NCBI GenBank assembly: GCA_015657535.1
Contig: JADHZB010000352.1
Coordinates: 1 to 64,000, forward strand
DNA: 64,000 bases
From: Nephromyces sp. MM_2019
Lineage: Eukaryota > Apicomplexa > Aconoidasida > Nephromycida
Direction of reading: 5' to 3'
The notes beneath the pieces were generated by a model. It did not search any database and was not told where the DNA came from. It worked only from the letters and a program-made list of their open reading frames with translations. Below are positions 1-64,000 of the stretch, piece by piece. A program made the position numbers and the translations under genes. The stretch's first letter is position 1. Every line of letters starts with the position of its first letter.

Positions 1-190
1 TTTGTGTGGTATATATAGTGTGTTTGTGTGGTATATATAGTGTGTTTGTGTAATATATATAGCTTGTATGTGTAATATATATAGCTTGTATGTGTAATAT
101 ATATAGCTTGTATGTGTAATATTTATTGTATGTGGGTGTAATATATATAGCTTGTATGTGTAATATTTATTGTATATGGGTAAAATATAT
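1..190. repeat. Degenerate TG/TA tandem repeats
   Basis: Units of about 20 bases alternate TATATATAG with a TG-rich piece and repeat across the first 190 bases. They lie in an intron of the carbonic anhydrase gene on the minus strand, downstream of its last visible exon. No coding signal is seen. Confidence 0.85.
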
Positions 191-223
191 AGTGTTTGTT
201 GTATATGTGTGTATTCAACTTAC

Positions 224-2622
224 AGGAGTGTTTTGTATTTCTCTATAGTTGCCATGGGTACCGTGATAATGAAATAATTCTTTCAAAGGGTTTAAATAAT
301 CAGGTAATACAAAGATTGGATCGGCCTTTACAAACCTGTGCATACACACATTCAAGTGTGCAAAATTTAAATATAAGTTGAAATTGAAATTGTATACATT
401 CATTATTTATAATTAATACGTATATTTCTATCTGTGAGTATATATGCCCATGCATAGTTCATAACATCTCATACTAAATGCTTTTATGTTTTCATTGAAT
501 ATATCTGATTATGGGTGGTGATATTGATTTTGTATATTTTGTGTATGAATGGTAATAGTGTCTATAGCCTCTTTGTGAGCATAATATAAAAAGTATATAT
601 ATAGGATATATCTATATAGTGCATGTCGTGTGTGTATATAAATTCTATGTAATATAGTGACTAACCATGTGACTATTTCTGAACAAGGTGGTGTTGTTAG
701 TGAACCCTTATATGTGTAAAATGGTTCATTTTCTCCCACTTTAAATAAAGAAGTTAAATTAAGGGGATTTTTATATGTCTCTGAACTCGTTACATAATTA
801 ACGTTTGTTTTGGGTGGAAATTGTGGGTGTGCAGTAATAGCCTTTAGAAATGGGTGGTTTGTGCTCGAATTATCTTCAACAAATGTTACTCCAACAACTA
901 ATAAATCGTCATCTGAAGTATAAAATTAATTGCCTAAATGTGAGCTTAAATATGTTTTGTTGGGTGTGGGTCGTTTGTTATATAAATTAGTAGTGAAAGC
1001 TTAAATGTAGGTATGAATTGATAGGAGTATTTATTATTGTTTCTAATTAGATATATCAAGATTGTTGAAAGTTCAAATTGAATTATATTTTTCAACAATA
1101 ACGACACATACTCACCACTATATTTACACACAATATGGAGCTCAAGATCGTGCCTGATATTTTGGATTTCAAATGTGTGTTCAGAAGGTGCATGGAAATG
1201 AAACTGAACAACTTCATAGCGTTTGTCTTTATGCTCGACATAACCAAAATTGTGTGTGTTATTTTCTCCTTTGACATCTTCAAACTTTATGGTAAATTTA
1301 TAGGTATATATATATATATATATAGCTGTCATGTTACTTGTTGATGTTTATGTATTTGTAAATAAAATGTCTCATAATGTGTATTTGAGATGTCTAGAAT
1401 AAATGAATCGAGATCCGGGAGAGCGTCACACATACATATTAAAATAAAACAAACAGAGTTGTAATATTATTACCTGTAAAGAATGTCCATTGTTATTGAC
1501 AGTGTATTCAGTAGGGTCTGCGTTGTAGAAGTTCATAGATAATGTTTGATCAGGAGTTCCAGGAACAGTGTTATTTTTTATTATTTGAATGGGACTCTGA
1601 CGATCACCACATACACAAATTTCAGTCCAATCTCTTCCTTGTTGTTTGTAGTCCCAGCCTTTTTTCTGTCTACCTGATGTGTGCAAAACAAATTTAAATT
1701 CGTCATGATTTTTGTTCATGTTAAAAGATCTGAGTAAATTTCAGAGTTAAGGTTGTATAATATGTCTAACATATAAGTATAGCTAATGAATTCAAATTAT
1801 TATAAGATATATTTTAAAAAATTTCCCATACAGAGTATTATATATGTGGAGGAATCTTTTACTGTAAATTTGATTCATCTAATCTAATACGTAGGTTTTA
1901 TTACCTTCTGGATTTAATGTTTTTGGTATAAGACCTCGCCAATCAAATAGACTTACTTTGTTATCAACCACAGGTGTTTTAGATAAAAATGTGTGTAAAT
2001 CCTCGGGAGCTTTGCCTGATAATAAATCACTCAGCTTCGATACGAAATTTTCCGAGCCGGGACCCTCTTTAGCTAGTGCGTGAGTCGGAGATTCTGGATG
2101 AAAGTTTTCTTCAGAACTCTTCACACCTCCAGTGAGTGTGTCTTTGAAGTCGTTGTTTGGTTGCGGCATCAGGTTGGGACTGGATTGTGAGGCAGAAACG
2201 TTGTTAGAATTCGTGGTGTGGTTAGGATTAGGGCCCGCAAAATAATTCGGTGGAGACTGCGTAGGGGAATTGGAGTTGGTTGTGGGTTTATTCCCAGATT
2301 TGAAGTCAACTGTGTGACCTGTACTAAGATCCGTAGTGTAACTGGGACTGGAGATAGTTGTGTAACTGGTGCTGGCCCGTTGTGTTGAGGTAGCTTCGTA
2401 CGTCGGGAAAACGTCCAGATATGATTGTGTAGTTGAGTCAGAGTAGGGTTGTTGAGTCGGAGTAGTGTATTCTGGGTTCTCCTCTGCATTAGTGACAGAG
2501 TTTGGAGAATGTGTTGGTTTGAGTTGTGAGTAGCTGGAAGGAAGTGTAGTACATGATGTAGTAGTAAAAGAGTATAATAAGGAGAGTAATTTAAAATAAA
2601 TGAGAAATTTTGTATTAATCAT
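224..2622 (-). CDS. Secreted mucin-like/alpha-carbonic anhydrase, 3' end outside window
   Basis: Alpha-carbonic anhydrases interconvert CO2 and bicarbonate with a zinc ion. Visible exons: 2622-1905, 1673-1474, 1284-1116, 912-666 and 335-224; the last ends at a GTAAGT donor, so the C-terminus lies left of the window. Phases agree at every join. The first exon encodes a signal peptide (MINTKFLIYFKLLSLLY) and about 200 residues rich in Ser, Thr, Pro and Asn, mucin-like. The enzyme follows: a GWDY start, the QSPIQI strand, NNGH (the His64 proton-shuttle position), the zinc motif FHFHAPSEH, the third zinc His in LELHIV, and SLTTPPCSE. All three zinc ligands are present, so it should be active outside the cell or on its surface. 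The start at 2622 is chosen because it begins the signal peptide; an in-frame ATG at 2691 would add 23 residues. The first join is the least certain. Confidence 0.85.
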
Positions 2623-2699
2623 ATTTGCTCGCGGTTTGTCATAAAAAATTCTTTTTTCTAGAAATTTAATACTTTTAAGAAACATGTGCATAATATCTT

Positions 2700-5070
2700 A
2701 GTTAAAAAAGTCGTCCAAAATGATTAGAAAGCTAATCCGATATGTATACTCAACTTGAAAATGAAGAAAAATAGTTTAGATATGTAAGGCAATGCCAAGA
2801 AAAAAATTTGTTTGTTTCAATTTACTAATTCATAGATTTGGAATATATTATATTATTAGAATGAATGATTGATTGCATATATAAATTATTAAGCTTATTT
2901 TTTATAACAAATGTCTACAATCAAACTAATTGTTTACACTTTAATAAAAATCTTATCTATTATTTATTTGAACATATATATATTTATAAGTGTCTATCTC
3001 TAATAAAATTAAATGAATAATAATACTAAGTTTAGGTATAAATATATATTTATATTTGCTAAAATTGTAATTATGTATAAATATTGTTTCAATTGTACAT
3101 ATTCATATATGATTTAATTAATGATAGTATATATGATTTATACATCTATACGTTTATCAAAATGATAAATTCAAAATTTTTTGAAATATAGTGAAAGCTG
3201 TATCTATATGCTTTCAATCTTCTTCAATGTCGAATACTTAAGTTAATTTTTTTAGCATAGTATCATATGCTTGTTTTGACATTTTTGTCAGTATATTGAT
3301 ATGATTTGTGTGTATATAGATGAATTTTGGTATTTGTACTTGAATTTAATTTCGTACAGGTATGTTTTGTGTATAGAAAGATGAATTTGGGAATGTATCT
3401 AAAGGTGTGATTATATGCACGTAAATTGGTTATATATTTATTTGTACATATATATATATACATAAACAAAGATATATTTATGTATTAAAATATTTTAAGT
3501 ATATTTAAAGTATGAGAAGGGTCGTGATTGAAATTTTATAGTCTCAAAACATTCTGTAGTTAAAAATACACAAAGTATTTTATAACCGAGGTGCTATTCT
3601 ATTTTTCGGGTGTAGAGCTGATGTTATGTTTAAATCTGAAATATTTTATAATTTAATTTTAAAGCTCTTTATAAAAATTAAAACAATGTGTTAGAGTGTT
3701 TTCTCAATGTTAATAATATTTTTTAAAGATATATTAAGCTTGAATAAAACCATTTATGTTGAAATCTACACTGTATATATTTATATACTTATATTTATCA
3801 AGTATTAGATCAATTGTTTTTCAAAAATTAACAAATTACTGTTAGTCTATGTTTTTGAATATAAGATACTAAACCAGATTATGTTGAATTCTTGTGATTT
3901 TCAATTGCTTGGTGATAAAGCAAAAGCCATAATTGGTCATTACATACAATATAAGTACACACACAAAAATGCACACAAATAAATGTTAACACACATATAT
4001 GTGTACACATATAAATATATATACATGTGTGCAATCAGATATAAAAATTCCATACACAAATATATTACGTACACTGTGTTATTAGGAACAATATCTATCT
4101 ATGTGAAAGGCTTGTATATATAGGAAGCAAAATTTTCTAGATTAAAAATTGATATCTACATTACTGTTTTCATATGCGCCATATATGTTTTTTTTATGTG
4201 TGTTTAAGGTTATTTTTATGTGCAAAAAGTGTGGTTTGTATGCGCAAAACATTACTCATTTGTGAGTATAAACTATTAATTCTATCTACACAATGACACA
4301 GTTTATATGTATATGATATTGTTTATGTTATTGTAACTTTTACCTAAGCAACACGATTTGTGTGCATTGAACTTGATTTATATTCATTCAATATAATTTC
4401 TATTTGTACACTAAAAAACAGTGTCCTTAGCAATAAGATAGAAAGCTATGATTAAAAAAATACATTGATTGGCAGCTAATCATAAAATGTTCCAAATATA
4501 TTTCAATGCTCGAATTCATAAACATTATGAAATTTTTTAAATTATTTTTTTGTTTATCGTACAACTTAGAATATTTAATTTTAATTTTGTAAATTCATTT
4601 AATGGAATCGTTAATTAGTCAGCAGATCTAAAAACTGTGCTTTCCAAGTATAACACTACACAATATAATTCAAGTTAAATTTAACTCCAATGTGTTAACG
4701 TATTTAATGTGTATCTGGGTTATAATCATTAAAATCTATAATTTGTTTAAATAAACAATTTGCTCAGTTAAACAGATTGTAAATATTATTTAATGTAGAT
4801 ATAAAAAAGTGATTGATATACACCTAGCATTTAACGTTTTGTTATATTTTATAATAAATTTAATAAAATTAGTTTGTATGTGTACATTACAGACTGATAA
4901 ATAATGCTTAGTGTGGTGAATTATTCGGAAAAATATACAAAAATTTGTTTCAAACCTATACAATTATCGATTCAAATATTCTCTAGGATTGTGTGTGAAC
5001 TAATTTGCTTATATTTTGTTTGTTTGTGTGTGTGCTGATATATATATATATATAGATATATGTGCTTGTG
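2700..5070. other. AT-rich intergenic stretch
   Basis: This is about 2.4 kb of AT-rich DNA with short TATA and TGTG runs between the carbonic anhydrase start (minus) and DPCD (plus). The genes diverge, so both promoters should lie here. I see no ORF with coding character, no RNA gene and no clear repeat family. Confidence 0.6.
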
Positions 5071-5101
5071 AGTGTCTAATAAAATAAGAAGATACATTAA
5101 A

Positions 5102-5949
5102 ATGGCAAAATTACAAAAATTAACTGATGATGAGTTCAAAGATGGTGCGGAAAGAACAATTTTCTCACACAATGGCAAGTATCAAATACACACGGTTTAC
5201 ACAGATAAATATGAGAGTGTTGAAGAATATGATTTAGCTACACATCTATTAGTATCAAAGCGTGTCAAGCCAATTAATAAAAACTTTAAGACAAAGTATT
5301 CTAATGATTGGGTATGGGAAGTTAAAGAAACAAATTTCAATTCAATAAATGTAGATGAATGGTTGCAGCCTACCCAAGGTAGCCCTATTGTTATAAGGAA
5401 AGATACTAAGGATGCATATGAGTGGCGTATAAGAAATCTGGATGGGGATTCTAATCAATATAGAATAGCTCTAAATAAGAAGAAGGAAAGTGTGATAATT
5501 AGTACTACTACACATAAGTTTTATAAAGAATTAAAGATACCAGAGATTGGTCGAATTAAGGCAGAAATGAATGAAAATGAACTTAGTTGGAAATTTCAAA
5601 ATAGGACAGCTATAATCACCTATAGGAAATCATCAAAAGTATAAATTTCAAATTGAGATGCATGAAATTCATCAAATTCAAAACAAATTTGTTGCTATAA
5701 TATATCTTTTGCGTCTTAATATTTTATAAAAATGATAAATTTAATAGAAGTACAACAAGGTTTTCAAAAACTTGCTTGAATTTTTAATAGGCTAAAATCT
5801 ACGAAGAAAAAGTTATACGGTTGGCCAAAATACAAGCCATCAAATTATGAAAGAACTAGGAAAATGAAAGTGACTGGGATGAAAAATTGAACAGTTTCAA
5901 ATCCCGTCAGCAAATTTCAAATCTAAAAGAGAAAAAGTCAAAGGTATAA
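5102..5949 (+). CDS. DPCD: DPCD-family ciliary/flagellar protein
   Basis: DPCD (deleted in primary ciliary dyskinesia) is a conserved protein of ciliated eukaryotes, linked to cilium formation and an HSP90 co-chaperone-like fold. The family core is clear: EEYD followed by a basic strand, then PIVIRKDTKDAYEWRIRNL, then YRIALNKKKESVIISTTTHKFYKELKIP, then a terminal ITYRK. Exon 1 is 5102-5638 and exon 2 starts at 5791. Exon 2 can run to TGA at 5850 (about 199 residues, close to the human 203), or a 48-nt GT-AG intron (5812-5859) can remove two in-frame stops and extend the protein to TAA at 5949. An in-frame ATG at 5072 lies in repeat-like sequence, so 5102 is preferred. Its presence implies a flagellated stage. 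Confidence 0.88.
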
Positions 5950-6355
5950 AATGAAAATTACGCTTTGAACCATATTCCATTATGGACGGGGTAGACAAGG
6001 TTCTTTATAATGATAGGTCCTAGGGGAAAATCATATTATTGTGTTTTTTGCATTCTTCGCTAGTGAGATACAAGTTTGAAAACGTAAAGGGGTTTCCCAT
6101 CTCTAAAGAATTTATCTTGTATTGACTCAGAGGGCTATGTGTAGTTCACAATGAACTTGGATTTTATATTTTAGGATGAAAGCTTCATATGGTAATTATT
6201 GAATTTGGGGTGGTTATTTTGTGATTCATTTTTGCATTAGATATTTTTATATCATCAAGACATATACACTGGAGAAATGGTAGAATTGAGGTGTACTGAT
6301 ATGACGAGTTAAGCTTATACCTTATGAAAGTGCTCAAGTTGTGAACCCTAAAATT

Positions 6356-7663
6356 TCAATACCATTTGCAACATTGATTAGCTTTTCGAGCTTGCCTGAG
6401 CATCTCTTCAGCGCTTTTGGTTAAGTAGTCTGCCTTATCTCGAATATCTTCAATTTGTTTACCTCTTTTAAATAAATCATCAATATTTTGGATCATGATA
6501 TTTTTAACCTTGAAAATTGTTATTTTAAAGGAAAGATCATTTTAAAAAATTGCAAATTTATATAAAGTCACTTCAATATAATCCTTTCTAAGTTGTAAAG
6601 TTGCTAAGTATATATTCATATTTTCTCTACAAAAATTAGTTCAAATAAGTAAAATGTGTGTAGTCAGATAGAATTAAGATTTAAATATGCAGAAGCAAAC
6701 AAACTCAGCGCTGGGAGCCTATTGTGAAAGAGTGTGAATATAATATACTCACTTCATCTAGCTCATTTTGTAATCTCAAGATAGTGTCCGCATCTGATGG
6801 ATTCTTATATTTATTTAGTAATTCTGTCCCCATTTTTGCAAACATCAAATTTTCTGGAACATCCTCAGTTTTAGTTTGCCACAAACCATCGTATGCCTGG
6901 GATACATGAAAAAATTGGAAAATCTATTGTGAAATTTGGATAATTTTAATTGATTTGAATGTCTTAATAATTTGGCTCAGATTTCAAATCTATCAATTAA
7001 TGTTGTTACAAAAAGGTTGTCGAAACTTACTTTTGAGAATTCTTTTTGCGCTTCATTCAATAACCCAAATGCTACACGAGACGGGTATGAAGGACTCGTA
7101 ATTACATTAGCACAGAGCCCAGAGTTCGTAGTATGGCTGCAGCATAATACCAAATTGTCTTGAAAATTAATGGCTTGCCTGGTCCCGGGTAGAGTTTGTC
7201 GTGCAATCCATCTTGGAATTCAAGGATATTTCAAAAATTTTGAGGTTAAATTGGTTTCACAAAGGTTAAATTAATGTAAAATAAAAAACTTATTTTATGC
7301 AATAGAAAGAGCTAGAAAGCATAATTTATATAGGATGATTTGTAATGTGTTAAAAAGCATATGACATTAATGTCTCGGATATAGTTTAAATACAGTATCC
7401 CTGAAGCCAATCAGTATTCCAATGTACTCTTTCTTTAGCATAGAGTTAAAGACCTAACTAAATTACATATAAGAATATATAAATTTAACTAACCTACATC
7501 CAAGCAAGATACTGTCTTTTATATATGACCTTTGTAAGAAGGGGTAACTGGAAAGCTCATATGTTGCAGAGAGTTTTATAGGAGAATCTTCATTCCACTT
7601 GAAAAATATGATACTTAAAATCCTTTGAGGTTCTGTGTTATCAGGGTTTGGAGTATTTGACAT
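6356..7663 (-). CDS. YKT6: YKT6 R-SNARE (longin SNARE)
   Basis: YKT6 is a lipid-anchored R-SNARE acting in ER-Golgi, endosomal and vacuolar fusion. Exons are 7663-7494, 7211-7031, 6896-6753 and 6508-6356; the sum is 648 nt, giving 215 residues and a TGA stop. The longin domain is recognisable (SATYELSSYPFLQRS, later SYPSRVAFGLL). The SNARE motif follows with the zero-layer Arg in DLFKRGKQIEDI. The protein ends ARKANQCCKWY, so the palmitoylation/prenylation cysteine pair is kept and the CAAX-type end is CKWY. About 14 residues precede the usual longin start. Introns are 282, 134 and 244 nt. It is divergent with MoaE across about 1.2 kb. Confidence 0.95.
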
Positions 7664-8867
7664 TTTGTGGGAATGAGTAGAGGAAGACTTTATTTACGAT
7701 GGGGTGATCGGTAGTAAGTTAGGGGTTTATGTAATTCTTTCTTTGATGAGGTATTTCTTGTAATGTTAATTTTCAGAATCGTCGTTTTGATGTATATATG
7801 AGCTGAAGTCCTGGTTTCTTTCTAAAGAGACCATGGAAACACTTAAACGAGAAACTCAACCAAAGGATCTCTTGCGAAGTTTATATGTTTCTAAACATTT
7901 AGTGTTGGCCTATTTAGTCTAACTGGTAGTGTTCACTTATTCTTATAACTTTTAGATATTTATTCAGTAAGAGACTTCGGTTATATCGTGATAAAGATAG
8001 GTGCTTTAATCAAAATGGAGATATTTTTATTACTAATTTAGAACTTATTAGTGTTCTAATTTTTCAATTTTATTTTTGTGATCCTTCGGTATAACTTTTT
8101 TATATATTCGGAGCTTTAAAATAATTCCTTTAAAAATATCTATCTGATTGGTTCATCTGGTCAATGATTATCATTTCTGAAGTATATGAACTATGATATA
8201 AAGTTTGATATATAATAATTGCGGTGTTTTACTTGATATATATCAATTGTCTTGTATTTTTCATTTGTTTATGTGTGAATTTAAGCAACGAGTACGTGGT
8301 CATGTATGCTTTATGATTGTTTTTAGACTATCTATTTATTTAATAATTGTATAAAGTAATAGATATTGAAAAGGGGAAAAACATTATGCATATTATGACC
8401 TGTATGGAAAATGTGTTAGTTGGAGTTATGGGGATAATTTATTTTTAACAAGTGCCGTTTAATAATAAAAAATGAATTTTTCTTAACGTCTTTGAGTATT
8501 ATCAATTATAGAAATAAGTTTTGGAGGTAAATTGTTAGGAAAATAATGTAAAGGTTGTATTTGTATAGGACTCTTTATTTAGTAAATATTGTGTAAACTT
8601 AGTAGGAAAAATTGTAAACAGGAGAACGATGACAAGTTGTATGTTTTGAGTAACTCAAAAACATCAATTAGAAAATGAATTAATTCTTCAACAATAAAAT
8701 TTGAAAAGAAGATCGGCTGATGTTTATAAAGCAAGTTGGTTAATCATCTAGCCACAAATATAACACTCACAATATCTAAAATAGCAATATTATTTTATCA
8801 AATTAATTTGATTAATATACCAAATCAATATCCTAAAATTTATAAACAAGGGAATATATTTTTCAAT
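7664..8867. promoter_or_regulatory. Shared divergent upstream region, YKT6/MoaE
   Basis: About 1.2 kb of AT-rich DNA separates two divergent starts and must contain both promoters. An in-frame ATG at 8736 upstream of MoaE opens a low-complexity leader that is probably not translated. I cannot identify individual promoter elements. Confidence 0.4.
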
Positions 8868-9680
8868 ATGGTAGATGAAAATGATTCAATTTACGTTCAT
8901 TTGACAGAAGAAGATTTGGAAATTCAAAAGGTGGTACAATTAGTTAATAAGAAAGGCGCTGATGGGGCAATAGCTTCATTTATGGGAACAACACGAAATA
9001 ACTCGAATGATAAGAGAGTTACTAAATTGTACTATGAAGCTTATGAATCTATGGCCAAAAGACAAATACAAAAGTTAGCAAAAGAAAAATTTGAGAAATA
9101 CCCAACTTTATCGTATATAGCTGTAGTACATAAAATTGGCCTGTGTGAAATTGGAAAAGCTGGTAAATATGTATTCAAAATCACAGTGGAAACCTTTAGT
9201 CCACACTCATTAATTTACAATATATATACATAGCTCATTACCTACACATATAAATCTATGTAAAAAAGTTGTTATTAATCAGTCAGCATTTGTATTTTAT
9301 ACGAATGATTTTTATATAACAATATTGCTGCTTTTATTAATATTAATATGTGATCAATGACATATTTATGTTTTATAAATCGATTGCAATAAGACGAAAG
9401 TCAAACTTTCATAACCAATAAAACACCTTTATATTTCTTGAATTATCTAATTCTAGATAGTATAATTTATATCTCAAAAATGAATTTAAATCATTTATTA
9501 AAATTAAAAACTCTTTCATTAGGCATCATTATATGTGTATCATCAAAACATCGTAAAGAATCACTATTAGCATGCCATGAAATAATAGATGAAATCAAGG
9601 CAACTGTTCCAATATGGAAGAAAGAATTTTACGATGATGGCAGTGTTTGGCTTGAGAACAAAGAGTGGCAGACAAAATAG
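8868..9680 (+). CDS. MOCS2B: Molybdopterin synthase large subunit
   Basis: MoaE/MOCS2B pairs with thiocarboxylated MoaD to convert precursor Z (cPMP) into molybdopterin. Exons are 8868-9162 and 9523-9680, together 453 nt or 150 residues, the usual MoaE size. Family signatures are plain: GADGAIASFMGTTRNN, YYEAYESMA, AVVHKIGLCEIGKAG, and in exon 2 ICVSSKHRKESLLACH and VPIWKKEFYDDGSVW with the catalytic lysines. The join uses GGTAAAT/TTAG in phase 1. The start at 8868 gives family length; the ATG at 8736 would add 44 low-complexity residues, possibly a leader. Molybdenum-cofactor synthesis is missing from well-known parasitic apicomplexans, so this hints at a molybdoenzyme such as xanthine dehydrogenase or sulfite oxidase. 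That inference is not tested here. Confidence 0.95.
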
Positions 9681-11110
9681 AAATTATAAGATAATATATA
9701 CTGAAACTGGTAAAAATTAAAAAAGTCACTATGCCGTTACCGATATCGGTAGTTTTTGTTTTAGTTTCACTTTTTAATTTTTATATTAAATAGCATTAAA
9801 TTTTTTCTCTAGGTGAAAATAAAAGATTAATATCTGAAGCGAGAGTAATGTAAAATTTTCAAAACTTAATATTAAATTGAGCTCATAAATAGGTTTTACA
9901 TTAAGAAATAGCTTTATCTTATTCAAAAATTAAATTTTTTTCCTAACAACACAACACATGTATAGAGTATAATGATTTGAACTAATTTGGATAACAAAAC
10001 ATATATTTAGATTTTCGAAAACGAAAAACATTTGCCTAATTTACATTTATATATGAATTATAAGCACATGCATCTTGACATATCATAGATATATATATAT
10101 ATAAACAAATATCTAAAGTATGTTATTATTATATTCCAAGTTATAGTATACTTTTTATCATGTTGTTTTTCAAATCATATAGTAAGTATACAATCAAGTA
10201 AAATCATAACAATTCATTAAGATCAAAGCCAATACATAAATGAGTAAATTTGAACAATAAGGTTTCGTAAAAATTACGAACCTTATTTAAAAGCCATACA
10301 ATATTAGATTGCTGAATTTTTATATTACTTAATTATACAAATAAATATATGATAAAACGATGTAGACATTATTATAATTTTAATAATATTAGCTTAAATA
10401 TAGTTCCAATTGCTCTCGAAAAGCGAATAGTTTAGGCATGAATTTGATCATCTTGTCAAACTTAACTGATTCAATAATCCATGTTTAAGATGTGTATCAA
10501 CATCTTTGAAATGAAAATAAAGAGCAATTTTATGCTTTAATAGCTCCTATAAATTTTTCCCGCATTTGCATAAACCTTAACTGAGATACCTATTATGTTT
10601 CTTTTAATTTCACTATTTGTTATATATATTTATATAAATTGTATGGCATCATCACAATTATAAGTTTCACCATAAACTAACTTAAAAGATTCATTTTAAT
10701 TTCTAAATCCAGTTATTGAAATATTAAATCTAAATTTAATTAAAAATGTATTGTTTTTAATTGTACATATATATATATATATATATATAGTGAGTGGTAT
10801 CCTGAATTTTTTTTATTGTTTATCATTTACACCAAGAATCGTGTAATAAACGTGAGCTACAAAACATTTTTTTTGACTTGACAGATAAAAAATTATCTTA
10901 TTTGCCTTACATCTGTAATAAGATGAATGTTAAAAATAAATATGATACTGCAAGACAATGCTGTGGCTCTAAGGAAATGATTCTTTTAAGCATAATCGGT
11001 TAAAATTAATTAAACATTAATTACATAAAAAGGGCCCTTGCTTATATTTTATTAATTTAATTTACTTCAGAATTCATTATTAGTATATTCATGATATATT
11101 ATTCCCCTAT
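9681..11110. other. AT-rich intergenic stretch with small palindromes
   Basis: No coding exon was recognised. A 14-base perfect palindrome (TACCGATATCGGTA, 9738-9751) lies 58 bases past the MoaE stop, and a bulged stem-loop lies at 10256-10287. A TA run lies near 10765-10790. Confidence 0.5.
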
Positions 11111-12188
11111 ATGGATCAATACGCTCCAGAAACTGATGTATCTCTCAATAGGTAAAAAATTAGTTTTGAAAATATTTCTCAAAATAGCGATTTTCTTCTC
11201 ACAATACTTGCATTTTTTATTCTAAATAAATCCATCACCTTTAAAGAGTTGGCTGTATGTTTGGTGAATTTATCGGTTGAAATTTATATGTTAAAAAGAA
11301 GAAAGTCAGTATTTCGAGTTGTTTATACAATAAAAGTGATTTTGGGAATAAGTTTTACTATGCATTATGGTTTTTTGAAAGTAAGTAAATTTCGGAGTAT
11401 CATCTTGTAATCTATTTATTACTTTTGATTACTCAATAATTTTATATAAAATACCTCAGAATCTAAAAGGATGTGCTTTTGCCATTTCATCAATACTGTC
11501 AAAGTAAGGCTTATTTACATATAATTAAATAGTATTTGTAATAGGAATTTAGATTTATTTAATAATTCTATCTGGAAATTATTATAATCTCTAAAATTAT
11601 TACCTTTTTCTTGTTAAATTTCGTTGGATTGATTGTTAACTTATTTCTACGATCTGAGGATTCCCTGATACTTATGATTAGCATATAAAATGCATGAATA
11701 TGATGACATGAATTTGGAGGAGTTATTGTGATGTTCTTGGGAAATAATTATATACTTTTTGATGGAAAGTGCTCGGGGAATTCTAGGATATTTTTCCAAA
11801 TTATCATTATTTCTATTTTCTTGATAGCTTAGAGATGCTTCGCATAAGCGAAAACAATGTGAGTGAGCTTAGTAATGGCAATGATCAACAAAGCATCCTC
11901 GACAAATTATATCATAACGAAATTGTAACAAACCTTACCAAAACAACTGGGTCAAGAGATGAAGATACTCAATTAGTTTTAACAAGTCAAGAGTATGAAG
12001 AGAATCCATTAATCGGTGGCGAATTTTTCATTGATGAAGACGATGAAGACTTCTTAATACTTATAGATCAAAACAAGATAAATAATAAATATTATAATTA
12101 TCCTGGGAAAGATTTCATTAATAAATATACTCTACCATATACAGTTGATAAATCTGATATTTATGAAGTGATAGAATCGATTCTATAA
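11111..12188 (+). CDS. Small membrane protein of unknown function
   Basis: Proposed exons are 11111-11151, 11188-11380, 11460-11503 and 11828-12188, with matching phases and a TAA stop. The N-terminal third has two likely membrane helices (around DFLLTILAFFIL and VVYTIKVILGISF) with a basic stretch KRRKS between. The C-terminal part is hydrophilic and acidic, with an IDEDDEDF run. The first intron would be only 36 nt and removes one in-frame TAA; without it only the 3' exon (ATG at 11835) remains. I do not recognise the family. Confidence 0.5.
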
Positions 12189-12449
12189 TAATAATTGCAA
12201 ATCTTAACAAATCTTAACGAATAAATATCATCATCCTACCTTTTTTGATAAAGCACTCGAATTAACCTTAAGTGTTTTTAAACTGCTTGTAAAAACTAAT
12301 CCTCCTATTCTCATTTGGAAATTTAAAGCTCAAGTAAATTAGATTAGAAAAAAAGAGATAATATATAATTGTTGATGTTGTGGATCTATCCAAAATAATT
12401 GGAGAGCTGTAAAATAAGAGTTTTGGAAAAAATTTAGTCCAAAATAATT

Positions 12450-13240
12450 TCATAGCTTCCTACGAAAAAGTTCGAGCTCTTTCTTAATGAATGGGAGATG
12501 ATCAATAAGTGACTCAAATTCTTCTTTTGTGAAGTAAATGACGGGCATGTTTCCACAACAAATGGCTAAACTAGGTATTCTCCTTCGGCCATTTGGTTCT
12601 CTATAATTGAAAGCAAATATACGTCTCTTGATCTTAGAATCCTGAGCCAAAAATAGTTGTTTTGAGAATAGAAAAATTCATTATGAGCTGAATTCATATA
12701 ATCAGATAATATACTTGTTTAGGATGTATATCTTGTATTTTTATATGTAGGTGGTGTGTGTGTAACATATATTAATTTTGTAGGTATACCTCGATTGTTT
12801 ACTTGTGTAGGTGGAATGTATGTGCCCTATTTACTTACTTTTGAAGGTTCGTGAATTTTTATACGGTCGGGTGGTGGCCATCCTTTGTAAAATCGACTCT
12901 TATTCGGACGATTTTCATTCATAAGTGATACTCTTTCCTTGAATTGTGAGAGGGCACTCTCTAGGCTTGGACGATTGCTTTTATCTGCTGCTACTGAATC
13001 TACAGCCTGTGAAAAATTTCTGCTGTTTATCTTATTATTCTGATAGGAGAAAACTGGTAGAAAATGTAATGGATTTTGCTGGGCTAAAATCTGGAGATGT
13101 GTTTGCCAATGATTAGTATCAGCCTCTGATGATGGATAACTTATATATTCAGCATTCCTAAGCAAAGGAGATATCATGGTTTTCTCCAAGTATGCTGAGG
13201 AAATCTTTTGGAAGAGGGTGCCCTTAAAATTACTTAACAT
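12450..13240 (-). CDS. Two-exon basic protein of unknown function
   Basis: Exons are 13240-12839 and 12641-12450, joined at GTAAGT/CAG in phase 0, giving about 197 residues. The N-terminus (MLSNFKGTLFQKISSAYLEK) could be a mitochondrial leader. The C-terminal half is basic, with NYREPNGRRRIPSLA, then CCGNMPVIYF and a charged helix. The gene could encode a mitochondrial or nucleic-acid-binding protein, but I see no decisive motif. It converges with the membrane protein gene ending at 12188. Confidence 0.6.
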
Positions 13241-16200
13241 CTTTAATGTTTAATTTTTTTATCTTACATAGAACAAGTATGGATTGTGTGTCTATGTGTA
13301 TATTTAGAACTATGTGTAGGTTGGAGGTGTGTCTAAAGGTGTTTCTAGTTATGTTTCTATTGTGAGTGTATTTTAAGTGTGTGTGTATTTATGTGGATAA
13401 ATAAATGTACAAAAGTCACCTTATTTGTAGTTTGTAACTGTTTTTATATTGTGTATGTAACTAGTGAGCTTTCTTTGTCTAGTGTGTATTAGCATGTGTG
13501 CAGAAAGTGTATTTGCAATGCTAATTGTGTTTTATGTAGCTGTTTTGTATTGTCAGTATATTATACAATATAATAATGATAAAAAAAGAGAATTGTGGAA
13601 TTGAATACTTATGGAATTAATTTTACAGAGAGGAGTTATATATGCTTTGGATATAAATGGAATCTCCTCATTGCATTTCTCAATTGTTTTGCCTACAAAC
13701 TATAAGTTTCAGAAAATGAAACTTATAGTTTGTAATATCTATTAAACCGCATTAACTGGATAATATTGAGCGCTTGTGTCAAATTTAACATGAAAATGAA
13801 CTTAATGTAATTGCTAAATTTTCTCATAAAGGAGTAATTTCTTATTTAAATACATTCAAACTTAATTTTGAATGAATTCAAATAACACATTTCCAAATTT
13901 TATTTAAGTCATAACTTGTTTTCTATGTAAAACTTGAGCGCTCTAAGCCACAAATATATATATATATATATATGAATAGCAGGTCGTAATACGAAGTTTA
14001 ATAAGTTTATTGCGTGAATACATCAATAATGAGAGTATTCACAATTTATTTATTATAAATTGTTGCGAGAACAAATAACTTTACTTGATGAAAGCACACA
14101 TACTTATAGCACCTACAGACAATGAATACATAGGTATTTAAGCACACAGCCAAACACACTGTGCGCATCACAACTCACACATCATCTACATACAGCCTAC
14201 ACACTTGCATATGCACAATACATACACACACTCGCATGACAGGAGATGAAAAGATTACATATTATGTACAGGTAATAAATAATTAATCAGTTAGTTTGGT
14301 AATATAACTAAAACTAAACTAACCAACGCAGGAAGAAAAATATAAACTTATTTGAAATTATCAAAAAAATTTTAAAAAGCAATTTTTTTGTGTATAAGGG
14401 AACATTAAATCATTTCAATGTTATCTAATTCAAAACAATTATTATTTTTTTATATAATTTACACATGAAGCAGTTCAAAAATACGCTCAAACACCTACCC
14501 AGCTAAAATAAAATAATTTTAGACCTGTTTAAACTTAATAACTATATTTGACTATATATGCAAACATATAGAATTTAAGTAGTGATTCTCAATCACACAT
14601 ATTCACACACCCAGCTTATATATTTTTTTTTTCTTTAGCTATATATATATATACAGTTTGTATATATAGCTATATATGTATAAATTTTAGTCACTACATA
14701 AACAAATACTAAATATATTGATATAAATATGTACACATTTTACTATACACAGATAATTATGCACACATATATTTAACAATATATAGATAAGAATTAATTG
14801 CATAACATGATATTTAACTATATATTATTTGCACATATTTTACTCTACATACACACACATTATCTAATTATTCGCGCAATTTTTATTCAATTATATTATC
14901 AAAATTTCAAATTTACACATATACATCTATATTGATTATCTATCTTCAAGCTGTCACACACACAATTTTAGATAGTACAAATCAATTCTATACAAATATA
15001 CCTTATATAAATTTATTCTATCTATACAGACAATTTTCAATCAAATACTGCGCAGAATTGTTTTGAAATTGTGTCGATCACGAGTATATTTAAAACATAA
15101 ATGATATAGAATGTTTTATTGACTATTTAAAAAAAAATTTACACACACATATATATTAACAATTTGTACACACAATATTACAAATAAAATCACACACACA
15201 TATAATAACAACTTTACACACAAATTTCTTATAACAACGACTTCACAAATCAAAATCATAATAACAATTTTATATACAAGAGTGCGTAAAAAATTACACA
15301 CACACAACAATAATTTTTCACACAAGGTTACACATACATAATTATTATAGTTTATATTTATAAATTATTGTATGAAATAGAAATCTCGGATTTTAGGTAT
15401 AAAAAAACAAAAAAATTATAAAATTTGTAATTTTTACAAAGACTAGACACACACATTAATATAAAATATAAGTTTGTTATGATTTTATATGTGTCAGTGT
15501 GTGTTGGTAATTGTTTAAATATGTGTGCAGATTCATTTATGTAGGTGTATGTGTGCTTCTATAATCATTTAAGCAGTGACATTAGTCTATACAAATACCA
15601 ATAGGGTGTATATATACATATATGTGTATATATACATGTGTATATATTATATAGATTTGTGTATATATATATAATGTGTGTAAATGTGATGTGTGTGTAT
15701 ACATATATACATATGTGGATATAAAAAAGTTATATATATATATATATATGCATGTGCGTTCATGTGTGTGAATGTGTTCATCTTAAGTACGTGTATATAT
15801 ATATTAATAATTTGAATGTATCTGTTAAACTCATATTGTATCTAATGTTGTGAATTGTGTATGTGTTTAAGATCGTTTATTGTGTGCAATTATTCTCAGG
15901 TTCGTGTGAATTTAGATGGGATAAATTATTTTTATTTAAATACTATGTAAAAACAGCATAAATTGCACATTTATATTGATGTATATTATATATATATGTA
16001 TATATATATATATAGATGTGAGTATGTCATTTTTGATGACATCATATAATATGTTTTATTCAACTCTTGATAATTTTTTCAAAACTATATATTTACACAT
16101 AATTCTCACACTTTATTACATATTATTATTATACACACATCAGACCCTATTGTTCTTTCTAAAAAGAATCAAAATTTATTAAAACAAATAATTCAAATTT

Positions 16201-16288
16201 TTATTGTTTTTTATTAAAAGCAAATGTATTATTATTAATTACATAATTACACAATTTACACTCACAAATTTATAACTTTTGCAACACT
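13241..16288. other. Repeat-rich intergenic region
   Basis: About 3 kb hold no recognisable exon. The region contains many TATA, ACAC and TGTG runs, a TA run at about 13955-13973, and the perfect hairpin at 13695-13733. It separates the minus-strand gene starting at 13240 from DDI1. Confidence 0.6.
13695..13733. other. Perfect 17-bp stem-loop, 5-base loop
   Basis: Two 17-base arms (ACAAACTATAAGTTTCA and its exact reverse complement) flank the loop GAAAA. It lies about 450 bases upstream of the minus-strand gene start at 13240. It is far stronger than the TA palindromes that are common in this DNA. Confidence 0.9.
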
Positions 16289-16673
16289 ATGGTAAATGTA
16301 ACTGTTGTCCAACAAGGTCTGTGATAATACACATTTTTCACCATTCCACACTTATCAATTAACACACGCACATACATAAATAATACATAATATAGACATT
16401 ACACACATGCACAATCACTCACACACCATACATACAATAATTCACAGACAACTACACACCACAATTACACACACTCAAGATACACACGTTATTCATAGCT
16501 ACACACACACAAGATACACACGTTATTCATAGCTACACACACATCCACAATTACACATACGCAAATATCCCACATCCAGGATTAATCATCCACCAACACA
16601 TACAATTTATTGACAGATAATAACAAATAAACGCACATACCCACCCTTCCATCCACTTACCCACACCCACCCN

Positions 16674-16722
<49 letters not shown>

Positions 16723-16902
16723 ACCAATCTCTCTATATATATTTGCATATATTTCAGAGCCCAATATTTCTGTTGTTTTGGATGTACCCCAAGAGAGCAC
16801 GGTGGGCCTATTAAAATCACTCATCGAAATTGACCTCGAAATTCCCAACAGCGATCAAATTCTTTATGTTGATGATCGACACCTTAAGTATATTACATAC
16901 GA

Positions 16903-16936
<34 letters not shown>

Positions 16937-17948
16937 TCATATGCATAAATACACAATTATGCACATACACACATATATATATATATACATACACAACTAT
17001 ATATATATATATATATTTACTCTCAAACTATATGCCCATACACTACACACAAAGGCAAAATATATACACACACACAAATATAGGATTTCAAACAATAAGG
17101 ACATTATAGCTATGTTTTTCAGTCTTTATATCTAGTTACTTATATATATATATATATACACACACACATTATATATATATATATATATTGTGTAAAATTT
17201 GATAAATATATAGCGATGATAATCAAGAAATCACCCAAGCAGGTATAACAGATGGATCATTGATTTTGGTCATTAATCAACAACCTCAACCGTCAGGTAA
17301 TTTAATTCACACACACATAATTGCACACACTAACTATATTACACACACAAATTTTATTACAAACTTTAATAATATGTATCAAATATTACATATTATTGAA
17401 ATCATAAGCCATCATTTTTACACTCACATTGACAGTTCTACAAAAGGATATACACATACTCATAGTGATGCAATTATACGTACACACACCATGTATATGC
17501 TAGATATAACAAGTATTATTTTATACACTTAAATACACTAAAACTATGATATTCAAAATGAAATTATTACAACATCTTACATTTTACTTGAAGTATGTAT
17601 ATGATTTTTTCATTTTTACACATTTCCATTTATACTAACCTGTTATATAAACACTCACATACACACACACATACATGTACACATATTCATGCACACACCT
17701 TCATACACACACATTCATACACACACATTCATACACACATATTCATACACACATATTCATACACACATATTCATACACACACATTCATACACACATGCAG
17801 CTCTGCCTCTAACTTCCACTAGCATACCTACAACACCTCCAGCCGGTGCCCAAAATGGTCTTCAAGGACATCAAGGTGTATATAAATATATTTATATACT
17901 TTTTATCATATAGTGTGTGGGTGTATAATGTATTTGGGTGTGTAAGGT

Positions 17949-17992
<44 letters not shown>

Positions 17993-20961
17993 ACCTATTT
18001 ATTTATATCCACGTGTGTGTGTATATCAAAACATAAGATAAATAAAGTGATGAATGATATGTACTATGGTTTTCTGAAGCTTATCACAATATGATATACA
18101 CACACTCACTGAATTTAATCATATACACACAACACTTAGACTCAGCCAAAATAACCAAACTACACACACACATACACCCAATCAACTTACTCCTCTCCGT
18201 TTAATTATTCAGGAAATAACCAGGTTCAATAAAGTTACACACACCTATACTCTGAATGTTCAGAAAAAGAACACACTAAAACACCCCTCCCCCCACACCA
18301 CACACACACACATTTCCACACACAACCCCCCATCAACACATACGTTTATATACACACACACTATTAAACAGTTTTCTTTATTTTAGCTACAAGATAATTA
18401 TCAATTGATGAGGCAATATCAAAACGCACTAAACGACCCCTTTAATTTGGAGGCCCAACAATTTATAGAGAGAAGTATAAATAGAGAAAGAGTTTCTGAA
18501 AATTACACACTTGCTAGAGAATATTTACCTGAATCTTTTGGTAAGTTCACACACAGAGAAAAAATAATTATATACATATATGTGTGTGTTACACATGCAA
18601 AAAATAATTATATACACATGTGTATGTGTGTTACATACACAAAATAATTATATACACATATATATATATATAAGTATATAAGTGTGTATATAATACCTAC
18701 ACACCATATATACATACTTATCAGCACCTAAATACAGTATTGATCTTCACTGCAACTCTACATCTTCGTTGATATTATATATTTCCAATAGGTATACACA
18801 CTATGACATACATATTGTGTATACACACACATACACACACATTTATGTTTATATTTGTTAGCAAATGTATATATGCTCTATATAAATGTGGAGGTTAACA
18901 AAGTGAAAATACAAGCGTTTGTAGACACGGGTGCTCAGGTATACCTACACACATTTAACACAATAAAGCTACACTTTTATACCAACATATATATATATAT
19001 ATATATGAGTGAATATAAGATAATCTCTATTCATCCCAACCATTTTTGTGTGTAAACAGTCCACCATTATGTCCTACAATTGTGCAAAAAAATGTAATTT
19101 AACGCAATTAATTGATGATCGTGTTACCGGAGTGGCAAAGTAATCATGAATATTCATGTTTCTTAATTTTTGCACACACACACAAATCTATTTTACTATA
19201 ATTATATATATTCATACACATTTAGTTACTCCGTGTTTTATACACACACGTTTATTTAACTACGTCTATGTTTCACACACACACACACAATATCGTTGAG
19301 GTCTTTGCTACACACCGCATGATTATATTTATGTAATGCTCACAATTTAAACAGCTATACCACACACAAGCCACACACACACTCTAAAAACGCACTATTT
19401 ACAACCAACTCATTTGACACACACAAATTACTTATTATTAATTATTTTTTATAAAATTTTTCTTGTGCTGCTTTAACACACACTTTAATTCATTATTAAG
19501 CATACCTCAAATAATTGTATTTAAATGTGTGTAAATATATATAACTGTGTGTAATATATATATCTGTATATATATAATTCTGTATATTGTGTGCAATTGT
19601 GTAATTTTGAATAGTTATGCCTAATCTGTATCCTTTTGTTTAACATGTGTAATCAAGCTTCACTGTATCTATATGTAATTTGTATATCATATAAAATAGT
19701 ATATGAATATGTTCAATGTATGTGATTGTGTGTAATTATTTGTAATGTGTTTAAATATGCTTGTGTGTAACTGCGTATAATGTGTATATTATATACATAT
19801 ATATAATCTATGTAAATGTTTGTAATGTGTGTAGAGGTATAGGTACAACAAGAATTATGGGTAAAATACACTTGGCTGATTTGAAAATTGGAAATTCATA
19901 CTACGCCGCATCATTTATTATATTAGAGGATAATAAAGTTGATTTCTTATTAGGATTAGATATGCTCAGGTAAATTATATTTATGCATACACACACACAT
20001 CAAATATATATATCCCCCTACACATACATACCCACCAAGCACATCACACAAACACATACCCACCAAACACATCACACAAATACACACACACCAAACACAA
20101 AACACCAACTACACACACATATATTCAGATATACATACACACCAACATATATCAAATATTTATACAGCCATACTCACACACAATATGTATAAACATGCAT
20201 ACACACATAAAAATCCATTTACACATTTATTTCCTATGTAATTTTACACTCAATTTGATCACATAAAAAATGTGTATTCAATCTACCCATTTAGGCGTTA
20301 TCAATGCGCAATAGATTTGCACCAGAATGTGTTAAAGATACGAGGTATAGCTACCCTTGCACACATACACACACAATATATATATATATATATTGTACAT
20401 AGGCCAAATTAAAATATATAAGTCACATTTACATGACTTATATCTACACCTACAGAGCTACATACAATCATCTTATTCATAAACTCAAATAACCTACACA
20501 CTACACATATTACATACTATACATAATACATACTATACATAATACACAGACACTACACATACAATACACTCACTTTACATACACCCAAACATATTACACG
20601 CTCCCAAACATATTACACACTACTCATATTACAAATAAACAAACACATTAAACACACACACACACTACAAACATTACACACACACATATACATATTACAC
20701 ACACATATATACATTAAATATGTATATATACATTACACACTCATATATACATATTACACACACATATATACATTACACACTCATATATACATATTACACA
20801 CATATATATATATTATACACACACATATATATTACACACACACATATATATTACACACACACATATATATTACACACACACATACTACAGATGATGCTGT
20901 ACCCTTTTTAGCGGAAAGAGATATTGAAGAACACTTTACACCGTCTACCTCCTTTGAGTAG
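16289..20961 (+). CDS. DDI1: DDI1-type ubiquitin-like/retroviral-like aspartyl protease
   Basis: DDI1 is a proteasome shuttle and aspartyl protease. Ten exons: 16289-16316, 16758-16887, 17214-17296, 17801-17875, 18394-18540, 18862-18938, 19060-19139, 19835-19969, 20295-20344 and 20891-20961. They sum to 876 nt, giving 291 residues and TAG. The first three exons form a ubiquitin-like domain (MVNVTVVQQ start). A Pro/Thr linker follows, then a helical region (QYQNALNDPFNLEAQQFIE). The protease domain has the catalytic VDTGAQ (exon 6 end), GIGTTRIMGKIHLADLKIG and LLGLDML. No C-terminal UBA domain is encoded; the protein stops 24 residues into the last exon, after the protease fold. Introns of 121-695 nt are almost pure CA/TA repeats, so only about 19% of the locus codes. 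Confidence 0.95.
16671..16720. repeat. CA microsatellite with one unresolved base
   Basis: A run of more than 20 CA units follows an ambiguous base n at 16673, inside DDI1 intron 1. The n suggests a repeat-length or base-call problem in the assembly here. Confidence 0.95.
17645..17800. repeat. TTCATACACACA minisatellite in DDI1 intron 3
   Basis: Units of about 14 bases with the core TTCATACACACA repeat until two or three bases before the exon 4 acceptor (CATGCAG at 17800). The repeat takes the place of a normal pyrimidine tract. Confidence 0.85.
17945..17996. repeat. Perfect 52-base palindrome with TA core
   Basis: AGGTGG, then 40 bases of alternating TA, then CCACCT. The non-TA ends are exactly complementary, so the whole tract can form a cruciform. 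It lies in DDI1 intron 4. Confidence 0.9.
20500..20888. repeat. TACACACACATATA tandem repeats in DDI1 intron 9
   Basis: Repeats with 14-20-base units of the TATTACACACACATATA type run up to the last DDI1 exon, whose acceptor is ACTACAG at 20890. Confidence 0.85.
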
Positions 20962-22895
20962 GCCTTTGGTTTACTTTGAAAAATTTACACAATTTTGATA
21001 GGCCAATTAATTTAAATATTTATAATAATAAAAAGTGTATAGCACTATACTTAAGACTTTATTTTACACACACATATTAATACCTAAAAATTTTTGGGCT
21101 TTTTATTTTTACGCACACAAAAATCGGACATAAATTAAACACAATTAAACCCTATTTGTTAACCGATTATACACACATACAAATCTTGAGGAATATATAT
21201 TATTTATTTTAAACACCATTAATTATATCTATCTATCCGTGTGTGTGTGTGTATGTGTGTGTGTGTGTGTGTTAAATAAATAAATATATATATATATTTA
21301 TGTGTGCGTGATTTTAAGTAGATATATATATATATACAAATGTGTAAGCATGTTTGTGTTTGTGTATGATTAGTTCAGAATGCATAAATATATATACACA
21401 CATATCTATAATTTAAGCTTCTAAAAATATTAAATTATTAATGTCTAATTTTATAATTTTTGAATTATAATGTGTAAAAATTAATTTTGTGTATTGAACA
21501 GTCCCAATGAGCATACTTTGCTTTTCAAAGTAAATAAATTCACAAAAATAAGTGTGCGTGTGTTTGTGTGTGTGTTGTGTGTGTGTTTGTGTGTGTGTGT
21601 GTGTATGTGTGTATGTGTGTGTGTGTGTGTGTTGTATGTGTGTTGTGAAAAATTTGTTTGCAATCTTGTATGTCTTGTGAAATTTTCAAAAAAATTTAAA
21701 GCTCAAATTGAGAAAAAATAATAATAAGTGTAAGTTACACATACATATATATATATTTATATATATATAATATAAACACACACAAAAAAAAATATTTTGT
21801 TTTCGAGAATGGGTAATATATATAATAATAATATAAATTATATTTGTGTGTATATGAATATCTATAAATGTAAAGTTTTTATCATCTTTTTGGAGGAAAA
21901 TTTTGTATGAATATTAATATCTGTATAGCCATTGCAGATGGTGTGTAAGTGTGTGTGTGTGTATCCAAGGCGTTTTTTAGATGATGATGTATGTGTGTAA
22001 ACAAAGTTATAGAAGTATAGTTGGAAATGTGTCTTGTGTGTGTTTATCGTCTGCTTCAGGAATAGCAAATTACTTGAGTATAGATGTGTGTACCATTTAC
22101 AAGTTTTATTAAGTTATTTAAATAGATGGGTGTGTGAGTGTATGTCTAGATAGAGATAAAGGTATTTAATTGGATTATGTGTGTTTGAAAAATTTATAGC
22201 GTTTGAAACCTTGTTATGGATTACAAAGTATACGGTGTTTTTTTATATATTTATTTATGTGTACGTAATTATAAATTAATTTTTGTCAAATAATTTAGAA
22301 TTTATTAATTTATAAAAATAATTAGACCTTTAGTTCGGTTGCCTAGTGATAATTATTATTACTAATTTTTCAATTCTAGGTATGTGTGTTTGCGTGTGTG
22401 TGTGTGTATGTGTGTGTAGAGGTAGAAAAATCAACTTATTTGTAGTATAATTATTTTAATGGTAGAATTTATATTTGGTGTGTATAATCATCATACTTTG
22501 TCTAAAATCATTATGGGGTGTGTGTAGAGGTATGGTTCATTTGTAAATAATCATCCATGAGTATATGAGTTCATTTCCTTTTCTAAATAAAATAAAAAGT
22601 GTGAAATCAATCATCTGTATAGAAAATTGTGTTGGTTTGTGTTTTAAATCAATCATCTGTATAGAATATGCATGTGTAAACCAATTTTCTGTATAGGAAA
22701 TAGTAAATGTGTGTGCAAATAAACCATCTGTAAAGCAAACTTTATAAGTGTATGCTTGCGTTTTGTATGAAAAAAGTAACCTCACATAAATAAACTTTGT
22801 TATATGACTTTGGGTGCTTTAAAAGGTTGTATAGAAATAACTATCCCATTTGTGTGCGAACCTTAGTATAAAGTTCAAAATACACACCTGCTATA
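20962..22895. other. Intergenic TG/TA-rich region
   Basis: The region lies between the DDI1 stop (plus) and the RING E3 stop (minus), which converge. TGTG runs peak at 21235-21275 and 21550-21640. I see no supported exon or RNA gene. Confidence 0.6.
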
Positions 22896-25489
22896 TTATG
22901 TGTTGTTTTCGGAATGTATTCTTTGTTGAGATGTTGTATTGACAGTATATATAGGGTCTACGAATGCACCATTGCTGGGTGTGCTATCAAAAATTGTACT
23001 AATGTAAAATGAGTTAATGTGTTGAATGCTTGTGTGTGCATCAGACCCTATAATTACAACTGAATTGTGATCAGAGTGTCTTTCAGGTTGATCTTCAGGG
23101 GGTGTATCTTCCATGCTAAATTATTAAGAGATATACATAAATATATTTGTGTGTGTGTGTGTAGAATGTGTGCATTATGTGATAGATACGGGGTAAGAGT
23201 GTGTATACCCTAGGGAAGGAGAGAATGTATGGATGAGAGGTATTGGATGATGTATAACGGGGAGGATATAGAAGGTCAAAAGTGTACATACACAGTTAAA
23301 ATATACACACATAACTTAAATATACACATATAACTCAAATATACACACATAACTCAAATATACACACACAATTCAAATATATACACACAATTCAAATATA
23401 TACACACAATTCAAATATACAAACACAATTCAAATATACACACACAATTCAAATATACACACACAATTCAAATATACACACACAATTCAAATATACACAT
23501 ACAACTCAAATATACACACATTTCAAATATACACACACAACTCAAACATATATACACAATACAAATATACATACACAGCTTAAATATACATACAAAACTC
23601 AAATATACACGAACAACTCAAATATACACAAACAACTCAAATATACACAAACAACTCAAATATACACAAACAACTCAAATATACACGAACAACTCAAATA
23701 TACATATGTGTGTAAACTCACTTCTTCCCAGAAATAAGGTCAACATGGCAACGAAGGGGGCAACTTGAATTTGTTTGAAACCATTGGTCGATACACACTT
23801 GATGAAAACAATGCCCACATGCAAGTTTTCTTACATATTGTCCTGTTTCATATTCTCCCAAACAAATAGTACACCTGTAAACACATTATAAAGGTTTTAA
23901 GGGTAAGCCAAGGTGTATTTATACTGACACATATACACACATCTCAAAATAGTTAAGAAAATCTCGAGTTCACACACGCACCTCTAGGTATTTATAAAAA
24001 TTTGGTATTTGCACATATACACACACAGTATTATGATTTATAAAAATTTGGAGTTTACAAACACACATAAACATCTCTATCTATTTATAAAAATTTGACA
24101 TTTGCACACACATTTTTGATATATCGGTTTCATTTTCAAGATCAGGTGTCCACTCTATCAAATCCATTTTTTTCAATATATCTAGGGGGATTGGATTGCT
24201 TGTTGATCTTCGATCCTATAATCAAAAGTATGTGTGTACATGCGTGGGCTTGTATGTGAAAATTTTGAATATATATATATATATATATAGGTATAAATAT
24301 AAATACGTCTGAATAAATTATGAAATAGTAGGCATAAGAGAGTGTGCACAAGGTGAGGTCAAAGAATTTGTAAAAAATGTATGCATGTATAAATTAGTAA
24401 AAGAGTGAGTATATACATGAATAAATCAATGTTTACATTCCTATTGAGTTTATGTAAAGGGCTTGCACACACATCAAAATATATAGACAAATAGAGAGGG
24501 ATATGTTACCTCAAAGAGTTGTGTGAAACGATCTGTAGGTATTACACATGCTAAGAATATAATTGTGGAGGAGCCCATACACATTAGACAATTCAATCCC
24601 ATCATAGCAAGGAAAAATAATATTAAGATTGACACATATTGGTAGAGTATGGGAGCAATGAGATTCTATATATTAACACGCAGATAATTTTCATGAGTTA
24701 CGCATTAATACAATTATACACACACACGCTATCAAATAAACTAGGGAAGCTTCTCACAACGTCACATGAGCACACACTATTACAAGTTTAAATTAGCGGG
24801 ACCCACTAGCGAACTTTTACACAACACCATATGCCCACACACACACATTTAAGAAGTGCGCTAATAAAACTTTACTCAACACCATGTATATACAGATTTA
24901 TGTACATACACCATATCCAAAAACACGATCCTAAACTTACACAACAATATATATAGACACTATTGCGATTATACACCACCCAATTACACAAAACAATAAG
25001 CTATTCCCCACCCTCACCCCCTCTTACATACACACACCCTACACTTACACAGGTGACAGATTGGTAGGCCCATTGGAAACCTACAAAGTACCATATGAGG
25101 GAGATTATCCACAAAATTCGGTCCAACTGTGCGACCACTGATTTTACAAGGAGGGAAGTTTCGTAGGCTACAGGGCGGTTGACCCACTCTGAAAGTAAAT
25201 AGCTTGTCTTGGTGATGAGTATACATTGTGGTACAACTCTAATAGCTGTGATAGAGGAGATTACAATCAACCACACACCAAAGGGTTTATCACATGCTTC
25301 TTCTCGTACAAATGAAAATGTCAAAACGGCTGTGTGTAAGAGGAAGGCGGGTAGGGAGAGGAATAAGTTTATGAGGTGTATTCTATATAGAGTTAACAGT
25401 GTGTGGTAGACTTCCAGTGAGTTGTGTGGAATAGGTGAGATGAGGAATGAGCTGAAGTAATTTTGGATACTCCGAAACGACAAAGGCAT
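22896..25489 (-). CDS. Multipass membrane RING-H2 E3 ubiquitin ligase
   Basis: Five exons: 25489-25049, 24665-24510, 24215-24112, 23874-23722 and 23115-22896. They total 1074 nt, giving 357 residues and TAA. Exons 1-2 carry four or five hydrophobic helices (for example FLSLPAFLLHTAVLTFSF, ILWIISLIWYFVGF, ILILFFLAMMGL). After a cytosolic linker (SNPIPLDILKKMDL) comes a RING-H2 in exon 4: CTIC, then ACGHCFHQVC, then the last pair as CPLRC. The layout resembles plant membrane E3s of the At1g12760/At4g11680 type. The final zinc pair is spaced C-x3-C instead of C-x2-C. A hydrophilic tail of about 70 residues follows. It probably ubiquitinates proteins at an internal membrane; substrates are unknown. 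Confidence 0.9.
23286..23706. repeat. Tandem repeat of AAATATACACACACAATTC type
   Basis: About 23 copies of a 17-19-base unit lie in tandem, with drift in the middle and a more uniform block (ATATACACAAACAACTCAA) near the end. It fills most of the last intron of the RING E3 gene and stops 16 bases short of the exon 4 donor. Confidence 0.95.
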
Positions 25490-25639
25490 AGTGCGTAATT
25501 TGAGGGTGCAAAAATGTGTGTTTAGAACAAAAGTTGGCTAATTATTTGTGTTTGTCGGATTAGATAGACAATCAGTGATATGCCTTCGGAATTATAGAAA
25601 AGTATATTGATTACGGATAGGTCATGGGGAGGGTGAGAA

Positions 25640-25835
25640 TTGTGTAGGGGTGTATGGGTGTATATGTTTATGGGTGTATATTGGTATGGGTGTATATTGG
25701 TATGGGTGTATATTGGTATGGGTGTATATTTGTGTGGGTGTATATTTGTATGGGTGCATATTTGTATGGGTGCATATTTGTATGGGTGTATATGTGTACG
25801 GGTGTATATATGTATATGTGTATGCGTGTGTGTGT
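25640..25835. repeat. GGGTGTATATTGGTAT minisatellite
   Basis: Ten or more 16-base units are nearly identical, then drift to GGGTGCATATTTGTAT and TGTGTATG. It lies 150-350 bases upstream of the RING E3 start. Open frames through it are repeat artefacts. Confidence 0.9.
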
Positions 25836-25849
25836 GTACAAGTGTTGTT

Positions 25850-28800
25850 TAAGTGAAGTTCTGTGTAAATCTATGTTTAGAGAAACGGGTTTTTGTGTGT
25901 ATATAGATGTATATTTAATTAGGTTTAGTAACAGTAAGCTTGTAAATTTGTGAATTTTTTATTCATTATGAATCGCTTTGGTATATTTATTATTTACATA
26001 AACTTTAATTACTCAATTATCTAACCATGATTTGAATATTTTGATAAGTAGAGCTGGTTGTTTTTGTTGGTTTATTTTGTAAATTATTTGCTTACACACA
26101 AAGTTATATTTATAATAATGCTTGTGATTGTGTAAAAAAAATTAAAAAAGAAAAGGTGGTCTTTGCTTATTTTTGATATCTCCGTAAAAAAAAAATATAG
26201 AAATAATTATTCAATTTATGCATTGTCATTGAAGCAGTTAAATTTTTGCGTACAAGTGTGTGTTGAGCCATTTATGTTAGCTTATGAACATATTGTCATG
26301 ATAAGATGTAGACGAGTTTTCGTTATATACCTGTGTTAGAATAGGTTTTACAATATAATCTGTGCTTAAGTGAGATGTTTAATGCGTTTTGTGTGCGAGT
26401 TTTATTGTGTATTTGATGAATATAGGTTGTGTAAGGCTTTAATCACATGGTGCGTATAAGTTTTTACTCTATGTTGTGGCTGTGTGAATTTTAATCATCA
26501 AATGCGCCATGCGCATGAGTATTTACTGTATTGTGTGTTTGTGTTGTGTGCGTGGGTCTAAGTATATAGTGCCTGCTTCAGTTTTTGTTATATAGTGTGT
26601 ATGTGTGTGTGTAGGTAAGTTTTATGAAAAGGTTTTTTTAGTCTGCTCAGATTTATAAATATAACTATGACTATTGGAATGAATATGTGCACTATACCCA
26701 ATAAATATTGGAGGTATAGGTGCAAAAGTAAAGTTATATATATAGGATGATTGAATTTTTATTTAATTATATATATACTTAACAATTCAAAATAAGATCT
26801 TAAATATAAAAATATTGTAATTATAATTTATATATTAAAGTAAATAATATACAAATATATAATTAGCTATAAAATTTGTCCGAATAACACTTTTGAGGTT
26901 GTGTAAATTATTAACAAAAGTTGGCAAAACGATGTTTTTACTTATTTCACTATATAAGTTGTATGTATGTGTTTTATATAATACTCTTATTGTTTATGTA
27001 ATACGAACACTCAGCAGCCTCCTTTTTTGAGGTGGTTATGTATATGTTAAACATGTTCATATTACTTGCATAAATAAATTTTTTGTTTATAGTAAATCTC
27101 TCAACACTGCTTATTGAAGTACTAGAATTTTTTTTTTATTCTCATTAGCAGCTTTTAATCATGGTTTTAAATTATTAAAGTATTGTTTAAAATGATATTT
27201 ATAATAGCTAGAACCACTCATTATATTATAATTGTTTATAAGCTATTATATATACATTTTTTTAAATGTTTTGTTAAATGTATTTTGAATAAATCCAAAG
27301 TTATAAAAAAATGAATTTAAATTTTATGAATTTGTTATATAACAACTAAATTGGGGATTTTGAAACTAAGATAAAGGAAGTAAAACTGATTGTATATTAA
27401 ATATTTGAATTATTTCTTAGAGAACTGAATTAAAAACCAATTTAATGGGAAACATGAAGAAGATTGTATTATGATAAATTTTTTATGCAACAATTTGTAA
27501 ATCGTGTATTTATAAAGGTAATATTTAAATCTAAATAAGGCAAACTGTTTTAATATAAAATCATATGGAATTTGTATATTTATTATACTATATAAGTTAT
27601 ATCTAAAATAAGCGTTCAAAATCTTAGAGTTTTACAATTCATAATACATAACTCATATCGCATGATAATTAATATTGCTACTATTTCGATTGTAGTTGTA
27701 GTTGTCTTTTTACCAATGTAAAATTAAACAAAAATAAAAAATAAAAGAAAAAGCTTAATTGTGTAATTAAGCAAATAAAATATTTAATATTAAAAGAAAA
27801 CAATATAGTTAAATGCATGTAAAAGGACGAAAATAACAACTTATTTTATTTGAAGATTAGAAGGCTTCTCATTAGTAAAGCTACTTTAGCTTTATTTGTA
27901 AAAATATGGCAAAGTTATCAATCGTAGTGAAAATTGAATATCAAATTTGTAGAACATCTATCTATTAGTATAGTCAGCTCTTATATGTAACTATAAATTG
28001 ATGGCTAAGTATAATTAAAAAAAAATTGACAGTTGTTTGAAAATTGTGGTTTTTAGAAGATCCTGCAATTCCTATAAAACACAAATATTTTTAATTTCCA
28101 CTACATTTGATTAGAAGTTAGCATATGTAAGTAAGCGTGGAAAACAGCTCTTTGAAATCAACATATTAAGAAAAATAAAGGCTTTGAGAACTACATCTTA
28201 CACGACTGACAATAATTACTTTTTTGGAAATGTGCATAAACTACATAATTTTAATACTTGTAATTAAATATTTTGTTTCTATTTAACTTTCTAAATTAGT
28301 GTAATCTGTTTGGTTGATATAAAGTAGAATTTTTACCTGGCAAATTAATTATTTAAGTGTAATAAGAATTCAAATTTGTACAGTCTCATTGACCAGGCAG
28401 ATATTAATGATTAGCTCGGGCATTAATTAGTTAATTGATGCTTTATCTCTGGTTCATATATAATCATTCTAAGATCACTTAAAATCACAATTAGATGAAA
28501 ATATAATAGGAACAGTATTCAAATTATCAATAATATAGGAGGAGCCAAGCTATTAAGTTCTACATTTCGTTAAATGAGAATTAGTTATGCATAACAAGAA
28601 ACCTTGGTATTTAGATATAATTTACAATCTAATTCTTGCGTAGATGATAAGTTTAGATATCAGGTGAATCCTTTAAAAACTCAATTTAAAAAGATAGGTA
28701 AATATTTTATCCGTTTTATGTATATACACTTCCTATTAGGTTGAAAATTTATATCTTACAATGATTTACTATATAGCAGCTCCAAATAGGTTTTGTTCAA

Positions 28801-29031
28801 TCTAATTTGAAAGAGATTTGTCTTCCTATTTCTTATAATTGGAAAGGTTTTAATGATTGGTCCATTCAATCTAACATATTAGTTTTTGAGAATGAGGATG
28901 CCAAAAGCTGTTTCTTTCATTTTACAGCTAATTTTACTTATCCTTTATACTAAGATTTCATTTGAAAAAAAATTAAAAGTATTTATACTTGCTGAATTCA
29001 TCAAAAATAGGATCCCATGTAACTCACAAAT
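25850..29031. other. Large AT-rich intergenic region
   Basis: About 3.2 kb separate the RING E3 promoter side and the PEBP gene. The left part has TGTG runs to about 26.6 kb; the rest is plain AT-rich. No coding exon, tRNA or rRNA is recognised. Confidence 0.5.
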
Positions 29032-30280
29032 ATGGTGACTGAAAAAATTTACAACCATGATACAAATTTAAAAACAACTTACAGTAAGAATGGATATACA
29101 AGAAAAGCTAAAGAGGCTGGTTTTGCCCAAGCTATTAACAATTTTGGTATGGTATTTATACTATATTATGAACTCGAACAGTGCTAGAAAGTTTTCAGAT
29201 TATCTCAGGGATTCATCTATTGGTATTAATGATATTGTATAAAAGTAAGTTTCTCATCTCTTTCTCCAGGGATAGATAAACTTAGGTCACATGAAGTTGG
29301 ATTAGTTGACGAAATGTAAGATCGATTTTCAACTACAAATTTTATAATTAATCTAAACGCATTCAGAATTAGTTCGAAGGTGCTGAACTTACGTCTTTAA
29401 TTTTACGTTGCTGATGATTATAGCTAGAGTGCAAGAGAAATGAACCCTAACTCACGTTTTGTGGTGTCTTGGGGAAACACACCTCTGGGTATGGAATAAA
29501 TTTAGCAATGTTTGTATAAAATAAAAAGCTATATAGGCTTAGGTGAAAATGTTGAAAGATTGAATTTCAATCCACATCAAGCAAGACTCAAGCCGAACAG
29601 TAATCAAACTAACTTTAAGTTGTGAAATAAATCTGAGTCAAAATTTTGAGTTTCTTTCAAACCGGAATTAGAGATTAATAATAAATATTGTATTGTTATG
29701 TTTGATCCTGATGCACCTTATGGTAGAGGTTCTGAAGGAAACACACAATATATCCATTGGTTGGTACCTGATATTGAAGATCCTAAAGAAATTAAAACAA
29801 GCTCCGAGTCATGTAAATATTACCCAATGTGCTTATGAAGCGCTACTGCTAGCTAAATTTTTAATTTAGATACTTATGAACCACCAAATCCACCTGAAGG
29901 TACAAATTCCCATCGCTATGTTATAGCATTATTAAAAAGTGGCAAAAAAACACCACCAGGTAATCGAATGAATTTTTGTTATTCAAATTAAAACTCATTT
30001 TAACTTCTTCAAGCTGACTCCCTGCGTGCTCTGAAAAAGCCTTTGGTTTCAAGGGTAATAAGATTAATCCCATAAATATTCTCAAAAAGTTTTCAAAATT
30101 TATTCACAAATTATTCCCAGGATGGTAAATACAAAATGGTTTGCTGATTTTACTCTATACGAAAAAAGTTAGAAAATGAATTGTACTTTCCAGATTCGTA
30201 CCAAATTCAATTTTGAAGATTTCAAGAATCAGAACAACTTTATCTTAGAGGCTGTTGATTACTTTATAATCTTCACTTAA
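29032..30280 (+). CDS. PEBP-family protein, gene model incomplete
   Basis: PEBP/RKIP-family proteins bind phospholipid or anionic ligands and regulate kinases. Supported exons: 29032-29146, 29270-29315, about 29367 onward, about 29542-29599, 29651-29812, 29870-29959, 30014-30054 and 30194-30280. Core motifs are strong: a VMFDPDAPYGRG ligand-pocket strand, YIHWLVPDI, then PPNPPEGTNSHRYVIALL, where the family has GPPxGtgxHRYvf. The C-terminus ends in a PEBP-like helix (RTKFNFEDFKNQNN). Between 29368 and 29541 the frame is continuous but crossed by TAA and TAG codons, so an intron of 3n length or a broken exon lies there. A pseudogene cannot be excluded, though the pocket motifs are intact. Confidence 0.75.
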
Positions 30281-30890
30281 TGGTTATACCACAGCATAAA
30301 AAATGAGTTTAAGATTGGATTGTATGACTCATTAATTTTTATCTTAACCAATTATCATGGATTTTATTGTATGTATTTTCTTGAAAATTAAAATATTTTT
30401 AAAAGAACTCTAGATGAGTTTGCTGGAACATTCATTACAGATTCACTATAAATTTAAAAAGTTAAGCCACTGTATATGTCTAACTAGCCCCTTGTGTGCT
30501 TAGATAGCATTATTTTACATAGTTACTAGTGAATCTAAGTCATTAGACCCAAAAGCATTGAGAAAATTTGAACAAGGAACATAAATTAGATAAGCTGAAA
30601 AAATTTGAAAAGGCATTAACCTTCAGGCACTATTCAAACATCGCCCCTTTAGGCTACTGTGACCTAAAATTTGTCAGAACTAATGACTGCAACATTCTCG
30701 TTTCCTAGGTTTGCAATTTTATCAAGATATTTCACAAAATTTCTAATGGAGAAGAATTTTGTTTAATGTGCTTATCATTATAATGCCTCAATGATACCCA
30801 AAACCAGTCAAATGCAAATTACCTCATCCTAAGTTTTAGTTGCTATTATGTGGTTTTATTATATTTTGCTTCTTAAATGGTTATAGCAAA

Positions 30891-33361
30891 ATGTATGAAG
30901 ATTCTTTCAGGATCCTTATAAATGAAACCTCTTCTTCTACTCATAATCATGATCTACCTCCAATGTGGAGTGAATTTGGTTGGATGCAACCCAGTGTCTA
31001 TTACGACAGGCAAACCTTGACTAACACCGATGCTAAAAACCTATGGGCATTGAGGAGCGAAGCCTTCCGACTCTCTTGGAGGTCATTCCTCGGATCTATA
31101 GATGCTTATATTGGTGATTGGTTGGACAACAACATAAAGACAGCCATTGAGTTCATTGAAACTACATCAAAAATAAATATGCCGGAGGTTCCAACATGTT
31201 TTGCATTTGTTGGAATCAGTATCGCTGACCATTTTAATGTCCTCAAACGACTATGTGACCAATTGGAAGGCAACCAGGCCCCCATAAATTCACGCAAAAC
31301 GGTAATACTTAGGTCACATGACTGTCCCTCGGTATCTCAAGCCTTATGTAGCATTATTGACCAATTGATCATGTCTACAGACTTTACAAAAATTGAGATC
31401 AAGGACCTAACAGGTCACAAACTCCTGGACCCTTCACCCAATTATGATTCTGCAATCTCAAAACTGGATGAATGGTTTGAGATGTATGAGCCATTCCTGG
31501 ACTTCAATGCCAATGCAACTTCATTTGTAATTGTCTTTGAAGACACTGAATTTTTTCCACCACATATAATAGATGGTATCATTCGGTTCTGCCATTGTCT
31601 CCGCAATGAATATAAAATAGCTGACTGTCTGATAATGGGTATATCTTTTAGTTCTCACTTTGTGGAATCTATCTGCGATCCCGAAACATTTAGGAAATTA
31701 CTCATTAAAGAATTAGACATATTCAACTCAAAAATCATTGGCAAAAAATTAAGTGATATGCTAATGCACAATCCTACACTTTTACCATTCATTATCCCCA
31801 AAGATTGCATTGAACGCATAGAACAATTTTTCACCTTATACAATTTTAGTATCTCATGTATGATTAAGCAGGTCTACTACATTTGTTTTGATTTTTTTAG
31901 CACGTCAGAACTATCATTTATTAATAGACCTCTTGATCATCTATATGAGCAATTAACTCATAAAAAGTCCAGTGATCTCAAATATGATGTTGAGAACTTT
32001 TATCGAAAACTTGGATTATTGATTGAATATTCTAGAGATGGCTTATCTGAAAGTAATAAAGCTGTCACTGCTGATATTGCGGCTTTTATTCTAGAGAGAA
32101 AATGTGCCATAAATCTGATACTGAAATTTGATAAATGTCTGTGCAAATTTCAAAATGAAGTTGGGGAAGTTCCCAGGGAACGAATCATCAGTAAGTTTTT
32201 CATGAGTTGAAATACAATTTTACTAATTCAAAACATATATCCTTATCATAAACATTTATTTTAATATTTAAATCAGCTGACATGAATGAGAGGCAAATGC
32301 TAGACTACAAAGAAAATAGTGCTGTTTGGCTTTTCAGGAGGGCTCAAACTCAACCATCTATTATGCTTGATTTCTTAAGAACAATATTGAGGTCTTTTGA
32401 AGGAATATCACAAAACCTGACAGAAATTCAAGAAAACAGTTTGCCAAAAATTATTTCAGACTTACCAACAAATTATGAGAAACATCACCTTTACAACACC
32501 TTAAAATCTGAGTTATATTCTATCATGTCAAGTTTTGATGCAAAAAACTGTAGTACTTCTCAAGCACAACGTGTTAAAACCTTTTTTAGGAATTATTTAC
32601 AAACATTGTTATTACCAAACACAACTACGATCGTAAACAAATCATTCTATATATGGGATAAGAGCCCAGCATGGTTGACTTCTGAGCTTAACCCAAATAC
32701 AGCACATGAATCATTTCATTTATTAGCTAATCTATTACCTGATAAGAAATCAATAACCGCTGATCATATAAACAATCCTACCTACGGAACACCATCCGAA
32801 ACAATCTCAAACAATCCAACAAAACATTCTCCATTACTTATAGATATTGCCCTTCTTTATAGGATATATGAAAACTCGGGACACATATCTAACCTCTGGG
32901 ATTGGTTCTGTTCTTTCTGTCAAGCCATACTTAAAAACAATAAGCTATTATCTAGTATTAAAACAGATGGAAAATCAACAAAAGCGGAGAATCATTTAAT
33001 AACACTCTTCCACACACGTTTCTGTATTGGTATTGGTACTTTGGGTCAATTAATAGGCATTCTTACAGTGAAATCACACAAAAAGAAAATGAATGATATA
33101 CAGATTACAGATGACACCAACTCTGTAAAACCAAAGAAGAAAGAAACACTGGTCGATAACACCAAATCTGTGGAGAAATTTATACTTGAAAACAAAACTT
33201 GGAATTTACTCAAGAGTGAAAAAGACGAATTTATTTCTCTTAAAAAAAAGATGTGTACATACAGGATAAAAAAATTATATTTTGGAAAGATTTTGGAAGA
33301 AGAAAATAAATCTTCTACACATGAAGCAATACCCATTTATAGGAAACGGAAAAAATTGTAA
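30891..33361 (+). CDS. ORC3: Origin recognition complex subunit 3
   Basis: ORC3 is a structural subunit of the six-part complex that marks replication origins and loads MCM. Exons are 30891-32190 and 32277-33361, joined at GTAAGT/CAG in phase 1, giving 794 residues (human 711). Family features: the N-terminal helix (RLSWRSFLGSIDAYI), a degenerate AAA+-like region from VPTCFAFVGISIADH with VFEDTEFFPPHIIDGII, then FTLYNFSISCMIKQV, and near the C-terminus LIDIALLYRIYENSG with NLWDWF, HTRFCIGIGTLGQLIG and a basic tail. An upstream in-frame ATG at 30840 gives a hydrophobic leader and is less likely; the AG just before 30891 may also be a splice acceptor. Codon use is standard and the exons are long compared with neighbouring genes. 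Confidence 0.92.
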
Positions 33362-34505
33362 AAAAGACTGAAAGTATACACATATACAACACAAAAATAT
33401 ATACACACAAGAAGATATATACTCGCACACGAAAATATATTAGCACACACACATATACGCACACATATATATTCACACACACATATACACATACATCTTT
33501 ATACACATAAACATATGTTATACTTTTTTAATAACTGATTTATACCTTATAATTACACCTCAATATTTATAAATTCTCTGAATATCCATAACCTAACTTT
33601 TGATCTTTAAATTCTTCACTAATATATTTATATAAGAAATAATTGCTTGGCATACAAATAATAAACACAATTTTATATTCTATGTATATACACACACAAC
33701 AAAGATTACATATAGATTTACTGACACAACCAATAAATCTTATATCCCCTCTCGCACATACACATCAAATAATTATATATATACATATATATAACAAAAT
33801 AATTACATGGGTGTGTAAGAATTAGGAAATGTTTGAGTTGAAATGCAGACAATATGAGAATATTATATTATAAACAAATTGTTAAATTTATTAGTGTAAG
33901 TTTGTGTATAATGTGTAAAATAAATATTAGTTTAAACAATACTATAGTCCAAGTAAACCCTAAAAATATATTTAAATAAAGATTTTGAAAAAATAAATAT
34001 GGCCCAAAAATATTTAAGTATATTAGCTAGCCACACCCACATACATAAGGTCAATCTGGAATATATATATATAAATAGTGTGTGTTGGTTTGTTGAAGTA
34101 TATAGAAAGTTGGGGGTGTGTGTAGAATTATATTTGAAGTTTTTAGAGAGTTCAAATATGCTTTAATTTTTGATTTAATGTTCCTGGATGTCTAGGTAAA
34201 CAAATTTCAGGGTTATGTATTATATTAATTCATAACTTGTAAAGTGTGTCCATCAATAACATATCAAATATATAGGTAAGAGTGGGTATCTTTATGTGTG
34301 CGTATTTATCAAGCTATCAAATATGATAGTGTATATCTGTGTGTGTGTATATATCAAGCTATCGAATATATATGTATGTGTGTGTCAAACAATTAAAAAT
34401 ATATGTATTTATTAATGTGTGTATCTGAAAAAGCACCCAAATAATTAAATATGTGTTAAAGAAAACCCTAAAACACAAGTATGTGTACCCAATGTGTACA
34501 CATAC
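33362..34505. other. Intergenic region, CA runs then plain AT
   Basis: This is the convergent region between ORC3 (plus) and a minus-strand membrane protein. ACAC and TATA runs follow the ORC3 stop immediately (33380-33520). Nothing coding is seen. Confidence 0.6.
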
Positions 34506-34778
34506 TTAGAGTCCATTAACACCAGAGGTCCCAGGATGCATCAAATTCTTATAGGTTGAGCTTTCAATTTTGCCACTGTCTCTCAACTTCTTCAAATGTC
34601 GTTTGTAGAAGAAGGAGGGGCTTGAGTGGAAAGGGTGAAATCGAGGCCTGTGTGCAATGTATAACAAACCAGTACCAGTGGCCACACTCATAGCCATATA
34701 AATAGACAACCACCTTATCTTATCCCTTGTTAGGTTAGGGAAGTAGTGGAAGTACATACTCATAGGTACAAAGGCCAT
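34506..34778 (-). CDS. 90-residue single-span membrane protein, unknown
   Basis: The gene is a single exon with a TAA stop. One membrane helix is likely (WLSIYMAMSVATGTGLLYIA), preceded by a short aromatic N-terminus and followed by a basic, His/Phe-rich segment and a hydrophilic tail. Size and topology recall small accessory subunits of mitochondrial respiratory complexes, but no motif proves it. Confidence 0.6.
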   Translation of the reverse strand: MAFVPMSMYFHYFPNLTRDKIRWLSIYMAMSVATGTGLLYIAHRPRFHPFHSSPSFFYKRHLKKLRDSGKIESSTYKNLMHPGTSGVNGL

Positions 34779-36290
34779 ATTGATGTGTAAAAGTTGTATG
34801 TCAAGTGTATGTTTTCTTGAAAAATGGGTTTATGAAAAAGTATTTGAAAAAATTAGGACTTGTATATATGAAAAGAAGTTTACAAAAAAAAGTGAAAGAC
34901 GATACCTAGATATATACTTATATGGATGTGTGAGTGTGAGTGTGGATACGTGTAATTTAAATGTATATTTAGGTATATGAGGCTGTAGTATCTGTGGTAG
35001 GGTTGTGGTTTATGAAGTAAGATGTTGTGTGTATGATAGATTGAAAATGTGTGTAGTGAGGTGTAGTGTGTATGCATGTAATAGTGTGTGTGTGTTCGCT
35101 GGTATGTACTGATGCAGTCTCTAAACACACACACAATATATACCCCATGTGATATACAGTCTCAAGTATTGTTTTCAAGATGTTGAAATCTATATATAGA
35201 GTGTTGAGGTGCCTACTTCAGATTTTATCTTACATTGAAACACAATACACAAAACAAAACATATATGAAATTTATAACAAAACACATACACAAAAAAATA
35301 CAATAAAAAACAAACATTAAAAACACACTGTGATAATTATGATCAATTAAAATAAATCTGTGAAGTTTAAACAAAGCAATATACTTTGAAAATAGTAATT
35401 TAAAGTTGATAATATAAAAACAACTCACTCGTTAGTGTTAATTAACAATAAATTTACAAATACGCACACAGTGCTAGGTTGATAATAGACAAGAATAATT
35501 AGGTATACACATAGTTTATAATACATTTCAAATTTATACAGAAAACTTTGATCTACAAATTTTCAAATAAGATTTAGCTCTTAAGACTTAATTTAATCTT
35601 ATTTTTATGCTTAAATTTTAATATTTTTGAATTATTAAAAGCTCGCACAAGCACATTAAAAAAAACGTACACAACACCAACACACACACAACACATACGT
35701 AACACACATACACACACAGCACAAACTACATAGATGCTCTTAAGTGATTTTGATTAAATTTGCCACAATAAATTCTGTGTATTGTTTGGTATCAAATCTC
35801 ATCGAAAGCGTGTAATATAAATTATTTTTACTAATAAATTTTTTATTTTTATATTGGCGTGTAAATTAAATTTATAATTTGTTTTATCAAAATTTCATAA
35901 AGATAAATAATTATGAAATATTTTTAAGTTATATAAAAATTCTTACACAGTATTAGTATACACCTATTATGAGTTGTTTGAATTGTGTATGTATGTGTGT
36001 GTTTTGGTATAGGACTATTTCAAATTGAGTGTGTGATACATAGTCTACAATATGCATATATTTTTATGTTTTTCAAAATGTTTTTGTGTGTGTCTGATAA
36101 ATCTTATTTATATATATAATTGCTATAACTTATTGAAGTGTGTGTGTATGGATATCTAACATATTATGTTTGGATAAGTATATATCTGATATATTATACT
36201 TAATGCATGTGTGTTTGTATGTCAGTATATCTTAACAAAGTGTGTGTGTGTTAGATATTCCTTATTAAAGTGTGTGTATCAGACATATCT
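34779..36290. other. Intergenic TG/CA-rich region
   Basis: Two minus-strand genes flank this region. TGTG runs (34930-35110) switch to ACAC runs (35120-35300 and 35650-35730) and back (35970-36300). No exon is supported. Confidence 0.5.
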
Positions 36291-37201
36291 TTATTTCTGT
36301 GTATGTGATGAATTTTTGGCCTCTGAATATTTCTTTTGCTTTTTAATAAGGTAATCAAGAGCTTCACCAGAAAATGCATTAATTTTCTCCAAATTCATTT
36401 TTGAAACAAATGTGTTGTGAATTTCTTCAAAGCTTTTCATAAAACTAAAAACAAATTATGATATAAAATATGGAGAATGGTATATACATATATATATGAG
36501 TGTATATTACCTTTTCAAATGAGATAAATGTAACGCACATATTCAAATTAAAGCTTATCAAATGCACACAAATAAAAATAAAAAAAAGCTACACATATAT
36601 TTATACATAAATAAATATTTATATATGTTTTCAATAGATGTGTAACACTGTGTAAATATGAACCCATATATAAACATGCATATCTATAAATAAAAGCAGT
36701 CATATAAGCAGTAAATATACCTTAAATGCACAGACACGTACATAACGAATATGCACATACAGATTGGATATACAGATTTGCATAGAGCATATAAATAAGT
36801 AATAGGCATATTGTAAATACTTAAATTTACACACACACTCACACACATATTTACACACAAACATATTCTCACATACATATAATCGGCTCACATACACTTG
36901 CATACACGAGTATACACACATACACACACATATATATATGAAAGCACGCACACAAATACACACAAACATACACACATACAAACAAATACACATACACAAA
37001 TACACACACACACATAAGCACATACACACACAGATAAGCTCACATAGACACACATACATATATGTGTATATAAATATTTAACCTCTCAACATTATCACAT
37101 AGATTTGGGTTGGTTTCAATGAATGCCGCTAAAGTTTCAAGGAATATCGTTGATTCAACGAATTGATCTTTGATAGCCTCCATTGTGTCAGGTGTGTCCA
37201 T
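36291..37201 (-). CDS. 90-residue helical protein, unknown
   Basis: Exons are 37201-37083 and 36444-36291, joined in phase 2, totalling 273 nt with a TAA stop. The protein is acidic in exon 1 (MDTPDTMEAIKDQF) and predicted mostly helical, with a basic end (LIKKQKKYSEAK). The 638-nt intron is nearly all ACAC/TATA repeats on the plus strand. The exact phase and low repeat content of the exons support a real gene. No family is recognised. Confidence 0.6.
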
Positions 37202-38435
37202 TTTGTTTGTTTTATATTTATATATATATAGGTGTATGTTTAAGTGTGTATTATATGTGTGTGTGTGTGATTTTGTATATTTAGAGTAATCAAATATATA
37301 GACAGAGAGAGAGTCAGAGAATAATAAGTATCGAATATCTATACATATATATATTTATATATGTAGTTGTTTATATATTTAGAATAATGGATAATGCTGA
37401 TTATATTGGTATGCCGTAAATTTATCAATTTTTGAAAACTTATTTCAAATGAAAATTAAGATCAGCATTGCTATGCTAATTCAACTAAACTGTAAAACTT
37501 GCTAGCAGAGCGTACAAGAGTGTTTCAGTACAAATACTATATATACACACACCAACACACATACACACACGCATTTATGTATGGGTTCAAATGAAACGAA
37601 CTGGATTATTTAAAGTGATAGCGCTTTAAATTGATATTTACACATACACATAGGTTGCTATAGTCTTAAATATTTTAACGCATATAAAATTAAAAGCAAG
37701 CACATACCCCAAATTGATACCCAGCACACACACACACTCTCGCACACACACACTTGAAATTAATACTCCACCCATACACATGCAATCAAAATTAAGTATT
37801 ACTGAACATACAAATGTAAATCATGAATTACATACTTGATATTACATTTTGTACATAAGTGTGCAGTATGTGAGAATATATATAAACACCATAGATCATA
37901 TAAATATTATATGTAGTACAGTACTATATAATTAATTCATTTAATAAGTACACACCCACAACTAAACATATTTTAGATATAAATAAAATAACTGTGTTAG
38001 ATTAAAATAACTGTGTTAGATTAAAATAACTGTTATACAAAAGAGTAATTAATTGAATATATATTTGCGTCTAAATTGCTTAATAAAAATTTTAATAAAA
38101 AATATCCAAATTTACAGAGATTTGCCTTAATAACTATAGTAATAATTTTTTTAGGATTACCAATATTTGGGTGTAAATTGGTATGTTAATTGGTTTGTAA
38201 ATTTGGGTGTAAATTGGGTGTAGCTTAGGTGTCAATCGGTATTTAAATTGGGAATGGAAATTGGCTATGAATTTAATTTAAATGAGCTGTAATTGGTGGA
38301 AAATGTTGATACTATTTTCATTTTAATTTCCTATTTAATTTCACAACCAAATTGATAAGAGTTGACGGTTAAAATATGTGTAGTATTGGGCATGTAAATC
38401 ATATCAAATCTAATGAAAAATTGTAAAAAATAGGC
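37202..38435. other. Intergenic region with short repeats
   Basis: It contains three near-identical 19-base units (GTTAGATTAAAATAACT type, 37986-38035) and a GGTGTAAATTG-type drift repeat at 38165-38230. No exon is seen. Confidence 0.5.
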
Positions 38436-41400
38436 TCAGAGTTTATCAATAGTTTCTCTGAATTTTTCAATTTCTTGATTTTCTATATAGTGCCATAGTG
38501 TGTCATTTAATTCATCAAAGCTGTGTTGTTTTTGTGTGTGTGTGTAGTGTTGGATATCTTCAAAGAATTGGCTCTTATTTGTGTTGTTTTTAATATGTGT
38601 TTTCAATCCAACAAGCAAAGTAGATCTCAGGATTGGGTAGCTTGCATCAATTAATTGTTTTAAGGTGTCCCATATAGCTATTCCAACCTTATCAAATAAT
38701 TCAGGCCTTCTCAATAAGGCTAATACAATAAAACTAAACTCATACGGATATAATTTAGATATAACAGGAGTTAGTTCAATGATTTGGTCAAATAAATTTG
38801 ACCAAAGTGTGTAATTAGCCTTAGGGTGATTGAGTATACTAATAGTTATAATAGAGATGTTTTTAAAAATATCTGGGAATAGAGAAGGTGTTGTTAAGGA
38901 TATCTTTCTTAGTTGAATATAGTGTGTAAATAGGTTTTCAATCACCTCTTGAAAATGTATCAATATGTCCAACAAATCAATCCTACACAATAAGCTACAG
39001 AAATCACATAGGGCAGTAGCCGTAGCCAATTCTTCATCTAACCTAGGGTATACATAGGGTGTGGGTGGACTATTTTGGCTTAGTATATCACACAATTTAT
39101 GAGCTGTATCTAGCTCAGATTCAAGGCTTGAATAAGTTTCGTTAATCCAACAACAATAGCCAAGGAATTGCTCGAATAGGATCCCAGTGATTCCTACCAA
39201 ATCTATTAGATTGGAGCCAGTAGTTTTCTCTGCACACACGCTTAGCAAGCTCGAATTAATTGGTATACCAAACCATTCAGAAGATGTCTTACACACTAAT
39301 GCACTCTCCTTAACATCCGCAACAGATGTATTGTTATCTAGATTAATACAGCGCTCATTGAGTAGTGATGTGTGTAAGTATTCCAAGGCTAAGAAATAAT
39401 GGTAGATAGAAGGGTTACCCGTGTTTGTACATCGAAGATCACTACTAAAATCAGACCTTGACTGAATCTTTGAAGCGAGCTTCTGTGTGTATTGTAGGCC
39501 CTCAAGTATACAACAAGAGAGTGGATAGACGAGAAATTGGAGATAAAATTGGAGTGTTGTATGTGAGAAGGCTTCAAGCGTTGGGAGGACCTTTAACACA
39601 CATAAAAATATTTTTTTTTGTGATTCTGAAGGTCGTGCCATCAAACACACATAGAGCATATGACGATTATGTGTATTCTCAATAATGTGCTTATAGCCTT
39701 CACTTTGCTCTGAATTATTTATAAGACACACACATTGGATATCGTATACATCGCGTTACATATGTATATATATATATATATATATATGTGCTGTGTAACT
39801 AAACACAATTATTATGCAATTAAAGAATTTTCCAGTTTTTATGTATTTAAATGTAGGGATTATGTGTGTATATGTTTGTGTATAGCTCATGTAATTATAA
39901 ATGCATTTAGAGCTCTTATACTTATATATATGTATAAGCAAATTATGTTTGTGGGTATGTATACAGAAATTGTGTGTGTAGATATACACACAGAGATTAT
40001 GTGTATATATGTAAACCTATCGAACCATGTAGCATATCCTCCATAAATCTACACACACACACAACACATTTGACTAATAAGTATATATAAATTACGGTGA
40101 GTTAAGCCACTTGTTGCATTCATAAAAAGAAGCCTAAAAATTTGAAGTTTGGCTAATCGAGTAGGGGTATCTGTTTCAGAACTGGTACAAAAATTAATTG
40201 GGTTAAATGTGTGTTGTGCATGTGTAAATAAATTCAATGAATGAATAGCATGTGATCTACCATTCGTGATGGTCATGATCTCAGTGTGTGTTTAAACTGC
40301 TGATGTCTGATCGCTCACATAGAATATGTGTGAGCTAATAGTGCATATGATCTAATAATATGTATCAATTAATAATGTGTGTGCGTTAATTATCCTGACA
40401 ACCAATAAGTAGAGTGCGTGAAAATTATGAGCGCTTAGTTTCCATAGAACATGTTCAAATTGTGTTAGTAGGATGAATTTGTGTTTGATGTATTAGATTA
40501 TTACTAAGTATGTTTAGTGTGTGTAGGTGTAGGTTAAAACAAATATTTTAAATGTGTATGTGTGGAGTTTTAATTTATACATACATAAATGTATGTTACC
40601 GGCATATCAACGATCGTATACACTCGTGGCCGAATTTATTCATCCAGTTTTCTTCAGAAGTCAGTAGAAATATTATATTCTGTATTATGCTGTATATACA
40701 AACGTTTGCTAATCAAATTAGAAATATAAATTTAATAGTATGTATTACTTGTTGGTCTTTTGCTCTAATAATAACAAATCAATTTGGTCAGATTTGCTCA
40801 CAAGATTTGGGTAAAATAGTTCAATAATGGAGGTATTTAAGAGCTCTCCATAGTAATAGGATAATACCTATGTATGAGACAATTCTCCAAGAGTTTTGGA
40901 GGTAACACAAAAAAAACCAAGAGTTTGTAGTTTATTTACTTACCAAATGTTCACACATTGGGTAGCCTCCTATTATGTCACAACCCCAGCACTTTATCAA
41001 ATGAAAATAATTATTCAAATGATGTGTGTGTGGTTTCTCACTGAAATATTTGTTTATAGAAAATGGGTAAAGGCAGAGAAAATGTTTCTGAATATTTAAC
41101 CATTGTATATACACATTTATGGGTCAACGTGTAGAAATATCGATATGTAACTACACACCTTGCATTGTATATTCCTTGGTTTGAGGTGCATATTTAATTT
41201 TAAGAGGTTGCGTTCGTCTAAACTGTATATATAACATATTCAAAACCCTATATTATAAAGCATAAACATACAAAGTGTTTTCTACCTTATTAAGATTTCC
41301 GAGAAAAGTTTATCTATGGGACTAAAGTAACTTCCTATGCTTGGATGTGTTGGCTCTGAGTGTGTATGTCCTTCTGTTTTGGATGTGTGCTGTTGGTGTG

Positions 41401-43144
41401 TGGGTTGGTTGTGTGTATCTATTGTGTGTATCTTATCTCTGTGCAAAAACCCTGGGTGAACCTTTTCGAGTAATGTGAAGGATTCTTCGTCCTGTGTGTG
41501 TAGTGTATGTGTATATGAGTGATGATTGAATCTATATTCGGTTAATTCACACCACAATGAGAGTATTGTAACGAGGTAGGAATCAAATAAAATGGGAGTA
41601 TACACATCTCGATTTCTGTGTACATACACCTTCAACCAATCTTCTATGAGGGTGTCTAGGTATTGAGGGCTACACAAATTATAGGGCAAACCTGTGTGAT
41701 GATAAGAGTCCCTAATGTTCATAATACTAGATATTATTAATTCGAGATAAAGGCTAAGAAGTGTAGCTCTTGTTTGATTTATAAGACCACTCAATTTAGG
41801 TGTTATATTGGGTGTACCTTTGGACATATGATTATCCAAAAACACAAAGTAAATGTCTAAAAACATCCCAAGCCGTTCATGCTTAGACTTCGTAGGGTCT
41901 GTGTAGTAAATGAGGTAGCGAAAGATACTTTCATATGTAGTTAAGAAGTAAGTAAATAAATTATATAGGCAGTTTTTATTAATGTGTAATTTATCCCCTA
42001 GGAGCTGAGAGGGATAATTCTGGGTTTGAAATAGTTCGCATTGGTCCTCAGCGTTGGTGAAAGCTTTATTTATATTGTGCATTGAAGTGAGGACTTCATC
42101 TGATACAACACATGCTGTGAGTGTGTTGTGTGTAGAGAATTCCCCAACGATTGAGGCTACCCTCACTGTGTTGTGTATAAAAAATAATAATAATTCAAAC
42201 AAATTCACTAATAGCGATGATATATTCATCTTCTGGAGGCCTTGTTGTGCTTTCCCAAGTTGTGAAATTATTGGGGGCCTCGAAATTACCCACACCTCAC
42301 CAGTTTGGCTTGGTTTTGTGTGCACCTTAGCAATTAGATGTGATGTGTCAGGTTCGGCACACACCTCCTCACTAGCTAAGTTGGAGGTAAGGGGTTCTAT
42401 ACACACCCCGTCTATTTTGGGGGAATTTGAGGTTGTTCCAGGAATATCCAACTGAATAAGAGTGGGTTTGGATGAATCTGTTTCCTGATAGCCCCTATTA
42501 TTACCACCTATTTGATTTTGGGCAACTCCTTTGAGCATTTTTGAGGTCGACGAAGGTGTCAATAAAGCGTGTGTAGGGTCAGATGTTTGTATTTTATTGT
42601 GTATATCCAATATCCCTTGACAACAAAGCTTGAATAGCATCCTAAATAACCTTAGGCTAGAGAGTTGTAGTGTGTAATTCTCTTTACAGTTCGAGTTCAA
42701 ATAACGTTGAGAAATAAGTGTGTAGAGGTTTATAAAAAATGGGATATTTTGCCTAAAAAATTGAGTATCTTTACACACATAATCTTCACTCAATTGCACT
42801 ATATCTTTAATTATTCGGTTTACCATAGTATGTACCTCACATGCATTGTCATCTAAAGCATTTCCATCTTCCAAGCGAGGAGTCAAACACACCCATTCAG
42901 AGTCAATCAATACAGATAAGATGTGATCTAACACACATATTATGTTATCTAGTACACACACAGCGCTATCTGTTATATACAGATTTTGAGTATTGTGGTT
43001 TTGTGGGCTATTAATTTGTGTGTATTTGAGGCGATCAAGGAAAATTGAAGTTAGTTGCAATAGTGTCAAGTTTTGGGGGTAAGTTTTGCACGCCTCGAAG
43101 ATGCGCTTGATGTCACCACTTTGGGAATATGTGTTCTTATCCAT
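38436..43144 (-). CDS. 1104-residue helical (HEAT-like) protein, unidentified
   Basis: Proposed exons are 43144-41286, 40256-40075 and 39709-38436; they sum to 3315 nt with matching phases and a TAA stop. The protein has repeated amphipathic and hydrophobic helix pairs (for example SLRLFRMLFKLCC, LLVNLFELLLFFIHN, KLQIFRLLFMN, TTLQFYLQFLVYPLS) with a low-complexity insert at residues of about 200-290. The C-terminus ends in a short helix (EIEKFRETIDKL). This pattern suits an alpha-solenoid such as a karyopherin or another HEAT scaffold. I cannot name the family. The 1-kb intron (40257-41285) might hide another small exon. Confidence 0.7.
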
Positions 43145-44674
43145 CTTGTATATCTTTGTGTGTGTATGTGTGTTTGTAGTGCGTGTGTGTATTGTGTTTA
43201 AGCCTGGTTTTAGTGTATCAAGTTGATTTGTGAGTAATGATAAATAGGTTTTGAGAGCTTATGTAGGTGTGTGATGTCTAGCCATCGTCTATGTGTACAT
43301 GTCCATTATTGCGTGTGGGTATATGCTAATGTGAATAATTGTGTGTTTGTGTTTGCCATGTGTTTAAGTTTTGGTTTTTTGTGTATGTGTGTGTACTATT
43401 TGTCCTTTTGCATCATTTATATGTCCTTGTGTATCCTTCAAGGGGTATTTGTCTGGATTATGGTGGATGTGTACGCTTTATTGGTCTGGGTGATTGTGTT
43501 TATTTTGTTGGCGTATCTATCTGTATTATTGGATTGTATATGTGTTTTATAAATTCGTATATGTGTTTTATTGGATTTTGTGTATGTGTTTCATTCGCTT
43601 AGCTTTCGAGCTTGATGTATATATGTGTGTGTCCCTAATTTATGTGTGAATGTGTAAGATGTGTATGTTTATGATTGAAATTTGACCTAGTCTGGTTGTG
43701 CAGTTAAGTTTGTATCGATTGTGTCCTGAATGAAGAAAAAATAAAATCGATGTACCAGGTAAACATAAATATCATCAGGCATTGTTTTTAAATTATATGC
43801 TTGTTGTGTATATCTTTGAGTTTATTAAAAAACACCTTGTCAAAAATTAATTAACAAACTCATGACACATGCATCATCAAGTCTTATAACCGCTGCCTAA
43901 CTATACATATTTTATTTTATCGCACACATATTATTATTCACACACACATTATCACGAATATTTTTACATACATATCACCGCCCACACCTCCATTAATTGA
44001 AGACTTTATCATTTCATCAACTACACGCTTCACCTTATTAAAAACATTATCTTATAATCAATTAATCGCTACACTTCATAAATTCCAACTTCAAAAGAAC
44101 ACTACATCACACCTCGTCCTCAAACAAACACCACTCTTTACACACACACAAACCTCCTCACTTATACAATACATCTTTACATAAATCTCTCCCCATAAAT
44201 ACAGCCCAACTAATCATAAGCACAACACTCCTCACACATACCCCACCCCTCACACAGACAATACCCCACTAGTTAGACATATATCACACAACTCCTTACA
44301 TACACACCACCCCACTCCTCATATCCCCACCACCTCACTCCTCACATACACACCACTCCATTCCTCACATACACACCACCGCACTGCTCAAACTCACACA
44401 TCACTCCTCACAAACTCACCCACTTCATACACCACACCTCACAAAAACAACACCCCGAAGCCAAGAAACATCTCTGGCGCACACTACACCCCCAAACCTT
44501 ATATATGTATTGAATTCACATAATCCATATCTCTGATATTTTTATCCTCCTTATAGATTACCTCAAAGGAAAGTTCATATCTCAAACATAATCATCTCTT
44601 CTCCCTCCTTTCCACCCCGCACTACCACTCCTCCCACAAACTCTAACTAACCTTCCCTCCACACTCCTCCAACA
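43145..44674. other. Divergent promoter region with TG then CA blocks
   Basis: TG-rich sequence lies near the minus-strand gene (43150-43660) and CA/CT-rich sequence near RPA12 (43930-44660). Each sits on the 5' side of its gene, so both read CA-rich on the sense strand. It is the most C-rich stretch of the window. No gene was found. Confidence 0.6.
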
Positions 44675-45340
44675 ATGCCGAAGGACGACTCAGATATTTC
44701 TTGGTTCTTGAATGACTTACCAATTGGCATGAATTTGGAGGATGATGAATTATGCCAGAGTTTACTAGAAACAACAAAGGAAAATGTCAACGATTTGATA
44801 CAGTTCCTAACAAACGAACAAACGTTTGACCTGTCAGAATTAGACACTTTGGCCACCCCCAAGTTTGTATATGATGAGGGTGACTCATATGACTGGCATA
44901 TTGCACTTGGCTGTTTGAATTGTGGGGCAGAATTCAATATTCAAGACTATGGGGCTATATCAATGTTTCCAGATACACTTATTTGCACACATTGTGGTTT
45001 CTCTCCCTGCCCCAGGCATTATCAACCCACCAACCAAGAAAATGAGAGGCTTATATATTTGATGGGAACAAGAAAATACTATCATTTTGCTGATCAAAGA
45101 AAGGAGTGGTGGGAAGAGTACTTTCTACCCGCTTCGGATCGGGATGAGCGGATGGCCTACCAACTGAGGGCTGTTGAAACTATGAGTAAAAACAAAGGCC
45201 ATGTGATCACTGAGGAGTGCTCTCTCTGTGACCATGACCAGGCTTATTATCACACATTTCAAGCACGCTCAGCTGACGAAGGGATGACTATTATGTATGA
45301 ATGCTGCAAGTGTGGTGCAAGAAAAGTATTTAATAACTAG
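44675..45340 (+). CDS. RPA12: RNA polymerase I subunit RPA12-like (A12.2), N-terminally extended
   Basis: RPA12/POLR1H is the TFIIS-like subunit of RNA polymerase I that stimulates RNA cleavage. Single exon, 221 residues. The N-terminal zinc ribbon is CLNCGAEF with a later CTHCGF (residues of about 78-110). The C-terminal ribbon is EECSLCDHDQAYYHTFQ, then RSADEGMTIMYECCKCG, which contains the acidic hairpin RSADEG needed for cleavage. Typical RPA12 proteins are about 120 residues; here about 75 acidic residues precede the first ribbon and about 50 link the two. RPA12 fits better than RPB9 or TFIIS because the last ribbon ends the protein and there is no TFIIS central domain. Confidence 0.88.
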   Translation: MPKDDSDISWFLNDLPIGMNLEDDELCQSLLETTKENVNDLIQFLTNEQTFDLSELDTLATPKFVYDEGDSYDWHIALGCLNCGAEFNIQDYGAISMFPDTLICTHCGFSPCPRHYQPTNQENERLIYLMGTRKYYHFADQRKEWWEEYFLPASDRDERMAYQLRAVETMSKNKGHVITEECSLCDHDQAYYHTFQARSADEGMTIMYECCKCGARKVFNN

Positions 45341-46309
45341 CATTTTTTTTGTTGAGAAACTATTTTTCGACGAACCTTCATCATCGACACACTTTAATAT
45401 TATTATCTATAGATTTGGTATATATGGGAGGGTAGGCGGACGGGTCATAAACCTTGTGTATTTAAACGAGATATTTAGATTTAATTATGGTGTGTAGGTT
45501 GAAACGGGGTGCGTAGATTGAAATAAGGTGTGTAAGCTGAAATAGGATGTGTAGGTTAGTTAAAGTGAGATATATATGTCGAAATGAAGTGAAGTGAGGC
45601 GTTTAGATGAGTTATGAGGACGTGTTTAAGAACAGGAATTTTATTTAGATTATGTAACAGTCTATATATGGTTTAGAATTGAAACATCTAAACCAATTTA
45701 CTCTCCAAAGTAAAAGGCTCCAAACGTGCACAACTTTTTAAATTATCATTTTTTATAATTCTTTACTTGGTAACTTTTGAGTGCAAATTAGACTACATCT
45801 CATAATACTTCGTATATCTTATATTTCTTAGACTTCTTTTGAATTTTTTTAGTTTTCCAGATTACTCAGTAAGGTTTATGTGCCTAATAATTACACCCAC
45901 TACACTAAGTCCCTATACATAAACAAGTGAGTTACAACTTACTAACAACCAATAAAACTCAGTATTCATAATTAGGCAAGTCTTACCGACATATATGACA
46001 GCGATAAACTACAAAACCCCCCAAGTATCAACTTTTTAAGCGACTTTTTAAGCAACTTTATATAGTAAATTTAGTTTTAATGATCCAACTCAACTCATAA
46101 TTCAACCCATAATAATGAAATATAAAATTTTAAAACCAAATCAAATTTATGTTTATGCAAAATATAAAACTTAGTCTAGTATTCTAAGGTCAATTAATAT
46201 TTTTAATAATTTCTTTTCTGGTGCTCAAGACAAGACATGTGTAGATATTTCGGCTACACATTAGCATTTATTTGTACTAGGATGGATTATTTTAATATTA
46301 TAATTTTGG
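45341..46309. other. Convergent intergenic region
   Basis: The first 250 bases carry GTGTGTAG-type drift repeats, then plain AT-rich DNA. No gene is seen between the RPA12 stop and the adhesin stop. Confidence 0.6.
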
Positions 46310-47620
46310 CTAGTAATCCAGCCCTGTAGCTGCCCAATCAGTTTGCTCAACAGCAGCAGCCTCCTCACCTCTTTCTACATATACAAAGGCCTCTTCAGGT
46401 TCAAGATCATGGGCCTCATCTTCGGGGTTATAACTAATCTCTATTTCATCTGAAAATTCTTTTCCTCTGTTATAAAAGGTAAATTGAAATCAATGAGATC
46501 AAATTATATATATTATTTTAAAGAGTTAATATGATAGCAGTGAAGCCGAAGCGCATAAACTTCGTAACAGGAGACAAAAAATGATTAAAATTCAATTTAG
46601 ATGATTCCAAACCCATACACATTAAAAATAGGTATATCTCACTTCCGATAAAAATATGTACTGGCACCACTTGCCGCTAGCAAGACTGCACCTCCTATAC
46701 CACCAGCAATGGCAGCTGTACTGCTACTTCCAGTTTCTTCAGATTTTTCGGTTGATTCTGACTCACTAGAAGTAGATGCTTCACTTGATTGTTGGGCTTT
46801 AGGTGTACAGTCTTCACATTTTTTAGTTTCACGCTCATATTTTGAACTACACCTCCTCGTCCTCATTTCATCACATGTATCATCATCACATTCCCAATCT
46901 GTCCATTCACCACATAGAGAACCGCTTGATGGTGTGCAATCAGATCCACAGCTTTGAGTTTCTATAGCATAACCACAAAACTCCTTATGCCTTTCTTTAA
47001 AGCAACTTGCATCACAATCTGTCCAAGAAGTCCATTCACCACATTGTGGACCCACTGTACTGGTTGAGGTAGTACATGAGCTACATGTTTCACTTTCGCT
47101 TAGTGAAGTGCAGCTGGAACCAGTTCTGTGCCTTTCTCTAATACATGCACTATCACATGGAGTCCATGGCGCCCACTCACTACAGGACTGTGCATATGTA
47201 GAGATACTGTTGCCTGAAGCAAAATACAATTTTTTATGGGGTGCTCATACGTATATTTATATATAAATGTATGCACAAACTTAAATTAAGAGAATATAAA
47301 CAAAAATTTATACTAAAAATTTTTTTACATATATTTATTAAGAAAGGAACTATTTCTAAAACTCATACAAGATGTTTTTTGTGAACATATATTGTTTTGA
47401 ATGGATTTTTACATATTATATGTTTATATTCATACTTATAAATAACATCAAATATACCATTTATGTTTCTAATAAATTATTAAAATTGATTCATACTTAT
47501 AAACAACAATGAACACATACCAAACAATAACATTAATTACTACATACCTAAGATGATAACTATTAAAGATACAGCAAAAATTGATTTATACAGCCCAAAA
47601 CTTCCAATTGACTTCAACAT
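46310..47620 (-). CDS. TRAP-like thrombospondin-1 adhesin, type I membrane protein
   Basis: TRAP-family proteins link surface ligands to the gliding motor of apicomplexan zoites. Exons are 47620-47548, 47213-46643 and 46466-46310; the sum is 801 nt, giving 266 residues and TAG. Exon 1 is a signal peptide (LYKSIFAVSLIVIILG). Exon 2 has three TSP1-like repeats, each opening with a WxxW-type motif (EWAPWTPC, EWTSWTDC, EWTDWEC) and six or so cysteines, a Ser/Glu-rich stalk, and a membrane helix beginning AAIAGGIGGAVLL. The AIAGG start matches rhomboid cleavage sites. Exon 3 is a short acidic cytoplasmic tail (DEIEISYNPEDEA) with a tryptophan eight residues from the end (TDWAATGLDY), as expected for motor-connector binding. 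No von Willebrand A domain is present. Membership is inferred from this full combination. Confidence 0.88.
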
Positions 47621-49110
47621 TTTTTGATTGTGTGTAGGTTATATATATATATTTGCTTATTTGATGTTTAACTTATTAGAACATGATCAACTAAAACTTT
47701 CCTTTATATATAAAATTATGAACTCACCAAATAATATTTAATAAAAAAGCAATTTAGTTAAAAATTATATATCTTAACTTGTTGGTAAAAATAAATTTAA
47801 TTAAATTATAATTTATTAATATTCAAATTCGTTGAAATCTTAATTATATTCTTAATTAAATTTTTGTTATTTGATTTATAAATATATGAAAAAATAAATT
47901 TCAAATTTTCGACTTTCAATGTTGAACAATATAAGTTTTCTTCTATTTAGATATCATACACATACATACATAATATATATATATCTAGATACATATTTAA
48001 TATATAAATTAACTCCTTTCACTCATTTTAAAAATTTATCTAGAATCAAATTTTTATAATTAAACATTAATGATTTATTAAAATAAGAGATAAGTAATGT
48101 TATATAAATTTTGTACTAGAAAATCTTACAATTTTTTGGCTAGATAGTTTTTTTTACTATTATTATATCCATTTAGCCATTCTTAATAATAGGTGTGCAC
48201 TAAAGCCTTTTTATCTTTTTAGGTTTAGCCAAAAGTTTATAATATGTGGGCACTTTTAATATTGTATGTATGATTGAGTAAAAATATTTTAAAATTATGA
48301 AAACCTGTAAAAATAGATATACTTAAATAATTTATAAATAAATACGAGTGTGTCTCCATGAGATTACTTTGTTATAAGATAAATCATCATTTGTACGTAA
48401 TACTAAAAAAGTATAACTGGGTCATATATAGTAGAATAATAGTAACGCAGTCCAAAAGAGCCTAGATAAATATATTTTAAGTGATAACTTGCATTTGTTG
48501 CTTGAAATTGAGGCTGAGCTCATCATATAAGTAAATTGTTAATCAAAATCATTTGCTATGTTAAGTTTATTTGTAATCTTAGCATAGATATTTGATTTTG
48601 GTACAAAAAGTTATAATATTCAAATAGATAAATGGGGAATCTTTATTTTTATTTGTTTGCATTTAGTTTGTTATATAAAAAATGTCATAGATTCCATATG
48701 AATTGTATTTATTGATTTAGAAATAATTAAATTTTGTTGTAATCTTTTTCGATATTTTAACTTTCTCTTTTCAAGATTTTGGAATTGGCGTGAGCCTCAA
48801 TTTGAAAGCTTTTTTTTGCTAAAGATTCTGTTTTATTTTCAAGAGCGGATAGATGTGTGTGTGTTGGTTTTAATTTAACAAAATGTGGACTGTGAAATTA
48901 TTTCCTAATGGCATCAATTTGAATTTTCTGTTTAAGTTATTGCCAACTTGTTTATTAATAAAATCATAAAGTAAAAGTTGTCACTGATTAACTTAGAAAA
49001 CACCGTTTGATTTATATCCATAAATTTTATATTATAATTGATAGCCTAATTTAATATTAATATAAACAAAACTTGATAAAAATAATTTGATATAAGTTTA
49101 GTTGCAAGAG
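47621..49110. other. AT-rich intergenic stretch, few repeats
   Basis: Very AT-rich, with no supported exon. Two minus-strand genes flank it, so it should hold the adhesin promoter near 47.6-48.5 kb. Confidence 0.5.
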
Positions 49111-50457
49111 TCACAATAGGAATATGGCAACATCATCCACACCCCATGAAGCCTGAAAAATGTTGGAATGAATTTAACAGCTAAACAATTACTTACTATG
49201 CATGGGTCAGATCCCTTACTTATAGTACTTCCAAAGACTATTTCTAATTCGGCTATAAGTTTTAATTTTTTTTTACGGATTTTGAAGATATAAATCGAAT
49301 ACAAGTCGCTTACTTCTTGCGTGTTCGATGGTCACCTCCAAAAAGACCTTAAGTAATTAAAAATTGTGTAACTTGATTCGTAAACAGCAGTTTTTTTATT
49401 CACCGATAATCTGTCTGGGTAGGGGTGACCACAAACATCTAAGCCAAATTTCACGCAATCCTTATGGATTTCGGAAGTTGTTACTGTATTTCTTATTTTA
49501 TTTCACATACCAATGAAAATATTTTTGGGCACCAATTCCAAGAGTCTAAAAATTTGATTTTCATAAAGTTTTTTATGTTTGTATTTTTTGTTAAATTTTA
49601 TACTCATCCAAACGGTTTTCTGATCTAATTGTAGATATACTGCTTGGCCTTGAAATATATTGAATTAGTTTACAAAGTAATTCTTTTTTCTAAGTCTACC
49701 TGTCCATTGATCGAGATAATGAACACGAGCACTTAGCCTCAACTTTTTGTGTTTTGGGATATTTCGGTAGGTGTGTGTGGCTGAATTTGCAGCGAACTTG
49801 CTTGAATAGACTTGTTTCATAGTTAAATCGTATTGGTTAATATACTTGCCAGTGTCCCCCCCAAAACATATCATTAGAGTTTCCACAACTGCTATAATCC
49901 TTTGAAACGAGTTCTAAGATTGATTATGTAGGTTTTGAAGTTGGTCCTTACCATAGGTATCCAAGTTTCATCTGGTACATCAAAAGTGTTTAGGCTCCAG
50001 AGTAACCTTAAACAGCTCACTTCTATTCGACAGGATTTAAATTATGTTTTACCAATCATTGAGATTGTTAGATTTTAAATAATTCGAAATCAGCAAATTT
50101 CCATTTATTGTAATGTTACGAAAGGCTAGTTGTTTGCCTTCCGATAGAAATTGGATAATCGAATTTTCTAAACTCCTTATTTCTAAACCAGCTTCATTTG
50201 TTTCCATGAAGTACTCTTCCTCAACTTAATATAGGAAGGTTTATTAAAGTAAAATAATCAAATTATTTTAGAATTAGCTCACACTCTGGGCCATAGTTGA
50301 AAATTATTTTTTCGGTGTTAAGGTGGCCTTTTGGGCTACTGTTGAAATTGAAAGTTGTTTCGAAGGGTTTTGGTAAATTAATTGAGCCAATCAGAGCAAT
50401 ATAAAACATATAAAGAGTCAACCAAAATAAAAGCTTCATTTTTATATCTAATTTCAT
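49111..50457 (-). CDS. Secreted lectin-like beta-sandwich protein, about ten exons
   Basis: Exon 1 (50457-50283) starts with a signal peptide; the inner Met at 50439 gives the better one (MKLLFWLTLYMFYIALIGS). Further exons: 50224-50053, 50006-49952, 49899-49846, 49796-49700, 49648-49604, then about 49540-49508, 49475-49405, 49353-49318, 49251-49187 and 49155-49111. Joins checked up to exon 6 agree in phase. The order of signatures, NDMFWGGHWQ, then KLRLSARVHYLDQWTG, then GQAVYLQLDQKTVW, then CGHPYPDRLS, then LEIVFGSTI and ASWGVDDVAIF at the end, recalls an extracellular domain common in ciliate and alveolate surface proteins (ending SWGI-x-DV-x-I). Function unknown; probably ligand binding. 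The middle joins near 49.5 kb are uncertain. Confidence 0.65.
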
Positions 50458-51093
50458 ATAAGGTCATGATGTAGTAGACATTATTACTTGATAATAAGAT
50501 ATATATAAGTCTAAATGGTGTGTAATTACATCGAAATTCTCTTTAAGTTAGATCAGACTCATTAAACTTTGCACAAATTAATTTAAGAATCTAAGCTTGA
50601 TAAAGATTATAAAACCGAATTTTAAAATCTCAGGCAGGAGAGTTAAATATTCCCATTGATTAAACATTGCAAACGAATTATTTTTATAAATTGCTACTGG
50701 CTATATATGCTATAATTGAAAAGCAATGCGAGGTTCATAACTTGCTGCTCTTTAACTAGACTAACAACAGTAATGGAGCTATAAATTAAGCTCTGGGAGG
50801 AGTCTTACCTATTGAAGCTTATAGATTAAGTTTTGACAGTTCAGTAGAAATTGAATATAAAATAACTTTGGTCTTATATTCGAGTATAAAAAATTATATT
50901 TTACTTCACTGGGAATAGTGAGAATTTATATTCAATCACAATTTTATTTGCCAGTTGAAACAATATACTTATAGTTTATAAACTATAAATTAAAGCTATA
51001 GAATTGAAATTTTTATATCATCCTATCGGAATTGAAATGGAAGACAACTAAAATTCATTGTTATAAGCACCATTTAAGTTTATTGAGACCATT

Positions 51094-51929
51094 ATGGTGA
51101 ATTATGGGAACATTCAATCAGCTTGGCAAAGAATCATTGCCGGGAAATTAATAGCCGAAAGGTTTGACGATGAAAATCTTTCTGCTTATATTCAAAGGGC
51201 AAATGATAACCAGAACTGGGATTTTAAAAAGATTCTCTTGAGCCTAGGCGAGGAGGAAAAGTCTGATGCCAACTCCAATTTATTTCCCCTTATACTGCGT
51301 ATCCAAATGGAACTTGTGGTGATTCTTTTATTCCTGTTATACCACTAAGATTTTAAATATTGTTATAAACCCTAACTCCAATACAGACTTTAGTTACCCT
51401 AAGATTGAGATTATTAACATTTATTGTTTCCTTTCATTAGGAGGCATTTAATGAAACTGCGGCATCAATAGATTTAAAACCAAAGCTTGATGAAAAATGT
51501 GAAACTATGGATAAACTTTTTATTAATCACTTCCTCGCTACAGAATTTAATGATAATAAATCATCAGAGTAAGAATTTATTATTCAAGTCGATTTCATAG
51601 CTTATATTTATTATAGATCCACAAATTTTTATTTTTCCAATTTTTGTTTGTCATGACTATGAAGGATAGAAAACATAACTCCTGTACAAGAGCTTTTGGA
51701 ACAAATCAAATTATCTAATGACATTTCCGAGATAGAGAGTAATATAACCACAATAAAAAATAGAAATAACGCCCATAAGGAACAAATAAAACAGGTAATA
51801 TTAATTACTCAACACTTTATTTGGAAACTCGAAATTTTAGAAAAATAATTGTTTCATAAACTATAGTTTAGAGATCGTATCCAGTCAATCGAAAGAGAAA
51901 TTGAGCCTAACTTTTTAACGAACCCTTAA
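51094..51929 (+). CDS. Small coiled-coil protein, unknown
   Basis: Exon 1 runs from 51094 to about 51321, then 51441-51568, 51665-51794 and 51867-51929 (TAA). Phases match from exon 2 on; the exon 1 donor is a guess. The protein begins MVNYGNIQSAWQRIIAG and later becomes a charged helix (QELLEQIKLSNDISEIESN, then DRIQSIEREIE). It lies upstream of the Qc-SNARE and could be a tethering or coiled-coil partner, but nothing shows it. Confidence 0.55.
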
Positions 51930-52855
51930 AAGCCTAAAGATGTTAACAACTTTCCATTTAAATTATACAATAAAAGCATTTTGATTAAAATATAGCATGT
52001 TTTTATTCGATCTTATAACAATTTCTAACAATATCTAACTATATGTAAACATGAGAAGACATTCAAAGCAGTACTCTTGAAAATATGGCATAAAATACTT
52101 AAGCTACACAATACTGAGATTTATTAATTTAGAAATGCAAATATTCTATTCGAAAAATATAAAAATTTCGAGCATTTTTTCCTAATAATGATCCTTTGAG
52201 CCCATCAAAATTTCATATAAGTTTAAGATTAATTTAATATGAAATTCAATACAGCAACACACTTATAATACAATATATATTAGCACAACTATACTATTAT
52301 TTGGAATAGCCATACATATTAATACATTTCGATGGAAATGAAATGAAACGAGAATTTGATAGTTAGAAATGCTAACCTGTTTAACCAGATAATTGGCTAA
52401 AGCTTTACTCACTATGGTCAATAAATCTGAAAAACTCATTGACTATAAATTATGAAAATCAATTATGAATTAAAGTTGTGCTTACAATTTTGCCACAATT
52501 TCTAAGTTATAGAAAATTAAGTGATACTCGTTTGCTCTACCTAGTATCATTTTCAACCTTGCAAGGTTTAATTAAAATAAAAAAATTGACCTATATGACA
52601 AAGCACAACAAGCAGTAGCCAAATTTAATGTTTAGACTTTAGTTATACCAATAACTTTTAATAGTTCGGCCTACTCAATTGCTATATATTTGAAAGTTGG
52701 CATGTAAACGCTGATGAATTGATCCCAGATCATTACCAAATGTAATCAAGATTTGCTGGTAACAGTTTAAATAGATTAATTGAACTAATTAATTTTATTT
52801 AGCATATTTTCTTTTTTCAATTGAAAAATTATGCTTTAAAAAAACATTATTTGGA

Positions 52856-53742
52856 ATGAATATACTTTCACTTTGGGATGAAGACTATAAAAAGGCAAAA
52901 AATGTTGAAAAGAGGATAGCTAACTTGTTAAGGGAAAACAAAAATGAGACATCTCTCAGCTCCGAAAAAACAACTCGTTCTGCAACAATCAGAGGGCTCT
53001 TGACAGAATTACAAGAGGTAATTAATTATGTTGAAAACTATTTTATTCACATTTCACTCTGCTTATCTATTTTTGAAATCTTTAGCACATTAGCGAATTA
53101 GATCACTCGCTGCACAAAAGTATTTCCTCGTCTACTAAAGATTATTCATTTTCTAATCAACAAAACATAGAGGATAGAAGAAAGCTTATAAATGAATTAA
53201 CAAACACAGGAGCTCAACTTTTGGAAAAATTCCAAACTAAGACCAATGTAACAATAGCACCCTCTGAGCAATTGCAAATTGATGGCCTTCCGTGGCCAGG
53301 CCAACATGAGGTGATGCTATATAAATTTAATTTATCGTTTCTGTATAACTTTGATTTTGTTCATTTTTACGAGATTAACAATCTGAGTTTAACTAAAATA
53401 CAGAGTTCCCCAAATGGTTTCCAAGACTATGAGAATCTTACTGGAATACCAATAACAGCTATACATGATAAAATGTATTATGACCAAGAGGAGCATTTAG
53501 GTGAAATTCAAGGACAAGTTCAAACCGTCCGTTCCGTTTCTAATAGGATAAAAGAAGAACTTGATGTTCACTTTGGAATACTTGACAAAACTGATCGAGA
53601 TGTAGAAAGAGCGATCCATCGCATCTCATATATTAAAAGAGTCCTTGATTGGTCAAATAACAAAGATCAATCAACATGGTCTTTGATCATAACATTTGTC
53701 ATATTAACAATTATATTAGCACTGATAGTCTTCCTGCTTTGA
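52856..53742 (+). CDS. Qc-SNARE of the syntaxin 6/8 type with unusual zero layer
   Basis: Qc-SNAREs join trans-Golgi, endosomal or vacuolar fusion complexes. Exons are 52856-53017, 53086-53310 and 53404-53742, all phase 0, giving 241 residues. The N-terminus (LWDEDYKKAKNVEKRI) is a helical regulatory part. The SNARE motif is HLGEIQGQVQTVRSVSNRI, then KEELDVHFGILDKTD, then a C-terminal half and a tail anchor (WSLIITFVILTIILALIVFLL). Aligned with syntaxin 6 (ELEEQAVML) and syntaxin 8 (ELDEQNEII), the zero-layer Gln is His. The second intron (53311-53403, 93 nt) has no in-frame stop, so retention would add 31 residues. YKT6 in this window is a possible partner class. Confidence 0.88.
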
Positions 53743-53981
53743 AAGATCTTTTTGAATAAGCTCAATAAAACAAAATTCCTTAATTAAGATTATGATCTTT
53801 ATAAGAGTGTTACCTGATTTTCTAAAATTTCAGTGTATTTTAAAAGTTTCCTCTTCTTTTTTTATTTCGTAAGCTTTCGACAGATCTTTGAGTTATAAAA
53901 AACTGTAATTTGACAAAATCTCCTCTATAACTCTTTCCGATCTAATTAATATTTCAACTTAAGAATTAGGATATTAAAGAA

Positions 53982-54368
53982 ATGGAGCCAAAGATTGAGA
54001 TGATCACTACGATCACCAAAACGTTGGATCTCATAAACAAGGCGGGTTAGGAGTATTTTAAACTATTTGCCTGTATTTAAACATTATGTGTTATTACAGA
54101 TAAATTATTTAGTCAATGTCACAGCAGAAAAGACAAAATTTTAGAATCAACAAGGATCTGGAAAATTTTGGAGGAAAAGTTAATTGATTCTTTTAGGACT
54201 AAATTATCGAGAGACTACCATGAAGATTCCAATTATAAAAACAATTTAAAAGTGAAAATAAGTGATAGAAAAGAAATAGAACATCTCATAGGAATTTATA
54301 AGCATGAGATTTTAAAAAACAACTTGCAATATGAACAATATCTTGTTGGAACTTTTGAACAAATTTGA
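53982..54368 (+). CDS. Small helical protein, unknown
   Basis: Exons are 53982-54045 and 54100-54368, joined in phase 1, giving 110 residues to a TGA. The whole protein looks helical and charged (IEMITTITKTLDLINK, STRIWKILEEKLIDSFRTKL). A further coding-like stretch at about 54402-54487 (IETLSVNFNAEIDNLYEL then TAA) suggests another exon that I could not join in phase. The shape would suit a small coiled-coil subunit, for example of a kinetochore or tether complex; this is not supported by any motif. Confidence 0.5.
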
Positions 54369-54999
54369 AATTAATTGTAACTGGCGTATAAATTCAATTA
54401 AGATCACAATATATTAAAATTAAAGCAGATATTGAAACATTGAGTGTAAATTTTAATGCTGAAATAGATAATTTGTATGAGCTCTAATTAAAACATTTTT
54501 CAAACGCGGCACCCCTGACTTTGAAATGGACACTTTTTAAATAAAAATTAAAAGGTCTTACTCAATGTTCCACCTTTTTCAAAATTTAAAATGAGATATG
54601 GAACACTTTTATAGCCAAAAAGTCTACTAAACAGCCATTTTAATCCTAATTTGCTATCTTGTTTAATATAAGTAACATTGTATGCCTTTGTATGTAATTA
54701 CAGCGAAATTTCCCCAATCGCTAATCCTTTAATTATAACTATGAATAATTTGTTTTATCTACCATGTGATAAGCAACTAATTTATACATATAAGAGGCTT
54801 CACAAAAATTTATTTATTTACTTTAAATAGCTCTTCTAACGAAGAGCATTACTGAATTACCCATTTGAAGACTCAAATTACTTTAAATAAAAGAATTTAG
54901 TATTTTAATAACACTTACAGACAATTAAAGGGATATTTTCCCCTATTATAAACAATTCTAAAATAAAAACCCTGCCCTGCTTTACAATTTAAAAAAGAT

Positions 55000-56442
55000 A
55001 TGGGTGCAACCCATAACCTATATCTAAGCAAAATTTTGGGTTTCCTTTGGATAACAAATTTCACCTTTTCGTTATCAATCAAACATTGTAATCTTATAAC
55101 ATTTGATATTAATGTTGTCACTATTGTAAAACAGATGAAAATCCTACCAATTCACTTATTGGTACCGATTTCTCCGACAGTGATAAGAGAGGTATAGGCA
55201 CGAAGATTGGCCAGATTATTGGAGAAGGAGTAGAAGCTGTAGCAAAAAAGGGTGCAGAACTGCCCACAACTCATGTACAAAAATTTTGTATTAAACAACG
55301 GTTGCTAAGTATTATTTTAAGAATTTTGCAGGACCTCTAATCAAAAGTTTGGCAGAAATTCCGCCTCCAATAAAGCGTATTTAAGTTAAATTTTCAAATT
55401 TTAAGATAAATTCAATTCTTTTTAGCAAAATATGACTTAATTTATGACGACCCAAAGTCAGATGTAAGTTGAATTTTCAGTTAATAAGCAACAAGCTTTA
55501 ATTTAAAGCTTGAGAAATCCAGATTAAAACCTGTAGGAAGGGTAATTGAGCTTTTGAAAATCAAGGCAAATATTTATATGAAAGTATTCTAGATTATACC
55601 CAGCCCTGCCCTGAAGATTTTATCTTCCTTCCCAACCTTTATGGAAATGGTTCAGATATATGTGTGCCTTCAAAAAATTACGATGGTTTTACTCCTAAAA
55701 TTTTGAGATTCTTTTGAAATAGCCTTTTAATATAGGACCTTGTAATGAAAATGTCAATTTTGTGAATTTCCAAGAGGCATCAAAAGTTCTATGGGAGCAG
55801 AAATGCTTAAGAAATTGGTATTTCTTGACAAATTTTTCAATTATTTAATATAAATAATTTTTAGGCCTTGCAGAAATTGTATTATTGATTATTCAAGTAC
55901 ATGCCCTGGTATTTTTATATAAGTATAATTTAAAATTTTGAAATTGACTTTAATTGAAAATAGAGTTTTGGACTGAAGTCCCAGGTTAAAAATTCAATAT
56001 ACATAAATACACGAAAACAATGAGGTTTCAAGGCCTCATTAGGGTTTGTGAGGCCACTTCTAATTACTTAGGTAGATTTAAATAATATATCTTCGATCCC
56101 ATCTCAAATGTGTTTAAAGGGCCATGTTCTGGCTCGAGGATGGAATTTAGTGATATGAATATAGGTAAAATTGTAGACAATTTAGAGCTAGCAATGTAAT
56201 GCTTAATTAAGAGCTGAGAATGATGTGGGGTAGAGACTGTTGCGCTCATTGGCCATGTGCTAAACCATCACCTGATCTAGGGCCTGATCCTGGTATTAGC
56301 AAATTAGTTTCCAATATTTTTCTTTATAATTTATAAAATACCTCAGATTTTGCTTTGTCTTACAATGTAATTGACTTTAAATTGTGAGATTTCATAGCCT
56401 AAAATTTGATTATTGAACCTAGGCTACCAAGTGGCGTGTTGA
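55000..56442 (+). CDS. Secreted CPW-WPC domain protein
   Basis: CPW-WPC proteins are secreted, cysteine-rich proteins best known from apicomplexan insect stages. Twelve small exons: 55000-55087, 55135-55251, 55332-55376, 55426-55463, 55523-55541, 55566-55685, 55736-55817, 55865-55908, 55964-55984, 56120-56164, 56212-56292 and 56423-56442. They total exactly 720 nt, giving 239 residues. A signal peptide opens it (ILGFLWITNFTFSLS). Module 1: PCPEDFIFLP, NYDGPC and WEQKCLRNWPC. Module 2: STCPEFWTEVPGPC and WGRDCCAHWPC. The CPW tryptophan is Phe in module 1 (EDF) and Phe-Trp in module 2. One proposed intron (55542-55565) would be only 24 nt, so exons 5-6 are the weakest part; most others are 47-80 nt. 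Confidence 0.82.
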
Positions 56443-56783
56443 CAATGGAATTCAATAAGTGTCAGCTTTTCATATTTGACCTCAAAATACCCTTTCATAT
56501 AGACATTGCATCAGCTACAATAGATAATGGAGCTAAACATCTAAGATATATAGGCATTCCAATGTGCAAATAACAAGCTGTATTTGATTGGACTCGTAAT
56601 GATAATGGGAATAACAAAACTAACATAGAATTCCCCAACTCTCGAAAAACATTGAAATTAAATTTTAACTTTTAGTATTTTTGAATTAGAGACCCTAAAT
56701 AAGTAAAATTAATATTTTGAATGGCTATTTAGCAGCAAGATTGCATAAATAGTTTTAGATTGATCCACAATCCATATGCGAAA

Positions 56784-58948
56784 ATGAGTATCCATCCAGA
56801 AACAGAGGACAATATAGAAACTAATTCACTATTTCATGAGATTTTGATGGCTTTAGCTGGATTCAGTGGTGAATTAGTGCAGGCCAATGTTATCAATTAT
56901 GTTGTATCTGAAACTTTATATCCTATAATTAATAAAAACAAACTAAAAGACGATGGAGGACCCACTCAAAATGTGAACAATCCTTATTACCATCAACAAA
57001 GCCCAAAGGCTAGAAATGGAAAGTTAACTTTCAAAATAAACCCCGATCTCAAATTCCTTAAAGAATCAGAGAGACAAATATTAGATAATATTGTTTCTAT
57101 AGGATACGATTTCCTAATTTTGAAAACTTTTATATCAGATATAAGGGATATATCTTCAAAATCAAATTCTGGAACACATGACTTCACAAGAGTAACATCG
57201 GATTCACAAAATGGAATAGGCCCTACAACCTATCAGGCAAACAGTGTGATAAATTTAAATAAAAATCATCTTAAACTCAATCTAAGCTCTGAAGCTAAAT
57301 TCGGTTATTATTCCTCGGTGTTTTGCAAGTGTGTAGAGAGGGTGTGTAATTTATACCTCAAAAAGATCACTCAATTAGAATCTGAATATATAAAGGACCC
57401 ATTATTACCTATACAATATATTTTAACATCATTAAGAGAAGAAAAGGTTCAACTATCAGCTCTTCGATATATCATAGAAAAGGTAGAGAGATATTTTTCA
57501 TAGAATACAAACTAAGGCTTTGAAACTTCATTAAGTTCTTTTACTGACTGAATCTAAATTACCAAGTACTGTGCATTTTATCTTTTTGGAAATTATCAGA
57601 ATTTTTATGATCCAAGTGGGAATGAAATAACAAATAACAACCATTCAATAAAAATTGATAATTTCCTTGATCAAATGGAGAAATCTTCTATAACTGGTAA
57701 TCCAATACTCCAAAAGGTTTACAAGGCTATCTTCGAAGCGTGTTCCAGGATCTTTATTTTCCAGGTAACTTATCATAATAACAGGAAAACACCACTTTAT
57801 ATCTGTATAATTATTTTTTCTTAGCTTTCCGAATGGATACTATACGGCCAATTGAAAGATCCATATAGGGAATATTTTATCCATAAAAATGATAAATTTT
57901 TCACAAAACTATATAATAGGTAATAAATGAAATAAATTCCATTTTTTTACTAGATACATCTCTTTCCATAACAATTAATATATTAGGAGCCTTTATCATT
58001 ACTCCCAAACCCTCTATAAAATAAGACGCCATGAAGCTCTTTTTGAGTTCAATCATTTATTCCAAGTTGATCAGGACCGAATCCCCAATTGTTTATTAAG
58101 CCCAATTAATGCCAATAAGGTTATACTGAATTGACGGTTACATAATATAAATATTAATCACACCCGATATTAAATGAATAACACCTACATATTGCTTTAG
58201 GTGTTAGAAATTGGTAAATACGTACGTTTGCTATTTCGAATGACATCATATCCAAAGGACCAAGTTAACTATAACTTGGATATGGAAAGAAAATTGGTAT
58301 GTACATCATTTCTCATCTTATTTGAAATAGCACTAAAAATCCTCATACTACTCGAAATAGAAATCAATTATACAACATGAGAATCCTAAATTTGGCTTAG
58401 AGTGCTTAATCGATGAACATTATGATCACGTAATCTCTTGATAACATTTACACCCTTTAGAATAGATCTTTTACACTTTATTTATTAACAATAAAATAGG
58501 TCATGAAGCAATTTTATGATCTTCTTATAAACAAATCTGAATTACTTTCACATTTCCAATTTATAAGAGATTTCTATCTATTAGGAAAAGGTAATGAATA
58601 ATACACACTCAATATATATTTTCTATATCTATAACTACAAATTCTATGATAGGAGATTTCCATAGCCATTTCATTGAAGCAAGTTGGGAAAGGATGACAA
58701 ATCCTCCAAATAAACGCTCAGAGACAGATCTCAAGGTATTAGATAATTCTTATTTACAATTTATATGCAACTTAACATTATTTTTATATCTTCTAGATTA
58801 CTTCATGGAATGATGCTATAATTTCTACCATTGCGGAATCTACTAAATTTGACACAGAGGAATTAAAAAATACTCAACCTAATCAAGCCAATAACAATCA
58901 AGAACTTCGTCGGCTAGGTATATAAGCTTGAGTAATGTGTGAAATTCA

Positions 58949-58990
<42 letters not shown>

Positions 58991-61900
58991 AGGCTGGTTT
59001 GCTAAGAATTTACACAATCAATTGGATCTCAAAATTGAGTAAGTTATAATTTAATCTTGTTAGTCTTTGAAAACTAAAATTATTGTGCTAACAACAATTT
59101 TTGAATTCCTAATTCAGACATGAAGAAATCAACTATCAATCTATACCTCCCCTTTCTGATCCTAATATACATTTAATTTTGGGTGGAAATTCATGGTAAG
59201 TGCTAAAAATCTAATCAACTTAGAGGATAATACACATTTGATATCTAAACATATAGGATTAAAAATGGAAGGTTATACATGAGTTCTACAAATACTGAAG
59301 AAAATAAAAATAGAATTTTATCTAAGGAGCCTATTACTAAGGATCCTTATAGTGCTATTTGGTTAAATAATAAAAAATTTATATACCCTGGATTTGAGGT
59401 ATTTCCATATATTTATTATGTGCTAGAGAATATATTCCTATATATCTATTATCATTTAATTTGTTAAAGTATTATTACTTAATTCGTAAACTATTAGTAA
59501 TTTTTTCCAACACCAGTTTATCGATATATCTTATATATGCTTCAAACCTATCATTTTTTAAAATTTCACATTCTCTGTTATTCTAAATATCTCTAAATCC
59601 TATTCCTAGCCACTTAAACTCGACATTCACTTATAACATATGATACTTTATAAAACTCAAAATCTTATAGATTTACACATCTGTTACATATTATAACATA
59701 CCTAATAATATAATGCTAACTATAGCTTTCGTTTGACTTCACAATGGATATAATGGATGGCCCTACTTGCTATTTCGAAAGGCGTAGGAATTCCGAATTT
59801 GGCTGTCGATTTGCTGTTGTACTTCAGAATGATTTTTACCCCTTTAACGTAAACAGAGATTATAGCAAGATGAGAGATTCATTTTGGCCAAATTATAGTA
59901 GGTTATTACACACTCTTTCTAATTTTACACTATTTTTTATTGCTTCAAATTCAACTGTTCATTTACACACCCTTTCTAAATTCACTGTTTTTATACATTT
60001 TCATTTTGAATTCATTGTTTAGACACACACACTTTCTGATTTTTCTATTTATAAATGCACAACTTATACACAGATTAATTCTAATAACACTATTTCTAAG
60101 TACACTACTTATATACACATCCTTCATAATTCCACTACTTATATTCACACCTTAAATTCCTTATTTTGTTACCCTCACTAACTTAGTGAGAAACTCAGCC
60201 CCGTATTTCACACTTATAGTTGTATATGCACTAATTTCATTTTACTCTCAAAATTTTGATGAGTGTTTATACTAGTTTAGATTTCCTTTACTATTTGAAT
60301 TATTTTTCATTTATTACACACAGAGGATTGTTTAGCCATTGAATTTACACTCAGCATTACTAATACAAATGGTTTAATTGATTTCAATAATAACTCTGAA
60401 AGAACAGCTAATTATAATATAAGGCAACAAATCTCTATTTATTTAGGTATGTATCAAATACACACACATACAGAACACACATATAAACAACACACACAAC
60501 ACATAAACAACATATAAAACACACAGAATACACCCTACACAATATATATGCAATAATCACATAATATATATACAATTCGTATACAATTTACACACAATAC
60601 ATATACAACAAATACAATTTATACACAATTTATACACAGTGTGTACACAGTACATACACAACATACGAACACTATAAATACACAATACACACATACTATA
60701 AACTCTTTTTTACACATACGATAAGCTCACAATATACATAGTACATGCACAATTTCCACACATTTTGATCCCCTCCTTCCCTCACACACACCTATCAAAT
60801 AAATAATTGTTTTCAAAGGAAGTGAAGGTGTATCTAGGATATTGAGCATACCACACTCTGTGAGTTCATCCAAATTAATTAAGGAGGCCAATTTAATTGG
60901 CCAAATCGCTGATTTTTACATCAACAATCAACCTCGTCTATCAACCACACATTCAGTTGATGGAAATTCTATGAATGATTATACACCAATTTTACTTATC
61001 GATGAACAGACAAAAACTTACACACTAGACCATCAATCACTTCTTGATTTCATGAACAAAGAAAAACACATTAGGTATGCATTTATAATTTAAATGATAT
61101 TATATATATATATGTATATAAATTACTTTTTAAATCCAAACCAACTTATTTTACACACTTCTTTTGTTTACAGATATAAGATACACATGCTAAATATACA
61201 CACATTATTTATAGACACATGACTATTTACTTTTTCACTCTGTATATTCTTGTTGTACATACAAGCTAGCCTTGCTCACCTATCAAAATTCACATACACA
61301 TAATGATACACATACACATATATATACATACATCTTTATAATTATATAAACAGTTGTTGTTATTCTTAACATTTCACCTATAATTAATTTGCATTCCTAA
61401 TCTTCATGCACACTCATTACATTAAATATATATATATATATATATATATACCAAAGTGTGTGTGTGCACTTATATTATTTTTCTTTCTACATTATACGAT
61501 TCAGAATTTCTTGTTTCAAGGATAATTTGGAAATACTCTATGACAATCTAGAATTTCTTTACACAGATTTAATGGTATTTATAATTATTGCACATGTTTA
61601 AATTAACTTTGATAAAACATTTAAGCTATGAAATATATATATATTATTATATAATATATACACACGTTTTCCTTATGTATATATTTAATCTATACACACA
61701 TTTCTAATTATATGTAACTATTTATATTATAAAGCTTAACGAAGCTATTAGTACAGAAATGGGAACTACATATGTTGGGTTAGTTTATTCGCCTCACACT
61801 TACCTATAAAGTCGTATACAAACTAATATATACACACATATATATTTACATGTTTATTTTTATAAAATTTAACAGATATATATATATATATATATGCTTA

Positions 61901-64000
61901 TATATACCTAATTCTATACAATACAAACACTTAATAATATTATCTTATCAGCACATACATCTATAACATTATTTATACAATATATATATGTTATTTCAAA
62001 AAAATAATATAATATACTTTATAACTCATTTTATTCATGCAAACACACACAAGTTATAACACACTTTTTTATCATTAATAATTACATATTTTTTTCATTT
62101 GTTAGTATAACAACCCTACCCTTAACAACTGACCATAGTTTAATAACTGATTTGACTGCATTTGATTATAGTAATATTACATACTATACATTTCTATGAT
62201 ATATTGGGCAACTCATAGAACTATTTTATACTATATATACATTTTAAAATTTATGCCTTCAATTATACACACCAAACATATAAAGACAAATAATAATTTT
62301 ATACACATATAGCCAACATACGCTCTCTTTGTTTACACACACTACACAAACAATATAAATACTCAATATTCAGACATAGTACAAGAGATATACATACACA
62401 TCACATAATCCAGATACACAATACATATTACAAACACACTACATATTACAAACACACTACATATTACAAACACACTACTTATTACAAACACACTACACAT
62501 CACAAACACACCATACTTTAAACATATACTATACGTTACACACACACCCCACATTATACACACTATTCTCTAAATATACGATACATATTACACACAAGTT
62601 ATAAAAAAATTAAATTGATAACATAATCTAGATACATTTAATATATAAATTAAATTTACACAGTAAAACTTGGCATATTAGATAAACCTACACAGATACC
62701 ACAGCCCCCCACATTTTCAGATAAGGATTGGTTAACCTTTTTTCATACACATTTTCAATAATGAATAAATATTTTACACATTATAAGCACTATTGTGATA
62801 ATTTGATTGTATATGCTGTCTACACACAGTTTTATATCTCTATACATACTATTATTTATATACACACACCGTCATAAACAATATAATTGCTATACTAGTT
62901 TCATAACAAAATTTTAATTATTGTTATTTTCTCTGTATATACACACCCTATTTAATAGTAATTATATATATATATATATATATATATCTAAAGATCTCAT
63001 TATATTATGTATGTAGATATACCTATAAATGTATATACACATATTGATATCTACACAGCATCAATATAATGTGCGTGTGTGTGTATGTGTCTTTTTGTGT
63101 GTATATTTAGTGCTATACAATTATCAAGTTTTACCTATTCATCTATACGTGACAATAAAACTTGTCTACCGAAATTAATGGATGAATCAGAGGAGTATGA
63201 TTTTCTTAAGGGTTGGCAAAATGTGTGGCTATCTTACACACCCCCATGGCCTATTTATTTGGTTGTTACACACAACCATTTAAACTCATATAATTTATTT
63301 TTTCAACTCCTTTTCTTACTCAAGTAAGAGTTATATAAAAAATTATATATTATATGTTTGTGTGTTTGTTTGTGTACGTGTTTATATATATATATTATTA
63401 TTATTAGGAGAGGACAACACAATTTTATAAGGATGTGGTCAGAAGGTGCAACTTGGAGGAGGTAAATTAACATTATATTACACACGCTCATACAAATAAA
63501 CACATAAAAACACACCCACCAACACACGCTCATACAAACAAACACATAAAAACACACCCACCAACACATACACACACAAACAAACACACACACACATACA
63601 AACACGCACACACATACACAATAAATATATAATGTAGAACTATCTGTAAATTTACACCGGATGACTCAGCCATTTTAACTCAATTTTGGCTCACTAAATC
63701 ACGTATGGAATTCCTATTTAATCGAATAATTGAATTTATTCATCACAATGTATTAGAGGTAAATATAAATTTGAATCATCTTACGCTTAGATATTTATGC
63801 ACGAAAACACAAACACATACACACACATATACACATACATATACACACATACATATACACATACTAACACAAACGCACTCACACATGCATGTATATATAC
63901 ACACCCACACATACAAACATTACATAAAGATAATTATATATTGTTAATTAATCACAGCCTGAATTTGCTGATTTGAACTCAAATTGTCTTAACACACATT
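56784..64000 (+). CDS. GCP4: Gamma-tubulin complex component 4 with inserted lectin-like domain, 3' end outside window
   Basis: GCP4 is a gamma-tubulin ring complex subunit that nucleates microtubules. Twenty-two phase-consistent exons are seen: 56784-57482, 57600-57764, 57825-57919, 57987-58119, 58201-58296, 58500-58590, 58653-58735, 58797-58917, 58993-59038, 59118-59195, 59257-59398, 59726-59897, 60324-60446, 60819-61074, 61505-61574, 61735-61778, 62106-62170, 62682-62730, 63111-63323, 63408-63461, 63638-63758 and 63958 onward (986 codons so far). GRIP1 signatures: SLFHEILMALAGFSG, LSEWILYGQLKDPYREYFI, VLEIGKYVRLLFR, FIRDFYLLGKGDFHSHFIE. GRIP2 signatures: WLSYTPPWPIYLVVTHNHL, SRMEFLFNRIIEFIHHNV. 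Between them residues of about 525-826 form a concanavalin-like fold: RLYM, YSAIWLNN, YPGFE, CRFAVVLQND, CLAIEFTLSI, QQISIYL, TYVGIT. The ATG at 56784 fits the family start; no stop separates the parts. Confidence 0.92.
58948..58987. repeat. TA microsatellite at GCP4 intron 8 acceptor
   Basis: About 20 TA units run to within five bases of the GTTAG acceptor of exon 9. Confidence 0.95.
62380..62570. repeat. ACATATTACAAACACACT tandem repeat in GCP4 intron 17
   Basis: Five or six close copies of an 18-base unit lie in the longest intron of GCP4 (62171-62681). They carry an open frame on the minus strand that is a repeat artefact. Confidence 0.85.
63480..63625. repeat. Duplicated CACACCCACCAACACACGCTCATACAAA-type repeat
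   Basis: Two near-identical copies of about 48 bases (63486-63533 and 63534-63575) are followed by ACAC runs in GCP4 intron 20. Confidence 0.85.

Follow-up and report, generated by a model that had tools for sequence, protein, structure and literature searches.

The GRIP2 domain of GCP proteins is their gamma-tubulin-binding region. Known GCP4 (GCP4/TUBGCP4; PDB 3rip and 6v69) is a protein of about 667 residues made of GRIP1 and GRIP2, in which residues 396-445 form a short loop. Two accounts of the human gamma-TuRC describe attachments and additions to this architecture: the GCP3 GRIP2 domains bear MZT1 modules docked on their outer face (PMC8789826), and an insertion in GCP5 (567-608) contacts GCP6 (PMC12094035). 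As described there, the GCP5 insertion resembles the one reported here in lying within the GRIP fold and in making a ring contact of the kind considered below, but it is a short helix-turn-helix placed in GRIP1, whereas the insert analyzed here belongs to a different subunit and lies in GRIP2.

A GCP4 gene and its spliced frame

The window, that is, the whole stretch of DNA analyzed here, covers bases 1-64,000 of contig C187, which is 65,325 bases long and comes from an assembly of 48.3 Mb in 1127 contigs. The GCP4 gene runs on the + strand from 56784 to a stop at about 65213 on this contig, beyond the end of the window. Exons 1-16 (56784-61778), joined to eight exons from 63111 onward, read as one frame of 1087 codons that opens with ATG and meets no stop before its end; the start ATG in exon 1 was our choice. 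The features are given below, with phases compared where possible to those of a second GCP4 gene, on contig C1052.

56784..57482, + strand: GCP4 exon 1, GRIP1; open frame, donor gtagag, GCP_N_terminal match
57600..57764, + strand: GCP4 exon 2, GRIP1; phase 0/0
57825..57919, + strand: GCP4 exon 3, GRIP1; phase 0/2
57987..58119, + strand: GCP4 exon 4, GRIP1; phase 2/0
58201..58296, + strand: GCP4 exon 5, end of GRIP1; phase 0/0
58500..58590, + strand: GCP4 exon 6, start of GRIP2 (FQFIRDFYLLGKG); GCP_C_terminal 1-52 at residues 411-464
58653..58735, + strand: GCP4 exon 7, GRIP2; phase 1/0, C1052 counterpart not found
58797..58917, + strand: GCP4 exon 8, GRIP2; alignment to known GCP4 stops at residue 456
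58993..59038, + strand: GCP4 exon 9, linker to the insert; phase 1/2, as in C1052
59118..59195, + strand: insert exon 10 (..LILGGNSW); phase 2/2, as in C1052
59257..59398, + strand: insert exon 11 (..NGRLYMS..PGFE); phase 2/0, as in C1052
59726..59897, + strand: insert exon 12 (..GCRFAVVLQND..SFWPN); phase 0/1, as in C1052, 45% identity over 31 residues
60324..60446, + strand: insert exon 13 (CLAIEF..ISIYL); phase 1/1, as in C1052
60819..61074, + strand: insert exon 14, about 85 residues; phase 1/2, C1052 counterpart not located
61505..61574, + strand: insert exon 15 (ISCFKDNLEILYDN); phase 2/0, C1052 counterpart tentative
61735..61778, + strand: insert exon 16 (..TTYVG); phase 0/2, in frame with 63111; CTYIG in C1052, boundary tentative
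62106..62170, + strand: doubtful exon 17 of the earlier model; frame to 63111 broken
63111..63323, + strand: GCP4 exon, possible end of the insert, GRIP2 resuming at FLKGWQNVWLSY; GCP_C_terminal 70-127 at 63145-63324
63408..63461, + strand: GCP4 GRIP2 exon; phase 2/2
63638..63758, + strand: GCP4 GRIP2 exon; phase 2/0
63958..64000, continuing to 64052 past the window, + strand: GCP4 GRIP2 exon; four further exons to the stop at about 65213

In the part of the gene past 64,000, an acceptor giving 64440 after 64052 was discarded because its phase disagreed, and the acceptor giving 64426 agrees. Pfam CPW_WPC is matched by two frames just upstream of the gene, one at E 1.5e-4, on the cut-off, and the other at 2.4e-5. 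Since this domain was described from Plasmodium, an apicomplexan is likely, and the uricase genes of the assembly may point to a nephromycid.

The Pfam HMM search of the joined protein that the earlier note had called for returned both GCP domains above cut-off: GCP_N_terminal (GRIP1) at E 1e-29 (104.5 bits, cut-off 29.4; residues 69-387), and GCP_C_terminal (GRIP2) at E 1e-14 (55.2 bits, cut-off 25.8), the latter in two stretches with the insert interrupting them. Against the PDB, the joined protein is led by five sequences of 666-677 amino acids at 88.4-92.4 bits, three of them carrying the name GCP4 and two only that of gamma-tubulin complex component; a 905-amino-acid chain follows at 41.8 bits, with chains named GCP2 at no more than 38.5 bits and chains named GCP3 at no more than 35.5. 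Known GCP4, which shares both GRIP domains with this protein, is by far its best PDB match. By these sequence matches the gene is a GCP4, closer to GCP4 than to GCP2, 3, 5 or 6, and its long loop marks it as a variant that is still a member of GCP4.

The earlier note had drawn one run of exons in agreeing phase from GRIP1 through the insert to GRIP2. That run stands for exons 1-16 followed by the exon at 63111, but not for 62106-62170, which breaks the frame: it ends in phase 1 where 63111 requires phase 2, whereas exon 16 joined to 63111 without it agrees in frame. Four of the direct joins tried between 62106-62170 and the 63111 exon were open, each losing the start of the latter, and none of the seven possible intermediate exons between them was convincing. 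The residues of exon 17 showed no similarity to the C1052 stretch past CTYIG (score 13, shuffled mean 14.1). Given the broken frame and residues unlike that stretch, 62106-62170 was rejected as an exon and is taken for intron.

Splicing exon 9 directly to 63111 also leaves the frame open, with 792 codons, so splicing could leave out the insert, perhaps in part of the transcripts or in all of them; exons 3, 10 and 14, each joined straight to 63111, are likewise open. A frame of 792 codons is near the size of ordinary GCP4, and the introns here are long and of low complexity, both of which would suit a reading in which exon 9 of the usual GCP4 is spliced straight to 63111 and the insert exons represent alternative transcripts, a separate gene or a long intron. 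Exons 10-16, however, also keep the frame open, and the same exons occur in the same order in the second GCP4, and we regard this reading as very unlikely.

Position of the insert and its counterpart in a second GCP4

The insert had been placed by the earlier note between GRIP1 and GRIP2. A large block is indeed present in GCP4, but its place is inside GRIP2, since the GCP_C_terminal match is split around it: positions 1-52 of the domain lie upstream of the insert, in exons 6-8, and positions 70-127 follow it, at 63145-63324. By Pfam, GRIP1 is matched as far as residue 387 and GRIP2 from residue 411 on. In the PDB search, residues 389-456 align to 328-395 of the best GCP4-type chain, and residues 446-569 of known GCP4 align from the exon at 63111 onward; residue 395 of that chain corresponds to residue 456 of the query, and residue 446 to residue 859 (in a query including the doubtful exon 17). 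About 380-400 residues, depending on exon 17, replace about 50 (396-445) of known GCP4, a net insertion of about 330; where known GCP4 has its short loop, the 1087-codon protein has this block instead. GCP2 from the same assembly lacks such an insert: its match to known GCP2 passes the corresponding site in a single open frame.

A search of the whole assembly with the insert returned ten matches. Nine fall on C187, where they are the exons of the insert itself, and the tenth lies on the minus strand of C1052 at 13235-13342, with 42% identity and E 0.014. Upstream on the same strand of C1052, the matches listed for GCP_N_terminal include three, at E 5e-5, 0.0027 and 0.26, none of which exceeds the cut-off alone, and the C187 GCP4 protein matches this contig by tblastn at E 1.4e-22 (28% identity, residues 16-233). 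Twelve exons of the C1052 GCP4 were located, and their phases equal those of C187 at all ten junctions with both neighbours located, an agreement partly helped by the use of C187 as a guide in picking the C1052 exon boundaries. For exons 7 and 14 no counterpart turned up in this gene, and those of exons 15 and 16 are tentative; the remainder of the gene is N, and the comparison stops short of the end of GRIP2.

The two GCP4 proteins are 30% identical overall, with 26% identity in the insert and 34% in exons 1-5. Local alignment of insert to insert scored 141, where shuffled sequences averaged 33.4 (sd 4.9), and none of 1000 shuffles scored as high; exons 10-13 alone, which involve no bridged junction, scored 134 against a shuffle maximum of 58 (n = 1000). 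Differences at codon positions 1/2/3 amount to 108/68/115 over 165 codons of the insert and to 206/149/241 over 370 codons of exons 1-5, or 0.41 versus 0.40 changes per codon at the second position and 0.65 versus 0.56 at the first, in a comparison of two sequences whose protein-guided alignment itself favours second codon positions. These figures show, albeit indirectly, conservation of the insert at the protein level, if to a somewhat lower degree than in the GRIP1 part. That a diverged second GCP4 shares a homologous insert at the same place supports the presence of a large additional block in GCP4 and, judged by that homology, the insert is more than chance.

In our reading the assembly combines two related organisms, and the two GCP4 genes are orthologues. 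Contigs split by GC content into a group at about 28-31% (C187, C499, C152, C1018) and one at 38-45% (C1052, C760, C661, C1090), and the split pairs comprise GCP4 (C187/C1052), a GCP-like gene (C499/C760, paired by eye, with GCP_N_terminal at E 0.005 and 0.012, below cut-off), a lectin (C152/C661) and uricase (C1018/C1090). A third uricase contig (C548, 44-47% GC) and the GCP2 contig fit this split imperfectly. The presence of both GCP4 genes in one assembly would also be expected of paralogues in a single organism, as would the finding of GCP2 on only one contig (C1019, 32% GC), with no partner among the matches listed, but the other genes examined separate by GC composition, and paralogy appears quite unlikely. 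Conservation of the insert holds under orthology and paralogy alike.

A proposed resemblance of the insert to L-type lectins

The earlier note had identified the insert as a lectin-like domain on the basis of short motifs. These motifs are present in frame, except that the 'IT' of TYVGIT hangs on the doubtful exon 17. By eye, their order (LILGG, NGRLYM, SAIWLNN, GFELSFDF, CRFAVVLQN, CLAIEF, ISIYL, TYVG) is L-type-lectin-like, and the C1052 insert shows LILGG, GRI, GF..FD, GCRLAVVFQN, CVAVEL and TYIG. If the by-eye alignment is right, the acidic residues that bind metal and sugar in lectins would be kept in neither copy, being absent at the seemingly equivalent places, although no alignment to lectins is significant; whether sugar binding was lost would hinge on the fold.

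The likeness to L-type lectins (ERGIC-53, VIP36; PF03388, PF00139, PF18483) is confined to this order of short hydrophobic motifs, and sequence and profile comparisons, which are weak for a remote fold and draw here on two insert sequences, detected no similarity. Neither insert matched any Pfam family at E ≤ 10, and the proposed search of the joined protein for Lectin_leg-like accordingly returned nothing over the insert, nor were Lectin_legB or Lectin_L-type_dom found; NCBIfam gave no match to it. A phmmer search of the PDB with one insert returned only two lactoferrin sequences (E 1.1), and a PDB search with a two-row insert profile returned nothing at E ≤ 10. Local scores of the inserts against the C152 lectin, ERGIC-53 and VIP36 lay within 1 sd of shuffles in six of six comparisons, and with a three-row lectin HMM both inserts fell below zero bits (-1.0 and -1.9). 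With hhalign, a weak profile comparison of two rows against three, the insert gave probabilities of 0.3% and 0.2% (P 0.23 and 0.32), and the GRIP1 control 0.1% and 0.05%. Searches of the assembly with PF03388, PF18483 and PF00139 at E ≤ 10 did not reach the insert, while PF03388, as a positive control, detected lectins on C152 and C661. PHROGs gave three weak matches to the insert, of unknown function (best E 0.036). The lectin-like identity thus drew no support from Pfam, NCBIfam, PDB, local-score, HMM or hhalign tests, and it seems unlikely that the insert is a concanavalin/L-type-lectin-like beta-sandwich with its metal site lost, acting as a protein-docking surface, a reading that overlaps the one we prefer and adds to it the name of a fold.

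Chou-Fasman averages proved uninformative: they did not separate the insert, GRIP1 and a lectin. Apicomplexan proteins commonly carry large lineage-specific inserts, and the block in GCP4 might be a loosely constrained insertion of this style, without a specific fold or role. The commonness of such inserts would favour this, together with an exon 14 for which no C1052 counterpart was located, an identity below that of exons 1-5 and propensity values that do not tell the insert from GRIP1; we nonetheless hold it to be improbable.

A candidate docking surface in GRIP2

The reading we prefer, and consider rather probable, is that in this apicomplexan-like organism the variable loop of GCP4 GRIP2 houses a conserved accessory domain some 300 residues long. 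From the MZT1/GCP3 and GCP5/GCP6 precedents we infer that the domain would offer a docking or contact surface. A bolder proposal, to which we assign a low probability, is that a concanavalin/L-type-lectin beta-sandwich devoid of sugar binding has been built into GCP4 GRIP2 in a group of apicomplexans. It might form a cassette that is either included or skipped in splicing, and would tie the gamma-tubulin ring complex to a microtubule-organising structure specific to the parasites.

Among the open-licence papers on GCP4 listed, no title or abstract opening speaks of such an insert, and the words 'insertion' and 'lectin' are absent from the excerpted text of PMC12421850. A search of a database of 5.8 billion proteins at E ≤ 10 returned no match to the insert, nor to the GRIP parts; because the GRIP parts also went unmatched, eukaryotic GCPs appear to be missing from this database, and the absence of the insert there is uninformative on other apicomplexans.

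An insertion of domain size in its variable loop suggests that GRIP2 tolerates such additions, and the extra domain inside GRIP2 provides a concrete piece that could be solved, removed and used as bait.

Splicing across the GCP4 insert

Direct joining of exon 9, which ends at 59038, to the exon starting at 63111, within which GRIP2 resumes, preserves the reading frame and yields 792 codons. Because this junction is in frame, the GCP4 insert could be an optional splicing cassette.

Genes in the remainder of the window

GCP4 is directly preceded by a gene carrying CPW_WPC, an apicomplexan domain, and further coding frames lie upstream:

30840-32210, frame encoding an ORC3 N-terminal domain (PF07034, E 2.7e-19)
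44651-45340, TFIIS-type zinc-ribbon protein (PF01096, E 2.2e-12)
46639-47244, minus strand, frame in which CGEWTxWxxCD-like motifs recur, with a hydrophobic stretch at the C-terminus
55550-55848, plus strand, CPW_WPC gene in two adjacent frames (Pfam CPW_WPC, E 1.5e-4 and 2.4e-5)

The ORC3 frame may continue in the frame at 32252-33361. By eye, the minus-strand frame resembles a thrombospondin-repeat surface protein, and its comparison with Pfam returned nothing at E<=0.01.

GCP-like genes and the two GC classes of the assembly

Comparison of loci revealed that several of the examined genes are present twice, with one copy at ~28-31% GC and the other at 38-45% GC. Contigs C499 and C760 hold a GCP-like gene pair distributed in this manner, one member in each GC class. 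Their GCP_N_terminal matches in the profile search of the assembly were weak (E 0.005 and 0.012, respectively), the best PDB match of one C499 frame was no better than E 0.15, and no counterpart of the GCP4 insert was seen by eye in either gene. A third uricase contig and a GCP2 gene without a partner among the matches listed fit the two-class pattern poorly. Since several of these genes occur once per GC class, the assembly may represent two related organisms.
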